Made by a program: the position numbers and the translations under genes. From Bryobacterales bacterium (GTDB taxonomy: Bacteria; Acidobacteriota; Terriglobia; Bryobacterales; Bryobacteraceae), in NCBI GenBank assembly GCA_003170295.1, contig PNAJ01000057.1, positions 62,001 to 126,000 on the forward strand: a DNA stretch of 64,000 bases. The letters run 5' to 3'. Numbering within the stretch: position 1 is the first letter of the stretch; each line of letters starts with the position of its first letter. Of the stretch, positions 1 through 64,000 are shown in pieces. The notes beneath the pieces are model-generated. The model worked only from the letters and a program-made list of their open reading frames with translations. It did not search any database and was not told the origin of the DNA.

Positions 1-1022
1 CCGAAATCGCCGGCGGAGGCAGCGCGATCGCCACCCTCGAAATCGCCTCGGGCCGCACCGAGCGCCTCTGGCAGGGCGGCGAGAGCATCCATGCCGGCGG
101 TAATTTCGCGAACTTCTCGCTGGCGCGCGATGGTAAAACCGCGGGCGTCATCCGCAGCGATTGGCAGCATCCGCCGGAAATCTGGGCCGGCCCGATTGGC
201 GAATGGAAACAGATTTCCCACGCTAACGGCCAACTCCACCCCAAATGGGGAGAAGTGAAAAATGTGGAATGGACCAACGGCGGTTTTTCGGGGCAGGGCT
301 GGCTGCTCTACCCTCGCGATTACAGTCCCGACAAGCGCTATCCGATGGTCGTATCCGTTCACGGCGGACCCGCCAATTTCAACGCTCAGCACTGGCCCGG
401 GGATCGTTTTGATATGAGTGTCCTCTCCGCGCTCGGTTATTTTGTTTTCTTTCCAAACCCTCGCGGCAGCTACGGCCAGGGCGAGTCGTTCACCAGGGCC
501 AACGTCAAGGACTTCGGCGGCGGCGACCTTCGCGATATTCTCGCGGGCGTCGACGCGGTTCTTATAACCGTTCCTGTGGATTCCAACCGCGTCGGCATCG
601 CCGGCTGGAGTTATGGTGGCTACATGACCATGTTTGCGGTGACGCAAACCAATCGTTTTCGCGCAGCCGTCGCTGGCGCGGGCATCGCGAATTATCAAAG
701 TTATTACGGTCAGAATTCGATTGACCAGTGGATGATCCCGTACTTCGGCGCTTCGGTTTATGACGATCCCGCAGTCTACGCCAAGGCCTCGCCCATCACG
801 TTCATCAAGAATGTAAAAACCCCTACTCTGGTCGTCGTGGGGGAGCGGGACGGAGAATGTCCCGCTCCGCAATCCTACGAATTCTGGCACGCGCTCAAGG
901 CGCAGGGAACTCCCACCGAACTGGTGGTCTATCCCGGCGAAGGCCACATGTTCCGAGGCGCGGACCATAAGCGCGATGTCATGGAGCGGACAGTGAAGTG
1001 GTTCGAGCAATACCTGCGCTAG
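1..1022 (+). CDS. S9 family prolyl oligopeptidase / acylaminoacyl-peptidase, C-terminal part (5' end outside window)
   Basis: The reading frame is open from the first bases of the window, so the N-terminal beta-propeller lies mostly upstream. What is seen is the end of a propeller (WD40-like PD40 sequence over the first 80 codons) followed by an alpha/beta hydrolase domain. The nucleophile elbow GWSYGGYM, the acid region around VGERDGECP and the catalytic histidine in GEGHMF are all present, so the enzyme should be active on short peptides. A GTG at 255 could be taken as a start, but the coding sequence upstream of it matches the propeller, so it is not the true start. The stop lies directly against the end of the convergent TIGR03435 gene with no spacer. 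Confidence 0.9.
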   Translation, partial: EIAGGGSAIATLEIASGRTERLWQGGESIHAGGNFANFSLARDGKTAGVIRSDWQHPPEIWAGPIGEWKQISHANGQLHPKWGEVKNVEWTNGGFSGQGWLLYPRDYSPDKRYPMVVSVHGGPANFNAQHWPGDRFDMSVLSALGYFVFFPNPRGSYGQGESFTRANVKDFGGGDLRDILAGVDAVLITVPVDSNRVGIAGWSYGGYMTMFAVTQTNRFRAAVAGAGIANYQSYYGQNSIDQWMIPYFGASVYDDPAVYAKASPITFIKNVKTPTLVVVGERDGECPAPQSYEFWHALKAQGTPTELVVYPGEGHMFRGADHKRDVMERTVKWFEQYLR

Positions 1023-1793
1023 TCAATTCGTGGCGGGCCGCTCCGCGTGGTCGATGACGTAAACTTCCACCGGTCCCTTTTGTGCATCCAATTTGAGCCC
1101 AAGCTGCTGCTTCAAGGCGTCGAAGATCGACGGACCGTCCAAGTCCGCCCCGGGCGGGAGGTTTTCTTTGGAAATTCCCGGCAGGTCCGGCGTCCAGTGC
1201 AGCGCGAAATCGTAGACTTTATCGAGCCCCGTTTTATCGATCACAGGACGATCCATTCCCGGAGTCTGAGAAAGAAAGAAACACATGTACTTCATGTCCA
1301 CTCTGACTCCGGTAATGTTGCCGAAGCCTGTGGGAGTGATCGGAATTTTGAAATCCTGCTCGGTCTCATTGAGTTTCATTTTCACTCCCGACTTATCGAC
1401 GCTCAGCGCATACACCGGAAGCTCCTTCTTCTCCTTATGGAATTGAAGTTTGAACTGATCCGCCAACAAATTTAGAAACATCTCATGGAGTTCGTCAATG
1501 TTAGAAGGCCGAGCGGCCTTCGCGGTGATGTCGTAGCGTTCGTCGTCGAGCCAGCTCGGCCCTCCCGTGACCTGCTGCGGCGTCAATCTGCTCATCAGTC
1601 TAAAAATGAGCCTCACCGGAACGTTCTCCGCGACGTAGGTCTGACCGCCCGCAAGAGGTCTTATCCCTCCTCCGCGCCCGCCCGGCTTGGCGAGCTTTAT
1701 CGACGCTACCTCAAACTCCAGCCGCTCCGGCTTCTGGCCGTAAACCATCAAGCCGATGGCGGCGCCAAACAGGCACGATCTGCGGGGAATCAT
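1023..1793 (-). CDS. TIGR03435 family soil-associated protein
   Basis: A 256-residue protein with a short hydrophobic N-terminus (residues 8-18, likely a signal peptide), then the family hallmark FEVASIK near residue 27. A GGPSWL segment in the middle and the C-terminal VIDHAERPATN ending are typical of TIGR03435, a family of unknown function strongly expanded in Solibacter-like Acidobacteria. A paralogue lies on the same strand at 21.6 kb and ends in nearly the same way (VIDHVERPSAN). It is divergent from the MaoC gene (25-bp gap). Function is unknown; an exported role is inferred from the leader only. Confidence 0.85.
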   Translation of the reverse strand: MIPRRSCLFGAAIGLMVYGQKPERLEFEVASIKLAKPGGRGGGIRPLAGGQTYVAENVPVRLIFRLMSRLTPQQVTGGPSWLDDERYDITAKAARPSNIDELHEMFLNLLADQFKLQFHKEKKELPVYALSVDKSGVKMKLNETEQDFKIPITPTGFGNITGVRVDMKYMCFFLSQTPGMDRPVIDKTGLDKVYDFALHWTPDLPGISKENLPPGADLDGPSIFDALKQQLGLKLDAQKGPVEVYVIDHAERPATN

Positions 1794-1818
1794 TCCTAAT
1801 TGTCTCTAACATAATTAA

Positions 1819-2280
1819 ATGGGACCCGCGATGAATCAGGAACCGTTGTATCTGGAGGATCTTCACGTCGGACAGCGCTTCAGCTCCGCGGCGCATCGTA
1901 TCGAAGAGGATCGCATCAAGTCTTTCGCCGCCGAGTTCGATCCACAGCCCTTCCACCTCGACGAAGCCGCCGCGCAAGCCAGCATTTTTCGAGGACTCGA
2001 GGCCAGCGGCTGGCACACCGCCGCCGTCACTATGCGCCTTATCGCCACCGGAGGACTTCCGTTCGCCGCCGGCGCGGTTGGACTTGGCGGCGAGATCGAA
2101 TGGCCCCGCCCCACGCGTCCCTGCGATACTCTGCACGTCGAAAGTGAGTTTGTCGAAATAATTCCGTCGCGCTCGAAACCGAACCAGGCGATCGTCCGCG
2201 TGCGAAACACGACGCTCAATCAGAACGGTGAGCCAGTGCAGGTATTCACCGCCAAAATACTGGCGTTCAAACGTCCCTAG
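1819..2280 (+). CDS. MaoC-like hot-dog fold (R)-specific enoyl hydratase
   Basis: 153 residues, close to the usual length of single-domain MaoC dehydratases. The segment FAAEFDPQPFHLDEAAAQ carries the hydratase signature (Asp and His spaced as in D-x-x-P-x-H), followed by a GWHTAAV region and a GGEIEWPRP strand typical of the hot-dog fold. Such enzymes hydrate trans-2-enoyl-CoA. A second ATG at 1831 would shorten the protein by four residues; neither has a convincing ribosome binding site. No fatty-acid genes are adjacent, so the substrate cannot be inferred from context. Confidence 0.85.
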   Translation: MGPAMNQEPLYLEDLHVGQRFSSAAHRIEEDRIKSFAAEFDPQPFHLDEAAAQASIFRGLEASGWHTAAVTMRLIATGGLPFAAGAVGLGGEIEWPRPTRPCDTLHVESEFVEIIPSRSKPNQAIVRVRNTTLNQNGEPVQVFTAKILAFKRP

Positions 2281-2423
2281 GGGTCTGCGTCTCAAATCGC
2301 GCCGATGTGCAAAAGGGGATTGGCTCGAATTTCGCCGCTTTTGCGAAACTGTTTTGCCCCATCCCGAAGCCGTGTGACGGTGTCAAGCCCGGCTGCGGCG
2401 CTGGGCCGATGCTGTTGTTCTGA

Positions 2424-2777
2424 TCACGCTTTCAGCATTTCTTCAATCTGATCCGCCAGCATCTTCGGTAGAAAAGGCTTCTGAAGAAACGCCGTGCGTT
2501 CTCCTTGCGGCTCGTAAGGATAGCCGCTCGATACAATCGCGCGGAGTTTTGGCTCAAGCGCCCGCATCTCGGCGAGCATCTCATCGCCCTTCATGCCGGG
2601 GAGCGTCAGATCCGTCAATACCAGTGCATAGCGCGCCGGGTTCGCCCGAAAATACTGGAGTGCGTCCGCCGGCGTGAGACAGGCGTCTACTTCGTAACCC
2701 AGACGTTCCAGATACCGCTGCAATAAATCCAGGAGCGGGGCCTCATCGTCCACCAGCAGTATGCGGACGCCGCCCAT
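2424..2777 (-). CDS. Stand-alone response regulator receiver domain (CheY-like)
   Basis: 117 residues forming a complete receiver and nothing else. The acidic pair D10-D11, phospho-acceptor D56 (in VLTDLTLPGMKG), the switch residue S83/S84 and K100-P101 are all in place. There is no output domain, so it must act through protein contacts or a phosphorelay. It starts six bases after the stop of an outer-membrane barrel gene on the same strand, so the two are probably co-transcribed. No histidine kinase is adjacent; the partner must be elsewhere. Confidence 0.9.
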   Translation of the reverse strand: MGGVRILLVDDEAPLLDLLQRYLERLGYEVDACLTPADALQYFRANPARYALVLTDLTLPGMKGDEMLAEMRALEPKLRAIVSSGYPYEPQGERTAFLQKPFLPKMLADQIEEMLKA

Positions 2778-2783
2778 CTCTTT

Positions 2784-4112
2784 CTACCACAGCGACAACG
2801 GAACCTTACCCGGGCTGAAGTTCAGGCCGACGGTCGCCCGATATCCCGTGTGCTTGTAAATGAGGTTTTCGATCGCCTGATAGCGGTAATCGTATCGCGC
2901 CACGAAGTGCAGGGATTTTGGCAAGCTGTACGTGAACCCGGCGCCGCCATACCCCGTCCGGTACGGTTGGATTCCCTGACCGAGGGTGGAGAGGCTGCTA
3001 TATCCGCCGCTCACGCCGATATTCACCTTGTGAATGCCTGTATAGCTGTAACTGGCGTCGCCAACGTCGCTCTTCGAAGTGAGATAGACACCATTACCGG
3101 GGACCACCATTTGTCCATAGGAAAAGTTTAAACTCGCGGTCTTGAATCTTCTGATCAGCGTCGCCTGTCCGCTGGGGTAGTAATCTACCCGGTGAAAGGC
3201 CTGAATCGACGTCGTCTGTCCCAACAATGCGGCGACCACGGGACTCAGCGCCACCGACTGCAATCCCGATACTTCCGCGTGGAACGCGCCGGCCCGCACC
3301 GTCAACGACCACCGGCGCCCAATGTTCGTGCCATAGAAAAACTCTCCTGTATCGATGTCCGCTTGGCCAAACGCCTTTGGAAAATCGAAATGCTGGCGCT
3401 GATAAGTGAAGCCCACGGAGGTATTTTTGGAGAGTTTGTGCTCCACCGAGCCGCGCGCGTTATATCCTTCCACCCCCACCAGAAAGGACGATTGGCGCCA
3501 TACTTCAAATCCTTGCCCCCCGAAGCTATAGCTGGTGCGCGCCGATTGCATCAGGGTAACGTCCAGCCCGCCTTGCACGTAGGAGGAGCGATTATCGAAC
3601 AACAGGCTGCTCGCCTGATTGACCTCATTCGAAGTGAAGGTGGGAGAGATGGCTCCGATTGAGCCAAGGCCGTTGGAAAAAGTGCCGGCCAATAGCTGGC
3701 CATTAAAAACCACCCGGCGCGACTTCTGCCATGTAAAGCCAAGGGCCAGCGCCTGGTCGATGGTATCGTAAGTGGAATTGCCGTTATACTCCCGAAACGA
3801 GCCGCGGTAATCGAGTCCCAGCATCGCCCTCTTCCACGAATGCGAGCCATAGGCACCCACCGTCGCTTCCACTCCCGCGAGTCCGTTTATAGTGACCAGA
3901 TTGCCCTTGGAATCGAGAGAAACAGGTTGAACGCTGGAATCGTAAACGCCATCGACACCGGCGTAAAATCGAAGGTCGACCTGTTGCCCGCTGCGAGTGC
4001 CAGCCCCGCTCGCGCCGCTCGAGAGCACGCCAGGTCCCAAATAGCCTCCTCCCATTTGAGCGAAAGCGGCGGATGAGATACAGCAGGCAAGCGCGATCAG
4101 TCGTTTTTTCAA
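2784..4112 (-). CDS. Exported outer-membrane beta-barrel protein, function unknown
   Basis: 442 residues beginning MKKRLIALACCISSAAFAQ, a clear Sec signal peptide with cleavage after residue 18 or 19. The rest is rich in alternating aromatic/hydrophobic and polar residues (SFREYNG, WSLTVRAGAFHAE, ARYDYRYQAIEN), as in transmembrane beta strands, and no soluble domain is recognisable. It resembles barrels annotated 'outer membrane beta-barrel' near exopolysaccharide or porin genes, but no family is assigned with confidence. It is followed six bases later by a stand-alone receiver gene, an unusual pairing. Confidence 0.75.
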   Translation of the reverse strand: MKKRLIALACCISSAAFAQMGGGYLGPGVLSSGASGAGTRSGQQVDLRFYAGVDGVYDSSVQPVSLDSKGNLVTINGLAGVEATVGAYGSHSWKRAMLGLDYRGSFREYNGNSTYDTIDQALALGFTWQKSRRVVFNGQLLAGTFSNGLGSIGAISPTFTSNEVNQASSLLFDNRSSYVQGGLDVTLMQSARTSYSFGGQGFEVWRQSSFLVGVEGYNARGSVEHKLSKNTSVGFTYQRQHFDFPKAFGQADIDTGEFFYGTNIGRRWSLTVRAGAFHAEVSGLQSVALSPVVAALLGQTTSIQAFHRVDYYPSGQATLIRRFKTASLNFSYGQMVVPGNGVYLTSKSDVGDASYSYTGIHKVNIGVSGGYSSLSTLGQGIQPYRTGYGGAGFTYSLPKSLHFVARYDYRYQAIENLIYKHTGYRATVGLNFSPGKVPLSLW

Positions 4113-4218
4113 ACTTCGTTTCTCCGATTTCTATATCTAAAGACCATTTTTGAGTCTGACGTGTGCCGGTTGTTCGTGTCAAGCTGTGAAAGGAAGTCGC
4201 GCAGCGCGGCATCACTAA

Positions 4219-4313
4219 TGTAGTGCGTCTGTGTATTGCGTATGGGCGGTCCCCCCGGACCGCGCCGGACCCCCTGGTCCGGCTGCAGGGTTCGGAATGT
4301 TTGACGCACTACA
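4219..4313. repeat. 95-bp element bounded by 11-bp perfect inverted repeats
   Basis: The ends TGTAGTGCGTC (4219-4229) and GACGCACTACA (4303-4313) are exact reverse complements. The interior holds two further short GC-rich hairpins made from GGTCC/GGACC half sites (about 4249-4282). CACTAA occurs at both outer edges (4213-4218 and 4312-4317), though the second copy overlaps the repeat. It fills the gap between divergent genes. It could be a miniature mobile element or a large cruciform regulatory site; no coding sequence is present. Confidence 0.6.
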
Positions 4314-4333
4314 CTAAAGCGTGAGGAGTAGCC

Positions 4334-6325
4334 ATGCGAATTTCCGCGGTTTTGTTTTTCACGACGGTGGCGGTATCGGCCGCCGATCTTCCGATTCGCG
4401 AAGTGATTCTCTATAAACACGGCGTCGGGTTCTTCGAACGAGCCGGCAAGGTGGACGCCGGCGATACCGCGCGCATCGATTTCAAAGCGGATGATATGAA
4501 CGACGTTTTGAAGTCCCTGACCATTACCGACCGCAGCGGCGGCAAGATCAGCGGCGTCCGCTACGATGCCAGCGAGCCTCTCGAAGAACGCCTTAAGAAT
4601 TTTCCGTTCGCAGTAGGCACGGATTCCACGCTCGCCGTGTTTCTCGATCAGATGAAAGGCGCGCGGGTCGAACTGAAGCTGGGGTCGGAGACAATGGCGG
4701 GCGTGATCGTGAGTGCGCGTGTCATCAAGACGGGCGATAAAGCCGCGGATCACGAGACCATCACGCTGCTGACCGACGCGGGCGAGCTGCGGACCTTCGA
4801 TCTAGCCGCGGCGACCTCGGTAAAGTTCACCGACACGAAATTGCAGAGCTTGTTGAAGGATTATCTATCGGTGTTGAACGGCGCTCGGTCGAAGGACCGC
4901 AGAAGCGTGTACATCGATTCGATCGGCGCCGCCGCGCGGGACCTGATCGCAAGCTATATGACCCCGTCGCCCGTATGGAAGTCGAGCTATCGATTGTTAT
5001 TCGCGCCGCAGGGCGAGGCGACGTTAGAAGGATGGGCGATTGTCGACAACACGTCGGGGGACGATTGGAATAGCGTGAAGCTCTCGGTAGTCTCGGGGCG
5101 GCCGATTTCATTTATCACTCAGTTGTATGCGCCGAAGTACGTGCAACGGCAGAACGCGGAACTGGTAGACAATCGAGCAGCCGCACCGACGGTATTTGAA
5201 GGCTCCATCAACGGCGCGGTCGGTGGCATGGCTAGACTGGCTGCTGCGCCCCCGCCGCCGGCCAAAGCGATGGGGCCGAGAGCCACATTCCGAGTGGACG
5301 GTGAGTTAGGGGATGGGGCCTACGTTCAGAACTCCACGATCTCTTCGACCGCTCAAGGTCGCGATGCCGGCGACCTTTTCGAGTACAGCTTCTCCTCGCC
5401 CGTCACCGTGAAAAAAGGCGAATCCGCGATGCTGCCATTCCTTCAGCAAAAGCTCGGCGCACGGAAACTGCTCATCTATGAAGAAAGCTTCGGCGTCAAT
5501 CCGCAGAACGCAGCGGAGCTGACCAACTCAACCGGTAAGACGCTCGACGGCGGGCCGATCACTGTGTACGACGCCGGAACATACGCCGGTGAAGCGCTGG
5601 TAGAAACCGTGAAGGCGGGCGACAAGAGGCTGATCAGCTACGGCGTCGATCTCGGCACGCGCATCACCACGAAGTTCGATTCCTCGAAAAACGTCGTGCG
5701 CGAGATTCACTATCGCCGAGGGATGCTCACCTCGAAATACGCGATGGAGGAAGTAAAAACGTTCACGATTAAAAATGTCGATGCGAAGGCCAAGACGCTG
5801 ATTATCGAACAGCCGCAGCGACAGGGCTACAAATTGCTGGAGCCGCAGAAAGCTTCCGAGACGACGACGGACGCCAACCGCTTCGAAGTGAAGCTAGCCG
5901 CATCGGCGACGGATACGTTCGTACTTCGCGAGGAGAGGGTTTACGATCAGACTCAATCGGTGAGCAACATGACACCTGACGTGATCGTGACCTGGACTCA
6001 GAACAAGGCGCTGAGCGCCGCGGCCCGCCGCGAGTTGGAGCAGATCGCGGCGAAGAAGCGCGATGCGGTCGCGAACGACGCCGCGATCAAGGCTGCCGAG
6101 GGCAGCATGTCCGATCTGACGCAGGATGAGAGCCGCGTGCGCAGCAATATTCAGAACCTAATGGGTGTCGTCGGCCAGCAGGACCTTGTACAGCAATACG
6201 CGCGCCAGCTCGCCGCCGACGAGACGAAGTTGATCGCTCTGCGCGATCAGCAGAGCGAACTGAAGCGCAAGAAGACTGCGCTAGAATCGGAACTCAATAC
6301 CCTGATGGAGACGATTGATTTCTGA
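4334..6325 (+). CDS. Exported DUF4139 domain protein with C-terminal coiled coil
   Basis: 663 residues. Residues 1-17 form a signal peptide ending VSAAD. The N-terminal part (VILYKHGVGFFER) and the central region with IPxW-like VWKSSYRLLFA, followed by a W-D-N-T-S-G-D-D-W strand, match the DUF4139/mucoidy-inhibitor-A group of beta-sandwich surface proteins. The last 110 residues are charged and heptad-like (QIAAKKRDAVAND to ALESELNTLMETIDF), predicting a coiled coil. Its stop overlaps the proposed start of the homoserine dehydrogenase gene, so the two are translationally linked even though no functional link is known. Confidence 0.8.
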   Translation: MRISAVLFFTTVAVSAADLPIREVILYKHGVGFFERAGKVDAGDTARIDFKADDMNDVLKSLTITDRSGGKISGVRYDASEPLEERLKNFPFAVGTDSTLAVFLDQMKGARVELKLGSETMAGVIVSARVIKTGDKAADHETITLLTDAGELRTFDLAAATSVKFTDTKLQSLLKDYLSVLNGARSKDRRSVYIDSIGAAARDLIASYMTPSPVWKSSYRLLFAPQGEATLEGWAIVDNTSGDDWNSVKLSVVSGRPISFITQLYAPKYVQRQNAELVDNRAAAPTVFEGSINGAVGGMARLAAAPPPPAKAMGPRATFRVDGELGDGAYVQNSTISSTAQGRDAGDLFEYSFSSPVTVKKGESAMLPFLQQKLGARKLLIYEESFGVNPQNAAELTNSTGKTLDGGPITVYDAGTYAGEALVETVKAGDKRLISYGVDLGTRITTKFDSSKNVVREIHYRRGMLTSKYAMEEVKTFTIKNVDAKAKTLIIEQPQRQGYKLLEPQKASETTTDANRFEVKLAASATDTFVLREERVYDQTQSVSNMTPDVIVTWTQNKALSAAARRELEQIAAKKRDAVANDAAIKAAEGSMSDLTQDESRVRSNIQNLMGVVGQQDLVQQYARQLAADETKLIALRDQQSELKRKKTALESELNTLMETIDF

Positions 6326-7284
6326 AGCTCGCACTGATCGGTTACGGAAACGTGGGGCGTGCATTTGCGCGCCTCTTGGAAACGCAGCGCAAGGTTTTCC
6401 CTTTCCGCATTGTGGCGATTCATACCTTGCGTCACGGCAGCGCGTTCGATCAGCGAGGCTTGCCGGTCGAGCCCGAGTTCGGCCCTCGCTGTGGATCGAT
6501 CGAAGAATTTCTAGATCGTGCGCGGCCGAATATAGTCGTCGAGATCACCACGCTCAATCCGGCGACGGGCGAGCCCGCGATCTCGCACATCCGCGCCGCA
6601 TTTGCACGATCGCTGCACGTCATCACAGCGAATAAGGGCCCCATCGCGCACGCCTACGTCGCGTTGATCGAAGAAGCCCGCCGCGCCGTGGTCGAATTTC
6701 GATTTGAGTCTACCGTCATGGATGGCGCGCCCGTTTTTAATCTCGTCAGAAACAATCTTCCAGGCTGCAAAATCCGCGGATTCACCGGAGTCGTGAACTC
6801 GACCACGAACGTCGTGATCGAGGCGCTGCGCAAGGGCCGCACGCTCGCCGAAGGGATCGAAGAAGCGCAGCGGATCGGCGTTGCCGAGGCGGACGCGAGC
6901 TACGATATCGACGGATGGGACGCGGCGGCGAAAGCGGCGGCGCTCGCGAACGTATTGCTCGACGCGCGTTTGACTCCGCTCGACGTCGATCGCCGAGGCA
7001 TCGCGAAGCTCACGCCGGAGAAACTCGCCGACCTGAAGCAGCAAGGCAAAACCATAAGGCTCGTCGCGAGAACGCGGATGGTCGGTGATGCGGTGAAGCT
7101 GCGCGTGCGCGCTGAGGTTCTCGATGAGACCGATATTCTCGCAAGCGTGCGTGGAACATCGAACCTGCTGCTGCTCGATACCGATCTGATGGGAACCGTC
7201 GGGACCATCGAAATTAATCCCAGTATCGAGCAAACCGCCTACGGAATCTTCAGCGACTTGGTCGATATCGCCAAAACATTATGA
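6322..7284 (+). CDS. hom: Homoserine dehydrogenase, monofunctional, with proposed CTG start
   Basis: NAD(P)-dependent reduction of aspartate semialdehyde to homoserine (threonine/methionine pathway). Starting at CTG 6322 gives a 320-residue protein whose N-terminus contains the dinucleotide-binding LIGYGNVGRAFA; the first alternative start, GTG 6352, would delete GxGxxG. There is no ATG or TTG between the upstream in-frame stop (6316-6318) and 6352. The CTG overlaps the stop of the preceding gene as CTGA, with a GGAG eleven bases upstream. Conserved HSD motifs follow: TANKGPIA, STTNVVIEAL and AEADASYDIDGWDAAAK. The C-terminal ACT domain is absent, as in short HSDs. The next gene overlaps by ATGA. 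Confidence 0.85.
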   Translation: MKLALIGYGNVGRAFARLLETQRKVFPFRIVAIHTLRHGSAFDQRGLPVEPEFGPRCGSIEEFLDRARPNIVVEITTLNPATGEPAISHIRAAFARSLHVITANKGPIAHAYVALIEEARRAVVEFRFESTVMDGAPVFNLVRNNLPGCKIRGFTGVVNSTTNVVIEALRKGRTLAEGIEEAQRIGVAEADASYDIDGWDAAAKAAALANVLLDARLTPLDVDRRGIAKLTPEKLADLKQQGKTIRLVARTRMVGDAVKLRVRAEVLDETDILASVRGTSNLLLLDTDLMGTVGTIEINPSIEQTAYGIFSDLVDIAKTL

Positions 7285-8075
7285 AGCTGATGCGTTTTTT
7301 TCACGAAGGCCACCTGCGGACCGGAATCGTGCGCAAGGCCGAGGTTCTACCGCTCGAAAGCGATTTGCTGACGATCATTCAATCGGGGACGTTGCCTGAA
7401 ATACCGGATTGCGAACCAATTTCGCTGGCGAGCGTGACGCCGCACTTGCCCTACGACGTTCCTCCGAAAATCTGGTGTATCGGGCTCAATTACAAATCGC
7501 ACGCCGAGGATATCAACGCCGTGCAACCGGAGGAACCCGCGAGCTTCATGAAGCCGGCGTCATGCATGATCCGTCCCGGCGGCGATATCGTGCTTCCTCC
7601 ACCGGAGGTTTCAAACGACGTCGATGCCGAGGGCGAACTCGGCGTCATCATCGGGCGGCAATGCCGTTTTCTGTCGCGCGAAGACGCGCCCAGCGCGATC
7701 TTCGGCTACACCACGACGCTCGATTTGACTGCGCTGGACGTGCTCGCGAAAAATCCTCGCTACCTGACGCGCGCGAAAAGCATCGACACGTTCTTCACCT
7801 TCGGCCCCGTGATCGTTACCGCGGATGAGGTCGGCGATCCCAGCGCGCTCGAAGTAATCACGGAACACAACGGCGGCATCTGCTCGCGCGATTTCGTGAG
7901 CCACATGCGCCACTCGCCGTATGAACTGGTGCGATTCCACAGCCAGTACATGACGCTCTATCCAGGCGACCTGATTTCCACGGGCTGTCCCAAAGGCGCG
8001 CGGATCAAGGCAGGCGATCGCGTCGCCTGCCGCATCGATGGCGTGGGAAGGCTGGAAGCGCGCGTTACGGCTTGA
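7281..8075 (+). CDS. Fumarylacetoacetate hydrolase (FAH) family protein
   Basis: 264 residues with the complete FAH C-terminal fold. The metal ligands E117, E119 (DAEGEL) and D148 (TTLDLTALD) are present, as are the conserved IWCIGLNYKSHA and ISTGCPKGA segments. Members cleave C-C bonds in acylpyruvates or act as 2-hydroxyhepta-diene-dioate isomerases; the exact substrate cannot be told from sequence. The start overlaps the homoserine dehydrogenase stop (ATGA), making this the third gene of the operon. Its 3' end overlaps the end of the convergent membrane protein gene by 11 bases. Confidence 0.88.
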   Translation: MKLMRFFHEGHLRTGIVRKAEVLPLESDLLTIIQSGTLPEIPDCEPISLASVTPHLPYDVPPKIWCIGLNYKSHAEDINAVQPEEPASFMKPASCMIRPGGDIVLPPPEVSNDVDAEGELGVIIGRQCRFLSREDAPSAIFGYTTTLDLTALDVLAKNPRYLTRAKSIDTFFTFGPVIVTADEVGDPSALEVITEHNGGICSRDFVSHMRHSPYELVRFHSQYMTLYPGDLISTGCPKGARIKAGDRVACRIDGVGRLEARVTA

Positions 8076-9885
8076 AGCCGATCCCAGTCACCAGAATCCC
8101 GAGTTGCCGTGCATCGCCGGGGACGGAAAAAAGTTTGTCGATGCCGAGCATGACTACGACGCTCGGCCCTTCGCCTGGCGCGGGAACGGTGATCGCGTAG
8201 GCGCCTGGACCGGGGAAGGTCTGCTCCGCGACCAATCGCCCATCGACGACCAATCGAATGTCTCGGGCGGGAGATTGCCGATGTATCGTGAACTCCGCAG
8301 TGAGCGGTCCATGGGCGCGCTTCACCAATACCGATGCCGCGCCCGACGTCCAGCCGTCGGGATCGAGGCCGGCCAACACCTGTTGCTGGTCTCGCGGCGT
8401 TACCCAGGAAAGCTCGGCCTTTCGTTCGGTGAGCAAGAACGCGAAAACCCGGTCGACGGGAGCATTCGAAAATTCGAACGGCCACAGGCCGTTCGACGCC
8501 ACCGAATAGGCGGACTTTTGATTTAGAGAGAACAAGCGCAGAGGAAGGGACGGACGAATCTCCAATCCTCCGATCCTCTGGCCCTCGGGGTACAACCGTC
8601 CCGAGACGACCACATCGCCTGTCGCAAATGTTTGACCTCTCGGCACTGCCAGAGCGCCTTCGGATTCCAGATAGTAACGCAGTCCCCAATCATGATCGAC
8701 CCAAACGCGCGTTACTTCTGCTTCCTTCGCGAACAAAGCCGCGAATTGCCGGTACGCGTCCCACGTTTGATAATTGACGATGGCAAATCCCACCGACAGT
8801 GCCATTTGCAAAATAAACCCGACGCCGATCATTCGCACGTCGCAGCGATTCGCGGCAAGCATCGCGAGCGGCGCGGCGATCGGCAGGAGATATCGTGCCG
8901 AGCCCGCGAAAAATACGATGAGTGCTCCTGCGAAGAACATCAACACCCACGCTTCCAGGAATCCCTTCTTAAAGCACGATGACAACACCACGACGCCCAA
9001 TCCAAGCGATGCGCAGAACATCGGATTCGGATCGTAAAACGCTCCGCCCATCGCGGCGATCGCGCCGAGCGCCCAGTTCCAGCGATTCCCCCGAATCAGT
9101 AGCGGAGAAATAATCCACGCCGAATGCACGATTAGCGCCCCAGCGTTTTTCGCTTTTTGCGCAGCCACCTGCCAGCCGTAACTTTGCATGTATCCCGCGA
9201 GAACTGACGCGGGCATCACTCCGCCCGTGACGCGCCCGAGAATCTGCCACGCGCCGATCACGACCGGCGCCGCGAAAATCGCGCACCATGCGAGAGCGCT
9301 CCGGTTCTTTTTCTGCGAAAGATAGAACCCGAGAATCGGCACGAGAAATACCGCCTGATATGCGTCCAGCGCCGCAATCGCCGCCGCGACTCCCGAGCCG
9401 ATCAGCGCTACTGCCGAGTCTTCCTCGATACCCTTCACGAACCAGGCGACCGCCAACATCCAGAACGCGAGAAAAGGCAAATCCGCTTCGAGCGAATTTC
9501 CATTCACGACGAACGCAGGCACCGCTATGAATAACAGCGTCGCTAAAAATGGCTTGTCGCAAAATCTCCGCGCGAGCGATAACATCGCCAATGCCGCGAT
9601 GATCGAAAAGATGGAATACGCCAAGTGAAAAGGCACTTCGCGCACGTCTCCCAACGCCCACAGCAGCGCGCCCAAAATCCAGGAATTGAGCGGAGGATGC
9701 GAGTGTCCGCGCATCTCGACCAGATCGCCCTGGAATAAATACTTCGCGTGATCCGGATGCAGCGGTTCGATCTGTGCATGCTCCGCGCCGTACAAATAAT
9801 AAAGATCGTCGCCCTGAATCGCCTCACGCAGGAACGGCAGGCGCAACGCCAGTACAATCGCGACGATCGCGAACGTTTGCTTCAC
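8065..9885 (-). CDS. GT39-like polytopic membrane glycosyltransferase
   Basis: 606 residues from a GTG at 9885, which overlaps the stop of the upstream hydrolase gene as GTGA; a longer frame to 10158 exists but only re-reads that gene. About 10-12 hydrophobic helices occupy residues 1-400. Between the first two lies the PMT/ArnT-type loop with GDDLYYLYGAEHA, and LVEMRGHSHPPLNSWIL resembles the H-P-P-L motif of GT39 enzymes. The last 200 residues are soluble and probably periplasmic. Such enzymes transfer sugars from polyprenyl-phosphate donors. Acceptor unknown. Confidence 0.78.
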   Translation of the reverse strand: MKQTFAIVAIVLALRLPFLREAIQGDDLYYLYGAEHAQIEPLHPDHAKYLFQGDLVEMRGHSHPPLNSWILGALLWALGDVREVPFHLAYSIFSIIAALAMLSLARRFCDKPFLATLLFIAVPAFVVNGNSLEADLPFLAFWMLAVAWFVKGIEEDSAVALIGSGVAAAIAALDAYQAVFLVPILGFYLSQKKNRSALAWCAIFAAPVVIGAWQILGRVTGGVMPASVLAGYMQSYGWQVAAQKAKNAGALIVHSAWIISPLLIRGNRWNWALGAIAAMGGAFYDPNPMFCASLGLGVVVLSSCFKKGFLEAWVLMFFAGALIVFFAGSARYLLPIAAPLAMLAANRCDVRMIGVGFILQMALSVGFAIVNYQTWDAYRQFAALFAKEAEVTRVWVDHDWGLRYYLESEGALAVPRGQTFATGDVVVSGRLYPEGQRIGGLEIRPSLPLRLFSLNQKSAYSVASNGLWPFEFSNAPVDRVFAFLLTERKAELSWVTPRDQQQVLAGLDPDGWTSGAASVLVKRAHGPLTAEFTIHRQSPARDIRLVVDGRLVAEQTFPGPGAYAITVPAPGEGPSVVVMLGIDKLFSVPGDARQLGILVTGIGFKP

Positions 9886-10580
9886 CACTCGACAGGCACA
9901 CCGGGTTCGAGCGGCCACACCTCTGTATCCGGCTGATCGCGAATCAGGTCGGCCAACTGCTCCGGCCGTCCGATCAGCGGCGGGAAAGTCCCGAAGTGAA
10001 GAGGGATGACGCGCTTCACGTTCAACATGCGGCAGGCGAGCGCGGCCTCGCGCGGACCCATGGTATAAAAATCGCCGATCGGCAGAAACGCGAGCTCGGG
10101 ATGATACAGCCGCTCGATGAGCTGCATGTCGGAAAAGACGTTGGTGTCGCCCGCGCAATAGACGACGCGGCGATCCGGCATGCGCACCACGTAACCGGCC
10201 GCCTCGCCTCCATAAATAATTTTTCCGTCGTCGAGAATGCCGCAGCTATGGATCGCAGTCGTCATAGTCACCGAAATCGGTCCGACCGTCGCGGTGCCGC
10301 CTTTATTCATGCCGACGGTGTTTTTCGCGCCCTTCGATTCCAGCCAATGGGCGGTCTCATAAATCGCGACAATCTGCGGAGAAAATTTTGCAGCCAGCGG
10401 GAGGACGTCGTGAATATGATCGAAATGGCCGTGCGAAACCAGGATCACATCCACGCGATCGATCGCGTGTCCCGATGGATATTTCGGATTTCCCTCAATC
10501 CACGGATCCACCAGAATCACTTCGTCTGTTTCAAGACGCAACTGATATGTTCCATGCCCGAGCCACGTGATCTCTACCAT
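9882..10580 (-). CDS. UlaG-like metallo-beta-lactamase fold hydrolase (UPF0173 type)
   Basis: 232 residues. The metal-binding H-x-H-x-D-H motif is present as SHGHFDHIHD near residues 50-59, with further ligands in TTAIHSCG, YCAGDTN and the C-terminal LHFGTF. This is the cytoplasmic UPF0173/UlaG-like branch, whose substrates are mostly unknown. No signal peptide. The gene lies 9 bases downstream of the GH3 gene and overlaps the membrane glycosyltransferase by four bases, so all three probably form one minus-strand operon. Confidence 0.88.
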   Translation of the reverse strand: MVEITWLGHGTYQLRLETDEVILVDPWIEGNPKYPSGHAIDRVDVILVSHGHFDHIHDVLPLAAKFSPQIVAIYETAHWLESKGAKNTVGMNKGGTATVGPISVTMTTAIHSCGILDDGKIIYGGEAAGYVVRMPDRRVVYCAGDTNVFSDMQLIERLYHPELAFLPIGDFYTMGPREAALACRMLNVKRVIPLHFGTFPPLIGRPEQLADLIRDQPDTEVWPLEPGVPVEW

Positions 10581-10589
10581 ATATAAATG

Positions 10590-12368
10590 TTACCGGGATC
10601 GCGCCGGCAACTGAATCCCGTCTCCGTATTTCGCGAGTCCGGGGATCGTCACCGGCAAGTGCCCGCCAATAGAAATCTCGCCGAACAGAGCCTTCACCGC
10701 AGACACTTCCGATGGAGGAGTGCTGCTGAACGTCGCTAAATACGCCGCGGTTTTCCCGAACGCGCTCAATAGATAAGGATTGCCCATCGCGACGATCACC
10801 ACCGGCACAGCCCCTTCGGTCAACTTCGCGACGAAAGGCGTAAGCTCGCCGCCAAGTGCGACGCTCCCTCGATATGCCGCAACGGTAGCGAATGCAGCGA
10901 CGACGATGGCCGAGCATTTTGATGTGTCTCCGACAATCGCCGCCAGCGCCGCCGCATTCATCGTCGCATCCACCATCGAGATTTGCGACTTCGGCGCGAA
11001 TCTGCTATACGCGTCGATCATCCGCTGTCCCGCCGGCGACGTGCGCCGCTCGACCACCACCATCAGACACGACTGCGCCGACGCCGCCAGCGGCAGAACG
11101 TCGTGTTCATTCCGTACCAGTGTCACCGCGCGATCCGACGCCAGCTGCGCGCGCGCCACGTCCTCCTCGGAATTGAACCCATCGCTGATTTCATCGAGGT
11201 CGACCAGCTTCTTCTTCGTGATCCCGACGCGCACCTTTGCTTCGAGGACCCGCATCACGCTCTCGTCGATGCGAGCCCGTTTCAGCCGCCCGTTCTCGAT
11301 CGCCGAAATCACAGCGTGAATCACGGTCTCGGGATTCAGAGGCATCAGCAGCACGTCCGCGCCGGCATTGAGCGCGCGCACCGCGGCCTCGCCCTGATTG
11401 AACATTTTCGAGAGTCCCTGCATATCCATCGCGTCGGTCACGATGATGTTTTGAAACTTCAACTCTTCGCGCAGCACGCCTGTCAGCACTTTCGAGGACA
11501 CCGTGGCGGGAATTTCGTCGGGCTCGATCGCGGGTACGGAAAGGTGCGCGGTCATGATGGAATCGACGCCATGCGAAATCGCGGCGCGGAACGGCGCGAA
11601 CTCCACGGCTTCTAAACGTTCCTTGCTTGCAGTCACTGTGCCCAGCGCCATGTGGCTATCGGTATCCGTGTCGCCGTGACCCGGAAAATGTTTCGCCGTC
11701 ACCAGCACTCGATTTCTTGGATCGGAGTGCGCGCCATCGATGTAAGCCGCGACGTTCTGCGCGACATCCTCGGCGTTCTCTCCAAAGCTGCGCGTATTGA
11801 TCACCGGATTCTCGGGATTATTATTCACATCGGCGACGGGAGCGAAAATCCATTGCACGCCAATTGCCCGAGCCTCGCGCGCCGTGGCGAACCCCTCGTA
11901 GCGCGCGCCTTCGGGATCGCGCCCCGCCCCGTACGCCATGTTGTATGGAAACTGCGCGCCTCCTGTAACGCGCATCGATGCGCCGCGCTCAAAATCGGCC
12001 GCGATCAGCAGAGGCGTCTTCGACATTTTCTGCATCTGGTTCAGGAACAGCGCCATCGCGTGCGGCTCGGCGTTGCGGACCGTTCCATGATCCACTCGAT
12101 TGGCGACGATGAATCCGCCAATATGCAGATCGTGAACCCAGTGCCGGTATTTCTGATACTCGGCGGTTTTCATCCCCGGTGCGTCCCCAAAGCAGGTAGC
12201 GACAATGAGCTGCGACACGCGATCGCGGAGGCTCATCGACTTCAGGATCGATTGCGCGGCACGCTGGTCCGGCGTCAACGGCGGCTTTCTTGTTTTTGCG
12301 GAAGCCTTCGTCGCGGCGATCGCGGTAACGCTCAGCAGCAGCGCCAACGCGGCGCGAGGGAATCGCAT
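10590..12368 (-). CDS. Exported glycoside hydrolase family 3 enzyme (NagZ-like beta-N-acetylglucosaminidase)
   Basis: Starting at ATG 12368 gives 592 residues with a signal peptide (MRFPRAALALLLSVTAIAA); the frame extends further upstream but without leader character. The NagZ-type motif KHFPGHGDTDTDSH (226-239) supplies the His-Asp acid/base dyad and D312 (TDAMDM) is the predicted nucleophile. A second GH3 C-terminal alpha/beta domain occupies roughly 400-592. NagZ enzymes remove GlcNAc from muropeptides; unlike the cytoplasmic E. coli enzyme this one carries a leader, so it should act outside the cytoplasm. A NamZ-domain protein at 28.8 kb could act in the same route. Confidence 0.9.
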   Translation of the reverse strand: MRFPRAALALLLSVTAIAATKASAKTRKPPLTPDQRAAQSILKSMSLRDRVSQLIVATCFGDAPGMKTAEYQKYRHWVHDLHIGGFIVANRVDHGTVRNAEPHAMALFLNQMQKMSKTPLLIAADFERGASMRVTGGAQFPYNMAYGAGRDPEGARYEGFATAREARAIGVQWIFAPVADVNNNPENPVINTRSFGENAEDVAQNVAAYIDGAHSDPRNRVLVTAKHFPGHGDTDTDSHMALGTVTASKERLEAVEFAPFRAAISHGVDSIMTAHLSVPAIEPDEIPATVSSKVLTGVLREELKFQNIIVTDAMDMQGLSKMFNQGEAAVRALNAGADVLLMPLNPETVIHAVISAIENGRLKRARIDESVMRVLEAKVRVGITKKKLVDLDEISDGFNSEEDVARAQLASDRAVTLVRNEHDVLPLAASAQSCLMVVVERRTSPAGQRMIDAYSRFAPKSQISMVDATMNAAALAAIVGDTSKCSAIVVAAFATVAAYRGSVALGGELTPFVAKLTEGAVPVVIVAMGNPYLLSAFGKTAAYLATFSSTPPSEVSAVKALFGEISIGGHLPVTIPGLAKYGDGIQLPARSR

Positions 12369-12541
12369 GTACTTAAGGATATCCTGAGCCCAATGTGCAC
12401 TGTGGATTGCGAAAAAAGTCCCAAAAAAATCTGCATCTGGTCGATTAGGGGTTTCAGGCGGAAGTATTCCGCAGGTTCGCCGTACTCCGGGGGGCGCGAT
12501 GGCGATCGTTTGTCGAAACATTGGATTGAAACGGAGAAAAA

Positions 12542-13966
12542 GTGCGCAATTGGACGATAACCGGAAGGATTTGGGCGATGATTGCCCTCAGTGTGTTCGT
12601 GGGCGTGTCGAGCGGTGGCTTCTTGTTCTATCGCCTCGAATCCATCGTGGCGAGCTATGAGCGCCTGTTCACGCACGACGTGCATGACCAGGATCTTGCA
12701 CGCCAAATGCAGGTGACCTTCAAGAAACAGGTGCAGGAATGGAAGGATATGCTTCTTCGCGGACGGGATCCCGCGATGCTCGCGAAGTATTCCGCGGCCT
12801 TCGAGAAAGAATCAGGCAACGTGCGCCAACTAGGGGCGCTGTTGAAACAAAGTATCGATAGCGATCGCGCCCGTGTAATGGCGGATCAGTTTACGCAGGC
12901 TCATGAAGCCATGTCGGTAACCTATCGCCGGGCGCAACAGGCCTTCGCCGCATCGAAGGGCACGGCGCAAGCGAGGGCGGACGCGATGGTCAAGGGTCAG
13001 GACCGGGCGCCTACCGACCTGATTGACAAACTTGTCGCAACTCTAGTCGCCCAAACCGATGGACGCCGTGCAGCTATTACGAATAGTCTGTGGAAGTTCG
13101 GATGCGCCACCGGCTTGGCGTTCTTAGTGTTGGTGGCGTTATCGATTAAAGTGGTTCGCGGCATTAACAAGGATCTCCGGCGCGATCTCGCCGGCCTGAG
13201 CCACAGCGCCGAGAAGGTTGCCAGGACAGCTCTACAGATATCCGCGGCTAGGCAGACCCTTGCGCAAGGGGCTTCCGAACAGGCTGCCTCCTTGGAAGAA
13301 ACGTCCGCTTCCAGTTCGCAAACCGCCGCAATGATTCAAAGAAATGCAGAAGGCGCAGCACACTCGGCGAAGTTGATGGCGCAGGTGGAGTCGCGCGTGA
13401 TGGGCGCCAATCAAGCGCTTGCCGCGATGCTCGAAGCCATGGAAAACGTCAAGCTCTCCAGCGGCAAGATCGCGAAGATTATCAAAGTGATTGACCAAAT
13501 CGCTTTCCAAACGAATATTCTGGCGCTCAATGCCGCGGTCGAGGCGGCTAGAGCCGGCGAGGCGGGTGCGGGATTCGCCGTCGTCGCGGACGAAGTGCGG
13601 AACCTGGCACAACGCAGCGCGCAGGCTGCAAAGGATACGGAGTCGCTCATCCAGGAATCGATTGCCGTGTCGAGCGGCGGTCATGCGAAGGTTAGTGAGA
13701 TCGCTGAGGCGATTCGCTCGATTACCGAGAGCGCTTCCACCGTGAGAACGCTGGTGGACGAAGTGAGCCTCGGCAGCCAGGAACAGAGCCGCGGTATGGA
13801 AATTATTTCGACCTCGCTTCAACAAATCGAGCAGGTGACTCAGACCTCCACCGCCGCCGCCGAAGAATCCGCGGCTGCGGGCGAGGAGCTGAAAGCCCAG
13901 GCGGTAGCGCTCAATGAAGTCGTCGATCGAATGAGCACCATGCTCGGCGCAGTTGACCGGAAGTAG
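12542..13966 (+). CDS. Methyl-accepting chemotaxis protein
   Basis: 474 residues from GTG 12542, preceded by GGAG five bases upstream. Transmembrane helices lie at about 7-30 and 185-204, enclosing a roughly 150-residue periplasmic helical sensor. There is no clear HAMP domain; TM2 leads almost directly into a helical stretch and the signalling hairpin. The highly conserved tip reads [20 protein letters not shown] followed by [21 protein letters not shown] likely methylation region ([12 protein letters not shown]) precedes it. No che genes are in the window, so it must feed a distant CheA/CheW array. Ligand unknown. Confidence 0.93.
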
Positions 13967-14003
13967 TGGGTGAGTTTCTTCTCGTGACCGCTCCAGAACA
14001 ATA

Positions 14004-14025
14004 GAGCCGCGACCTTCGGGAGCGG
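14004..14025 (-). repeat. Dispersed 22-nt palindromic (REP-like) repeat, copy A
   Basis: Minus-strand orientation of a hairpin built from CCGCTCCC and GGTCGCGGCTC half sites with three or four bases between. Three other copies lie at 50481, 57897 and 61570. This copy follows the chemoreceptor stop by 38 bases. Confidence 0.7.
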
Positions 14026-14050
14026 AAATCCCGTGGGCTATCCTGGGCCC

Positions 14051-15382
14051 ATGGGAACTCCGAAATTAACGGCCTGTTTTTGATCTCAGCCGCGCTATGC
14101 CAAGCTCAGGATGCAACCGCCGATCTCAATCGGCAAGTCGCGGAGCTGCGGGATTTGGTTTTGAAGTTACAAACCGGGATGGACGATCTTGAAAAGAAGT
14201 CAGTCCATCCGGTGGGAGAAGTGCGGGAGGCTGTTCGCGCATTGCCTGCGGAGCATGTGACGGCTCCCAGACTACTCGAAAATACGACTATCAATTTTGC
14301 GTTCGACGGCTACTACGGCTTCAATTTCAATTCGCCGATCGGACGCTCGAACCTTCTCCGTGCCTACGATGTCAGCAGCAACAGCTTCAGTCTGAATCAA
14401 GCGGATGTGGTGATCGAAAACGCTGTCGATTCGGCCAAGGGCAAGCACTTCGGCGCTCGGTTGGATCTCCAGTTCGGGCAAGCCACGCAAACGCTGCAAG
14501 GCAACGCGGTGAATGAGCCGCGCCCCGGTATTTACAGGAATGTTTTCCAGGCGTATGGAACCTTCGCGCCGAACGAACATCTTACATTGGACTTCGGAAA
14601 ATGGTTCAGCTCCATTGGCCTCGAAGGGAATTACACTAAGGATTCAAATCAATTATTCACGTTCGTACTTGTTCGATTTTCTGCCGTTCTTTCACATGGG
14701 CGTCCGGGCCGCGTACAAGGTCAACAGCGCGATCACGTTCAATTATTGGATCGATAACGGCACGCAGCAGACCGAAGCGTTCAACGGTTTCAAAGACCAG
14801 CTTTTCGGACTTACGGCGCAACATCGCAAGAATTTCTCGTGGACCGTGAACTACTATCTGGGCCAGGAACATCCTGACGTGGTGTACTTTCCTTACTCCA
14901 GTCCGCCTGACTTACCGACGCTGCAAGGTATCTCCTTCCAGCCGATTCGCCCAGCCCCGACGGGCAAAACGCACATCTTCGACACCTACGCAACGTGGCA
15001 GCCCGCTCAACGATGGACACTTGCACTCGAAGGCGACTACGTGATCGAGAGGCAACTGCCGTCATCCGCGCCTGTGCATGCCGATGGCGGCGCGTTTTAC
15101 GCCCGCTACCAGTTGACGAAAAAATTCGCGCTGGCAGGTCGCGGTGAATATGTCTCCGATCGCGGAGGCTTGTTTACCGGCGCCTCACAAGCGCTAAAGG
15201 AGGCGACGCTCACATCGGAGTACAGCCTCGCCGAGGGATTCGTCGCACGACTCGAATGGCGGCGCGACTTCTCGAATCATCCTTATTTCCTCACCGATAC
15301 GCTCGGACAACTGAGCAAAGCGCAGACGACGGCCACGATAGGAGTGGTCTGGTGGTTCGGCAAGAAGACCGGAGTCTGGTGA
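14051..15382 (+). pseudogene. Porin-like outer-membrane beta-barrel (BBP2 type), two compensating frameshifts
   Basis: The product is a barrel with a short coiled coil after the leader (LNRQVAELRDLVLKLQTGMDDL), as in the BBP2/outer-membrane 'porin' family. Three segments lie in alternating frames. ATG 14051 starts a leader MGTPKLTACF that stops after a run of five Ts (14077-14081); one extra T would continue into ISAALCQAQDA, completing a signal peptide. The middle part (14080-14650) reads to YTKDSN, then one surplus base near 14650 shifts the frame; removing it gives the family-like KDSNNYSRSYLFDFLPFFHMGVRAAYKVN region (split here by the shift). The rest runs to the barrel end VVWWFGKKTG. 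As written, no full product is made unless the errors are artefacts. Confidence 0.75.
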
Positions 15383-15395
15383 TATCCTGGTCCGC

Positions 15396-16790
15396 ATGCT
15401 GAGTCGCATACTCCATAAAAGACATAGACTCCTCGGAGTTCTCGCCGCATTCACCACGTTGACGCTTGCGGCCGCGTCGAAAGAAACCGCGCTCGATCGA
15501 TATGTGCACGCGCCCGACGCGAGTTACAAATGGGAGCCCGTCAATACGATTCCGGGGGAAGGTTTTAAAGCATACGTCCTCGATCTGACGTCGCAAACCT
15601 GGAAGCCTCCGGTCGAGCCGGATCGTACAGTGTGGAAGCACTGGCTGACCATCATCGTGCCGGACAAAGTAGAGTACACCACGGGTTTTCTCTACATCAC
15701 CGGCGGCAATAATAACAACAAAGCGCCGGAGAAGGCCGATCAGATGATCGTCGACATCGCGACGACGACCAATAGCGTGGTTGCGCAACTGAATATGGTT
15801 CCGAACCAGCCGCTCTCGTTTCCAGACGCCAAGAAAAAAGACATGGTGGAGGACGAGTTTATCGCCTATACCTGGGACAAGTTTCTGCGTACCGGCGATG
15901 AAATGTGGCCGGCTCGTTTACCGATGACCAAGAGCGCGGTGAAGGCCATGGACGCGGTGACAGAGTTCATGAAACAGAAGGTCACTACGTTCATGGTGGC
16001 CGGCGGATCGAAGCGAGGTTGGACCACGTGGACCACGGCGGCTGTCGACAAGCGAGTGGTCGCGATCGCTCCGATGGTGATCGATCTGTTGAACAACGAG
16101 AAATCCTTCGAGCATCATTACAGGGCGTACGGATTCTATTCGCCCGCGGTGAAGGATTACGAAAATCTCGACATCATGAAATGGAACGGCACGCCGCAGA
16201 TGAAGGCGCTCATGAAGATCGAGGAGCCCTATGAATATCGCGATCGTTTGACGATGCCGAAGTACATTGTGAACGCGGCAGGCGACCAGTATTTCCTGCC
16301 CGATTCGTCGCGATTTTACTTCGACGATCTGAAGGGTGAGAAGTATCTGCGCTATGTCCAGAACACGGATCACTCGCTGAAGAACTCGGATGCTCGCGAC
16401 GGGCTGATTGCGTTCTATGACGCGTTTTTAAAGAAACAAGCACGGCCGAAGTTTTTCTGGAAGTTTGAAGACGACGGGTCCATCAAAGTTACGACAGTGA
16501 CCAAGCCGAGCGAAGTGAAGCTGTGGCAAGCGAATAATCCCGAAAAGCGCGATTTTCGGTTGATGTCGATCGGTCCGGCATACAAGTCGACTGTTCTGAC
16601 GGAACAAAAAGATGGTGTGTACATCGGCAAAGTCGAGAAGCCGGAAAAAGGCTATACCGCGTACTTCATCGAGCTGACTTTTCCCGGTGGGACAAAGTAT
16701 TCCATGAAATTTTCAACCGCCGTTCGTGTGAATCCAGATACGCTGCCTTTCCCGGCGCCTCATTGGACGCCGCCCGTCATCAACAAATAA
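15396..16790 (+). CDS. PhoPQ-activated pathogenicity-related (PqaA-type) alpha/beta hydrolase
   Basis: 464 residues with a leader (LLGVLAAFTTLTLAAAS, residues 12-28). The body matches the PqaA family: TGFLYITGGNNNN, MVPNQPLSFPD, DEFIAYTWDKFL, and the nucleophile elbow GGSKRGWTTW (about 204-213), followed by AAGDQYFLPDSS and NTDHSLKNSD holding the acid and histidine. Members are secreted hydrolase-fold proteins first found as PhoP/PhoQ-controlled in Salmonella; the substrate is not established. It starts 13 bases after the frameshifted barrel gene and may share its transcript. Confidence 0.88.
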   Translation: MLSRILHKRHRLLGVLAAFTTLTLAAASKETALDRYVHAPDASYKWEPVNTIPGEGFKAYVLDLTSQTWKPPVEPDRTVWKHWLTIIVPDKVEYTTGFLYITGGNNNNKAPEKADQMIVDIATTTNSVVAQLNMVPNQPLSFPDAKKKDMVEDEFIAYTWDKFLRTGDEMWPARLPMTKSAVKAMDAVTEFMKQKVTTFMVAGGSKRGWTTWTTAAVDKRVVAIAPMVIDLLNNEKSFEHHYRAYGFYSPAVKDYENLDIMKWNGTPQMKALMKIEEPYEYRDRLTMPKYIVNAAGDQYFLPDSSRFYFDDLKGEKYLRYVQNTDHSLKNSDARDGLIAFYDAFLKKQARPKFFWKFEDDGSIKVTTVTKPSEVKLWQANNPEKRDFRLMSIGPAYKSTVLTEQKDGVYIGKVEKPEKGYTAYFIELTFPGGTKYSMKFSTAVRVNPDTLPFPAPHWTPPVINK

Positions 16791-17050
16791 TTTATCGAGG
16801 CCTCTTTAGCCAGGAGGCTTTACTTCGCCTGGCGCGAAGATCCGGCATCATGCACCGGAAGGCACCCAACGTACGCTCGCCCTTGGAGGCGGATCTAGAA
16901 TCCTACCAACCGGCCAGCCCCGCCCTCCGTTGGAAGAGCGCGGGACCTTGTTGCTTATAAATTAGTTGAGAGTTGTGGAGGCGGGTGAGGATGAATGTTC
17001 GATGTTACTGAAGAGAATTGAAATAGAGTTTCGCGGCGGGATGGGAATGC

Positions 17051-17299
17051 TCAGCGATAAGCCTCTCTACGGTTGCGGACGCGGAGGACGCGGATTTTTT
17101 CTTCATCCTGATCGAAACGGATGCGATAGTCGCCGACGCGGAGGCGGTACTCGGCAGGGTTAATGCCCTGGAGCTTTTTCACGTCTCCAACGGTGGTTTG
17201 TGCAAAACGCTCAACGGCTTGCTTGATGCGGCGAGCGCTGTCTTTATCGAGCTTTTCCAAACCCTTAAGGCCTGTCGCCGTCCACTCGACTTGCTTCAC
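17051..17299 (-). CDS. RelE/ParE-type toxin
   Basis: 82 residues with the RelE mRNA-interferase layout: an N-terminal helical pair (GLKGLEKLDKDSARRIKQAVERF), then a beta sheet with KKLQGINPAEYRLRVGDYRIRF and the C-terminal strand VLRVRNRREAYR. The basic residues R52/R54 region and the terminal R-x-x-x-Y resemble the catalytic surface of RelE/ParE proteins. It lies four bases downstream of a small acidic gene that is its likely antitoxin. This looks like the only intact two-gene toxin module with this order in the first half of the window. Confidence 0.88.
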   Translation of the reverse strand: MKQVEWTATGLKGLEKLDKDSARRIKQAVERFAQTTVGDVKKLQGINPAEYRLRVGDYRIRFDQDEEKIRVLRVRNRREAYR

Positions 17300-17303
17300 T
17301 ACG

Positions 17304-17555
17304 TTAGTCTAATCCCAGGCGGCGCATGGCTTCGTCATGCGGAATCCCCTTGCCGCCGTTGCGTTTGAGCCACTCATGCGCCTCAGCCACTTCCGCTTTT
17401 TCCTCGTCGGTCTCGGGCTCGTCGTCGATGGGCGCGTTGAGAAGGGCTAGAGTGACGGGGTCTAGGATCTTTTCGAGCAACCCGACCGCTGTCGAGAGTT
17501 GAGTCTCTGGTATATGGTCGATCAGTTCATGGGCGTGCTGGCGCGTCTCGCTCAT
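17304..17555 (-). CDS. Antitoxin of the RelE-type module
   Basis: 83 residues, acidic overall, with no classical ribbon-helix-helix or HTH signature at the start. The C-terminal half (DEPETDEEKAEVAEAHEWLKRN, then GGKGIPHDEAMRRLGLD) resembles the toxin-binding tails of antitoxins whose partners are RelE/ParE toxins; the ending HDEAMRRLGL is common in Acidobacteria and Chloroflexi modules. Assignment rests on this tail and on the four-base spacing to the toxin. A DNA-binding role in autoregulation is not evident from sequence. Confidence 0.75.
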   Translation of the reverse strand: MSETRQHAHELIDHIPETQLSTAVGLLEKILDPVTLALLNAPIDDEPETDEEKAEVAEAHEWLKRNGGKGIPHDEAMRRLGLD

Positions 17556-17564
17556 AACACCAGT

Positions 17565-18599
17565 TTACAGTAGCCGCCTGACAGTCAGTGTACCGTTCGC
17601 GGATGTGGCGGCGAGCATTTGGTCGTCGGGGGAGAACGCGACCGAGGATGTTTCTTTCGAGTTGAAAAGTTGTTTCTGGACGCCGGTGGCGGGGTCCCAG
17701 ATCCTAATGGCGTCCCCACCCGTCGCTAACATTTTCCCGCCGTTCGAAAAAGCCACGGTGTACGCGCAGTTTAAGTCGCCGAGTTGGAGGACCTGTTTCA
17801 CGGCGGCGGTTTGTGTGTCCCAGAGGAGAACAGTGGAGTCGTAGGAGCCGCTCGCGGTGGTGTTTCCATCGGGTGAAATCGCCAATGCGAGGACGCCTTT
17901 AGTGTGGCCGGTTAATGTTTGACGGGGTGCCGAGGTGGCGGCATCCGATACGGTCACATCATTGTGATTGACGCCTCCGTAAGCGATCGTGTCGCCGGCG
18001 CGGGAGAGCGCGCTGATGCCGCCTTCAATGCCGCCCTCAATCCGGCGCACTTCGGCGCCGGTCGCGATATCCCAGGTGACGGCATTCGCGTCGATCTCAG
18101 TGAGCAGTTGCTGGCCGCCTCCGGCGAACACTACGGAATACAGACGGCCGCCTTGCAGATGGATTTCGCGAATCCGGTCCTGATACTTCCCATCGCGCAA
18201 GGCCAAAACTAAAGCGACTGCGCCGTTCGGATCGTTCAAACCGAGGGCGAGCTGCTTGCCGTCCGGGGAGAAGGCCAGGCTGTCGGCGGTGCAGCAGGCT
18301 TCAGAAATCTGCTGGACCAGTTTTCCGGATTTCGGGTCAAAAAGATAAATGTCTTTCTCGTTGCCGATCGCAGCGACCAGGTTGCCATCCGGCGAAAACG
18401 CAGCGGAAGTCATGGTCCGGTACCCAGTAGCGATCACGCGCTCCGATGCCGACGTAGGGGTAACAACCGCGGCCTGCTCGCGTTTGTTGATAAAAAAGTA
18501 CCAGCAGGCACCCAACGCGAGAACTAAAATAAGAATGACGACGGCCACGGCGGGCCCCGCTTTGCCCTGGTCCATTCGACGATTCTTGAATTGCGTCAT
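17565..18599 (-). CDS. Membrane-anchored WD40 repeat protein
   Basis: 344 residues from ATG 18599, chosen because AGAGG sits seven bases upstream; an in-frame ATG at 18632 would add 11 residues. A single transmembrane helix (about 14-36, VAVVILILVLALGACWYFF) follows a short basic cytoplasmic segment, so the propeller should be periplasmic. At least five WD40 units are visible, with repeated AFSPDGNLVA, ALAISPDGNTTASGSYDSTVLLWD and ATGGDAIRIWDPATG. It is probably a scaffold; no enzymatic domain is present. It sits just upstream of the toxin-antitoxin pair, 9 bases away. Confidence 0.88.
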   Translation of the reverse strand: MTQFKNRRMDQGKAGPAVAVVILILVLALGACWYFFINKREQAAVVTPTSASERVIATGYRTMTSAAFSPDGNLVAAIGNEKDIYLFDPKSGKLVQQISEACCTADSLAFSPDGKQLALGLNDPNGAVALVLALRDGKYQDRIREIHLQGGRLYSVVFAGGGQQLLTEIDANAVTWDIATGAEVRRIEGGIEGGISALSRAGDTIAYGGVNHNDVTVSDAATSAPRQTLTGHTKGVLALAISPDGNTTASGSYDSTVLLWDTQTAAVKQVLQLGDLNCAYTVAFSNGGKMLATGGDAIRIWDPATGVQKQLFNSKETSSVAFSPDDQMLAATSANGTLTVRRLL

Positions 18600-18638
18600 G
18601 CTCAATCCTCTTTCACTTGCCGGACCAAGCATAGCGCC

Positions 18639-20468
18639 TTATTTCGGCGGCAGCGATGCTGCGACGATTTGGGCTATGTCTAATAGCTTGGGCGGGGCTT
18701 CGGAGACTGCCGATAATGCGTCTCTAAACATGGTGTTGCAGAACGGGCATGCTGCGCCTACTACTTCTGCGCCGGTTGCTACCAGTTCTTTCGCGCGATT
18801 GTGGCTGACGCGGTCTCCGGTTTCTTCGCCTAGGAAAGCCAGGCCGCCGCCGGCTCCGCAGCAGAAGCTTCGCTCGCGGGCCCGGGGAGGGTCGATTACT
18901 TCGCCGGATCTTGCAAGTACTTCACGGGGTTCATCATATACGCCTCGATAGCGCCCTAGATAGCAAGGATCGTGATAGACGATTTTTTGACCGGAGGTCT
19001 GAGGGAGTTTGTCTTTGAATCTCGCCATGAATTCGCTATGGTGTTCGATGGGCGGGGCTTCGCCGTACTCTTTCCAGTCGACCGAGATGGTCCGGACGCA
19101 GTGGGGGCAGATGCTGACGATCTTTTTGACTTTGGATTGGGAAAGAGTCTCCAGGTTTTGTTCCGCGAGTTGCTGGAAGACGAGATCGTTCCCTAGCCTT
19201 CTGGCGGGATCTCCGGTGCACTTTTCTTTCCTTAAAACACCATAAGTGGTACCCAAATGGGCCATCACGCGGGCAAAATCGACCATAATTTCACGTCCTT
19301 TCGGATCGTATCCACCCATGCAGCCGAGCCACAGGCAGTATTCCTGGGTGCCGTCGAAGATGGGAAATTGCTGCTTGTCGATAAATTTCTGGCGCTCGGT
19401 CGAGGAGAAGCCCAACGCGTTACCGGTGCGTTCCAGATTTAGGAATAATTTCGTGCCGTAGTCGTCTTCCCACTTGCCGGTGTTCACTGCGCCTCGGCGG
19501 AGGCCGATGATGATGGGCAAATGCTCGATGCCGACGGGGCATTGGAATTCGCAGGCTCCACAGGTCGTGCATTGAAACGCGGCTTCTTGAGAAATATATT
19601 TGCCTAGGAGAGGTTCTTCGCTGGTTGGTCCGAATTCATTGAGGTAGTTGCGGACGCCTAGCGCGATTTCTTTCGGGTTTAGAACTTTGCCGGTGTTATA
19701 GGCGGGGCAGTGTTCGGTGCATCGCCCGCATTCGACGCAGGAGTAGGCTTGCAAGGCGACGATCTGCGTCAGGTCCTTGCCGGTATCGAGTCCAAAATCT
19801 TCATCACCGACAAGCGGAGGGATTTTTGAGAATTCTCCTCGGGAAAGAAAAACTGTCGCCGGGCTCAGCACCAGGTGGAGATGCTTGGTGTGCGGGATTA
19901 GCGGCATGAAGATTAGAAGAGTCAGTGTGTGGGCCCACCAGATGATTCTCGTATCGAGCCAAAATGTCGCGAGGTAGGTGATCATCAAGTTGAAGATGAG
20001 GAAGGCGATGAAGCCGGATTCCCATGAGACATTGCCTCCGAGCCATCTTGGTCTCACGAAGAAGCGGCGGATGAAGAGTCCCGCGATGGAGACGGCTACG
20101 CAGGCGGCGAATATGGCGGCGATAAAAAAATAAATGGGGCCAGCCCAGCTGTCTCTCAATATAAAAGGGAGTCCGATGCCGGTAGCGAAATGGTTTAGGG
20201 TCACCAGGGCGAAGACGCAGAATCCCCAGAATACGAAGGCGTGTGCGATGCCGGGCAAAGGGCGCTGCTCGATCACTTTCGACTGCAACATCACTTCGGA
20301 AAAGAAATCCCAGATGCGTTTGCCGATTGGCTGTAGAGAGAAGGAGGGGTCCGGTTTCGCTGCTCGGATTATGCGAACTACTTTTCCAAAACGCCACAAG
20401 AATCCATAGGCGGAAGCGGCAAGCAGGGCTAAGAAAATCGCGGTTTCAACGTGGGAGAGCGCGGGCAT
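18639..20468 (-). CDS. Membrane heterodisulfide-reductase-like Fe-S oxidoreductase (NarI-like/ferredoxin/CCG fusion)
   Basis: 609 residues. Residues 1-205 contain about five helices with histidines suited to haem binding, like the NarI (nitrate reductase gamma) domain. Two 4Fe-4S motifs follow, CVECGRCTEHCP and CTTCGACEFQCP, and then two cysteine-rich CCG domains (WLGCMGG...CTGDPARR...CPHC; and YHDPCYLGR...FCCGAGGG...CPFC). This is the layout of membrane Fe-S oxidoreductases that pass electrons from electron-transfer flavoprotein or dehydrogenases to quinone. No etfAB genes are in the window, so the donor is unknown. Confidence 0.92.
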   Translation of the reverse strand: MPALSHVETAIFLALLAASAYGFLWRFGKVVRIIRAAKPDPSFSLQPIGKRIWDFFSEVMLQSKVIEQRPLPGIAHAFVFWGFCVFALVTLNHFATGIGLPFILRDSWAGPIYFFIAAIFAACVAVSIAGLFIRRFFVRPRWLGGNVSWESGFIAFLIFNLMITYLATFWLDTRIIWWAHTLTLLIFMPLIPHTKHLHLVLSPATVFLSRGEFSKIPPLVGDEDFGLDTGKDLTQIVALQAYSCVECGRCTEHCPAYNTGKVLNPKEIALGVRNYLNEFGPTSEEPLLGKYISQEAAFQCTTCGACEFQCPVGIEHLPIIIGLRRGAVNTGKWEDDYGTKLFLNLERTGNALGFSSTERQKFIDKQQFPIFDGTQEYCLWLGCMGGYDPKGREIMVDFARVMAHLGTTYGVLRKEKCTGDPARRLGNDLVFQQLAEQNLETLSQSKVKKIVSICPHCVRTISVDWKEYGEAPPIEHHSEFMARFKDKLPQTSGQKIVYHDPCYLGRYRGVYDEPREVLARSGEVIDPPRARERSFCCGAGGGLAFLGEETGDRVSHNRAKELVATGAEVVGAACPFCNTMFRDALSAVSEAPPKLLDIAQIVAASLPPK

Positions 20469-20579
20469 CTATTGTAGAATATGACAATTGGGGCGACGGG
20501 GCGAAGATCCTTTCGTCTGCCCGCATGCTTACGTATGGCGGTTCGGTGTCGGGTTTGGGGATTATTTTATGGAGGGCTT

Positions 20580-21506
20580 TTGCATCATTTGATCTCGGGG
20601 GCCGCTGGATTTATCGGCTCCCATCTTTGCGACCGCCTGTTGGCGGATGGTGGCAGTGTGGTGGCGGTAGATAATTTCATTACGGGATCGCGCAAGAACG
20701 TGGCGCATCTGGAGGGTCATCCTCAGTTTCAGTTTCATGAGTTGGACGTGACCACGCCGATCACGGTCGCGGGAAAATTCGATTGTGTGTGGCACTTGGC
20801 GTCGCTGGCGAGCCCGATGGCGTATCTGGCGCATCCTATTGAGACCCTGGAGAGCGGGTCGACGGGCACGCGCAATATGCTGGAGGTGGCGCGACGCGAT
20901 GGCGCGCGGTTCCTGTTGACGTCGACATCGGAATGTTACGGCGATCCGCTGGAGCATCCGCAGGTGGAGACTTATTGGGGCAACGTGAATCCGGTGGGAA
21001 TGCGCTCCTGCTACGACGAGAGCAAACGTTACGCCGAGGCGATGACGATGGCGTATCACCGGACTTATGGAATGAGGACGAATATCGCTCGGATTTTTAA
21101 CACATATGGGCCGCGGATGGCGCTGAACGATGGGCGCGTGGTGCCGGCGTTTATCGATCAGGGGCTGCGAGGAGCGGCCATGACGATTTTCGGCGATGGG
21201 TCGCAGACGCGGAGTTTTTGTTACGTGACGGATCTGGTGGATGGGCTGGTGCGCTTGAGTCAGTCGGAGGAGCGGTTTCCGGTGAACCTGGGGAATCCGG
21301 TGGAGTTGACGATTTTAGAGTTTGCGGAGCGGATCAAGAGGCTGATGGGAGTGAACGGAGAGATCGTATTCGAGCCGCTGCCTCAGGACGATCCGAAGAG
21401 GCGGCAGCCGGATATTTCGAAGGCTCGGGGAGTGCTGGGGTGGGAGCCGAGGGTCGGGTTGGAGGATGGGTTGCGGGAGACGGTGGGGTATTTTAAGGGG
21501 TTATAG
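20580..21506 (+). CDS. UDP-glucuronate decarboxylase-like NAD-dependent epimerase/dehydratase (extended SDR)
   Basis: A TTG at 20580 preceded by GGAGGG four bases upstream gives a 308-residue protein that starts [16 protein letters not shown], exactly where the family's Rossmann fold begins; the frame stays open to 20481 but that extension looks non-coding. The cofactor motif GAAGFIGSH, the catalytic YDESK and the SSE/NP segments ([24 protein letters not shown]) match the UXS group that makes UDP-xylose for surface polysaccharide. It is divergent from the Fe-S oxidoreductase. No sugar operon is adjacent. Confidence 0.87.
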
Positions 21507-21519
21507 GTTAGAGGCGATG

Positions 21520-21545
21520 TAGACGATAACATACTTTATCGTCTA
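21520..21545 (+). terminator. Perfect 10-bp stem-loop after the epimerase gene
   Basis: TAGACGATAA and TTATCGTCTA flank a six-base loop, 13 bases after the stop. There is no U-run, so it is a candidate terminator or mRNA 3'-end stabiliser, possibly shared with the convergent TIGR03435 gene. Confidence 0.5.
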
Positions 21546-21620
21546 ATAAAAGTTAATCCCGTGCGGCGGCGTCTTTGCCAGTCTGATTAATGGCTAGCGG
21601 CGGCAGCCTTCGCTAAAAAG

Positions 21621-22364
21621 TTAGTTCGCGGAGGGTCTCTCGACATGATCGATGACTAACACGTCGACCACACCCTTCTGCGTTTCCAGCTTGAGCCCGA
21701 GCTGCTCTTGCAGCGCCGTGAAGATCGAAGAGCCAGGATCTGGGCTCTCGTCGGGCGTCCACTCAAGGTCGACATCGAATTCGCCTGCGATTTCTGTCCA
21801 GTCAAGTACGGCGCGACCGAGCACCCGGCCCGCTAGCTGTGCCGCGAGCATTCCCAGCGTCACCTTCCGCGCAACCAAGCGTCCCCTCCCTCCCCGAATC
21901 TCGGGGCCGCCTGTGGCCTCGGAGGGATGAAGCCTAGGCCCCTCCTTTACAACCGTGAGCGCCAACACGGGCATTTCTTTAGATTCGTGATGGAGCGTCA
22001 GATTAAATCTTTCGGCCAGGAGACTTCTGGTCATCGCCAATATCTTCTCATTGCTCGCTTCACCTTGCGGTTTCGCAACAATGTTGTACTCCTCGGACCC
22101 GACCCAATTCGGGCCGCCGGATACTTGGAACTCTCGCACATCATAGGCATAGGCGATCAGTGCCTTCGTAGTGATACTGTCGATGGCAAATCGCTCGCGC
22201 GAGGGATTGTAGATCGTCGGACCGCGCGCGCCGGGCGCACCCGGCCTAATCGAAGCCACTTCAAATTGCGGCCCGGCTGTAGTTCCGTTTTGCGCCCCCA
22301 AGGGAACCAGCGCGATGCTCATGAATAGGATCGCTGTCCGAAAAAAGCAGCGTCGTATATCCAT
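21621..22364 (-). CDS. TIGR03435 family soil-associated protein (second copy)
   Basis: From ATG 22364 the protein has 247 residues and a leader (FFRTAILFMSIALVPLGAQ); an upstream ATG at 22388 adds eight residues. FEVASIRPGAPG, the AYAYDVREFQVSGGPNWV segment and the ending DVLVIDHVERPSAN mark the family. The C-terminal stretch FTALQEQLGLKLETQKG parallels DALKQQLGLKLDAQKG in the copy at 1.0 kb, so they are paralogues of the same subgroup. Its upstream side abuts a decayed hicAB module. Function unknown. Confidence 0.85.
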   Translation of the reverse strand: MDIRRCFFRTAILFMSIALVPLGAQNGTTAGPQFEVASIRPGAPGARGPTIYNPSRERFAIDSITTKALIAYAYDVREFQVSGGPNWVGSEEYNIVAKPQGEASNEKILAMTRSLLAERFNLTLHHESKEMPVLALTVVKEGPRLHPSEATGGPEIRGGRGRLVARKVTLGMLAAQLAGRVLGRAVLDWTEIAGEFDVDLEWTPDESPDPGSSIFTALQEQLGLKLETQKGVVDVLVIDHVERPSAN

Positions 22365-22392
22365 CCGTCGACAGAATATCACCATCATTTTA

Positions 22393-22482
22393 TTAAACCG
22401 CGTCTCGCGACCCTCTGACGAAAGCCACCTTCCGATAATCCGGCGTTACGTCTACTGCGTCGGTACTGGTCAGGTGAACCAC
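22393..22482 (-). pseudogene. Possible HicA toxin remnant
   Basis: A 29-codon GTG-started frame overlapping the stop of the hicB-like remnant (TAGTG). Its sequence (HLTSTDAVDV... then YRKVAFVRGSRDAV) recalls the HicA dsRBD start L-T-S-x-x-V and the K-x-G-F-x-x-x-R-x-x-G-S-H core, but the catalytic histidine is lost and the end is missing. Resemblance is weak. Confidence 0.35.
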
Positions 22483-22681
22483 TACCGCTTAGCCGCGTAT
22501 AAGTTTTCTGGCTCATCCCGCTCCCTGCGTGCCTGAATCAGTTTTCTCGCGACATCGCGGGCGATTTCGAGGGTTTCGGCGACTGTGTTTCCCTCTGCGA
22601 CCAAGCCCGGAGTTCGTTCGAAGTCGCCAGATAAACGCCTTCGGAGAGTTCTTCGATTTGGATCGCGATGGCTAGTTCCAT
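22482..22681 (-). pseudogene. HicB-family antitoxin, disrupted by a single-base frameshift
   Basis: Begins MELAIAIQIEELSEGVYLAT and continues SNEL; at 22606-22612 one base is missing. Restoring it gives PGLVAEGNTVAETLEIARD and then VARKLIQARRERDEPENLYAAKR, a typical HicB/DUF1902-like antitoxin of 66 residues. The total length of 200 bases confirms a -1 shift. The start lies four bases from the upstream phd-like gene's stop, so it was the second gene of that operon. Either a decayed gene or a base-calling error in a GGG/CCC run. Confidence 0.75.
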
Positions 22682-22682
22682 T

Positions 22683-22919
22683 TCATGAAATCTCCTCAAG
22701 CGAAGTCCATTTGCGGATTTTGGCGGCGCGATCGAAAATCGACCAGAAGCGCTTATTGCTCGATAGGACGATTAATTCGAGATCGGTGTCGCCCTCAACA
22801 GGCAACAGCACGGCGCTTGCTTTTCCGTTCCGGGTAATAATGACGGGACCGGTTGCCGCCAGTTCGTCGATCACGTGACTCAGATTGTTCTTCACCTCGC
22901 GTAAGCTTTCGGTTTTCAT
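22683..22919 (-). CDS. Phd/YefM-type antitoxin
   Basis: 78 residues with the Phd/YefM N-terminal fold: SLREVKNNLSHVIDELAATG followed by PVIITRNGKASAVLLPVE, the DNA-binding and dimerisation part. The tail (ELIVLSSNKRFWSIFDRAAK, then IRKWTSLEEIS) would contact a toxin. The next gene downstream is not a Doc or YoeB toxin but a HicB-like frame, so the cognate toxin is missing here. It belongs to a cluster of decayed toxin-antitoxin genes. Confidence 0.87.
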   Translation of the reverse strand: MKTESLREVKNNLSHVIDELAATGPVIITRNGKASAVLLPVEGDTDLELIVLSSNKRFWSIFDRAAKIRKWTSLEEIS

Positions 22920-22939
22920 AGGGTGAATTTCCTCGCCTT

Positions 22940-23560
22940 CTACCCTTTACCGACCCAGACTTTGGCGGCAGCGGCGGTTCCTAGTTGCACGGGTTTTCCC
23001 GCGACCTTCAGGGTTAGCGTGTCGTCATAGTTGCGGGTCACCATTTCTAACTCAGCGGACGGGCGGATGCCTAGGGCGTCTAGATACTCGAGTAGGGAAC
23101 GGTCGCGCTCGAACACGCTCATTACTCTTGCCGTTGTGCCGGGTTCGAGTTGGTCGAGACGGGTCCAGTCAGCGCTGCGGCGGTCGGGATTGCCGTTCGG
23201 ACCGAGTTTGTCGATTAAGCGGCGCTCGAAGTCGGAGGAGACGGCATGCTCCAGTTGCTCGGCTTCGTCGTGGACCTTGTACCACTCCATGCCGAAGATT
23301 TCTGTCAGCATGCGTTCGATTAAGCGATGGCGCTGGAGGACTCGGTCGGCGATGGCGCGGCCTTCCTTTTTGAGGGTGATTTCGCCCTCGGTACTGACAC
23401 GAATGAGACCGTCGCGCTTCAGGCGGCGGATGGCCATGGTGACTGCGGGGGCGGAGACTTTGAGCCAGCGGGCGAGGGTTGCTGCGATTACGGTTTCGCC
23501 TTCGCCTTCCGCCTCGGCGATAGCTTTCAGGTAGTTCTCTTTAGAGATGGTAATTCGCAC
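22940..23560 (-). CDS. DtxR/MntR family metal-dependent transcriptional regulator
   Basis: 206 residues. The N-terminal winged helix (SKENYLKAIAEAEGE, TLARWLKVSAPAVTMAIRRL) and the dimerisation domain with metal-binding histidines and glutamates (RHRLIERMLTEIFGMEW, HDEAEQLEHAVSSDFERRL) follow the DtxR/MntR pattern. The last 75 residues form an SH3-like FeoA domain (LDQLEPGTTARVMSVF to KVWVGKG). Such proteins repress iron or manganese uptake genes when metal is bound; no transporter is adjacent. The gene begins 21 bases after the GGDEF-like gene's stop. Confidence 0.93.
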   Translation of the reverse strand: MRITISKENYLKAIAEAEGEGETVIAATLARWLKVSAPAVTMAIRRLKRDGLIRVSTEGEITLKKEGRAIADRVLQRHRLIERMLTEIFGMEWYKVHDEAEQLEHAVSSDFERRLIDKLGPNGNPDRRSADWTRLDQLEPGTTARVMSVFERDRSLLEYLDALGIRPSAELEMVTRNYDDTLTLKVAGKPVQLGTAAAAKVWVGKG

Positions 23561-23581
23561 GCTCTATCGAATTGTAGTATC

Positions 23582-24487
23582 TCACGCGCCGGAGATTGCT
23601 CCAGCTAGTTGTTCGAGCTTGCTGTGAAAGTTGGATGCATCGTTGCCGGAGGGGCGATCTATTACTCCCGCGGTCGCCTGAACGATAATCTTGTGGGCCA
23701 TTCCGTTTTCCTGGACGGAATAGGCTCCGGATAGTTTCTGGGTCGCTTCCAGGGACAGAGGAATTGCATGCCCCGGCGGCACATCGAGTACGGCGACAAA
23801 CTGATCCTCGCTCCAGCGGCCGATGACGGCTTCGTCGCCGGCGAGCGCGGAAAAGCGGGCGATCAAGGCTTTCAGGGTGCCCTCCACGACGGTTCGCGAC
23901 TGCTGGCTTTGGAGGCGTTTGAAATTGCGCACCCATACGAGCAGCAAGCAGAAGGGTTGATTCTGGCGCAGCAGATTGTCGATATGCGTGTCGATTTTCT
24001 GGCGGTTCCAAGCGCCTGAGTCACGATCCGTGAAAAGAGCCTTGCGCTCCGCTTCGATTTGCTGATGGAGCGTTCGTATTTCGTCCTGCAATTGGGCGAT
24101 GACAAGTTGATTGCCGCGCTGCATTTGCTCGACGCTGCAAGTGATTCCAGCAACCGTTTTGCCGATACCGCTTCGGATTTCCGCGATGCTGTGGCTGCTT
24201 GCCGCGGCTTCGAGGTCATGAAGTTGGGTGCACACCTCCTGCTCGTGATTGGTGCCATTGAAGGCGACCGAATCGGCGAAGATGATCATCGCGGCGGTGG
24301 CCTCCTCGATTTCCGTGCGCATCTTCTTCAACCGCTCCGCGGACTTATCGCGATAATCGCGCAGTTCGCCGCGGAAGGAGGCTTGTACGGATTGCAACTG
24401 ATCCGCGGATGTGGCGGAGCGGCTTTGTGCCTCAAGAAGCTGAAGATGAGTGCGATACTCCACGGCTAGGCCGGGGTCTACCTCCAC
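23582..24487 (-). CDS. Degenerate GGDEF domain protein (probable 5' frameshift)
   Basis: 301 residues from GTG 24487. Residues 1-140 are helical and charged; the C-terminal 160 form a GGDEF-like fold (DSGAWNRQKIDTHIDNLL, PFCLLLVWVRNFKRLQ), but the signature loop reads GRWSEDQF, lacking the GG(D/E)EF needed for cyclic-di-GMP synthesis. It may bind nucleotide or act structurally. The frame stays open without a start back to 24588, and an overlapping 54-codon frame with a better start (TTG 24696) lies upstream in another frame, so the intact gene probably began there and has suffered a one-base shift. Confidence 0.75.
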   Translation of the reverse strand: MEVDPGLAVEYRTHLQLLEAQSRSATSADQLQSVQASFRGELRDYRDKSAERLKKMRTEIEEATAAMIIFADSVAFNGTNHEQEVCTQLHDLEAAASSHSIAEIRSGIGKTVAGITCSVEQMQRGNQLVIAQLQDEIRTLHQQIEAERKALFTDRDSGAWNRQKIDTHIDNLLRQNQPFCLLLVWVRNFKRLQSQQSRTVVEGTLKALIARFSALAGDEAVIGRWSEDQFVAVLDVPPGHAIPLSLEATQKLSGAYSVQENGMAHKIIVQATAGVIDRPSGNDASNFHSKLEQLAGAISGA

Positions 24488-24531
24488 GGTGTACTGCGCC
24501 GCCGATTGAATCGCGAGCGCGTGACATTCCT

Positions 24532-24696
24532 TTACGCTGGCATGGAAGGCGGACTGGATTGTGTGCCCTGACTTGTGTTGCCCTGAACTGTGTTGGCCTG
24601 GCTAGGGTTGGCGTGGACGGGGCTGGACGGTTCTTCACGCCTCTTGAGCGCCTCGAGGCGCTCCAAATCGTCAACGGATTTGCGGATCGAGATCAA
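24532..24696 (-). pseudogene. Probable 5' piece of the degenerate GGDEF gene, other frame
   Basis: A TTG with GGGAGG seven bases upstream opens a 54-codon frame (ISIRKSVDDLERLEALKRRE, then Ser/Gln/Thr-rich) ending in TAA at 24532. The segment from about 24557 to 24601 consists of three imperfect 15-bp tandem repeats based on CAGGGCAACACAAGT. A shift in or after these repeats would join it to the downstream frame, which enters as VKECHALAIQSAAQYTVEVD. Confidence 0.55.
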
Positions 24697-24717
24697 GACA
24701 CTTCCTCCCGATTGAGC

Positions 24718-25971
24718 TTATCGGCGGGGATGAGTTGAGCTTGAATGAAAATGCATGCCCGCGAAAGTCACCACGCTTTTGTCATCGATATTCCATTGCT
24801 GATAGCGCAGCAAACGGCCGCGGGCTTGGGGAACCGCCTTGAGGAAGGTGTAAATGGGGGCCGAGCCACACCACTTTAAATCGTCGCGATTCTGTTGCAC
24901 GAGTTCCCAGAAACCGCGGGCGTCACCGGCTTCCATGCGCTCCATGCGAGCCCGATCGCGGATGGCGACCTCCTCCATTTCACCTCGCTCCGCCACGGCT
25001 GGAAAGGAATCGCCATAGCGGCTGCCCATGTGCGCCATGTCGATGCCGAGCACCCATAGAAGGCGGTCGCCTTCGCGCGCCGCGATCTCGCCGAGCGCAC
25101 CGAGCATTCGATGGACGCGATCGTTCGATTCCGGCGCGCCGCCGTGAACGATGCTGTTGGCATAGGAGCCGCAGAGAATCGGCACGATGCGGATGTTCGG
25201 GCCAAACAGGTGTTGGAGGAAGACGACTTGAAATTCGATGGAGTGCTCGACGGCGTGGCAGTAGTCCTCCATTGCGGCAGCGTCGCCCGATTTATTGAAA
25301 ATTTCTTCGATCAAAGCGGTATCGGGGATCGCTTCGCCGAAGGGCGTCGCGAAGGGCTTACGGGTCAGGCCGAGGCGGTCGGGTTCGCCGTAGTGGGAGG
25401 TGCCAAGGATAACGAAGGTGCGCTCGGCGTCGGAGGGCGAGAGAGAGGAATAGGCGGCGCGATATGCGTCGACGCCTCCGAATGGGCTGACGTGGGGGGC
25501 GGCGATGGCTAGGAGTTTTTGTCCGTCCCCTCCCTGATGGTCGGCGTTCGGTGCGGGATCTGGAGCGCCGGTCATGTATTCGTCGAAGGTGCGGATCAGT
25601 TCGGACTTTTCTTCCGGATAGCCCGATCCGGCATGGGCGGGCTCACGAACGGGCGCGGCGGCGAAGGCGCGCTCCACCTCTTCTTTGCGACGCTGGAATG
25701 CCTCGTCTTCCAGAAATCCGGCGGCGCTGAGGGTATCGAGAAGATGCTGCTCGATCTGGCTGACCTCCAACTCGCCGGTTTCGCGGACGAGGTACTCGCG
25801 CAAGTCGAGACCGCTGTGCGCGCCATCGAAAAACTCGAGGGAGGGGAGCAGACCGGGCGGAATAATCAGCGTGGCGTCCGAGTATTGAAGCGGATCGCGG
25901 ATCACGAGGCCGGGCTTTTCCGAGACCGGGGACGGAAAAAAGTCGAGACTGGTGCGCAGGCGCGGCAACAC
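24718..25971 (-). CDS. AmmeMemoRadiSam system protein B (Memo family)
   Basis: 417 residues. The Memo core starts around residue 150 (LLAIAAPHVSPFGG, FVILGTSHYGEPDRLGLTRK, EHSIEFQVVFLQHLF, IDMAHMGSRYGD), with the conserved histidines and aspartate that place Memo near extradiol dioxygenases. The first 120 residues are a family-specific extension. In many genomes Memo is clustered with an AMMECR1 protein and a radical SAM enzyme; neither is next to it here. The gene is divergent from the MutS-like gene with only 32 bp between starts, and 21 bp precede the GGDEF-like 5' piece downstream. Confidence 0.9.
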   Translation of the reverse strand: MLPRLRTSLDFFPSPVSEKPGLVIRDPLQYSDATLIIPPGLLPSLEFFDGAHSGLDLREYLVRETGELEVSQIEQHLLDTLSAAGFLEDEAFQRRKEEVERAFAAAPVREPAHAGSGYPEEKSELIRTFDEYMTGAPDPAPNADHQGGDGQKLLAIAAPHVSPFGGVDAYRAAYSSLSPSDAERTFVILGTSHYGEPDRLGLTRKPFATPFGEAIPDTALIEEIFNKSGDAAAMEDYCHAVEHSIEFQVVFLQHLFGPNIRIVPILCGSYANSIVHGGAPESNDRVHRMLGALGEIAAREGDRLLWVLGIDMAHMGSRYGDSFPAVAERGEMEEVAIRDRARMERMEAGDARGFWELVQQNRDDLKWCGSAPIYTFLKAVPQARGRLLRYQQWNIDDKSVVTFAGMHFHSSSTHPRR

Positions 25972-26003
25972 GGATTTCCCAGTCTACAGGTTTAGACTGA
26001 AGT

Positions 26004-27785
26004 GTGTCCTCGATTGAAGATTATCGTGCGCGGTTGAGCGGTTGGAGCGAAAGGCTCGCTCGCGCGCAACATTTATATAGTCAGTTTGGAAACGCGCGGC
26101 TGGCGACGGGGATCGCGGCGCTGGTGGTGGCTGGGTTTTCCATCGGCGTGTCGATGATCTCGCCGTGGTGGTTGATTGCGCCGCTCGGTATTTTTGTGGC
26201 GCTGGCGATTGCGCTCGACCGGCTTGACCGGGAGCGCGAAGCGGCGACGCGCGGAGTGGCTTATTATGAGCGGGCGATGGGACGCATTGAAGACCGGTGG
26301 ATCGGAAAAGGGAGCCAGGGCGAGCGGTTTCGAGACTCGAAACACGTTTACGCGGACGATCTGGATCTGTTCGGTCGCGGGTCGTTGTTTGAGTTATTGT
26401 CGACGGCTCGGACAGGGGCGGGCGAGCGTACGTTAGCGGAATGGCTGCTGGCGCCGGGCGATCCGGTGGAGGTCGCGGCGCGGCAGGAGGCGGTGGCGGA
26501 GTTGCGGCCGCGCATCGATCTGCGGGAAGAAATCGCGCTGATGGGGGAGGACGTGCGCGCGGCGGTGGATGCTCGGGTGCTCGCTAAATGGGGAGTTGCG
26601 CCGCCGGTTCCCTTTTTCAAAGGCGCTCGATTGGTAGCGCTGGTGCTGGCGTGCGCGGCAGTAGCGACGCTCGGCGGTTTCCTGGGACATCAAATCACGG
26701 GGTTGCCGTTTCTTGGCGTGGTGCTCGCGGAGATGATGTTCAACCTTGCGCTACGGCCGGGAGTTGGACAGGTGACATCGGCGGCGACGGCGCCCGCGCA
26801 CGAATTGCGGCTGCTCGCGTTGTTGCTCGAACGGCTGGAAGGGGAACAATTCACGTCGGCTCGGTTGACGCGACTGGTTGGGGAACTGGAGGTCGCGGCA
26901 ACGACGGCGTCGCGGCGGATCAAACAGCTTACGCGTTTATTGGAGCTGCTCGATTCGGCGCGAAATATGTTTTTTCGCCCGATTGCCGCGATGCTGCTCT
27001 GGAACGCGCAATTCGCGATGGCGGTGGAAGCGTGGCGCACGGCCTACGGTCCTCACATCGGGCAATGGATCGCGGCGGTGGGCGAGTTTGAGGCGTTGTG
27101 TTCTCTTTCGACGTATGCATTCGAGCGGCCGGACGCGACGTTCCCTCAGCTCGAAGCGGAGGGTCCCCTGTTCGACGCCGGTCAACTGCGGCATCCGTTG
27201 ATTCCTGCTGCTGTCGCAGTCGCCAATGACGTGCTGTTGGGCGACGGCGCCCGGTTGTGGATTGTCAGCGGTTCGAACATGAGCGGCAAAAGCACACTGA
27301 TGCGTGCGGTCGGCTTGAACGCGGTCCTGGCATGGGCTGGAGCGCCTGTCGCATGTGCCCGGCTGAATATTTCTCCCCTTTTGATCGGCGCTTCGATGAG
27401 CACTCACGATTCGCTCGCCGACAATCGCTCGCGATTTTACGCGGAGATCAGCCGTCTGCGGGATGTCGTGGAACTCGCGCGCGGCGGGCATCCGACGCTG
27501 TTTCTTCTCGATGAGCTGTTGAGCGGCACTAATTCGCACGATCGGCGAATTGGCGCGGAGGCAGTGGTGCGAGGCTTAGTGGAGCGCGGCGCGATCGGTC
27601 TGGTTTCGACGCACGATCTGGCGCTGGCGGAGATCGCATCGACGCTCGATGGTCGGGCCGCGAACGTTCATTTTGAGGATCACCTGGAGGGCGGCGAGAT
27701 TCGGTTCGATTACCGGTTGCGGCCGGGAGTGGTGACTAGGAGTAATGCGCTGGAGCTGATGCGGGCGGTTGGGCTGGATGTGTAA
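26004..27785 (+). CDS. Membrane-embedded MutS-family ATPase
   Basis: 593 residues from GTG. The C-terminal 200 residues form a MutS-like ATPase: Walker A in GSNMSGKSTLMR, Walker B LFLLDELLSGTNSHDR and the STHD signature. The mismatch-recognition and connector domains of MutS1 are absent. Instead four hydrophobic helices appear as two pairs (about 32-70 and 208-245), which suggests membrane attachment. A helical clamp/lever-like region links them to the ATPase. This 'MutS-like with transmembrane helices' group is known from Bacteroidetes and Acidobacteria, but its role is not established. It may not act in mismatch repair. Confidence 0.85.
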   Translation: MSSIEDYRARLSGWSERLARAQHLYSQFGNARLATGIAALVVAGFSIGVSMISPWWLIAPLGIFVALAIALDRLDREREAATRGVAYYERAMGRIEDRWIGKGSQGERFRDSKHVYADDLDLFGRGSLFELLSTARTGAGERTLAEWLLAPGDPVEVAARQEAVAELRPRIDLREEIALMGEDVRAAVDARVLAKWGVAPPVPFFKGARLVALVLACAAVATLGGFLGHQITGLPFLGVVLAEMMFNLALRPGVGQVTSAATAPAHELRLLALLLERLEGEQFTSARLTRLVGELEVAATTASRRIKQLTRLLELLDSARNMFFRPIAAMLLWNAQFAMAVEAWRTAYGPHIGQWIAAVGEFEALCSLSTYAFERPDATFPQLEAEGPLFDAGQLRHPLIPAAVAVANDVLLGDGARLWIVSGSNMSGKSTLMRAVGLNAVLAWAGAPVACARLNISPLLIGASMSTHDSLADNRSRFYAEISRLRDVVELARGGHPTLFLLDELLSGTNSHDRRIGAEAVVRGLVERGAIGLVSTHDLALAEIASTLDGRAANVHFEDHLEGGEIRFDYRLRPGVVTRSNALELMRAVGLDV

Positions 27786-27788
27786 GGG

Positions 27789-27832
27789 GGCCGGCTCAAA
27801 GCCGGCTGCAGCCAGATTGGCCGCCCTACAAG
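27789..27832 (+). repeat. Dispersed hairpin repeat (GGCTGCAGCC type), copy 1
   Basis: A hairpin GCCGGCT-caa-AGCCGGC is followed by GGCTGCAGCC, a short AT-richer spacer and GGCCGCCCTACAAG. The last 30 bases recur, inverted, at 50627-50656 with two differences. It lies directly after the MutS-like gene. Confidence 0.65.
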
Positions 27833-27881
27833 ACTGAGGATGGCACTAGAGGTTTGGAACGAAGTGTGAAAATGGAGCCAT

Positions 27882-28544
27882 ATGAGTGTTCTGATTACTG
27901 GAGCGAATGGCGGGCTGGGAACTGCTGTGTCGAAGGCGTTTGTCGACTCGGGCGCGACCGTCATCGGAGTGGCGCGGAGTTGGCCGGAGCCGGTGTCGTT
28001 TCTGACGCTATCCGCGGATCTGACGACGGCGGAAGGTTGCGACATGATGGTCCAGCAGGCGCTGGCGCAGGGGCCGATCCATGCGCTGGTGCATATCCTG
28101 GGCGGGTTCGGCGGCGGCCAACCGATCGCCGAGACCAGCGACAAAACGTGGGACGGTATGATGACGTTGAATTTGCGCGCGGCATTTTGCGCGATGCGCG
28201 CGGTATTGAAACCGATGACGGCGGTCAAGTACGGGCGCATCGTGGCGGTGGGATCGCGCGCGGCGGTGGAACCGATGCCGAACTTCGCGGCGTATTCCGT
28301 GTCGAAGGCGGAGCTGGTCGCGCTCGTGAGGAACGTCGCGGCGGAGGGCAAGGATGCAGGGATCACCGCGAACGTCGTGTTGCCGAGCATCATTGATACG
28401 CCGCTGAATCGGAAAGCGATGCCGCAAGCCGATTTTTCACGATGGGTGGCGCCGGAGTCGATCGCGAAAACGCTGGTCTGGCTGGCGTCGGCGGCTGCGG
28501 GTGATGTGAGTGGAGCTGTGGTTCCGATTTATGGGAGGGCGTAA
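27882..28544 (+). CDS. Short-chain dehydrogenase/reductase
   Basis: 220 residues, a classical SDR of slightly short length. The cofactor motif TGANGGLG is at the N-terminus, the NAG-like element is replaced by LGGFGGG, and the catalytic Tyr-Lys pair appears as AAYSVSKAEL. A Ser upstream of the Tyr is present in VAVGSRAAVEP. GGAG six bases before ATG supports the start. Its stop shares one base with the start of the pterin dehydratase gene (TAATG), so it could be a pterin reductase, but it lacks the TGxxxRxG of classical pteridine reductases. Substrate unknown. Confidence 0.87.
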   Translation: MSVLITGANGGLGTAVSKAFVDSGATVIGVARSWPEPVSFLTLSADLTTAEGCDMMVQQALAQGPIHALVHILGGFGGGQPIAETSDKTWDGMMTLNLRAAFCAMRAVLKPMTAVKYGRIVAVGSRAAVEPMPNFAAYSVSKAELVALVRNVAAEGKDAGITANVVLPSIIDTPLNRKAMPQADFSRWVAPESIAKTLVWLASAAAGDVSGAVVPIYGRA

Positions 28545-28834
28545 TGCAAAAGATGAAGAAGACGCAAGTTGCGGTGTTGTTAAAACAACTGCCGGGTTGG
28601 TCCGTGAAGGGCGGCAAACTGCACCGCGAATTTAAATTTCCCGACTTTCCGCATGCGTTCGGCATGATGGCGACGGCCGCTCCGGCTATCGAGAAGATGA
28701 ACCATCATCCGGAATGGTCGAACGTCTACAACCGGGTGACCGTCGATTTGACCACGCATGATGCGGGCGGAATCACAGAGAACGATTTCGTTTTGGCGAT
28801 GCTGTTGGAAGGGATTGCTAAAAAACTAGCATGA
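28544..28834 (+). CDS. phhB: Pterin-4a-carbinolamine dehydratase
   Basis: 96 residues, the normal length of the PCD family. The active-site motif EKMNHHPEW (about 49-57) with the paired histidines and the downstream VTVDLTTHDAGGIT are typical. It dehydrates 4a-hydroxytetrahydrobiopterin formed by aromatic amino acid hydroxylases, or serves in molybdopterin-related roles in bacteria lacking phenylalanine hydroxylase. No hydroxylase is nearby. It overlaps both neighbours (TAATG upstream, ATGA downstream), so the SDR, PCD and NamZ-fusion genes are translated together. Confidence 0.93.
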   Translation: MQKMKKTQVAVLLKQLPGWSVKGGKLHREFKFPDFPHAFGMMATAAPAIEKMNHHPEWSNVYNRVTVDLTTHDAGGITENDFVLAMLLEGIAKKLA

Positions 28835-31155
28835 AGATCTTGTTGCTGGTCATGTGCGCGGCGGTTTGCTTCGCGCAGGAAACGTTTCCGGGCTCGGCCA
28901 CGCTTGACGCGGCTGTCGATCAGGCGGTTCGCGATGGACTGATTCCTGGGGCCGTGCTGATTGTCGGGCACGACGGAAAAATCCTTCATCGCAAGGCCTA
29001 CGGGAATCGCGCGCTGGTGCCCGAGCGCGAGGCGATGACGCTCGATACCATTTTCGACGTCGCGTCGCTGACGAAGGTGATCGCGACAACTTCCGGCGCG
29101 ATGAAGATTTTCGAGGATGGAAAGCTGCGCCTGTCGGAGAGGGTCACCGATTATTTGCCAGAGTTTCAGGGCGCGAAGAGCGACATCACGATTCGCGATT
29201 TGATGACTCATTTTTCCGGTTTTAAGCCCGATTTTGACCTCGATTCGGCCCTTAACAGCTACGATAAGGGCATTTATCGCGCGCTCATCGAAGAGCCGCA
29301 GAATCCGCCGGGCGTGCGATTCGTCTATAGCGACACCAATTTTATCCTGATGGGCGAGATTGTGCATCGCAAGAGCGGAAAAACGCTCGACGAGTTCACG
29401 CGCGATGAGATTTTCAATCCGCTGGGGATGGTCGATACACAGTTCAATCCTCCGGCATCGTTGCGCGGGCGCATTGCGCCGACTGAGGTCGATGCGGCGA
29501 CGGGCGCACCTTTTCGTGGCGTGGTACACGATCCGCGGGCGCGGCTGATGGGCGGCGTCGCGGGACATGCGGGACTTTTCTCGACCGCGGCGGATCTGTC
29601 GCGCTTCGCTGAGATGATGCTTGGGATGGGGACGCGCGATGGCGTGCGCGTGTTTTCGCCGCTCACGGTGCGCAAGTTTACTTCGCCCGAGACGCCGCCC
29701 GATCAGCCGGTGCTGCGCGGGCTGGGATGGGACATCGATTCTTCGTATTCGTCGAATCGCGGGGAATTGTTTCCGATCGGCTCCTATGGGCACACGGGGT
29801 TTACCGGGACGTCCATCTGGATCGATCCAACGACCAATTCCTACGTTATTCTGCTAACGAATTTCGTCCATCCCAAAGCGGGGAAGAGTCTCACCGCGTT
29901 TCGCTCGCGGATCGCAACGATTGCGGCGGCGGCGATCGGAGTGGACGCGCCGGGTGTCAGCGTCGTTGGATATAACGAGACGCTAGCGGGTCCCGGAGTT
30001 CGGCGGATGATCGCTCCAAATCATCGGGTGCTGACCGGGCTCGACGTGCTGGAGCAAGACAATTTCGCGGCGTTGAAGGGCAAACGGATCGGGCTGATCA
30101 CCAATCACACTGGCTTCGATCAGAGCGGCCGCCGCAACGTCGATGCGATGCGAGACGCCGGTGTGAAAGTCACAGCGCTGTTTTCCCCGGAACACGGGCT
30201 CACGGGTAAAGAAGACCGGCCGGACGTTGCCGACCAAAAGGACGCGGCGACGGGATTGCCGGTCTGGAGCCTGCACTACAACGGGCGCTATCGCATGACG
30301 CCGGAGATGATCCATGACGTTGACGCGCTGGTCTTCGATATTCAGGACGTCGGGGCGCGGTTCTACACGTATTCGTGTACCATGCTTTACGCGCTCGAAG
30401 GAGCGGCGAAGGCGGGACTGCCTTTCTATCTTCTCGACCGACCGAATCCGATCACGGGGACGCATGTGGAGGGACCGTCGCTCGACGACGATCTGCAAAG
30501 TTTCGTGGGATGTTACGCCATCCCGATCCGTCACGGCTTGACGCTGGGCGAATTAGCGACGATGGCGAATGGCGAGAGAAAATTCAACGCGGATTTACAC
30601 ATTATTAAGGTAAAGAACTGGTCGCGGGGGGATTGGTTCGATTCCACGGGCCTGACCTGGGTCGACCTGTCGCCGAATATGCGCAGCCTGAATGCCGCCA
30701 CCCTTTATGAGGGCGTGGCGATGCTCGAAGCGGCGAAGGGTTATTCGGTGGGCCGCGGCACGGATTCGCCGTTTGAACAAATCGGCGCCGAATGGATTCG
30801 GGGAGCGGAGCTGGCCCGTTTCCTGAACGAGCGGTCCATTCCCGGCGTGCGGGTATATGCGACTCGCTTTACGCCGAGCGGTCCACCGCTAAAGGACCGG
30901 CCACTGGAAGGTGTTCGTTTCGTTATCGTGAATCGCGAGCAGTTTTCGTCGGTTCGGCTCGGACTGGAGATCGCTTATGCGCTGGGAAAGCTGTACCCCG
31001 GAAAGATCGACGTCGAGTCGTGCCGGAAGCTGATTGGCAACAGAAAGGTAATAGATTCGATCAAATCCGGCGAGGGTCCACGGTCGATCGAGCAGCGAAT
31101 CGAGGAAGAAATACGGGCGTTCGAGGAGCGCCGCCGCCCATATTTGCTCTACTAG
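28831..31155 (+). CDS. Serine hydrolase (class C beta-lactamase fold) fused to NamZ/DUF1343
   Basis: 774 residues with a signal peptide (MKILLLVMCAAVCFAQ). Residues 20-375 are a beta-lactamase/DD-peptidase-type domain: S79-L-T-K82, YSDTN as second motif and HTGFTG as third. From about residue 400 to the end lies a complete DUF1343/NamZ domain (GKRIGLITNHTGFDQSGRRNVDAM split over 409-432, LFSPEHGLTG, FDIQDVGARFYTY, LDRPNPITG, GRGTDSPFEQIGA). NamZ is an exo-beta-N-acetylmuramidase releasing MurNAc from peptidoglycan ends. The combination would couple peptide and sugar trimming in the periplasm. ATGA overlap with the pterin dehydratase gene. Confidence 0.92.
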   Translation: MKILLLVMCAAVCFAQETFPGSATLDAAVDQAVRDGLIPGAVLIVGHDGKILHRKAYGNRALVPEREAMTLDTIFDVASLTKVIATTSGAMKIFEDGKLRLSERVTDYLPEFQGAKSDITIRDLMTHFSGFKPDFDLDSALNSYDKGIYRALIEEPQNPPGVRFVYSDTNFILMGEIVHRKSGKTLDEFTRDEIFNPLGMVDTQFNPPASLRGRIAPTEVDAATGAPFRGVVHDPRARLMGGVAGHAGLFSTAADLSRFAEMMLGMGTRDGVRVFSPLTVRKFTSPETPPDQPVLRGLGWDIDSSYSSNRGELFPIGSYGHTGFTGTSIWIDPTTNSYVILLTNFVHPKAGKSLTAFRSRIATIAAAAIGVDAPGVSVVGYNETLAGPGVRRMIAPNHRVLTGLDVLEQDNFAALKGKRIGLITNHTGFDQSGRRNVDAMRDAGVKVTALFSPEHGLTGKEDRPDVADQKDAATGLPVWSLHYNGRYRMTPEMIHDVDALVFDIQDVGARFYTYSCTMLYALEGAAKAGLPFYLLDRPNPITGTHVEGPSLDDDLQSFVGCYAIPIRHGLTLGELATMANGERKFNADLHIIKVKNWSRGDWFDSTGLTWVDLSPNMRSLNAATLYEGVAMLEAAKGYSVGRGTDSPFEQIGAEWIRGAELARFLNERSIPGVRVYATRFTPSGPPLKDRPLEGVRFVIVNREQFSSVRLGLEIAYALGKLYPGKIDVESCRKLIGNRKVIDSIKSGEGPRSIEQRIEEEIRAFEERRRPYLLY

Positions 31156-31162
31156 ATTGAGA

Positions 31163-31191
31163 GAACGGCGTTAAGTGCATTAACGTCGTTC
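31163..31191 (+). terminator. 12-bp stem-loop after the NamZ fusion gene
   Basis: GAACGGCGTTAA and TTAACGTCGTTC enclose the loop GTGCA; one G-U pair in RNA, otherwise perfect. It starts eight bases after the stop. A second small hairpin (TTCCAAT/ATTGGAA) follows at 31189-31210. No long U-run follows. Confidence 0.55.
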
Positions 31192-31322
31192 CAATCCTAA
31201 ACAATTGGAATTTCAAGAACATGGGTAGGAAGGCCCTTGACACCGCAGCGGGGCTTGAGTCACAATTGCCTAGTTTTGCTTTCAGACTACTACTGCCTTG
31301 GTTCGCAGAAGGGGACTTAAGA

Positions 31323-34300
31323 ATGAAACGTATACTGCAACTCTGTCCGTTGCTTGGCGTTGCTCTGATTGCTTGTGCTCTCAGCCGCCCGGCGTTTGCA
31401 CAAGCCCCAGTGGGGACCATTTCGGGTGTGGTCGCCGATGAGAGCGGAGCCGTCATCCCAAATGCCAGCGTGAAGATTCGTAATAAGGCGACGGGTGCTG
31501 AGCGGGTTCTCATGTCCAGCGCCGACGGCAGTTTCAGCGCTCCGGCACTACCGGCCGCGGTATACGAAGTGCGCGTGGAGGTGAAGGGGTTCCGCACGGT
31601 GGTTCGCGAAGCCACGGTAGAAACTGGACTCACGACAACGGCGGACATCCGGCTCCCAGTCGGCCAAACTACGGAAGTCGTGAACGTCGAAGCGGCGACG
31701 GCGCAAATCGAATACGAGAAGCACGCGATCGATGGAGTCGTTACGCGGGAGCAGATTCAGGATCTTCCGCTCAACGGCCGCAGCTTTATGCAGTTAGCTT
31801 CGATCGAACCGGGCGTCACGGTGGGAACGGGCTCCACATCGCAGTACAACGCATTGGCTACGGTTTCGATTCTCGGCGGCTCGGCGGGATTTACAGCCAT
31901 CAGCGTCGACGGCGGCTCCATCCGCGATAACATCGAAAATTCGGGCGCCGCGATGAATTTTTCTCAGGAAGTAGTGCAGGAGTTCCAAGTATCTTCGGTG
32001 AATTTCGATCTCTCGACGGACATCACCAGTGTGGGTTCGGTGAACGTGGTGACCAGGAATGGGGGGAACCAATTTCACGGCGCTGGATATTTCTATTTCC
32101 GGGATCACAACATGGCGGCCTATCCGAGCCTGGTCCGCAACCCTCTTGCTTTAGATCCATTTTTCGCGCGGCGCAACCCGGGGTTCTGGGTAGGCGGGCC
32201 GATCGTGAAGGACAAGCTCTTCTTCTTCTTCAACTACGAGTACATGAACCAGGTGCAGAACTACAGCGTGGTCCCGAACCTGCCGTCTGTCGCGGGTCTC
32301 CTGGGGAATTTTGGCAGCCCTTACATAGGCAAGACGCTCAGTTTACGGCTAGATTACAGGCTCAATTCAAAAACCACTCTCTTTGCCCGTTACTCGCATG
32401 ACGGGAACTCTGGTTTTGGTCCAAACGGCGGAGCTGTGCTGCCTTCCAGTTGGCTGGTGAACAAGAACTGGAGCGACCAAAGCGTCTTGGGAGTCACGTC
32501 TCTGTTAAAACCGTCGCTAGTGAACGATTTCCGGTTCAGCTACGCCTTCTGGAGCAATCGCAATCTTTTCCCGAACTCTTCCAATTGCGCGGGTTGCCTG
32601 GGCCTGGGTGGCCCGCAGATCCAGTTTGCAGGCGTATCGAGCAACTTTCAGGTGGGCGACACATCGAACGCAACGCAAGGGCGCGATCTGCGGCGCTTCA
32701 CCTGGCAAGACAGCGCGACCTGGCAGAAGGGCTCCCATCGGATGAAGTTCGGCGGGTTGTGGGAATATGCGCCCGGTTCGGGATTCTGGGGCTATTGCGA
32801 TCCCTCCTGCGTGCAGGTATTCTCTCCAGAGTCTTTGGCTGGATATGGATTGACACCACTTATCCCTTTGTTTTTCCCGAACCTGCCCAAGACGATTACC
32901 ACCAACGCAGATCTGTTGAATCTGCCGTTCGCAGGGTCGGCAGTGGGAATTGGCGACCCCAGCCAGCCTCCTCCGTATAATGTCGATAAAGCAAAGATCA
33001 ATGATCGCGCGCGCATCTATTTCCAGGACACTTGGAAGATTACGCCGAAGTTTACGTTTAACTATGGCCTTGCCTGGGAATATGAGAGCAATTTATTCAA
33101 CGAGGATCTGCCGAAGCCGGCCTACCTGGCTCCGCTCTACGGCAGTGATCTGCGTGCTACGCAAGGACTTACGTCGCACTTTTCTCCGCTGCTCGGTTTT
33201 GCCTGGAACGTAGGGCACGACAACAAGACTGTCATTCGAGGCGGCGCTGGAAAATACTACGAGACGCAGCAACTGTACAAGCGCTTGCAGGAGCGCTCCG
33301 AGATTGGCCCAGTCGGGAACGGACGCATCTTGTATCCTTACACTGGCTATACCAACATATTTCCTGGAATTATTAATGTCGGGGTCACCGCTGCCGTTTA
33401 CGCGCAGACGGGGAAGCTGAATCCAGTGATTATTCCGGTGGGCGCTCCGATCCCGGCAAGCGCTATCACTACGTTGACTCTCGGCCAATACGAACAAATC
33501 CAGGCGCAGCAGACGCCGGCAATTGCCGCCAGCCTGGCGACTCCAGTTCCTGGACTAACGCCGATTGCTGTGGCCAAGTCAGGCGATGCTATCTACGGGC
33601 TGCACTTTCCGGTGCAGGATTCCTACCACATGTCGATCGGCGTCCAGCGCGAACTGCGGAGGGATCTGGTGTTGAACGTCGACTTCGTGCGTCGCGTCTT
33701 CCTCAACCTGGAGTACGGCGATTTGGATATGAACCGGTACAACCGCCGTATCAACGGCGTTCAAACGCCGGTGATCCCGATTTGTACAGGCACGCAGTCC
33801 AAGGACCCGGCCGCGGAGTGCTCGACCGGCAGTATCAACTTTTGGCAATCGGGTGCGCGCAGCACCTATACGGCGCTGCTGGTCAAGGCGGATAAGCGGT
33901 TCGCCCATCGCTATCAGTTCACGGCCTCTTACGCCCTACAAAACCAGATGGGCCTGAACGGCATCGAAAACTACGACAACTTTGACTCGACCTGGGGTCC
34001 GCAGGGTTCGCGTCACATTCTGCACATCGTCGGGACGGTACAGCTGCCGTGGGGATTCTCGATCGGCGCGGTCTCGGCGACATCCAGCAAGGGGCCGGTC
34101 ATGCCGGTGGTCGGCGGCATCGATATCAGCGGCAGCGGAGCAGGCTCAACGCCCCTGCCGGGGCTGTCCTACAATTGCTTGAACCGCGGCTGCGGGGTGA
34201 GCGACTTGCAGGCAGCGGTAACCAACTGGGATTCCACCTATGCGGGCAAGCTGGATTCCACCGGCAAGAAAATTCCGACACTCACACTACCCTCGAACTA

Positions 34301-34541
34301 CAACCTTGGCCGGACGTTCAATTCCCAGGATCTGCGGTTAACGAAAGCGTTCACATATCATGAGCGCTACAAACTGAATATCTTTGGCGAGATGTTCAAC
34401 GTATTCAATTTCGCGAACTACAGTGGCTATACTTTCGATCCAAGCTCCGCCGCATTCGGCCAGCAGACCCAGCGCGTGAGCCAGGTGTTCGGTTCGGGCG
34501 GTCCTCGCGCGGTGCAGGTCGGAGCACGAGTTAGTTTCTAG
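31323..34541 (+). CDS. Oar-like TonB-dependent receptor with N-terminal carboxypeptidase-regulatory domain
   Basis: From ATG 31323 the protein has 1072 residues with a signal peptide ending SRPAFAQA; the frame is open to 31221 but that part lacks leader features. A carboxypeptidase-regulatory (CarboxypepD_reg) Ig-like fold covers about 27-110 (GTISGVVADESGAVIPNASV). A plug domain follows (VTREQIQDLPLNGRSFMQLA, NVVTRNGGNQFHGAGYFYFRDHNM) and a large barrel ends in GGPRAVQVGARVSF. These giant receptors are hallmarks of Solibacter-like genomes, probably importing oligosaccharides or other polymers. There is no adjacent sigma/anti-sigma pair. Its 3' end overlaps the convergent acetyltransferase gene by four bases. 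Confidence 0.92.
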   Translation: MKRILQLCPLLGVALIACALSRPAFAQAPVGTISGVVADESGAVIPNASVKIRNKATGAERVLMSSADGSFSAPALPAAVYEVRVEVKGFRTVVREATVETGLTTTADIRLPVGQTTEVVNVEAATAQIEYEKHAIDGVVTREQIQDLPLNGRSFMQLASIEPGVTVGTGSTSQYNALATVSILGGSAGFTAISVDGGSIRDNIENSGAAMNFSQEVVQEFQVSSVNFDLSTDITSVGSVNVVTRNGGNQFHGAGYFYFRDHNMAAYPSLVRNPLALDPFFARRNPGFWVGGPIVKDKLFFFFNYEYMNQVQNYSVVPNLPSVAGLLGNFGSPYIGKTLSLRLDYRLNSKTTLFARYSHDGNSGFGPNGGAVLPSSWLVNKNWSDQSVLGVTSLLKPSLVNDFRFSYAFWSNRNLFPNSSNCAGCLGLGGPQIQFAGVSSNFQVGDTSNATQGRDLRRFTWQDSATWQKGSHRMKFGGLWEYAPGSGFWGYCDPSCVQVFSPESLAGYGLTPLIPLFFPNLPKTITTNADLLNLPFAGSAVGIGDPSQPPPYNVDKAKINDRARIYFQDTWKITPKFTFNYGLAWEYESNLFNEDLPKPAYLAPLYGSDLRATQGLTSHFSPLLGFAWNVGHDNKTVIRGGAGKYYETQQLYKRLQERSEIGPVGNGRILYPYTGYTNIFPGIINVGVTAAVYAQTGKLNPVIIPVGAPIPASAITTLTLGQYEQIQAQQTPAIAASLATPVPGLTPIAVAKSGDAIYGLHFPVQDSYHMSIGVQRELRRDLVLNVDFVRRVFLNLEYGDLDMNRYNRRINGVQTPVIPICTGTQSKDPAAECSTGSINFWQSGARSTYTALLVKADKRFAHRYQFTASYALQNQMGLNGIENYDNFDSTWGPQGSRHILHIVGTVQLPWGFSIGAVSATSSKGPVMPVVGGIDISGSGAGSTPLPGLSYNCLNRGCGVSDLQAAVTNWDSTYAGKLDSTGKKIPTLTLPSNYNLGRTFNSQDLRLTKAFTYHERYKLNIFGEMFNVFNFANYSGYTFDPSSAAFGQQTQRVSQVFGSGGPRAVQVGARVSF

Positions 34542-35719
34542 ACAATATTCATTCGCTTCGCCACTCGCGTGAGAATCTCGATCGCACGTTCGAGAATCTC
34601 ACGTGAGTGAGTCGCGGTGACGATGGTCCGCACACGAGCTTTTCCTTCCGCGACGGTCGGGAAGCCTATGCCCGTCGCGAAGAGTCCTTCCTCAAACAGC
34701 GCTCGCGAAAATGCGTGGGCGGTGGCCGCTTCACCCACCATGATGGGAGTAATCGGCGTCTCGCTGCGGCCGGTGGAGAATCCGTTCGCGCGCAACCCTT
34801 CCTGAAAGAGGCGGGTGTTGGTCCAGAGTTGCTCGATCCGCTCCGGCTCTTGCTCCATTATGTCGAATGCGGCGAGACAGGCGGCTGGAACCGCGGGCGG
34901 ATGCGATGTCGAGAAGAGAAACGGCCGTGCCCGATGATAAAGAAAATCGATCAGGTCGCGGCTTCCGCAAACGTAGCCTCCGAGCACGCCCACCGCTTTC
35001 GAAAGAGTCCCCACCTGTACGTCGACACGCCCGTGAAGATGAAAATGATCGACCGTGCCGCGGCCATTTCGCCCGAGGACACCGGAGGAATGGGCATCGT
35101 CGACCATCATGATCGCGCCGTGCCGCTCCGCCAATTCCGTTAGTTTGTCGAGCGGCCCGATATCTCCGTCCATCGAAAACACGCCATCCGTAATCAGCAG
35201 TTTTCGGCCCGCGACGCCATCGAGCGCTTCAAGTTTTTCCTCGGCATGCGCGACGTCGCGATGCCGGAAAACATGAATCTTCGCGCGCGAGAGGCGGCAG
35301 CCATCGATGATGCTGGCGTGATTCAGTTCGTCGGAGATGATATGATCCTCCGCGCCGAGCAGGGCGGAGACGGTTCCTGCATTGGCGGCGAATCCGGATT
35401 GAAAAACGACGCACGCTTCCACATTTTTGAAAGCAGCGATCCGGCGCTCCAGTTCCAGATGCAGGCTCATGGTGCCGGAGATGGATCGCACCGCTCCCGA
35501 GCCCGCGCCATAACGTCTGGTCGCCTCGATCGCCGCTTCGACGAGCTTGGGATGATTCGCGAGCCCGAGATAATTGTTCGAGGCCAGGTTGATGACCTCT
35601 CTGCCGTCGAACTTCGCGATGGGCTCGCAGGGCGACTCCAGTTCGCGGAGCCGCTGAAAGGTCCCAGCCTTGCGCCAGCTATCGAGTTGTTCAGTGAGGT
35701 ATTGGAGGGCATCCGACAT
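34538..35719 (-). CDS. kbl: Glycine C-acetyltransferase (2-amino-3-ketobutyrate CoA ligase)
   Basis: 393 residues from ATG 35719; an in-frame ATG at 35740 adds seven. PLP-dependent alpha-oxoamine synthase: NLASNNYLGLANHP, the HASIIDGCRLS loop, DDAHSSGVLG with the ring-stacking and Asp residues, and the Schiff-base lysine in TLSKAVGVLGGY. The sequence is closer to Kbl than to BioF because of the N-terminal LDSWRKAGTFQRLRELESP and GFPTVAEGKARVR ending. It converts glycine and acetyl-CoA to 2-amino-3-ketobutyrate, or the reverse in threonine breakdown. No threonine dehydrogenase is adjacent. BioF activity cannot be excluded. Confidence 0.85.
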   Translation of the reverse strand: MSDALQYLTEQLDSWRKAGTFQRLRELESPCEPIAKFDGREVINLASNNYLGLANHPKLVEAAIEATRRYGAGSGAVRSISGTMSLHLELERRIAAFKNVEACVVFQSGFAANAGTVSALLGAEDHIISDELNHASIIDGCRLSRAKIHVFRHRDVAHAEEKLEALDGVAGRKLLITDGVFSMDGDIGPLDKLTELAERHGAIMMVDDAHSSGVLGRNGRGTVDHFHLHGRVDVQVGTLSKAVGVLGGYVCGSRDLIDFLYHRARPFLFSTSHPPAVPAACLAAFDIMEQEPERIEQLWTNTRLFQEGLRANGFSTGRSETPITPIMVGEAATAHAFSRALFEEGLFATGIGFPTVAEGKARVRTIVTATHSREILERAIEILTRVAKRMNIV

Positions 35720-35756
35720 GGAAGTTTTAGGATAAAGCATCTGCTAAAATTCGGCC

Positions 35757-36911
35757 ATGCAATCAATGGACACGCTCGATCCGCAGCATTTCACGACGGG
35801 CGAGTTCCTGTTCAACGACGTGAAGGCATACTCAGCGCTGGGCGAACACCGCACCGCGGGCAAAGCGGATCGCGACACGTCGGCGTGGCTCGTCAAACAG
35901 CTCGAGGCGTTCGGATTCACGTCGAAGCTGGTGCCGTTTCGCGTGCGCCAGTTCCAGCTCGATGCGGCGCGACTCACCGCGAACGGACGCTCGATTCCCT
36001 GTTTTCCCTTGTGGCTTCCTCGCGCGACCGGCTCCGAGCCGATCCGTGGTGCCATCGCGCGTGGCTCCATGAAGGATCGCATCGCGATCGTGCGTCTGCC
36101 GAAAGGAGGATCGATCACACCAGCGCACATCGCGGTCATTCAACCGCTAATCGAAGGAGGCGTCGCCGCGATCATCTGCGTGACTCCAAGCGAGTCCGGT
36201 GAATTGATCGCGCTCAACTCGACCGCCGACGCCGCGCCGTGGCCGGTGCCGATTGTGCTGGTGGGTCCAACGGAGGAGATGAATTTGCGTGGCGCGATCG
36301 AGGTGGCCATTTCTATTCAAGGCCGCGACGACCCCCGCGCCGAAGCGTTCTTGACCGTCGGCGAAATTGGAACGGGTAAAAGACGGATCTTGATCTCGAC
36401 ACCTTCGTCCGGATGGTTCCACTGCGCCGGAGAACGCGGCCCGGGTATCGCGATGTGGCTCGCGCTCGCGCGTTGGTCGAGCCATCGTGAATCGCCCGTC
36501 CGCTACACCTTCGTTGCATCGTCCGGGCACGAGCTCGGGGAGCAGGGAATGCACAGTTTCCTCGCTGGGCTGGCGCCGCGCCCCGATGAAGTGGATGTTT
36601 GGCTGCATTTAGGCGCGAGCATCGCCGCGCGAGGGTCGACCCGGCGCCTGATGACCAATCGTCGCGAATGGCTTCCGGTTTTTAGCCGTAATTTCGGGTC
36701 TATTGGCGATCTGCAACCCGAAATCACGGACACGCCGCCGGGCGAACTGGCGCAATTGACGAAGCTCGGATACCGTTGTTTCGGAATCGCCGGCGGACAT
36801 ACGCTTTTTCATTCGGCCGGCGACCTGCCATCCACCACCAGCGCTGCGATGCTCGAGCCAGTCGGGCAAGCGCTGCTGCGCACCATCGCCGATCTCGAAT
36901 CAAAGCTCTAG
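35757..36911 (+). CDS. M28-peptidase-like protein with degenerate metal site
   Basis: 384 residues, no signal peptide. The N-terminal part (KADRDTSAWLVKQLEAFGF) and the middle PA-like insert (about 88-200) match bacterial M28 aminopeptidases, as does the strand VRYTFVASSGHELGEQGMHSFLAGL. Canonical ligands are not recognisable: the H-x-D start of the site reads STPSSGW (214-220), the GxNDxxSG turn reads GERGPGIAMW, the E-E pair is H258-E259, and LDMxG is LHLGA. Some histidines (H222, H348, H352) remain. Either an inactive descendant or one with a remodelled site. Convergent with and overlapping addA by 12 bases. Confidence 0.65.
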   Translation: MQSMDTLDPQHFTTGEFLFNDVKAYSALGEHRTAGKADRDTSAWLVKQLEAFGFTSKLVPFRVRQFQLDAARLTANGRSIPCFPLWLPRATGSEPIRGAIARGSMKDRIAIVRLPKGGSITPAHIAVIQPLIEGGVAAIICVTPSESGELIALNSTADAAPWPVPIVLVGPTEEMNLRGAIEVAISIQGRDDPRAEAFLTVGEIGTGKRRILISTPSSGWFHCAGERGPGIAMWLALARWSSHRESPVRYTFVASSGHELGEQGMHSFLAGLAPRPDEVDVWLHLGASIAARGSTRRLMTNRREWLPVFSRNFGSIGDLQPEITDTPPGELAQLTKLGYRCFGIAGGHTLFHSAGDLPSTTSAAMLEPVGQALLRTIADLESKL

Positions 36912-39900
36912 CAGGTAGGCGCGCCCCGGCATGTGCGTGAGTTGGCTGAGCGCAAATCCGTACCACTGCAGTTGCCGCTGATATCGCGCGCGCCGTTCCG
37001 ATGTATCCGCATCGGTCTTGAAATCGACGATAATCCACTGCTCATTTTCGACGAACGCCAGATCGATCACTCCTTCGAGCAGTCCGCCATCGCCGAGTTT
37101 TGCGACGAGCGGATACTCGCGATGACATCGCGTCGCGACCCGCGCGCGAGCGAGCAGCGGATGGGCGAGAGCGCTTTCGACGGCGGCAGTTGCGGCCTCT
37201 CGTTCGTCGCCGGGCGATCCCAGCAGCCGTGTATTCCATTCGGCAAGCCGCTGGATCGCGGCGCGGTCCGCATCGAGCGGAACATCGCGCATCATGTTGT
37301 GTGCCAGCGTTCCGAATCGCCGTCCTGCAGCCCTCCGCGCCGACTTCGCGACGGTCGCAATTTCGACGAGTATAAGATCGCCCGGCGGAACATCCAGCGC
37401 CTGGCTCGCGACGAACACTTGATATTCCTGACGGGAACCCGCCTCGATCACGCGGGCGCGCGACCCCTGCCATTCGCGATAGGTTTTGAGGCTTGCTCCG
37501 CCATCGTCGGCGAGGATCTCTTTCTGATGAAAACCGAACCCGCCCTCGACGTTCAGCATGAGCTTCGAAGGATCCCACCAGACGACTTCGTGTTCGCCGC
37601 GCTCGGGGCGAATGAGTCTCCCGGGCTTCACCGAGAACTCGCCCTCACGATCGTAGTCGAGCGGCCGTTGCAATACGCTCGCAGGGCCGAATTTTGGACA
37701 CCCGGGCGCAGGTTGCGACTTGCGCCAATCGCCGCGCGTCGGATAAATCGCCTTATTCAGTGGACTGAGCCAGCCGCCATTGGGGAACGGTTCATCTCCG
37801 ACCGCTGGAATCACAAGGAGATCGCGAGCGCGCGTCGCGGCGACGTATGCGACCCGGACTCCTTCGGCTTGTTCACGCGCGCTCTCCTCCGGCTCGTGAT
37901 CCACGAGTTCGCGCGGCGCGCATCGCAGCAGCCGCGTGGCGCAGAGGCGGCGCTCGCCGTCTACATATTGATCGGGCTCGCGCGCCGCGATGTTGGCCGT
38001 CAGGTCGGCAAGAATCACCACCGGGAACTCGAGTCCCTTCGCGCCGTGGACCGTCATCAGGCGCACGCCGTCGGAGTCCTCCTCCAGCACCGGCGCCTCC
38101 GCGGCGTCTTCCTTTTCCGCTTGCGCCGCCAACTCTTCCACGAATCCCCGAAACGAAATGCCTCCGGACATCTCATACGTTCGCGCCAGATCGGCAAGGC
38201 GGGCGACGTTCGCCAGTATCTGATTGCCACCCGGCCGCAGCACGAATCCCGCGTGCGCGCGCGTGGCTTCGAGTAACGCATTCACAGTGGCCGCGAACGA
38301 CCGGCGATTCCGCGCGCGATGCAATTCGGCCAGCAGCGCGAGCGCCTCCTCCACCTGCGCAAAATCCTCGTCCGTTAGTGCATCGCGAGCAGCAGCGCGC
38401 GTACCAAAAGGATGCAGCCGGCCGTGCTCGTGCCTGTAGCGCAGTAACACCTCGTCGCGAATCGCGAACAGCGAGCCCTTCAACGTTGCGAAGACACTCA
38501 GCTGATCATTAGGCCATTCGATTGCGGCCAGCCCGGCCCGCAGCGTCTCTATTTCCTCGCGCCGATGAAACGATTTGGACCCAGCCAACAGATGCGGCAA
38601 GCCGCGCGCCTCCAGAGCTCTTGCATATTCGCGCGTTAAATCCGATCCTGCCTGCGTACGGCGGCGAAACAAAACCGCGACATCGCGCGCTCGAAATCCC
38701 CACTGGCTCTGATTCACCAGCCAATCGATGAACGCGGCAATGGCATCGGGCAGGCACCGATTCACAGCTTCCTTTGCGAGGCGCGATTTATAGGGCCGCG
38801 GCACAGGCAGCACGATCACACTCGGCCGCCCTTCCGCATCATCCCGATGCTGTTCGAGCGGCGCCCAATCGGCCTGCCCGCTCTCGACATCGCCGGTCAT
38901 TTCTGTTTCAAACGCGGCGTTGACCAATTGTTGGATGTTTCGTACCGACCGGAAACTGCGCGTTAGCTTCACGAATCCAACGCCCCGATCGATCAGCGTG
39001 TCGCGCACCTTTCGGTACAGCACGATATCGGCGCGCCGGAACTTGTAGATCGATTGCTTCGGATCGCCCACCAGAAAAAGTTTTCCAGCCGCCGGCGTCA
39101 CCTGCCGCCAATCGGTTTCATGCCGGTCATCGGAGGCGAGCAGCAGAAGAATCTCCGCCTGCAGCGGATCGGTATCCTGAAATTCGTCGATAAACAAATG
39201 CGTAAATCGATCCTGCAGGTAGTGACGAACCTCGGCGTGATCGCGCACTAAATCCCGCACCGAAATCAGCAGATCCACGAAGTCGAGCTTACCGGCGCGC
39301 CGCTTCCGCTCGTTGTATTCTTCCACCAGCCCGCGCATCTCTTCGCGCAGCTCCACCGCCAGATCGGCGTCCGCGCGGCGCCGGAATTCCTCGATCCATC
39401 GGAGCAGTTCATCGCGGCGAAGAACTAACTCCTCGCGTCCAACTCCTCCTCCATACTCGCCCGAGCCCTTCTTTAGATCTCGCCGCAAGTCACGCCCAAG
39501 CTTGAGCAACAACCCTTCGAGCGCGTCATAATCGCCTCGACCCGCACTCTCCGCTTTTTCGATCCACCCCGCCAGGGCCCGCGCCGGAGCGAGGCCGCGA
39601 TACAGATTGTCGTTCACGCGCCGAGGCCGCGCACTCATGTCCGCCAGTTCGCGCACCATTCGCACCAGCGTCTTGATTTCTTCATCGCGGGAGAACGGTT
39701 CGCGCAGCCACGGTGCCGGATAATCGCGCCACTCGACCAGTTTTTTCCCGGCCCACTGCAGCTGTTCGATCGGCGGGGAATCGTCCCACGAATCGCGCCA
39801 GGCAAGTCTCTGAAACGCGCGCCGCAACCCCGGAGACGACTGCGCGAGGCCTTTTTCGAGCCACGCGCGAAACGACCGTTGATACAGGCGATGGCTCTCC

Positions 39901-40289
39901 TGATCGCTCAATTCCTCGAACGCGGGATCCACGCACGCTTCCACAGGCCGCTCGCGGAGGATCTGTGCGCAGAACGAATGAATGGTCCCGATCGACGCTT
40001 CTTCCAATCGCTGAAGCGCGTCTTCCAACGAGGGCGCGATGAGGCGCTCCTTGTCGAGTTCCGCGCGCAGCTTCAGTTTCAATTCGCCTGCCGCTTTGTG
40101 TGTGAAGGTCACCGCGGCGATCTTATCGATTGTTGTTTTTCTCTTGGCAAGTACTTCGACGATGCGGCCAACCAGTGCGGTGGTTTTGCCGGTGCCAGCC
40201 GACGCCTCGACGATCAGGCTTTCGTCGAGCGAAGTGCGAATGCGCTCGCGCGCCGACTCGTCGGATTCCAGATGCGCTACTGGGTTCAT
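36900..40289 (-). CDS. addA: AddA-type UvrD-family helicase with C-terminal PD-(D/E)XK nuclease
   Basis: From ATG 40289 (overlapping the addB-like stop as ATGA) 1129 residues. Superfamily 1A helicase motifs: Walker A VEASAGTGKTTALVGRIVE near the N-terminus, motif Ia AVTFTHKAAGELKLKLR, motif II FIDEFQDTDPLQ, motif III VGDPKQSIYKFRRAD, and VRLMTVHGAKGLEFPVVIL near the end of the helicase. The final domain has GVIDLAFVENEQWIIVDFKTD, the nuclease D-(x)n-D-x-K site, followed by the QLQWYGFAL helix. With its partner it should resect double-strand breaks for recombination, like RecBCD. A frame extension to 40403 re-reads the partner gene and is not a start. Confidence 0.9.
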   Translation of the reverse strand: MNPVAHLESDESARERIRTSLDESLIVEASAGTGKTTALVGRIVEVLAKRKTTIDKIAAVTFTHKAAGELKLKLRAELDKERLIAPSLEDALQRLEEASIGTIHSFCAQILRERPVEACVDPAFEELSDQESHRLYQRSFRAWLEKGLAQSSPGLRRAFQRLAWRDSWDDSPPIEQLQWAGKKLVEWRDYPAPWLREPFSRDEEIKTLVRMVRELADMSARPRRVNDNLYRGLAPARALAGWIEKAESAGRGDYDALEGLLLKLGRDLRRDLKKGSGEYGGGVGREELVLRRDELLRWIEEFRRRADADLAVELREEMRGLVEEYNERKRRAGKLDFVDLLISVRDLVRDHAEVRHYLQDRFTHLFIDEFQDTDPLQAEILLLLASDDRHETDWRQVTPAAGKLFLVGDPKQSIYKFRRADIVLYRKVRDTLIDRGVGFVKLTRSFRSVRNIQQLVNAAFETEMTGDVESGQADWAPLEQHRDDAEGRPSVIVLPVPRPYKSRLAKEAVNRCLPDAIAAFIDWLVNQSQWGFRARDVAVLFRRRTQAGSDLTREYARALEARGLPHLLAGSKSFHRREEIETLRAGLAAIEWPNDQLSVFATLKGSLFAIRDEVLLRYRHEHGRLHPFGTRAAARDALTDEDFAQVEEALALLAELHRARNRRSFAATVNALLEATRAHAGFVLRPGGNQILANVARLADLARTYEMSGGISFRGFVEELAAQAEKEDAAEAPVLEEDSDGVRLMTVHGAKGLEFPVVILADLTANIAAREPDQYVDGERRLCATRLLRCAPRELVDHEPEESAREQAEGVRVAYVAATRARDLLVIPAVGDEPFPNGGWLSPLNKAIYPTRGDWRKSQPAPGCPKFGPASVLQRPLDYDREGEFSVKPGRLIRPERGEHEVVWWDPSKLMLNVEGGFGFHQKEILADDGGASLKTYREWQGSRARVIEAGSRQEYQVFVASQALDVPPGDLILVEIATVAKSARRAAGRRFGTLAHNMMRDVPLDADRAAIQRLAEWNTRLLGSPGDEREAATAAVESALAHPLLARARVATRCHREYPLVAKLGDGGLLEGVIDLAFVENEQWIIVDFKTDADTSERRARYQRQLQWYGFALSQLTHMPGRAYLLEL

Positions 40290-43200
40290 GCCATCCCCCG
40301 AATTTCGATCAACGGCTCCAGACGCTCGTCTTGCCTGTTCTTTTTCGCGGAGCGCAATTCTTCGTAAGGGCCGCAGACCGGCCTGTAATCGCACTGTCCG
40401 CACGCTTCTTTCTGCGGCGCGGGCGGCAAAAAGCCTTGCGCGATGGAGCCATCGATATTCAGCAACAGCTTCGCCAGAAATGCGCGGGAACGCTCTGTGA
40501 CCGCGATTTCCGCGTGCTTGTATTCGCCTCTTTGCGTGGCGTAGAGCAGCCTGCCGGACTCCACTTCCGAGCCGAGCAACTGCCGCGCCGCGAGCCCATA
40601 GAGCAGCGGCTGTAAGAAAAGCCCGCCGCCGACATACGCGGGAGGATTCTCAGGAGGCTTTCCAGTTTTGTGATCCGTCACGCGTAACACGCCGCGGGTA
40701 GCATGCCGCTCCACCAGGTCGATAGAGCCGCGCAACCGCACCCCTTCGCCTAGAATCGCCTCCTCGGCCGTGCTCGCCGGATCGCGCCCGGTGAGCGAAC
40801 GCAACCCGAATGCAAACTCGAAGTGCTCCGGAATCCAATCCTCGTCGTTGACCGCGATGTGTTGGAGCCAGCCGCGCAGATCGGTTCGCAAATCCTCGAT
40901 TTCCGTTCTCCACACTCGATCGATTGCTGGCGCGAGCTTGTCCGCGAATTCGTCCGCGACCAGATTGAGCACGCGGTCGGCGATCGCAAGCGACTCCTGC
41001 AGCCGGTCCCCATTCACTGGCAACAACCGGGCGGTCTTCAATTCGCCGAGCAGCCGGAACTGCACCGCGTGAAAAAGCGCGCCACGCGTGAGCGGATCCA
41101 TTTGTTCCAGCGCGGCCGGACTTTCGCGCGGACGAAGCCCGTGGATGCCGTGCAGCGCAAATTGATACGGGCAAACCGCAAACCGCTGCAACGCGGAAGG
41201 CGACCACGCGCGCGCTGTGAGCCGATGCTCTCCCAAGGCTGCAAGCGCTCGCGCATCCGTGGTGATCAGGCCATCCGACTCCCGCCAGGTCTTACTTTCC
41301 CATCGATACCAGCGTGCGCGAAGCGATCGGGCCAAACGATCGTTAGTCTCCACCAGGTAATGCGCGGATTCCTTGCGATGGAGCGCGACCAGATCGTACT
41401 CCGCATCGTCGATCGCATCGGCCGATTTGCTGGGCGCGGGCCAGTTGAGGCGAGCTGGCGCAGCGTCTCTGGTTTGCTCCTCGAACTCCTTCAAATCCGG
41501 CAGGCTGCCGCGAATTGCGCGAGGCAGCTCCAGCGCGTAGAACGAGGGGACCCGGGGACGCGCTTCCGCGACGTCCATTCGCGGATAGGAGACCACCAGT
41601 TTCTCATTCGCCGCGGCCACCGCGAGATGCAAGCGGACTCGCTCCTGATCTACTCGATGATGCCGCAACGGAAGGCGCTCGTCGGCCGCGACCCGAAACG
41701 CATCGAGCAGCAATGGATCTTCCAGCGTCTTCTGCGGGAACAGTCCCTCGGCGAGGCCGGGAAGAAAAACCACCGCGAATTCCTGCCCGCGCGATTCCTC
41801 GATAGAACAGACCAGCACGCATCCATAACGCCGGTCCGGTGGGTCGCGTCGCAGGAACCCGAGCCGCTCGCCGAGCACTTCCGCGACTTCTTCCAAAGTG
41901 GCTGGTCCAACTTCGCCCATGGGCTCAAACTCCGCCAGAACGCTCAGCACCCCTTCGGGATTCCGCAAGGCGCGGCGTGCCAGCCCGTCCAGCGAATCAA
42001 GCCAATCTTGCCAGCGGGCGCGAACGGGCAGCGCATCTAATGTTTCAATCAACGGAAGCGCGAATTGTTCGAACTGGCGAAGCTGATCCAGTTGCCGCGC
42101 GACGTGCTGGCGCGACGTCTCATCGTCCTCGCGTTCCACAGCCGCAAGCCGAAGCTCAAACTCCCGTTCCAGACCATGCAACCGCCGTGCCCAGCGTTCG
42201 CGACCCCCGATCACCGCCGCGTCGACAAGCAACTTCTCCCATGCGGATGGCGCGGGTTTTTCATCATTGTCGGAAGAGGGCTCGGGCGGTGCCGAAGAAA
42301 GCAATTCATCATCGGCTCCAACCCAGGCTCCCACCCATTCCGTCGCGTCTCCGTCCGTCGCCGGGACCTGCCCCAGCGACAAATATTCCGCGAAGCGCGA
42401 TGCCGGACATTTCTCGGCCGCGCACGCCAGTAGCGCGAGAAAAGCCCGCCCTCCGGGGTCTGGACGCGCCGTGCCCCGGCTGAAATACGCCGGTATGCGC
42501 GCGCGCCGCAAGGCGTCCTCCACAACCGGCTGATACCGCTCCGGGCTGCGCAGCAGAATCGCCATCCGGTCGAACGGAACACCCTCTTCCGCGAACCTCA
42601 AAATTCGGCGCGCAATTTCGACGGCCTCTAGGGCCTCGCCCGGGGCCGAAAAAACGTCAAATGCGGAATCCTCGGCGACCCACCGCGGCGGCGACACCGA
42701 GAACAAATACTGCCGTAAATGTTCGAGCGACGATGCGGGCTCGTTCCCGTCCAAATCCTCCGCGGAGACACCGAGAATCCGTTCTACTTCCTCGACCCCC
42801 GTCGTGACCGCGGCGAACACCGCGGGGGCTTGCTCCGCTACCGAACGAAAAAACTCGCGATGCGCATAGGAATCGAGCGGTGTATCGAGAAACAGCAGCG
42901 GAAGCCCGAGCCATCTATGAGATGTCGCCTCCGCCGCCAGTTCGAACACGCGCGCCAAATCCGCGAGCGATCGTTCTTCTAACTCCGCCGCATAGCGCGT
43001 CAGAAGGCGTGCCAGATCCTCGCCGGGAGCGCCCGTTTTCGCTAACGAGGGCGGCGTCACGCGCGCCAGCCGCAATTCACTCAGCGTCCGCGCCAGGGCC
43101 CGCGCAAATCCAGGCATCGCCGCGACTCCATCGAAGTATCCGAACGGCCGCGATTCGCGCTCCACATGGATGACACGCGCGGCAATCGCCTCGACGCCCA

Positions 43201-43444
43201 GCGCAGTCAGCGGCGCCAATCCACGCCGAGCCATTTCAGGCCTTGCCAGCTCGGCCGCCAACTGGACCAGAGTAGTGCGATGGAGTCCGCCGATTCCCTT
43301 GGTATGGTGCGCTATTCCTTCCCCTGCCAAATAGGTAGGTGCCACCAGAACCATTTCGGAATGCGCCGAAATATTGCCACTCAGGGCTTCACAGAGCCGG
43401 CGATTGGATCGCGATTTAACGATTCGCCGCGATTTCCTGACCAT
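40286..43444 (-). CDS. addB: AddB-type helicase-like/nuclease subunit with Fe-S cluster cysteines
   Basis: 1052 residues. The N-terminal helicase fold lacks a Walker A lysine motif, as expected for an inactivated AddB-type scanner. UvrD-like remnants include ECPASRFAEYLSLG-like turns and CVLVCSIEESRGQEFAVVFLPGL. The C-terminal nuclease carries GSIDLVERHATRGVLRVTDHKTGKPP (split D-(x)n-D-x-K). Four cysteines positioned as in AddB Fe-S nucleases are seen: one in RFAVCPYQFALHG and three in ACGQCDYRPVCG. Overlap with the helicase gene by ATGA marks a two-gene repair operon. The exact start is uncertain; a later start would lose only poorly conserved residues. Confidence 0.87.
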   Translation of the reverse strand: MVRKSRRIVKSRSNRRLCEALSGNISAHSEMVLVAPTYLAGEGIAHHTKGIGGLHRTTLVQLAAELARPEMARRGLAPLTALGVEAIAARVIHVERESRPFGYFDGVAAMPGFARALARTLSELRLARVTPPSLAKTGAPGEDLARLLTRYAAELEERSLADLARVFELAAEATSHRWLGLPLLFLDTPLDSYAHREFFRSVAEQAPAVFAAVTTGVEEVERILGVSAEDLDGNEPASSLEHLRQYLFSVSPPRWVAEDSAFDVFSAPGEALEAVEIARRILRFAEEGVPFDRMAILLRSPERYQPVVEDALRRARIPAYFSRGTARPDPGGRAFLALLACAAEKCPASRFAEYLSLGQVPATDGDATEWVGAWVGADDELLSSAPPEPSSDNDEKPAPSAWEKLLVDAAVIGGRERWARRLHGLEREFELRLAAVEREDDETSRQHVARQLDQLRQFEQFALPLIETLDALPVRARWQDWLDSLDGLARRALRNPEGVLSVLAEFEPMGEVGPATLEEVAEVLGERLGFLRRDPPDRRYGCVLVCSIEESRGQEFAVVFLPGLAEGLFPQKTLEDPLLLDAFRVAADERLPLRHHRVDQERVRLHLAVAAANEKLVVSYPRMDVAEARPRVPSFYALELPRAIRGSLPDLKEFEEQTRDAAPARLNWPAPSKSADAIDDAEYDLVALHRKESAHYLVETNDRLARSLRARWYRWESKTWRESDGLITTDARALAALGEHRLTARAWSPSALQRFAVCPYQFALHGIHGLRPRESPAALEQMDPLTRGALFHAVQFRLLGELKTARLLPVNGDRLQESLAIADRVLNLVADEFADKLAPAIDRVWRTEIEDLRTDLRGWLQHIAVNDEDWIPEHFEFAFGLRSLTGRDPASTAEEAILGEGVRLRGSIDLVERHATRGVLRVTDHKTGKPPENPPAYVGGGLFLQPLLYGLAARQLLGSEVESGRLLYATQRGEYKHAEIAVTERSRAFLAKLLLNIDGSIAQGFLPPAPQKEACGQCDYRPVCGPYEELRSAKKNRQDERLEPLIEIRGMA

Positions 43445-43566
43445 CTTCCTAGTCTAATGGCTTACTCAATCCACATTCCCCAAAAATGTAAAAAGATTTT
43501 CCGCCAAACCGTAACCCCGGATCGTTAAGTTGCGTTTATACAGATAACTTAAATCCCCGTTACGAC

Positions 43567-43608
43567 AGCGGGCGCTTTCACCCTTTTCACCCATAGAAAG
43601 CGCCCGCT
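43567..43608 (-). terminator. 13-bp perfect inverted repeat after the sigma gene
   Basis: AGCGGGCGCTTTC (43567-43579) and GAAAGCGCCCGCT (43596-43608) pair perfectly around 16 bases. It lies 6 bases beyond the sigma gene's stop and 120 bases before addB, so it may separate the two transcripts. There is no T-run, and part of it matches a motif at 51.45 kb, so a regulatory role is also possible. Confidence 0.5.
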
Positions 43609-43614
43609 CTCCTC

Positions 43615-44826
43615 TCATAAAAGCAATCTCTGCTCCAGGAATTGACGCTCTACTTCTGAACAGGAGCACTGCAGTGCCAGTCTGAAATGCTCCCTCGCCT
43701 TGTCTTCCTCCGCCAGCTCCCGCCACAAAGCTCCCTGCGCCGCATGCGCCAGATAATATCGTTGAAGACTTGGTTGACTCGCGATTCGTTCGATCTCCTC
43801 AATCGCCGCGCGCGGTCCATCCACGCGTGCCACTGCGACCGCCCGATTCAGCGCGATCACCGGCGACGGTTTCAGTTCATAGAGCTGATCGTACATCCGG
43901 ATAATGTGAACCCAGTCCGTCGACGATGGATCCGGCGCTATCGCGTGTGCCGCGGCAATGCCGGCCTCCAGATGATAGGGCGTGATCGCGTCGCCCGCCG
44001 CGGACCGATCCAGCCAGGTCAATCCTTCGTGAATGCGGGTGCGGTCCCACTTCGTTCGATCCTGATCCCCCAGCAGCAGTAATGCTCCCGTAGGATCGAG
44101 GCGCGCCGCGAATCGCGACGATTGCAGCAGGAACAGCGAGAGCAGCGCATGCGCCGAGGGCAGCGAAGTGGCCTCATGTCCGGCGACGAGCCGCGCCATG
44201 CGAATCGCCTCCTCGCACAGATCTTCGCGCAACGCGCCGTATCCTTCGTTGAAGATCAGATACAGCACCGACAGAACGGATTCCAGGCGCTCCGGCAATT
44301 CGCTGTCGCCCGGCATTTCGAACTTCAGCTCTTCTTCCCGGATCTGCCGTTTGGCGCGAACCAGCCGCTGCGCGATCGTCGATTCCTCCGCCAGAAACGC
44401 CCGCGCGATCTCCCTCACTCCGAATCCCCCGCCGAGCTTCAGCGTCAGCGCCAGCCTGGCTTCGGGCGTAAGCGCCGGATGCGCGCAAAGGAACAGCATC
44501 GCGACCTCATCGTCATCGAACGGCTGCAATGGGGCCTGTTCGGTGGCGAACGGCTTCATCGCGTTGAGTTTTCCCGCGAGCGATGTCTCTCTCCGCAGCC
44601 GGTCCAATGCGCGATTTTTCGCAACCTGGATCAGCCACGCCGGCGGATTGTCCGGCACGCCTTCAAACGGCCACAACTCCAGCGCGCGCAGCAGCGCCTC
44701 TTGCACGACATCCTCCGCCAGAGCCAAATTCTTGACTCCAACGATGCGCGTCAGCGTCGCGACAATCCGCCCAGCTTCGCGCCGGAACAGATGGTCGACG
44801 AGTTCCGGAACATCACATTCTTTCAA
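43615..44826 (-). CDS. ECF42-type RNA polymerase sigma factor with DUF6596/TPR-like C-terminal domain
   Basis: 403 residues from TTG 44826, inside the end of the YCII gene (14-base overlap); the frame extends to 44967 but that part re-reads YCII. Sigma region 2 is [21 protein letters not shown] through [16 protein letters not shown], region 4 is [22 protein letters not shown] with the helix [16 protein letters not shown]. The 220-residue C-terminus ([20 protein letters not shown] to [13 protein letters not shown]) is the SnoaL-free, TPR-like extension seen in ECF42 factors, which depend on it rather than on an anti-sigma. YCII/DGPF proteins are their usual neighbours and likely targets. Confidence 0.9.
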
Positions 44827-45160
44827 TTTCGCGAATCTCAATGGGGCCGAATGGAAGAACGGGGCAGCCCTTCGCCAGTTCAACCGCCTGCTCGTAGCTG
44901 TCGGCGTCGTACGCAAAATATCCGCCGATGATTTCGCGCGTCTCGGCATACGGCCCATCGGTGACAACCAGTTTCCCTTCCGATTGCCTCATGACGCGCC
45001 CCGATCGATCCCGCAGCTTCTGACCTTCCGGCTTATGCCCGCCCGCCGTAAGCGCCTCGCGCCATTTGTTGAAGCGAACGAGGATTCCTTGGATATCTTC
45101 CGGGCTCAGTTCCGCGAACTGTTTCCCTTCCGAGCGCAGTATTAACAGGTATCGTTGCAT
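44813..45160 (-). CDS. YCII/DGPF domain protein
   Basis: 115 residues with the defining D-G-P-F-like motif written as [16 protein letters not shown] and the [21 protein letters not shown] start. YCII folds are small alpha/beta barrels resembling ferredoxin-like dimers; some act on cyclic substrates, but most have no known activity. It overlaps the start of the ECF42 sigma gene, an arrangement conserved widely in Actinobacteria and Acidobacteria. The overlap suggests coupled translation. Confidence 0.92.
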
Positions 45161-45212
45161 TTTCCATCCTTTCGAGGAGCTAGACGAGCGCCGCCCTCTA
45201 AAATCGACACCC

Positions 45213-46163
45213 TCAATCGACGTAATCGAAAAGAACCGAGCTCAAGTACCGCTCGCCCGCATCCGGCAGGATGACGACCATCGTCTTGCCCTTCATGTCC
45301 GGCTCATGCGCAATACGAACCGCCGCCGCCACCGCCGCGCCGCACGAAATCCCGCTGAGAATCCCCTCTTCGCGCGCGAGCCTCCGCGCCATCTCGATCG
45401 ACTCGTCGTCGCCCGCCTGCTCCACCCGGTCGACCATCGTCAGATCGAGCGTCCCCGGAATAAATCCCGCCCCGATTCCTTGAATCCCGTGCGGACCCGG
45501 ATGCAGTTCCTCCCCAGCCAGCGCCTGCGCGATCACCGGACTGCCCTCCGGCTCCACGCCCACCGAAATCAGCGGATGCTTTTTCTCCAGCTTGAAATAC
45601 CGAGAAATCCCCGTAATTGTGCCGCCCGTCCCGATCCCCGCGACCAGCACGTCCACATTCCCCTGCGTGTCTTCAAAAATCTCCGGCCCCGTCGTCTTAA
45701 AATGAATCTCCGGATTCGCCGGATTCTGGAATTGTTGCAGCAGTACGAACCGGTCGGGATCGGTGGCGACCATTTCCTCGGCCCGTTCAATCGACGCGCC
45801 CATCCCCAGCGCGCCGTCCGTCAGGATCAACTTCGCACCCAGAGCCTTCAGGACCTTGCGCCGTTCGAGCGACATCGTCTCCGGCATCAGGAGCGTAATC
45901 TTGTACCCGCGCGCCGCCGCGACGAACGCCAGCGCGATCCCCGTATTGCCGCTGGTCGGCTCGATGAGTTCCTTGCCAGGCTTCAGAATGCCGCGCCGCT
46001 CCGCGTCCCAGATCATCGACGCACCAATACGGCATTTCACCGAATAAGCCGGATTGCGCCCCTCGATCTTCGCGAGCATCGTCACCGGCGCCCCGTCGAT
46101 CACGCGATTCAAGCGCACCAGCGGAGTGCGGCCGATGCTGAAGGAATTATCGGAATAGACCAT
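45213..46163 (-). CDS. cysK: Cysteine synthase A (O-acetylserine sulfhydrylase)
   Basis: 316 residues from ATG 46163, which shares its first base with the regulator's stop (TAATG); an ATG at 46208 in the frame lies inside that gene. The PLP lysine is in NPAYSVKCR, the substrate loop is TSGNTGIA, and the phosphate-binding [10 protein letters not shown] and ISCGAA are present. The leading [21 protein letters not shown] is typical CysK. It makes cysteine from O-acetylserine and sulfide. The C-terminus ends DYVD without the classical long CymR/CysE-binding ending. Co-transcribed with an Rrf2-family regulator. Confidence 0.95.
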
Positions 46164-46576
46164 TAAATCTCCCAGTTCGGCACGTAGCGCGTCTGCATTT
46201 CTTTCCACCGCCGGACCAACTCCGCGAACGTAGTTCGATCGAGCACGCCGGAGATCGCCAGATCGACGCGCTTCCAGATATCGCTAAAAGCATCGGGCGT
46301 GACGCGCTTCGCCTTCTTGCCGTCCTCGACGAATTTCAGTACCTCGCCAATGGTAATCTGATCGGCCGGCCGAGCCAGTCGATATCCTCCCTCAGCCCCG
46401 CGCCGCGATTCGACGAACCCGCCTTGTTTGAGGCTCGCGAGGATCAATTCCAGAAATTTCTGCGGAATCTTCTGCCTGCCCGCGATGTCCGCGATCTTTA
46501 CGGGCTCGCCCACCGGTTGCGTGGCGAGGTCGAAGATCGCTTGCAAGGCATACTCGCCCTTTACGGAGATGTTCAT
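46163..46576 (-). CDS. Rrf2-family transcriptional regulator (CymR-like)
   Basis: 137 residues. The winged helix ([40 protein letters not shown], then [19 protein letters not shown]) is typical of Rrf2. The dimerisation helix follows. No cysteine is present anywhere, so unlike IscR or NsrR it cannot hold an Fe-S cluster. This fits CymR, the cysteine-metabolism repressor whose DNA binding in Bacillus requires complex formation with CysK. The one-base overlap with cysK strongly supports a functional pair. Confidence 0.9.
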
Positions 46577-46611
46577 TCAAGCGCCAACTAAGAGATTGTA
46601 CTCGATGTGGG

Positions 46612-46647
46612 GCAGGCTGGCAGCCTGCGGCGGGTTGGTAACCCGCC
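46612..46647. repeat. Two adjacent short palindromes in a 200-bp intergenic gap
   Basis: GCAGGCTG-g-CAGCCTGC (46612-46628) and GGCGGGTT-ggt-AACCCGCC (46629-46647) follow each other directly. Similar 'repeat after repeat' hairpins appear at 47.1 kb and 50.6 kb. They stand where the toxin partner of the downstream antitoxin would be expected. Confidence 0.6.
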
Positions 46648-46679
46648 TGGAGCGCCGCAGCTTGATACGCTGTGGAGGG

Positions 46680-46784
46680 ATGCACTACCTACCGAACCGC
46701 GCCCGTAAGGAAGCGGACAGATGGCGAAGATTCTGGGCTACGGCACTCCGTCCTATCGAGTTGATAGAAGTGAAAAGCGAATGA
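46680..46784 (+). pseudogene. 34-codon frame, possible C-terminal scar of a RelE/HigB-type toxin
   Basis: This short frame ends ELIEVKSE and its stop overlaps the antitoxin start as ATGA. RelE-type toxins partnered by this HTH family often end in a similar L-x-E-V-K segment and overlap the antitoxin in the same way. Only this tail fits; the first 20 codons (HYLPNRARKEADRWRRFW) do not match the toxin fold. It may be a deletion scar. Confidence 0.35.
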
Positions 46785-47098
46785 GCAAGAAGTATCGAAG
46801 CGATGCGATGGCGGCCATCCATGAAACCATGGAGGCCCTGCACGACGTCGGGGTCATCGACAAACAGACCATGAGGCGTTTCGACAATGCCTGCCTCGCG
46901 CCGATCCGGCAACTGAAGCCGAAGGAGATCAAGGCGATCCACGAGAGAGAACACGTCAGCCAAACCGTTTTCGCCAACTACCTGAACGTCACCAGCAGCC
47001 TCGTCAGCAAGTGGGAGCGCGGCGAAAAGCGCCCTTCCGGTGCCTCGCTCAAGCTGCTATCGCTAGTCGAGAAGAATGGGCTTGCCACCGTGGCATAG
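46781..47098 (+). CDS. XRE/HigA-like HTH antitoxin (NadS-type), toxin missing
   Basis: 105 residues from ATG 46781; an in-frame ATG at 46721 would add 20 unrelated residues. The N-terminal YRSDAMAAIHETMEALHDVG and DKQTMRRFDNACL are signature of HTH antitoxins paired with RelE-like toxins. The XRE helix-turn-helix is VSQTVFANYLNVTSSLVSKWERG, and the end (KRPSGASLKLLSLVEKNGL) is the usual short tail. It should bind its own promoter and neutralise a toxin, but only a possible remnant of the toxin lies upstream. Orphan antitoxin or stand-alone regulator. Confidence 0.85.
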   Translation: MSKKYRSDAMAAIHETMEALHDVGVIDKQTMRRFDNACLAPIRQLKPKEIKAIHEREHVSQTVFANYLNVTSSLVSKWERGEKRPSGASLKLLSLVEKNGLATVA

Positions 47099-47225
47099 CG
47101 CTCACCTTCTAATGGCGCGAGCTTCAGCTTGCAGCGGCGGCTTCAGCCGGCGTCCAGCGCCGAACCACGACTGTCGCCCGCAGCTGGCCAGGATAAATGG
47201 TAATATCGCCCGCAGGACGCTAAGT

Positions 47226-48101
47226 TTGACAACGCAAGAGGCTTACAAGGCCGGTGATTTATTTCTTCGCGCATTGGACGACGCGTCTCCTGGCGCGGGA
47301 AGTATTTTGAAGGATCAAACTTCGAAAGACTGGATGGAAACGTCGGTTCTGCGGACCTTGGCCAGACTTGACGCAGCGGCGTACCATCAGGCTAATATCG
47401 AACGGCTCGTAAGAACCGGCATCGATACAGTGGCGGAGCACGCTGGAGCAACTACACATTCAGCCGGAGCGGAGCTCGCCTCCGAGATTCGCACCGCCCG
47501 CATATTTTCAGTTCTGGAGATCGGATTTGAAATAGAGGCATTTCTGGCTGCGGCACGATCCTGCGTCGATTTTGGCGGGAGCATTCTCGCCCTTCATCTG
47601 GGGATGAACAGACGAACGAGCATCACCAAGATTCTCGACTTCGTCAAGGGGAAGGCCAGTCCGCCGTTCGGTTTCTTATTGCCTTTGGCTCCATGGATTG
47701 AGAGCGTAAAAGAGTATCGTGACGAGTGTGTTCACTACAGAACGCTGCGGATGCTGACCGGATATGAAACTATCCGCCGTAACGGAGTCTTAGCGTCGGC
47801 GATCCGACCGCTCGTTATTCCCGAAGAACCCGGCAAAGACAGGCCGGACACGAGGTTGATGCGAATGCTCGGCCCGGAAAATGAATTACCTGTCGGACTC
47901 GACAGATCCGAAAGTTCCGGCTCAGTGAGCCGGAATGGCGTCCTCCTGAGTTTTGAGCATTTGATCCAGTATGAGCCTGCATCAGGTTACGTTCGCGTTG
48001 AAGATTTTTCCGGCAAGAATCTCGCTCGGCTCTGCGAATTCCTCGAACAGATGTTCAACGAGACATTGGCCGCGAAGTTCACCCGCCAACGCGGAACCTA
48101 A
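47226..48101 (+). CDS. Uncharacterised helical protein with a HEPN-like R-x4-H motif
   Basis: 291 residues from TTG 47226, with AGGA eight bases upstream; the frame is open to 47076 but that part overlaps the preceding gene and a repeat. The protein is mostly alpha-helical. In KEYRDECVHYRTLRML (about 160-175) R-D-E-C-V-H fits the R-x(4-6)-H RNase motif of HEPN domains, in which a polar residue often follows the arginine. The preceding helices (RTARIFSVLEIGFEIEAFLA; SITKILDFVKG) could form the rest of the four-helix bundle. No nucleotidyltransferase (MNT) partner is next to it. No firm family; the HEPN call is inference. Confidence 0.5.
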   Translation: MTTQEAYKAGDLFLRALDDASPGAGSILKDQTSKDWMETSVLRTLARLDAAAYHQANIERLVRTGIDTVAEHAGATTHSAGAELASEIRTARIFSVLEIGFEIEAFLAAARSCVDFGGSILALHLGMNRRTSITKILDFVKGKASPPFGFLLPLAPWIESVKEYRDECVHYRTLRMLTGYETIRRNGVLASAIRPLVIPEEPGKDRPDTRLMRMLGPENELPVGLDRSESSGSVSRNGVLLSFEHLIQYEPASGYVRVEDFSGKNLARLCEFLEQMFNETLAAKFTRQRGT

Positions 48102-48156
48102 TCAGGCAAAAGGGGCCAGGCGGATTTATTAGCGTTTCTGCGAACTCCGCGGCCTT

Positions 48157-48528
48157 TCAAGCGAGCCTGATTCCCGGAACCCTTTCAAAGTGACGCCGGT
48201 TTCGGGTCAGCAGCACGCCGCCGTTGGTGGCCACGATGCCGGCAATCAGACTGTCGGCCATCCCAATGGGCTGGCCCGATCATTCCAGGGATCTGCGAAT
48301 GTCGCTGGCAGCATCGGCTGCCGCGTCGTCCAACGCTAGCGACGGCACCGCTCCGAGCAGTCGAATCAGGCGGGCGAGCTGCTTTGGGTTCTTCGCACCC
48401 GAGAGGAGCTCAAACCGGCTGATCACCGTTGTCCTGATGGCGCCACGGCGAAGCAGTTGCTCCACTGCGTCGGCTTCGCCTTTGCCCGCGAGGTAATCGA
48501 TGAGGACGTCCGTATCCGCGATGGTCAT
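48157..48528 (-). pseudogene. vapC: VapC PIN-domain toxin, interrupted by an in-frame TGA
   Basis: The N-terminal 82 codons (ADTDVLIDYL, ISRFELLSGAKN) give the first two acidic positions of a PIN nuclease. At 48280-48282 a TGA interrupts the frame; beyond it the same frame continues SGQPIGMADSLIAGIVATNG and then GVLLTRNRRHFERVPGIRLA to a stop at 48157, which is the missing third acidic residue (MAD) and the C-terminal core. A single CGA-to-TGA or GGA-to-TGA change explains it. The truncated product should lack nuclease activity unless read through. Two bases separate it from vapB. Confidence 0.85.
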
Positions 48529-48530
48529 CG

Positions 48531-48764
48531 TCAGTTTGCCCGGATGCTGCGGGTTTTCGTCAGGAGATCCGCAGTTTCCGTCTCGCTCATGGATCCCTTC
48601 AGCGCAAGAGCGTTCCGGATCGCATTCGTTCGGCCCTTCTGATCCGCGAGGTAGAGTTCCAGCGCTTCGGCCACCACGGTCGAGAACCCCTTCTCACCTC
48701 TGTTCGCGGCTAACTCGAGAATGCGCGCGCGATGTTCAGGCTTCATCTCAATGGTGGTTCGCAT
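48531..48764 (-). CDS. vapB: VapB-type antitoxin (ribbon-helix-helix)
   Basis: 77 residues. RTTIEMKPEHRARILELA followed by ANRGEKGFSTVVAEALELYL is a ribbon-helix-helix DNA-binding unit, and the C-terminal tail (NAIRNALALKGSMSETETADLL) would fill the toxin's active site. The cognate vapC follows on the same strand but carries a premature stop. A candidate operator of CATGCA-type repeats lies just upstream (48777-48801). The antitoxin itself seems intact. Confidence 0.88.
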   Translation of the reverse strand: MRTTIEMKPEHRARILELAANRGEKGFSTVVAEALELYLADQKGRTNAIRNALALKGSMSETETADLLTKTRSIRAN

Positions 48765-48776
48765 TTGCTTCTATTA

Positions 48777-48801
48777 TGACATGCATGCACATGCACATGA
48801 G
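48777..48801 (-). promoter_or_regulatory. Candidate vapB operator
   Basis: The 25 bases before the vapB leader consist of alternating CATGCA/TGCACATG units with internal dyad symmetry. Position, about 13 bases upstream of the ATG, suits an autoregulatory site. Inference from symmetry only. Confidence 0.35.
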
Positions 48802-49116
48802 ACTGCGGACACACTTCGGCCTTGCAAAAATATCGCGAGCGGCCGGATGACCTCTCGATCATCCGACCGCTAGTGGATTGGACTGCCTCTTGCGATGCGC
48901 AGCCCTCTGAAACCGCTGGGTAACAGACCAACGTTATGGGACCGATCCCAAGATCTTCCGTTTCCGGAAGCTCAGGACCACCGTAATGCGACATTTCCAG
49001 GCCTGGAAAAAACTGTCAAAAGAGCCGGTGATCGAACTCCTTCTGGTTGCAGAGTACACGGGGAACGGAAAAAAACATTTCACCCAAAGACGCAAAGCTC
49101 GGTAAGGAAAGGAGAT
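48802..49116. other. 315-bp non-coding gap with two strong inverted repeats
   Basis: No plausible gene is seen. An imperfect hairpin at 48838-48871 pairs AGCGG-c-CGGATGA with TCATCCG-a-CCGCT around eight bases. A perfect 16-bp palindrome TTTCCAGGCCTGGAAA stands at 48994-49009, and CTTCCG/CGGAAG pairs near 48955-48970. The end of the gap (about 49065-49105) holds a T/G-rich sequence reminiscent of motifs repeated in soil genomes. These could be kinase-gene terminators or protein-binding sites. Confidence 0.5.
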
Positions 49117-50451
49117 TTACTCGCTATGCAACGGCAACTCAATTTGCACCAGCAGCCCCGGCCCCGCATTCTTCGCCGTCATCGTGCCATGATGCACCGT
49201 CACCGCGCGATGCGCGATCGCCAACCCGAGCCCGACCCCTCCAGTCGACGAGTCCCTCGATTCATCCACTCTAAAAAACGGTTTGAAGATTTTAGGCAGC
49301 TCCGCTTCCGGCACACCGGGACCATAATCGCGCACCGAAATCTCCGCGTCGTCATGATCGGAGGCAAGCTTCACCTCGATTGGCGTCCCTTCCGGCGCGT
49401 AGCGGATCGCGTTGCGGACGATGTTTTCCATCGCCCTCCGCAGCAACTCGCGATCTCCGCGGAAGTGCAGCGATTCGGATGCTTCCAGATACACGCGGCA
49501 ACCTCTCGCTTCCGCCTCGACCGCGCAATCGTCGACCACTTCGCGCAGAAAATCGTCGAGCGGTAAGTCCGTCAGGTTCCGAGACGACGGATCGCCCTCG
49601 GCCCTTGTCACCTGCAACAACGCGCCCACCAGATCCGTCAACCGGCCGATTTCTTTCTTCAAACGTACCGTAGCCGCCGTGCGATCCTCAGCCGTTCTCG
49701 ATAACTCGGCCGCGAAGCTCAGCCGCGCCAGAGGCGTGCGCAACTCGTGCGAAATGTCTTGCAACAGGCGCCGCTCGGCGGTGAGCAGCGTTTCCATGCG
49801 CTCCGCCATTTCGTCGAATGCGCGTGCCAGATTGCCGATCTCATCGCGCCGCCGCGAATGGACGCGTGCCGAAAGATCGCCCCGTCCGAATCGATCGACG
49901 GTTCGCGCCAATGCTCGCAGAGGGGAAGCGAGATTCACTGCCAGCAGCCAGCACAGCAGCGCGATCGCCAGAAATACCAACAAATAGTACGGAAGAAAGC
50001 TCCACGGATCGTTGTTCATTGGCTGAGCGACTACAATCCATCGGTACGGCGTGCCTGGGGAAGAGGCCGCCACGATCACATGCTGTTCGCCGCGATGCCG
50101 CAGCGCGCTGAACATTCCAAATGGCCACGGCCATGGCCGCGATTGCCTCTGCGCGAGCCAGGCGGAGCGATCCTCACCCGTTGCCAGATCCCGCCCGGAA
50201 GCATCGGTCAAATGATGCTCGATTTGAAAATGCCGGTCGAGCTTGTCGAGATACGCCTTCAATTGCGGCACGCCACCCGACTCGTATGCTTCGCGCGCTT
50301 CGCCTAACTGCCACGTCGATGTTTTCTCGAACGGTCCGCCGTGTCCAAAAGCGCGCACCGCAGCCGTTGCCGAAATCACCGCGAAAGCGATCAACGAAAA
50401 TACCAGCGTCCCGAAGCACCAGAACAATACTTTTGCGTAAACTGACCTCAT
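49117..50451 (-). CDS. Sensor histidine kinase (CpxA/EnvZ type)
   Basis: 444 residues. TM1 at about 8-30 and TM2 at about 154-174 enclose a 120-residue periplasmic sensor. HAMP spans 175-227, the phospho-acceptor H235 sits in LLQDISHELRTPLARLSF, and the ATPase has N, D-x-G-P-G and G2 boxes (RAMENIVRNAIRYAPEG, VRDYGPGVPEAE, STGGVGLGLAIAHRAV). The organisation fits CpxA. The response regulator gene lies upstream on the same strand with 242 bp between, unusually long for such a pair and filled with hairpin repeats. Predicted stimulus: envelope state, by analogy only. Confidence 0.93.
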   Translation of the reverse strand: MRSVYAKVLFWCFGTLVFSLIAFAVISATAAVRAFGHGGPFEKTSTWQLGEAREAYESGGVPQLKAYLDKLDRHFQIEHHLTDASGRDLATGEDRSAWLAQRQSRPWPWPFGMFSALRHRGEQHVIVAASSPGTPYRWIVVAQPMNNDPWSFLPYYLLVFLAIALLCWLLAVNLASPLRALARTVDRFGRGDLSARVHSRRRDEIGNLARAFDEMAERMETLLTAERRLLQDISHELRTPLARLSFAAELSRTAEDRTAATVRLKKEIGRLTDLVGALLQVTRAEGDPSSRNLTDLPLDDFLREVVDDCAVEAEARGCRVYLEASESLHFRGDRELLRRAMENIVRNAIRYAPEGTPIEVKLASDHDDAEISVRDYGPGVPEAELPKIFKPFFRVDESRDSSTGGVGLGLAIAHRAVTVHHGTMTAKNAGPGLLVQIELPLHSE

Positions 50452-50480
50452 CTAGCTGCCCGTCCCTCTAGCAGGAGTCA

Positions 50481-50502
50481 CCGCTCCCTGTGGTCGCGGC
50501 TC
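50481..50502 (+). repeat. Dispersed 22-nt palindromic (REP-like) repeat, copy B
   Basis: CCGCTCCCTG-TGGTCGCGGCTC, the plus-strand form of the repeat also found at 14004, 57897 and 61570. It lies inside the gap between the response regulator and kinase genes. Confidence 0.7.
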
Positions 50503-50572
50503 GGTAACGAGCCTACCTGTTATCAAATGCTTACACCTAGCAACGTCTGAGTGCCCTGACTTGACGTGGTGG

Positions 50573-50672
50573 CGCAGGCGGTTTCGCCTGCGTTCTTTTG
50601 CTTCGAAAACATTCGTCGCAGTCCGTCTTGTAGGGCGGCCAATTTTGGCTGCAGCCGCCCTTTCAGGCGGCC
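50573..50672. repeat. Cluster of three hairpin repeats between regulator and kinase genes
   Basis: CGCAGGCG-gttt-CGCCTGCG (50573-50592), then an inverted copy of the GGCTGCAGCC / GGCCGCCCTACAAG repeat (50627-50656, also at 27.8 kb), then GCCGCC/GGCGGC (50655-50672). Together they could form stable RNA hairpins in the intercistronic mRNA. Confidence 0.65.
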
Positions 50673-50693
50673 GTGTTCCCGAGCCGTACGATC

Positions 50694-51386
50694 TCATTCG
50701 CCTTTCCCCGCAGTAAACATGTACCCCACGCCGCGCACCGTGCGAATGGGCGTCATATCGCCCCGCTCCAGCTTCTTTCGCAGGTGGCTGATATGCACGT
50801 CGAGCGACCGTTCATATGGATTCGATTCGCGCTGATGCAGCACCGCGGTCAATTCATCACGCGAGACAATCCTGCCCGCGGATCGCGCCAGCAGATCCAG
50901 AATGTCGAACTCAATCGAAGTCACGTCGATTTTTTCCGTTCCCGCCCACACTTCGCGCGAGCTCTCATCGAGCGTGAGCCCGTCAATCTCAATCTTATGC
51001 GTCTTGCCTTGCTCCGTCGCGCCAGCGCGTCGCAACACCGCCCGGATGCGCGCCAGCAGTTCGTCGGGTCCAAACGGTTTCGGCAAATAGTCGTCGGCCC
51101 CCGCGTTGAGACCCGCAATGCGATCCCGCTCCTCGGTCCGAGCTGTCAACATGATCACCGGCACGGCGCTACGCCGCCGCAATTGCTTCAGCACTTCGAA
51201 TCCGTCAAGCACCGGCAGCATTCCATCCAGAATCACCAGATCGAAATTTCCTTCGAGCGCGCGCGACAAGCCTCTACGCCCGTCGTGAGCTGCTTCGAGT
51301 GAAAATTCGTGCTGTGAAAAAAAATCGGTCATCAGAGCGCAAAGCTCTGTATCATCCTCCACGAGAAGGATGGATTTTTCTGACAT
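50694..51386 (-). CDS. OmpR/CpxR-type response regulator
   Basis: 230 residues from ATG 51386; the frame is open upstream to 51602 but would run into the divergent gene. Receiver: D11-D12, phospho-acceptor D54 in VILDGMLPVLDGF, T81 region (MLTART) and K-P-F. The winged-helix output domain (about 130-225) has DVTSIEFDILDLLARSAGRI and SLDVHISHLRKKLERGD, and ends in RTVRGVGYMF. It should control transcription, plausibly of the divergent exported-protein operon, 94 bp away. Confidence 0.93.
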   Translation of the reverse strand: MSEKSILLVEDDTELCALMTDFFSQHEFSLEAAHDGRRGLSRALEGNFDLVILDGMLPVLDGFEVLKQLRRRSAVPVIMLTARTEERDRIAGLNAGADDYLPKPFGPDELLARIRAVLRRAGATEQGKTHKIEIDGLTLDESSREVWAGTEKIDVTSIEFDILDLLARSAGRIVSRDELTAVLHQRESNPYERSLDVHISHLRKKLERGDMTPIRTVRGVGYMFTAGKGE

Positions 51387-51480
51387 CTCTACTTCTTTGT
51401 AACCCATTCCGCTTCTCGAACGTACCGCTTTTACAAAACTTAACGGTAGGAAGCGCCCACGCTGTCGTCTCATAGAGGTA
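51387..51480. promoter_or_regulatory. Divergent promoter region between regulator and DUF5666-like gene
   Basis: The 94-bp space between divergent starts must hold both promoters. It contains TAGGAAGCGCCCACGCTGTC followed by GTCTCATAG (51447-51475), closely matched at 43594-43619. The regulator encoded next door is the obvious candidate binder. No -35/-10 pair is clear. Confidence 0.4.
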
Positions 51481-52515
51481 ATGAAGAGGCTATTTGCATT
51501 CTTGATTTTCAGTGCAGCCGCATTGGCGCAGCAGAAAGCGATCCTCGGCTCGATCACCGCGTTTAAGGCGGAAGACGCGGTCGTTGTGGTGAAACCCGAC
51601 AATACTGACGCGGTGAACGTAAAGCTGACGCCGGAAACAATCTTTCAGCGCGTCGCCCCGGGCGAGCGCGATTTGAAAAAAGCCGCGACGATGAACATGA
51701 CCGATATGGCGCTAGGCGATCGCGTCCTGGTTTCATTCAAGCCCGGGACCTCTGACGCTCTTCGCATTCTGGTGATGTCGGCGACCGATATAACGAAGCG
51801 CAACGAAGCCGATCGCCTCGATTGGACCAAGCGCGGCGTATCGGGAGTAGTGACGGCGAAAACTGCGAGTACTTTGACCTTAAAGATGGGCGCAACAGTG
51901 ACGGTTGACGATAAAACCGCTTACCGGCGCTATAACTCGGATTCCGTAAAGTTTGCGGACGCGACCATCAGCAAGCTCAGTGAAGTAAACATCGGCGATC
52001 AACTGCGCGCCCGCGGCCTGAAAAGCGAGGACGGGTTGAAAGTAACCGCCGAAGAAGTGGTGTTCGGAACTTTCGTCACCAAAGCCGGTACGATCACGGC
52101 GATCAATCCCGAAACCAAAGAATTGACGGTCTCCGAAATCGGCACCAACAAGTCTCTGGTGATAAAATTCACCGCCGATTCGCAAATCAAAAAAATGCCC
52201 AACATGGCAGGCATGATGCCAGGCCGCGGCGGCCCGCCTCCTCCGGGCGCTCCCGCTCGCATGCCGGATTTGGCGCAAATGATCGAACGGATGCCGGGGG
52301 CAAAACTCGACGATTTGAAAACGGGTGAAAAAATTGTTGTTTCGAGCACAAAAGGCAAGAAATCGGACGAGATTACTGCAATTATGCTGCTGGGTAACGC
52401 GGACATGCTGATTCAAATGGCAACGGTCCCCAGAAGCGCCGCACCGGCCTCGGGCGGGATGGGAATGAGCCCAGGACTGCAAAATCTCGACCTTCCGTCC
52501 ATGATCATGAACTAA
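51481..52515 (+). CDS. Exported DUF5666-like beta-strand protein with Met/Pro/Gly-rich segment
   Basis: 344 residues with a leader (MKRLFAFLIFSAAALAQQ). Three to four repeats of a small OB-like beta unit are seen, each with G-x-I/V-T-x-(I/V)-x(4-8)-(L/V)-T-V (GSITAFKAEDAVVVVK, GVVTAKTASTLTLKM, GTITAINPETKELTV), as in DUF5666 proteins. Between residues 239 and 273 a Met/Gly/Pro-rich linker (KMPNMAGMMPGRGGPPPPG, then RMPDLAQMIERMPG) breaks the pattern. Followed after 15 bases by an Oar-like receptor gene with a similar Gly/Pro/Met-rich insertion, and divergent from a two-component system. Confidence 0.7.
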   Translation: MKRLFAFLIFSAAALAQQKAILGSITAFKAEDAVVVVKPDNTDAVNVKLTPETIFQRVAPGERDLKKAATMNMTDMALGDRVLVSFKPGTSDALRILVMSATDITKRNEADRLDWTKRGVSGVVTAKTASTLTLKMGATVTVDDKTAYRRYNSDSVKFADATISKLSEVNIGDQLRARGLKSEDGLKVTAEEVVFGTFVTKAGTITAINPETKELTVSEIGTNKSLVIKFTADSQIKKMPNMAGMMPGRGGPPPPGAPARMPDLAQMIERMPGAKLDDLKTGEKIVVSSTKGKKSDEITAIMLLGNADMLIQMATVPRSAAPASGGMGMSPGLQNLDLPSMIMN

Positions 52516-52530
52516 AAACGACCTTAAAAC

Positions 52531-55467
52531 ATGAAAAATACATCGATTTGTATCCTTATAGCGTCTTATTTGACCATAATTACGCACGCGCAGAGTCTTC
52601 GCGGTACCGTAACCGACCCATCGGGCGCTCTGGTTCCAAGCGCCCTGGTGCAGCTCCGCGGCCCAGGCCCCGAGCAGCGCGCGACGACCGACGATAAAGG
52701 GCAATACACGTTTACTTCGGTGCGGCCCGGCAACTACACGGTCCGCGTGATTGCCAAGGGTTTCAGCGTCAATCAGAAGCAGAATTTCGAAATCACGTCG
52801 GCGAAAACGCTGGATGTTCAGCTCACTATCGAGGCGGAATCGCAGGTAGTGAATGTTGAGGAGACTGCGGGGCAGGTGACCACCGATCCGGGTTCGAACG
52901 GCGACGCGTTGGTGCTCCATGCCAAAGAATTAGAAGCACTTTCAGACGATCCCGACGAGCTCGCGCAACAGTTGCAGGCGATGGCTGGGCCGGCGGCGGG
53001 ACCGAACGGAGGTCAGATATATATTGACGGGTTCACCGGCGGCAACCTGCCGCCGAAATCGTCGATTCGCGAAGTCCGTATCAATTCGAATCCTTATGCG
53101 CCGGAGTACGACCGTCCGGGATTCGGGCGTATTGAAATTCTGACAAAGCCAGGAACCGACACGATGCACGGGCAGGTGTTTTTCCAGTTCAACAATGAAC
53201 ATTTTAATTCCCGTAGCGCATTGTTTATGCAATCCTCGCTGCCGCCTTATAAACAGATCTTCGAAGGATTCAACCTCGGCGGGCCGATTAAGAAAAACAA
53301 GGCATCGTTCTCGCTCGATTTCGACCGGCGCGATATTACCGAAAATGCGTTCATTCTGGCGACGACGCTCGACAGCAATTTCAATCCGCAAACGATCAAT
53401 CAAGGGGTAGTGACGCCGCAGACGCGCATGACTATCACGCCTCGTCTCGATTACATGATCAACGACAAGAATACGGTAGTGGTGCGGTATCAGAATACAC
53501 GTATCGGCCAGGATGATAACGGTGTCGGCAGCTACAGTTTGTTATCGCAGGCGTACAATTCGACGAATCAGGAAAATACTATCCAGCTCACCGAAACAGC
53601 CGTGCTGAGCGCGAAGGCGATCAATGAAACGCGGTTTCAATACCAGCACGTGACATCGAGCAACATCGCCGCGGATACGACTCCGCAGATCAACGTGGCG
53701 GGGTCGTTCGTGAGCGGGGGCTCGCCCAACGGGAACTCCGGCAGCAGGCAGAACAGCTATGAGCTGACCAACAATACGACCTATGTATTCGGTTTGCACT
53801 CGTTCAAATGGGGCGCGCGCATTCGCGAATCTTCGGTCAGCAATACGTCGATGAACGACTTTAACGGGGCCTACACATTCCTTGGCGGGAGCGGTCCACT
53901 ACTCGATGCGAATAATCATGCAATCGCGGGAACATCAGAGCCGCTCACTGCGCTTCAGGTTTATCAGCGGACCCTGATCGGACAGAAAGCAGGATTGACC
54001 GACGCGCAAATCCGGTTGCTGGGCGGAGGCGCCGCGCAATTTCAACTGGGCGCGGGAACGCCTACCATCAGTGTCAATCAGTTTGACATCGGTCTCTACG
54101 CCAACGACGATTGGCGATTAAAACCGAACCTCACGTTGAGCCTCGGCCTGCGCTATGAGAACCAGACGAACATCAGCGACTACGGGAATTTCGCGCCGCG
54201 CGTGGGTGTTGCATGGGGGATGGACGCGCACGGCGGTAAGCCCGCGAAAACCGTGCTGCGCGCGGGGTTTGGCATCTTTTACGATCGCATCGCATTGAAC
54301 TCGACGCTCAATTCCGAGCTTTATAACGGCATCACGCAGCAGTCGTATTTCATCATGAATCCGGCGTTTTTTCCTGTGATTCCGACGCTTAGCTCGCTCA
54401 CGAAGTCGCCGCAACAACTGCAGGAGTTGTACGCGGAGATCGTGGCGCCGCGTTCTTATCAGGGAAGCATTGGTGTCGACCGGCAGATCAACAAATACGC
54501 CCGCATTAGCGCGCAATACATGACCAATCGAGGGGCGCACTTGACGCGGTCGTTGAATATCAACGCTCCTATTAATGGGACGTATCCGTTTGGTGATTCC
54601 ACGTTGCGGCAGTTGACGGAAGCCAACGGACTTAGCAGGACGAATCAGTTCGTGATGTCGCCCAGCGTCAACTATAAGAAGTTTTTCCTGTTTGGATTTT
54701 ATTCCTATGCGCATGGCAGGAGCGACAACGAGGGAGCGCCGGCCGATCCGTACAATCTGAAAGCGGAGTGGGGCCCGTCGACGTTCGCCGACGTGCGGCA
54801 TCGCGCGGTGATCGGGACCAACATCCCTTTGCCGTGGCAAATCAGCATCAGCCCATTCCTGATGATGAGCAGCGGAGCGCCGTATAACATCACGACCGGC
54901 ATCGATTCCAACGGCGATGGCGTCGCGGCGGAACGGCCGTCGCTTTCGACCAGCGTGTCAGCCGCAAGTTGCACTGGTACGGGCTTCAAGTATGAGGCGG
55001 GCTATGGATGCTTCAATCTGAATCCAGCGCCGGGTACGGCGATCGGGCGGAACTACGGCCGTGGTCCCGCGACGGAGGCGATCATGCTGCGCATCGCGCG
55101 GACGTGGTCGTTTGGAAACAAAGAGACGGCGCAAGGGCCGCAGGGTGGTGGTCCTCCGATGGGCATGGGCGGTGGCGGTCCTCCGCGCGGTGGTCCTCCT
55201 CCGGGTGGCGGCGGTGGTGGTGGCGGCCCGATGATGATGGGCGGCGGAGGCGGCGGGGCAGGGAAGAAATACAGCCTGACTGCGAGCGTGCAAGGGTCCA
55301 ACGTGCTGAATCATACGAATTTTGGAGCACCAGTGGGGAACCTGTCGTCGCCGTACTTCGGCGAATCGATCAGCCTGGCATCGGGCTTCGGGCCTCCTGG
55401 CGGAGGGAGTGGGGGGTCGCCTACGTATAACCGGAAGATCACTTTGCAGATGCGGTTTACTTTCTGA
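52531..55467 (+). CDS. Oar-like TonB-dependent receptor with Gly/Pro/Met-rich insertion
   Basis: 978 residues. Leader MKNTSICILIASYLTIITHA, then a carboxypeptidase-regulatory domain (SLRGTVTDPSGALVPSALV to about residue 105), a plug (DPDELAQQLQAMAGPAAGPN, FTGGNLPPKSSIREVRINSN, YAPEYDRPGFGRIEILTKPG) and a 22-strand-type barrel ending KITLQMRFTF. Near the end (about 868-912) is a low-complexity Gly/Pro/Met insertion (MGMGGGGPPRGGPPPGGGG, MMMGGGGGG), probably a long extracellular loop. No TonB box is clear. It is co-oriented with the DUF5666-like gene, and both likely belong to one transcript. Substrate unknown. Confidence 0.88.
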   Translation: MKNTSICILIASYLTIITHAQSLRGTVTDPSGALVPSALVQLRGPGPEQRATTDDKGQYTFTSVRPGNYTVRVIAKGFSVNQKQNFEITSAKTLDVQLTIEAESQVVNVEETAGQVTTDPGSNGDALVLHAKELEALSDDPDELAQQLQAMAGPAAGPNGGQIYIDGFTGGNLPPKSSIREVRINSNPYAPEYDRPGFGRIEILTKPGTDTMHGQVFFQFNNEHFNSRSALFMQSSLPPYKQIFEGFNLGGPIKKNKASFSLDFDRRDITENAFILATTLDSNFNPQTINQGVVTPQTRMTITPRLDYMINDKNTVVVRYQNTRIGQDDNGVGSYSLLSQAYNSTNQENTIQLTETAVLSAKAINETRFQYQHVTSSNIAADTTPQINVAGSFVSGGSPNGNSGSRQNSYELTNNTTYVFGLHSFKWGARIRESSVSNTSMNDFNGAYTFLGGSGPLLDANNHAIAGTSEPLTALQVYQRTLIGQKAGLTDAQIRLLGGGAAQFQLGAGTPTISVNQFDIGLYANDDWRLKPNLTLSLGLRYENQTNISDYGNFAPRVGVAWGMDAHGGKPAKTVLRAGFGIFYDRIALNSTLNSELYNGITQQSYFIMNPAFFPVIPTLSSLTKSPQQLQELYAEIVAPRSYQGSIGVDRQINKYARISAQYMTNRGAHLTRSLNINAPINGTYPFGDSTLRQLTEANGLSRTNQFVMSPSVNYKKFFLFGFYSYAHGRSDNEGAPADPYNLKAEWGPSTFADVRHRAVIGTNIPLPWQISISPFLMMSSGAPYNITTGIDSNGDGVAAERPSLSTSVSAASCTGTGFKYEAGYGCFNLNPAPGTAIGRNYGRGPATEAIMLRIARTWSFGNKETAQGPQGGGPPMGMGGGGPPRGGPPPGGGGGGGGPMMMGGGGGGAGKKYSLTASVQGSNVLNHTNFGAPVGNLSSPYFGESISLASGFGPPGGGSGGSPTYNRKITLQMRFTF

Positions 55468-55513
55468 GAAGTGGCCAGCGCGGCCCGATGATCCAGAGCG
55501 GTAGGATAGGCTC

Positions 55514-55729
55514 ATGACGATCGAACTCAACTCGGAACAGCAGCGCGTGGTCGATCTCGCGATTCAGTCTGGCGCATACCGCGACTCCAATGAGGTGATT
55601 GCTACGGCGCTATCGATGCTTGCTGAGGACATCGAAGATGGGGCCGTTTCAGAAGCGCGCGCGCATGAGCCGCGATCTACGCTAGCCGAGGTCGAGGCGG
55701 AATTGCGGGCGCGCGGCAAGTTGAGGTGA
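55514..55729 (+). CDS. ParD-family antitoxin, orphan
   Basis: 71 residues: TIELNSEQQRVVDLAIQSGA, YRDSNEVIATALSMLAEDIE, the ribbon-helix-helix of ParD/CopG antitoxins, with an acidic tail (SEARAHEPRSTLAEVEAELR). No ParE/RelE toxin follows; the next gene is on the opposite strand 58 bases on. It is therefore an orphan or a toxin-less remnant. The start at 55514 has a weak GGATAGG-like upstream site. Confidence 0.85.
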   Translation: MTIELNSEQQRVVDLAIQSGAYRDSNEVIATALSMLAEDIEDGAVSEARAHEPRSTLAEVEAELRARGKLR

Positions 55730-55786
55730 AAGATGGAGGGGGGTAGGAGTCGGAGGAAAGGTAACTCTGCCGGATTCCGTATTCGC

Positions 55787-56614
55787 TCAGCCTTCGGATG
55801 CCGAATGCCTCACGCAGCGCAAGGCCGATTGCTCCCGCCAGTACTCATCGCCGACAGGAAGCCAGCCGTGAGGTAGTTTTGCTGTCGCGTTTTCATTGTG
55901 TATCACGATGAATTCGTTCCCCGGCTCGTAGGGGGTATTGACCCAATCTGAGGCACTGTAAATCAGCGCGCTCACATGGGCGTACGCAGGGTCAAGAAAA
56001 ATGTCTGTCTTGACTCGCGCGCCCTTAGCCTTCTGAACCCCATCCCTGTGTTCGAGAGAATAGCCGGCGTGAGCGCCGGTGCTTTTGTTCACGTCCAGGA
56101 CTAGATAGCCAACGCCGAGGGCGGCGCGAACAATTCGCGGAATGGGTTGCTCCAAAAACTGCGTGTAGAGCATACATCCAGAAATCGCGATGACCGCAGC
56201 CTGTTCCTGCTGGATGATCTTGTCCTGAATATAGCCCTTGATGATCCTGGATTTCGTTTCGATGGCGTTTCGTAAGCGGAGGATGAAATCGTCAACGGGC
56301 ACCTCATACGACCCGTTTCTTGGCGGGGCTTCGAGTGCATCCTCGCCACTGCCGGGGTAGGCAACAACAGCTTCAATCCAAACATCAGGGTTTGTCGCGC
56401 GCAGGTCAGGGCCTCTTTGCTTCTTCTTAGTGCGATTCTGCTCAACAATGTTGATTCCAGAGCGCCGGAGAGCGTGCGCTAGGTATAGTTCCCAGAAAAC
56501 GGACGGTGGCATATCCGTCATCGCATGATGGGAGGCGTTCGCGTCTAAGAAATGACAGCATTCTTGCCGAAGCTGCTCACGAAACTTGCGGCCCTGTGAT
56601 GTCATTTCCAACAT
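55787..56614 (-). CDS. Uncharacterised protein with restriction-endonuclease-like features
   Basis: 275 residues, not assigned to a family. In the N-terminal third, FWELYLAHALRRSGINIVEQ and then GPDLRATNPDVWIEAVVAYPG show the order helix-E, P-D, strand with E-x-V that is reminiscent of PD-(D/E)XK nuclease folds, but the final Lys is replaced by Val. The rest (KSRIIKGYIQDKIIQQEQAA, then VIAISGCMLYTQFL) has alpha/beta character. It has no leader. It sits between an orphan ParD and a RelE module, in a stretch of accessory genes. A nuclease-derived, possibly inactive protein is inferred, weakly. Confidence 0.5.
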   Translation of the reverse strand: MLEMTSQGRKFREQLRQECCHFLDANASHHAMTDMPPSVFWELYLAHALRRSGINIVEQNRTKKKQRGPDLRATNPDVWIEAVVAYPGSGEDALEAPPRNGSYEVPVDDFILRLRNAIETKSRIIKGYIQDKIIQQEQAAVIAISGCMLYTQFLEQPIPRIVRAALGVGYLVLDVNKSTGAHAGYSLEHRDGVQKAKGARVKTDIFLDPAYAHVSALIYSASDWVNTPYEPGNEFIVIHNENATAKLPHGWLPVGDEYWREQSALRCVRHSASEG

Positions 56615-56738
56615 AACTTAAGAACTATGATAACGCGGTCGGCGAAGGAGTCGCCTCCCCTTCGCCCCTTGCGCAAGTCGTGGAAAAATCGGGGGAGGTT
56701 GCTGCCCCGGTGTCCGGTTTCCTGGGTCGATACGTGTC

Positions 56739-57203
56739 ATGATGACAAATGGGGGCAAGTTACCGATGTCCACTTTGGGGATCGTTGGTGAAGAGATCGA
56801 CAAACAAGCGGCGCTGGCTAGCGCGGCACTCCAAGGCATCGCGGGCGTTGGGCCGCGTGCTGTCCTCGATATGCTGGGGCCGTACTCGGCGGTACTTTAC
56901 ATTGCCGAGCGCGTTGTCGAATCCGATGTTTTCAACGCGGAACTGGTTCGGTCTCTCCACTCCAAAGTGCTTCCTCTGGAGCGCATGGCTGACAGCATGC
57001 TCGCGGACGCCAGGCAGCGGGGTTATTTCGACGATCCAGATGTAGCCGAGCCGCTTCATTGGCTGGAGACCTGCAATGAGCAAGTGAAGGACTGCATGGT
57101 TGCGCTGGAATCCATGCTGGACCCGCAACTCGACGACCTTATGAACGCGGCGGTTGAGGAGCACCAGCGGGGTGAGACGGTTCCACTGGAGTCGATTCGT
57201 TGA
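56739..57203 (+). CDS. Unrecognised antitoxin-like partner of a RelE-type toxin
   Basis: 154 residues (a second ATG at 56766, with GGGGG upstream, would give 145). I do not recognise the fold. It is helical, with GIAGVGPRAVLDMLGPYSAV and a long acidic C-terminal part. Its ending EEHQRGETVPLESIR matches the short linear toxin-binding tails of many RelE antitoxins (E-x-x-x-G-E-x-x-P-L-E-x-I/L). The toxin gene begins 12 bases downstream. It is much longer than the usual 70-90-residue antitoxins, which is why it is noted as novel. Confidence 0.6.
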   Translation: MMTNGGKLPMSTLGIVGEEIDKQAALASAALQGIAGVGPRAVLDMLGPYSAVLYIAERVVESDVFNAELVRSLHSKVLPLERMADSMLADARQRGYFDDPDVAEPLHWLETCNEQVKDCMVALESMLDPQLDDLMNAAVEEHQRGETVPLESIR

Positions 57204-57215
57204 ATGGGTCGTTGA

Positions 57216-57482
57216 GTGAGCCGCTACAGCCTTTCTGTATCCGGGTCAGCTGCAAAATACCTGGATCGCTGCGACGCGCCGACCCGTGAGCGGTTGCAAC
57301 AGAAGCTCGAAAAGCTAAAGGTCGGTCCCTTCGATAGGCAGAATTCGAAACCCCTGAGGGGCAGGAAAGAGCAGAGATCGGCGAGGGTCGGAGACTTTCG
57401 CATCCTCTTTCAGGTGCACGGCCTTGATATCATCGTTGTTGAGATTGGCCCTCGCGGCGACATATACAAGCACGGGCAGTGA
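57216..57482 (+). CDS. RelE/ParE-type toxin
   Basis: 88 residues from GTG. SLSVSGSAAKYLDRCDAPTR and ERLQQKLEKLKVGP form the helical hairpin; KPLRGRKEQRSARVGDFRIL begins the sheet and the last strand reads VVEIGPRGDIYKH. The pattern K-x-L-x-G-x(5)-R-x-G-D-x-R-I-x-(F/Y) is typical of RelE mRNA interferases. It pairs with the unusual upstream gene. The C-terminal Tyr (IYKHGQ) matches the catalytic position. Confidence 0.87.
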   Translation: MSRYSLSVSGSAAKYLDRCDAPTRERLQQKLEKLKVGPFDRQNSKPLRGRKEQRSARVGDFRILFQVHGLDIIVVEIGPRGDIYKHGQ

Positions 57483-57521
57483 TCGTTTTGCTCATGGTTC
57501 TCGCGTACTGAGAGGACGATC

Positions 57522-57872
57522 ATGGCGAGGAAATTATCCGAATTATTTCAGGCCACGCGCCTGAAGTGCATGAGATCCGAAGATATCAAGAACAGGCAAT
57601 GGACTGACGCCGAACGGCAAGCGATGCGCCGTATTTCCGAACGTCAGGCGGCTGGAAAAAGCTCGCGCGTTAGCCGGGACATCCCTCGGCTGACCGATTC
57701 GCAGTTGGCGGCCATGGTCCGGCTTCGAGATGCCCGGAAGCCGAAAGTCGCGGTGAGCGTGCGTCTTGACCCGCCGGTACTCGATTGGTTGAAATCTAAG
57801 GGCGAGGGGCACTTGACTCGCATCAACGACATCCTTACAAGGCTGATGGAAGCGGAGCGCCGGACGAGATAG
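57522..57872 (+). CDS. BrnA-like antitoxin, orphan
   Basis: 116 residues. The C-terminal part (VAVSVRLDPPVLDWLKSKGE, GHLTRINDILTRLMEAERR) is the ribbon-helix-helix of BrnA, the antitoxin of BrnT. The N-terminal half (ARKLSELFQATRLKCMRSED) is longer than in typical BrnA. No BrnT toxin is found upstream; a RelE toxin gene ends 39 bases before. It could be the third gene of the RelE operon or an orphan regulator. Confidence 0.75.
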   Translation: MARKLSELFQATRLKCMRSEDIKNRQWTDAERQAMRRISERQAAGKSSRVSRDIPRLTDSQLAAMVRLRDARKPKVAVSVRLDPPVLDWLKSKGEGHLTRINDILTRLMEAERRTR

Positions 57873-57896
57873 GAACAACCTAGGCGATCTTGAGTG

Positions 57897-57918
57897 CCGC
57901 TCCCTGCGGTCACGGCTC
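57897..57918 (+). repeat. Dispersed 22-nt palindromic (REP-like) repeat, copy C
   Basis: CCGCTCCCTG-CGGTCACGGCTC, two differences from copy B at 50481. It lies 24 bases after the BrnA-like stop. Confidence 0.68.
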
Positions 57919-58090
57919 GGTAAAAGCATGCCGCGTTCCGCTACATGCACGGCTTGGGGTCGAGAAATACGGCCGCTATACAACTAAGCGCTGCACGTTG
58001 ATAACGCATCAGGCCGGCGTGCGGCGGTTTCCTTAATTTGGCCAACCTCGTGCTCACAAGAGGCAGACATCTTAATAGAAGGAAGGTTAT

Positions 58091-58288
58091 ATGCACGAGT
58101 CACACAGGAGAGCGGCGGAGCAGCACGAACTCGCGGCACACGCCCATCGCACGGCGGCCGAGCACAATGAAAAAGGGGATAACCCGACGAGTAACTGGCA
58201 TGCCGAACGGGCGCTGGAGTATTCGAATCACGCTTACGAACTTGCCAAGGATGCGCACACGAAATCCGGGCAGATGGTGACGCTTTAG
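58091..58288 (+). CDS. Small His/Ala-rich helical protein
   Basis: 65 residues: HESHRRAAEQHELAAHAHRT followed by AAEHNEKGDNPTSNWHAERA. The spacing of H, A and E predicts a helical hairpin with one face rich in histidine. It is a paralogue of the first part of the next gene, which starts after a three-base gap. AGAAGGAAGG lies upstream of ATG. No function is known; metal or stress binding is possible from the histidine content, as inference only. Confidence 0.8.
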   Translation: MHESHRRAAEQHELAAHAHRTAAEHNEKGDNPTSNWHAERALEYSNHAYELAKDAHTKSGQMVTL

Positions 58289-58291
58289 TTT

Positions 58292-58639
58292 ATGTCTACA
58301 CGCTATAACGACGGATCCCATTACGAGAATCACCAACGAGCCGCGGAGTTGCACGACCTTGCGGCGCACGCCCATCGCAGCGCGGCCGACCATCGGGGAA
58401 AGCAGGATCACGAGACCGGGCCGGAACATTCACGACACGCTCTGGAGCACTCCCAGAGAGCTCATGAGCAGAGTGCGGAGACGCATCACGCTGCGACGAC
58501 GGAGCATGGCATCGCCCAGTTCGGCCATAGTGAGATCGCGGCCCGCGCGCATGAGCTTTGGCGGGCGAGAGGCTGTCCGGAGGGATCCTCGCAAGCGGAT
58601 TGGTTCGACGCCGCGGAAGAATTACGAGGGCGCAGCTGA
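58292..58639 (+). CDS. His-rich helical protein with C-terminal DUF2934
   Basis: 115 residues. Residues 1-70 repeat the motif H-x-R-A-A-E-L-H-x-L-A-A-H-A-H-x-x-A-A-D-H of the preceding gene, followed by EHSRHALEHSQRAHEQSAET. Residues 78-112 (IAARAHELWRARGCPEGSSQ, ADWFDAAEELRG) are a DUF2934 domain, a 35-40-residue helix pair found at the ends of many proteobacterial and acidobacterial stress proteins. Three bases separate the two genes, so they form an operon of tandem duplicates, one with the extra domain. Confidence 0.82.
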   Translation: MSTRYNDGSHYENHQRAAELHDLAAHAHRSAADHRGKQDHETGPEHSRHALEHSQRAHEQSAETHHAATTEHGIAQFGHSEIAARAHELWRARGCPEGSSQADWFDAAEELRGRS

Positions 58640-58787
58640 CCATATCCGGTCGCTTGACTCTCGGTGGTCACGCTTGCGGAAATAGCGAAAAGTTTTTACA
58701 AAATTTAAACTTATCGGGCGGTTATATTGAGGTCGTTTCCAGCATACTGTCCATGGTCGCCAATCTCCAAATCAACGGAAACCTAAC

Positions 58788-59897
58788 ATGCGCCTGTCCG
58801 TAAATAACTTGTCCATGCCTCTGTTCGCGATGATGGCTGTCACGCCGATCGTCGCCGGTCCTTTAGGGTTTAATGTCACCCTCCTTGCATCCGACCAACC
58901 CGGCGTCGCGGCGACGACGGACCCGGGCCTCCTCAATGCATGGGGTCTCGCCGCTTCTCCGGCCTCTCCGTTCTGGATCAGCGCGAACGGCTCCGGTACA
59001 TCCGTGCTTTATAACGGAGCGGGGGCAAAAGTGGCACTGGTCGTGACGATCCCTGGCGCCGGCACTCCTACCGGGATAGTCTTCAGTGGTGTGGGCGGAT
59101 CGTTCAATAGCGATTCATTTCTATTCAGTTCTGAAGACGGGACGATCTCGGGATGGAGAGGCGCGCTGGGAACGACCGCTGAGACACTGGTCGCGGGGAG
59201 CGCCGCTAACGTCTATAAAGGCCTCACGCTGGGAACCGTGGGTGGAAGCACCTACGCCTACGCCGCCAATTTTCGGACGGGAGCCATCGACGTGATTAAA
59301 GGGAATGCCGCGGATCCGGGCCTTAGCGGCTCTTTTGTGGACGGGAGCCTGCCAGCCGGTTACGCGCCCTTCAATATACAGAATCTCGGCGGCGTACTTT
59401 ACGTCACCTATGCGGTGCAGGATAGTGCGAAGCGCGATGACGTGCCTGGCGCGGGTAATGGCATCGTCGACAAATTCGATTTGAACGGTAATTTCCTCGG
59501 TCGCGTGGTAACGGGAGGCGCGTTGGATTCTCCTTGGGGACTTGCCCTGGCTCCTGCGGGGTTTGGCGATGTTGCGGGAGATCTCCTCGTCGGGAATTTC
59601 GGCGATGGCACGATTCATGCCTACGATCCGTCCACGGGAACTCTTATCGAGACACTGCAGGACGCGGGCGGGAATCCCATCATGATCGACGGTTTGTGGG
59701 CTCTCCGCTTCGGCAATGGTTCTGGATCGGCAAGCGTGACAAATCTTTATTTCACGGCCGGCCCCAATCACGAAGCCGACGGGCTCTTCGGCGATCTGGC
59801 GACTGTTCCAGAGCCTGCAACCTGGGCACTGGCCGGGCTCGGCGCTGCTGTGGTCCTTCTGCGGAAGCGGCTGCTTGGTTCTCCTTCGAAGAATTAG
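58788..59897 (+). CDS. TIGR03118 family protein with PEP-CTERM sorting signal
   Basis: 369 residues. A signal peptide covers about 1-24; the core is a beta-propeller-like array (NAWGLAASPASPFWISANGS, GTPTGIVFSGVGGSF, YAANFRTGAIDVIKGN, DSPWGLALAPAGFGD). The C-terminus VPEPATWALAGLGAAVVLL-RKR is a full PEP-CTERM: the VPEP motif, a hydrophobic helix, then basic residues. An exosortase (EpsH-like) must cut it elsewhere in the genome. The upstream gap (58640-58787) is AT-richer and may carry the promoter. Probably a surface or extracellular-matrix protein. Confidence 0.92.
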   Translation: MRLSVNNLSMPLFAMMAVTPIVAGPLGFNVTLLASDQPGVAATTDPGLLNAWGLAASPASPFWISANGSGTSVLYNGAGAKVALVVTIPGAGTPTGIVFSGVGGSFNSDSFLFSSEDGTISGWRGALGTTAETLVAGSAANVYKGLTLGTVGGSTYAYAANFRTGAIDVIKGNAADPGLSGSFVDGSLPAGYAPFNIQNLGGVLYVTYAVQDSAKRDDVPGAGNGIVDKFDLNGNFLGRVVTGGALDSPWGLALAPAGFGDVAGDLLVGNFGDGTIHAYDPSTGTLIETLQDAGGNPIMIDGLWALRFGNGSGSASVTNLYFTAGPNHEADGLFGDLATVPEPATWALAGLGAAVVLLRKRLLGSPSKN

Positions 59898-59984
59898 AGC
59901 AATTTCGCTCGCTGGCGCGTCTAACGGATTGAGAAGCCGCGTTTGCGGAGCTTCTGATATCCTGTTAACAGAGGGCTTTCGCCT

Positions 59985-61196
59985 ATGAATCGACGTTTTC
60001 AATTCTCCGTGGTCGCCGTATCCACTTGCGTGGTCACGCTCCTGCTGTTCGGGGCGGTCCATGGGCGCAGCGCCTCGCCGGACAATCCGTACAACAACCT
60101 GGGCGTTTATGCCGAGGTGTTGAACAAGATCAAGCTGGATTACGTCGAGGAACCGGACATGAAGGCGGTGACGCTGGGCGCGATCAACGGGATGCTCGAA
60201 TCGATCGACCCATATGCCAGCTATCTGAACGCGGATCAGTATAAGCAGTACGTGAAATCGAAGGACTCGAAGAAAGCCGACGTCGGGCTGGTGCTGTCGA
60301 AGCGGTTCGGATACATGGGCGTTGTGGGCGCGCTGCCAGGGTCGCCGGCGGGGAAGGCCGGGTTGGGGACGGGCGATGTGATCGAATCGATCAGCAACGT
60401 TTCGACGCGCGACATGCCGCTGGCGTTCGCGGAGCTGCTGTTCCAGGGCGACGCGGGCTCGACCATCGAAATTAGCGTGCTGCGGGCGCGCAAATCGGAA
60501 GCGCAGAAGGTGACTCTGACCCGCGCGGTGCTGGTTTATCCTCCACTGGTGGCGAAGCTGGTGACCGATCAAGGGCCCGCGCCAATCGGATTGATTGAGA
60601 CAGTGACGTTAGTTCCTGGCCGTGTGAAAGAGATCGCGGCGAAAATCGCGGAGCTGGAAAAACAGGGTGCCAAGAAGTTTGTGCTCGATCTGCGGCACTG
60701 CTCGACGGGTCCGGATGAAGATGGAATTGCGCTGGCGAATCTGTTCATGGATAAGGGGCTGATCACCTACACGCTGGGACAGAAATCGGCCCGGCAGGAC
60801 TTCCAGGCGTCGGCGGCGAAGGCGGTTACTAAGCTGCCTCTGGTCGTGCTGTTGAATCGCGGGACTGCGGGTGCGGCGGAGATCGCGGCGGCGGCGCTCA
60901 TCGATTCCAAGCGGGCGGAATCGGTCGGCGAGCGCACCTACGGCGATGCGGCAATTCGCAAAGCGATCACGATGGACGACGGAAGCGCGGTGATTTTGTC
61001 GGTCGCGAAGTATTATTTCCCGAGCGGTAAGGCGATCCAGGATACCGGCGTCACGCCAGGTACTCTACAAGCAGACGCGGATAATGCCGCGCCGACGGAA
61101 GACGATGAGGAAGGCGATACGCCTCCTGCAACCGCGGCGGCGCCCAAGACCGGCGATCCGGTGCTCGCGAAGGCTTTCGAGATCTTGAAGAAGTAA
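59985..61196 (+). CDS. S41 (C-terminal processing) peptidase homologue, catalytic residues lost
   Basis: 403 residues. An N-terminal membrane anchor (VSTCVVTLLLFGAVHG) precedes a CtpA-type helical cap (YAEVLNKIKLDYVEEPDMKA), a PDZ domain at about 100-180 (VVGALPGSPAGKAGLGTGDV) and the tail-protease core. Where active enzymes have a Ser (G-x-A-S-A-S-E) this protein reads NRGTAGAAE, putting G296 in place of the nucleophile; where the general-base Lys lies (GKGxVQ), it reads G-D321-AAIR. Both catalytic positions are thus lost. Fold-preserving strands (KYYFPSGKAIQDTGVTP) remain. Overlaps fmdB by one base. Confidence 0.9.
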   Translation: MNRRFQFSVVAVSTCVVTLLLFGAVHGRSASPDNPYNNLGVYAEVLNKIKLDYVEEPDMKAVTLGAINGMLESIDPYASYLNADQYKQYVKSKDSKKADVGLVLSKRFGYMGVVGALPGSPAGKAGLGTGDVIESISNVSTRDMPLAFAELLFQGDAGSTIEISVLRARKSEAQKVTLTRAVLVYPPLVAKLVTDQGPAPIGLIETVTLVPGRVKEIAAKIAELEKQGAKKFVLDLRHCSTGPDEDGIALANLFMDKGLITYTLGQKSARQDFQASAAKAVTKLPLVVLLNRGTAGAAEIAAAALIDSKRAESVGERTYGDAAIRKAITMDDGSAVILSVAKYYFPSGKAIQDTGVTPGTLQADADNAAPTEDDEEGDTPPATAAAPKTGDPVLAKAFEILKK

Positions 61197-61564
61197 TGCC
61201 AATTTACGAATACCGCTGTGAGAAGTGTGGCAAAGTCTTCGAAGTGCTGCAGAGGTTTTCAGACGATCCGGTTAAGATTCATGAAAATTGCGGCGGCGAG
61301 GTCGAGAAGCTCATCTCCCATTCCGCGTTCCAGTTGAAGGGTAGCGGTTGGTACGCAAGCGACTACGCGAAGGGAACTTCGACGGCGCCGAATGCCAAGG
61401 GCGACGGCAAATCCGAGAGCGGTGCGTCGGAATCCAAAGCTGAGGGCAAATCGGAAACGGCATCCGATTCCAAGAGCGAGTCAAAATCCGATTCCAAGAG
61501 TGAATCGAAGTCTGAGACAAAGACCGAGTCGAAGCCCGCCGTCACCACTTCTAAAAGCGACTAG
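61196..61564 (+). CDS. FmdB-type zinc ribbon protein with Ser/Lys/Glu-rich tail
   Basis: 122 residues. The N-terminal 40 residues (PIYEYRCEKCGKVFEVLQRF, then HENCGGEVEKLIS) form the FmdB zinc ribbon with C-x2-C and N-C-G-G elements, though the second knuckle has one cysteine rather than two. The following GWYASDYAKG is family-typical. The last 60 residues are a K-S-E-S repeat tail, low in hydrophobic residues and probably disordered. Shares its first base with the stop of the S41 homologue. Regulatory role is suggested by the family name only. Confidence 0.9.
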   Translation: MPIYEYRCEKCGKVFEVLQRFSDDPVKIHENCGGEVEKLISHSAFQLKGSGWYASDYAKGTSTAPNAKGDGKSESGASESKAEGKSETASDSKSESKSDSKSESKSETKTESKPAVTTSKSD

Positions 61565-61569
61565 TGTGA

Positions 61570-61591
61570 CCGCGCCCGAAGGTCGCGGCTC
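61570..61591 (+). repeat. Dispersed 22-nt palindromic (REP-like) repeat, copy D
   Basis: CCGCGCCCGA-AGGTCGCGGCTC, plus strand, between convergent fmdB and lptD; it could act as a two-way terminator. Confidence 0.68.
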
Positions 61592-61602
61592 CAAAGCAAT
61601 AG

Positions 61603-63915
61603 CTAGAAGATCCGGTCCTGTTTCTTCAGCGTCCCGACCGTGCCAATGTTCGATAGCGAGAATGCAAACTGGATCTCGCTGTTGTTGGTGGTGCCGAAGT
61701 TCAGGCGGAGATAGCGCACGCTGATGCCGCAGCAGTCTGTGTTTCGCGTCGCCTGCACCTGCCAATACGTGGGCCGGCCCAGCCGGAAATCGTAGGCGAC
61801 GTTGCCGCCATAATTCCAGCCGCGGCGGTTGGATTTTCCATACCGGATACCCGCGTTGAGTTGATCCGAGTTTGGGAACAGGATCGGGTTCGTGGCGATA
61901 ACCGTGTGGCCAAGCGTCCAGAAGATCTGGTCGATCCGCCCATCCAGCGTCACGCTGCTGTTTACGATGGAGTGACGTTCCAGATCGTAGTCCGTCCGCC
62001 ACTCAAAGTTGACCTTCGATTGCACCCGTATATCGCTGACGATGGGAGAATCGTGGCGGCGTCCGTCGAGGAACGCGAATCCCGTCAATTCGATCTCACT
62101 TTCGACCACGTTCCGCACGTTCGGGAGAATGGCCCCGCCGAACGTGGGATCGAAATAGCGGTCGTACCGAATCTGCCAGGACAGCAATTCCTTGACTGTG
62201 CCGTTCTTGTCTTTGGTCATCAGGCGGTTGGTAAGCGAAAACTCGACCTGATTGGTATCGGACAGGAGTTCAGTCTCATCGAAGCGGACCAGGCGGCTGA
62301 AATTGTCGATGCCGCTGACATCTTTATAAGTGATGCGGGGCTCGATGACGTGCTTCACTTTTTCGCCCATCCATTTCGGGGCGTCAAAAATGCGGGCCAG
62401 CGACGGCAGGATCAGATCCACTGAGACGCTGCGGGAACTCCGCAACACATTCTGCCCGTTCACGATGGGCGTGTTGTAGACCGAGCCCGTTACAAAGCTC
62501 GAATCATAGAATGTTTCGCGAATCCCGAACGTCGGGACAATTTGAATATCCTTCCAGCGGAAGGCCGTGGTGATTTGGGGGCCGGCGTCCAGGCGGTCGA
62601 CAAACTGGCGGGTCTGAAATTCCGCCTGGTTGCGGTCGAGCAGGCCGGCGCTGGAATCGAAATACACCCAGAAGGGCCAGTTGAAGACGTTGACTTCGTG
62701 TTCGCGCTGGGAAAAATCGACTTCGGGGAGCTTGCGAATCTCGATAGTGGTCTTCGCCACAGGGTCCAGAAAATTCACGTTGCGCTGGGCGACGACGTTG
62801 AAGTCGAAATCCTTCCAGTGTTTCGTGATGAAGCCGACCGAATGGGTTTCTCCGTAAACCGCCTCATTATAGGATTGCGTGAACTGCTGCAGGAAAGCGA
62901 GTGAAGACAAATAGTTTAGCTCGCCGCGCGCCTCCCATCCGTCGCCAAAATCGTACTTCGATTTCAAAGTGACGTGCAGGCCCTGATCGGAGGTGGTTCC
63001 AGTCATAGCGCTCGTCCTGATCCCAAACACATTCAGGTCGAAATCGGACTTCGGGTTGAACTTCCCCCGGAGTTCGGCGAAGTTCGCCAAACCGGCTCCG
63101 GTATAGTAGGTGCCTTCGTAGGTGAGGTCGAAACTGCGGTTGATGGCCCAGTAATAACCGAATCCCGCTGTATATCCGTGCGTGGAGCTGCTCCCTACGC
63201 CGGGGATGAGCAATCCGCTCCTACGTGGCTGTTTCTTAAGGGACTTATAAAAATACGGGCTGTAGAAAAGAGGGATCTTTTTCAAATAGAACCACGAGTT
63301 ATGAGTGATGGCGTGGTTGCCGGGAACGATTACAAAGCTTGGACCTTTGAAAATCCACCACGGGTCGGGCACGGTGCAGTCGGTGAGAAAGCCATTGTGG
63401 ATGATATAGGTATCGTCTTTCCTTTCTGCCCATTGGCCTTCAAAATAGAAAGGATTCGTTGTAGTGTTCAGACCTGGCCGGGCCTGGATGGTGGACGCCG
63501 CGGATCCCTTCACGTTGTAGAAATCGCCGTTGTCTTCGTCCAGGTAATACTGAGCTTTATCGCAATCAAGCTTTTCCCCGCGCGCGAAGTATTCGAAATG
63601 CACGTGTCCGCGCGCCTCCACGTAGCCTGTGTCCGTGTTCCAGTCGATCTCGTCGGCCTTGATCTGCATGTCGGGCGTCTCAATGCGGACATGGACACGC
63701 AAGTGACGCCAGCTTCCCACGACCTCCTGCTCGCTCTCCGGGGAGACGAAAACTTCTTTCCGATCGGTCGGGGCGTCGGGACGATTGGGGACGACTTTCT
63801 TGTTCGGATCGGGGCTCACTTGTACGGGTTGCGGAGGGGGTGGCGGTAAAGCTGGACGGAAGACTTGCGCCTGTAAGTTGAACACTAGAATAAATAGAAG
63901 GGCTATGCGTACCAT
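61603..63915 (-). CDS. lptD: LPS-assembly protein LptD
   Basis: 770 residues with a short leader (MVRIALLFILVFNLQAQ). A proline-rich stretch (LPPPPPQPVQVSPDPNK) leads to the OstA/LptA-like beta-jellyroll (MQIKADEIDWNTDTGYVEAR, GHVHFEY, YYLDEDNGDFYNV, YIIHNGFLTDCTVPDPWW). The barrel domain begins near GLLIPGVGSSSTHGYTAGFG and contains the PVY-like LFYSPYFYKSL. It is the outer-membrane translocon that inserts lipopolysaccharide, so the cell has LPS. The two cysteines near the jellyroll and the one pair near the end (TDCCGISV) differ from the E. coli disulfide layout. Confidence 0.93.
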   Translation of the reverse strand: MVRIALLFILVFNLQAQVFRPALPPPPPQPVQVSPDPNKKVVPNRPDAPTDRKEVFVSPESEQEVVGSWRHLRVHVRIETPDMQIKADEIDWNTDTGYVEARGHVHFEYFARGEKLDCDKAQYYLDEDNGDFYNVKGSAASTIQARPGLNTTTNPFYFEGQWAERKDDTYIIHNGFLTDCTVPDPWWIFKGPSFVIVPGNHAITHNSWFYLKKIPLFYSPYFYKSLKKQPRRSGLLIPGVGSSSTHGYTAGFGYYWAINRSFDLTYEGTYYTGAGLANFAELRGKFNPKSDFDLNVFGIRTSAMTGTTSDQGLHVTLKSKYDFGDGWEARGELNYLSSLAFLQQFTQSYNEAVYGETHSVGFITKHWKDFDFNVVAQRNVNFLDPVAKTTIEIRKLPEVDFSQREHEVNVFNWPFWVYFDSSAGLLDRNQAEFQTRQFVDRLDAGPQITTAFRWKDIQIVPTFGIRETFYDSSFVTGSVYNTPIVNGQNVLRSSRSVSVDLILPSLARIFDAPKWMGEKVKHVIEPRITYKDVSGIDNFSRLVRFDETELLSDTNQVEFSLTNRLMTKDKNGTVKELLSWQIRYDRYFDPTFGGAILPNVRNVVESEIELTGFAFLDGRRHDSPIVSDIRVQSKVNFEWRTDYDLERHSIVNSSVTLDGRIDQIFWTLGHTVIATNPILFPNSDQLNAGIRYGKSNRRGWNYGGNVAYDFRLGRPTYWQVQATRNTDCCGISVRYLRLNFGTTNNSEIQFAFSLSNIGTVGTLKKQDRIF

Positions 63916-63943
63916 ATAAAGTTCGTGACAAATCGAACCGAAT

Positions 63944-64000
63944 ATGGTACTTAGGATTGATGCGGAGCTAGCGGAGCCGCCGGAAGGCGTAAAAGGAAGG
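63944..64000 (+). CDS. Start of an unidentified gene, cut by the window end
   Basis: ATG 63944 opens a frame that stays open to the last base (starts MVLRIDAELAEPPEGVKG). It is divergent from lptD with 28 bases between starts. Too short to identify; it may simply be chance. Confidence 0.3.
   Translation, partial: MVLRIDAELAEPPEGVKGR

Follow-up and report, generated by a model that had tools for sequence, protein, structure and literature searches.

A conserved CtpA-type S41 pseudo-protease in Bryobacteraceae, with catalytically dead relatives across the Acidobacteriota

Work on CtpA and Prc has treated them as proteases that clear away cell-wall hydrolases, and the TPR lipoproteins LbcA and NlpI are adaptors of the active enzymes. 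Two non-catalytic proteins also bear on what follows: EnvC, a relative of LytM/M23 hydrolases that regulates cell-wall enzymes, and IRBP, an animal retinoid carrier that is a non-peptidase S41 homologue. The protein described here is encoded in a 64,000-nucleotide stretch of Bryobacterales DNA (the whole of which we call the window), and the closest solved structures by sequence are the CtpA proteins of Pseudomonas and Helicobacter. Pseudomonas CtpA (PaCtpA; 7rpq, 8sxh; PMC11021448, PMC12569750) has the same fold, places its PDZ domain before the S41 core and is ~29% identical to the window protein. Its operon order, envC–ctpA–PA5135, in which PA5135 is the YibQ/SddA orthologue (PMC12569750), recurs at relatives of the window protein from other classes of Acidobacteriota. 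By contrast, the window protein lacks the Ser, Lys, His and NPGG loop of PaCtpA, adjoins fmdB rather than EnvC, and has no known adaptor. Helicobacter pylori CtpA (9ku0, 9ku3; PMC12749690) likewise matches it in fold and domain order but has an active Ser300–Lys325 pair; the laboratory triple mutant S300A/K325A/Q329A of that enzyme approximates the natural state of the window protein. Prc/Tsp of Escherichia coli and CtpB of Bacillus subtilis are PDZ-gated S41 proteins too, but are active and less similar. IRBP and other S41 non-peptidases share an S41 fold without peptidase activity but belong to a different lineage, whereas EnvC is comparable as a non-catalytic hydrolase relative with an unrelated fold.

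The window protein has 403 residues and is encoded by a reading frame that runs from an ATG start to a TAA stop at positions 59,985–61,196 (+ strand). Pfam detects Peptidase_S41 (PF03572, E = 1.8e-32) and PDZ_6 (E = 2.7e-07, residues 113–167), and the NCBIfam model for C-terminal processing peptidases, TIGR00225, scores 207.7 bits, slightly below its curated cut-off of 218.6. An AlphaFold (AF2) model built on an alignment of 66 sequences (pLDDT 85.2, pTM 0.78) finds its top PDB match in Foldseek with PaCtpA (8sxh_B, E = 3.9e-31), and several CtpA chains align with TM scores of 0.7–0.8. Pfam, the model and the structural match thus agree on a CtpA-type S41 core with a PDZ domain, as the first-pass annotation of this DNA had supposed. 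A hydrophobic helix at residues 3–26 (59,991–60,062, +) is predicted to be a membrane anchor or signal peptide. The PDZ domain spans residues ~99–181 (60,279–60,527, +) and includes the carboxylate-binding loop DVGL (99–102), in which Gly101 is present in every family member sampled; because this x-hydrophobic-Gly-hydrophobic loop is retained, a working PDZ domain is plausible.

Similarity alone would label such genes S41 peptidases, an annotation that the active site corrects. We set the register by alignment to PaCtpA 7rpq and its S302A mutant 7rqh, in which the mutated position is visible, and a single offset puts S302, K327, Q331, H84, G246 and F325 of PaCtpA on the correct letters. Alignment to PaCtpA and to orthologues places Gly296 (60,870–60,872, +) at the position of the catalytic Ser (Ser302) and Asp321 (60,945–60,947, +) at that of the catalytic Lys (Lys327), bearing out the replacements claimed from the sequence at first reading. 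By PaCtpA numbering, Tyr77 (60,213–60,215, +) falls at His84, the third catalytic residue; the DLRxNPGG loop of the P1 region has degenerated to DLRHCSTG (residues 235–242; 60,687–60,710, +), with CSTG for NPGG and Thr241 for Gly246; and Arg325 (60,957–60,959, +) stands at Gln331. In vivo, PaCtpA S302A and K327A have no activity and G246M almost none, H84A is reduced in activity, and Q331A has a small effect (PMC11021448). Because the Ser, Lys, His84, Gly246 and Gln331 positions are all changed, the alteration extends to several distinct elements of the proteolytic machinery: neither the Ser–Lys dyad nor the His and DLRxNPGG loop of a CtpA-type peptidase is present. The earlier impression that the strands around the dyad are well preserved therefore holds for the fold but not for the active site.

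Misalignment of the dyad is ruled out by the 7rqh mutant, by the numbering check and by relatives from one order, which carry Ser and Lys exactly in columns 296 and 321. The conserved columns near the site were also searched for an alternative Ser–Lys pair in register, and no new Ser or Lys column there is constant across the phylum-level family. His occupies the His84 position in all nine active S41 proteins compared, whereas 106 of 110 Bryobacteraceae loci have Tyr or Phe. Position 325 is Arg in 105 of the 110 Bryobacteraceae loci and Gln in nearly all other sequences. In the Bryobacteraceae alignment (A1), the change of Lys to Asp321 coincides with that of Gln to Arg325 and with an invariant Ala322, a combination confined to this family. 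We would guess that Asp321 and Arg325 could form a salt bridge.

The dead site is shared by the family. A search of 150 Bryobacteraceae genomes matched 149 at E ≤ 1e-20, nearly all with an orthologue ~49–68% identical to the window protein. A named genome collection supplied another 80 loci, under titles that are nearly all Bryobacterales, Bryobacteraceae, Solibacteraceae, Terriglobia or Acidobacteria; some genomes are common to both sets, and counts were made on 98 distinct sequences or 110 loci. Position 321 is never Lys, being Asp in 91 of the 98 sequences and in 100 of the 110 loci. Ser is found at 296 in eight of the distinct sequences, every one with Asp at 321, and none of the 98 has an intact dyad. 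The reading frame is open in nearly all orthologous loci, and dN/dS is 0.02–0.13 in the 27 close pairs that gave finite values (Nei–Gojobori, own script). Among 176 sequences from three groups the catalytic columns vary freely, while Tyr53, Val54, Gly69, Asp75, Gly101, Asp131, Asp235, Arg237, Glu299, Gly315, Gly320 and Pro358, among others, are invariant. Glu134 and Lys342 are conserved residues specific to the family and may mark a new interface.

Death of the site in all Bryobacteraceae orthologues sampled, purifying selection and a correct fold together define a conserved pseudoenzyme, and the suggestion that this is a conserved pseudo-protease is strongly supported. The window copy is not simply damaged, because the only orthologues with the normal dyad belong to a distant order of the phylum; the dead orthologues and the dN/dS values rule out local damage as well.

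Our survey of the dead form covers the Acidobacteriota, where 183 of 297 genomes searched contain relatives at 1e-40. In detail we sampled 29 loci from a second (sister) family of the window's class, probably Terriglobales, as well as 37 loci outside that class. Gly occupies 296 in every sister-family locus, and the residue at 321 is E, V, D, I or Q. The 37 include one Ser–Lys pair (L171) and one Gly–Lys pair (L170), and the rest have neither. The intact dyad is thus absent from 65 of the 66 relatives (29/29 and 36/37), and across the phylum position 321 may be D, E, A, R, V, M or Q and position 296 G, D, N, S, A or R. In a quick maximum-likelihood tree of 91 rows, rooted on intact sequences, with poorly settled deepest forks and one long row (L167), a branch with support 100 separates all of these relatives from the intact acidobacterial paralogues and from PaCtpA and H. 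pylori CtpA. The window protein thereby falls within the clade of EnvC-linked acidobacterial genes.

The link to EnvC is seen in other classes, where an EnvC-like gene (coiled coil plus M23) lies directly upstream of the S41 gene in 12 loci, mostly overlapping it or within ~100 bases; these EnvC-linked relatives include L150, L157, L165–L167, L170 and L171. In one acidobacterial order the arrangement is EnvC–S41–SddA, the same as in Pseudomonas, and a PF04748 divergent polysaccharide deacetylase gene follows the S41 gene in L192 and L194. The 17 readable genes from the order of the L194 genome differ at the dyad, with Ser–Lys in ten, Ala–Lys in two, Gly–Lys in two, Ser–Arg in one and Gly–Arg in two, and these are living intermediates of dyad loss. 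Catalysis may have changed in this order before the dyad was lost, since even its Ser–Lys members have Phe at the His84 position and mostly NAGG in place of NPGG. Few changes are needed by parsimony on the tree; because regain of a dyad is unlikely, we read the pattern as several independent losses, with deep forks too uncertain for a count. In the order of genome G178, EnvC-linked S41 genes (L209–L226) with intact, half-lost and lost dyads occur together as a natural inactivation series.

In the window, the S41 gene is flanked by fmdB and a PEP-CTERM gene and does not lie directly behind envC. The PEP-CTERM protein, of the TIGR03118 family (372 bits), is encoded upstream at 58,788–59,897 (+). 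Downstream, fmdB (61,196–61,564, +; Zn_ribbon_8, 4.3e-17; TIGR02605, 2.9e-20) encodes a zinc-ribbon protein and begins on the last A of the S41 stop codon (TAATG, 61,194–61,198), an overlap of one nucleotide. The translational linkage to fmdB proposed earlier thus stands, and fmdB lies ≤200 nt downstream in 81 of the 95 distinct Bryobacteraceae loci whose sequence extends far enough downstream, but the link is specific to this lineage. Neighbours that are older, and that say more about the protein, are EnvC, SddA and PBP1a. In the sister family, PBP1a lies shortly downstream of the S41 gene in 26 of 29 loci, and two Bryobacteraceae loci (L028, L072) have the order S41–fmdB–PBP1a, which may bridge the two arrangements. 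In other classes, RuvX and MltG are divergently upstream and ThrS is downstream, and these may be mere housekeeping company. The tail of fmdB (61,393–61,561) is a low-complexity Ser/Lys/Glu/Asp repeat (SKSESKSDSK...), and an LptD-like outer-membrane protein is encoded convergently with fmdB at 61,603–63,915 (−).

The FtsX extracellular domain (FtsX_ECD) occurs in about half of the phylum genomes sampled (60 of 119) and in none of the 13 genomes of the window's class among those listed (its own and 12 of the sister family), the list leaving out 39 genomes that had no match. EnvC matches in 41 family genomes lie mainly in the M23 domain, and those that go beyond it take in just a portion of the coiled coil. 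Because FtsX_ECD was not found and these matches are partial, the dead S41 protein seems to have been kept where its old partners FtsX and EnvC were lost, and dependence on FtsEX–EnvC in this organism is unsupported. The genome has one Amidase_3 gene, and gene content makes amidase control without EnvC possible. It also encodes two intact CtpA-like paralogues (L180, L181), each 28–29% identical to the window protein, and four more distant S41 proteins (L183–L186, on C112, C144, C38 and C28), of which L183 has the Ser and no Lys at the CtpA position, as might be expected if it is another S41 type.

Strong selection has preserved the same dead version in most of the phylum, which suggests a useful job that needs no cutting, probably in cell-wall upkeep. 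Most likely the window protein works in the periplasm without cutting, in a binding or regulatory role within peptidoglycan metabolism, and it could act as a scaffold or inhibitor. It would cross the membrane and stay anchored at its periplasmic face, where the PDZ domain and former substrate groove could continue to engage the tails of proteins or the enzymes of the cell wall; binding without cutting could then shield, recruit or restrain peptidoglycan enzymes (PBP1a, lytic transglycosylases, amidases or endopeptidases), and an adaptor may take part. Taken jointly, origin and role make up our best explanation, which we favor by a modest balance of probability: an inactivated acidobacterial descendant of the CtpA found behind EnvC elsewhere, now binding peptidoglycan enzymes. 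Counting against it are the neighbor of the gene in the window's family, which is fmdB rather than any wall gene, and the FtsX_ECD and EnvC results above. More tentatively, at somewhat less than an even chance, the EnvC-locus CtpA was converted phylum-wide to a non-cutting protein by repeated dyad loss, and its role in controlling peptidoglycan is under selection, requires no cutting, outlived FtsEX–EnvC and was rewired to PBP1a or fmdB.

The main rival, which we consider unlikely, is that the dead copy joins mixed oligomers with the intact paralogues and tunes them, by damping or activating. CtpA proteins form dimers and hexamers with subunits that switch back and forth between an active and a resting state (PMC11021448, PMC12749690), and two potential partners exist in the genome, but at 28–29% identity the dead protein is distant from both and its family forms a separate clade, and no linkage was seen between its gene and theirs. 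Continued cutting by a rebuilt site, with another nucleophile or base in place of Ser–Lys, is improbable. Thr294 and Glu299 vary little or not at all and the Asp321–Arg325 pair is common to Bryobacteraceae, yet active enzymes have Ser and Glu at the places of Thr294 and Glu299, and with 296 and 321 variable over the phylum and the P1 loop lost there is no constant new catalytic set. We give equally little credence to an IRBP-like carrier whose groove holds a small hydrophobic molecule: the window protein does show a weak match to this S41 non-peptidase (E = 6.7e-4), but only over residues 282–363, and its family is much closer to bacterial CtpA and keeps the PDZ domain. A decaying relic without function would explain why active-site columns vary freely once cutting is irrelevant, but the low dN/dS, the open frames, near-universal presence in the family and conserved residues peculiar to it (Glu134 and Lys342, for example) make this reading highly improbable, and the evidence for selection already disproves it in its simple form.

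A natural, phylum-wide dead CtpA appears not to have been described before: S41 non-peptidases (IRBP) and laboratory dead CtpA mutants were already known, and a literature search on acidobacterial dead CtpA or inactive bacterial S41 proteins, with subscription papers and preprints outside its scope, returned nothing on point. If the phylum-wide conversion is true, CtpA proteins generally may have a non-proteolytic job. A deeply conserved dead branch at the ancestral EnvC locus, with intermediates that are intact or have lost Ser, Lys or both, makes a cutting-independent role testable. In one EnvC-linked locus (L187, 8,650–10,641), a gene with TPR-like repeats begins 20 nt behind the dead S41 gene.
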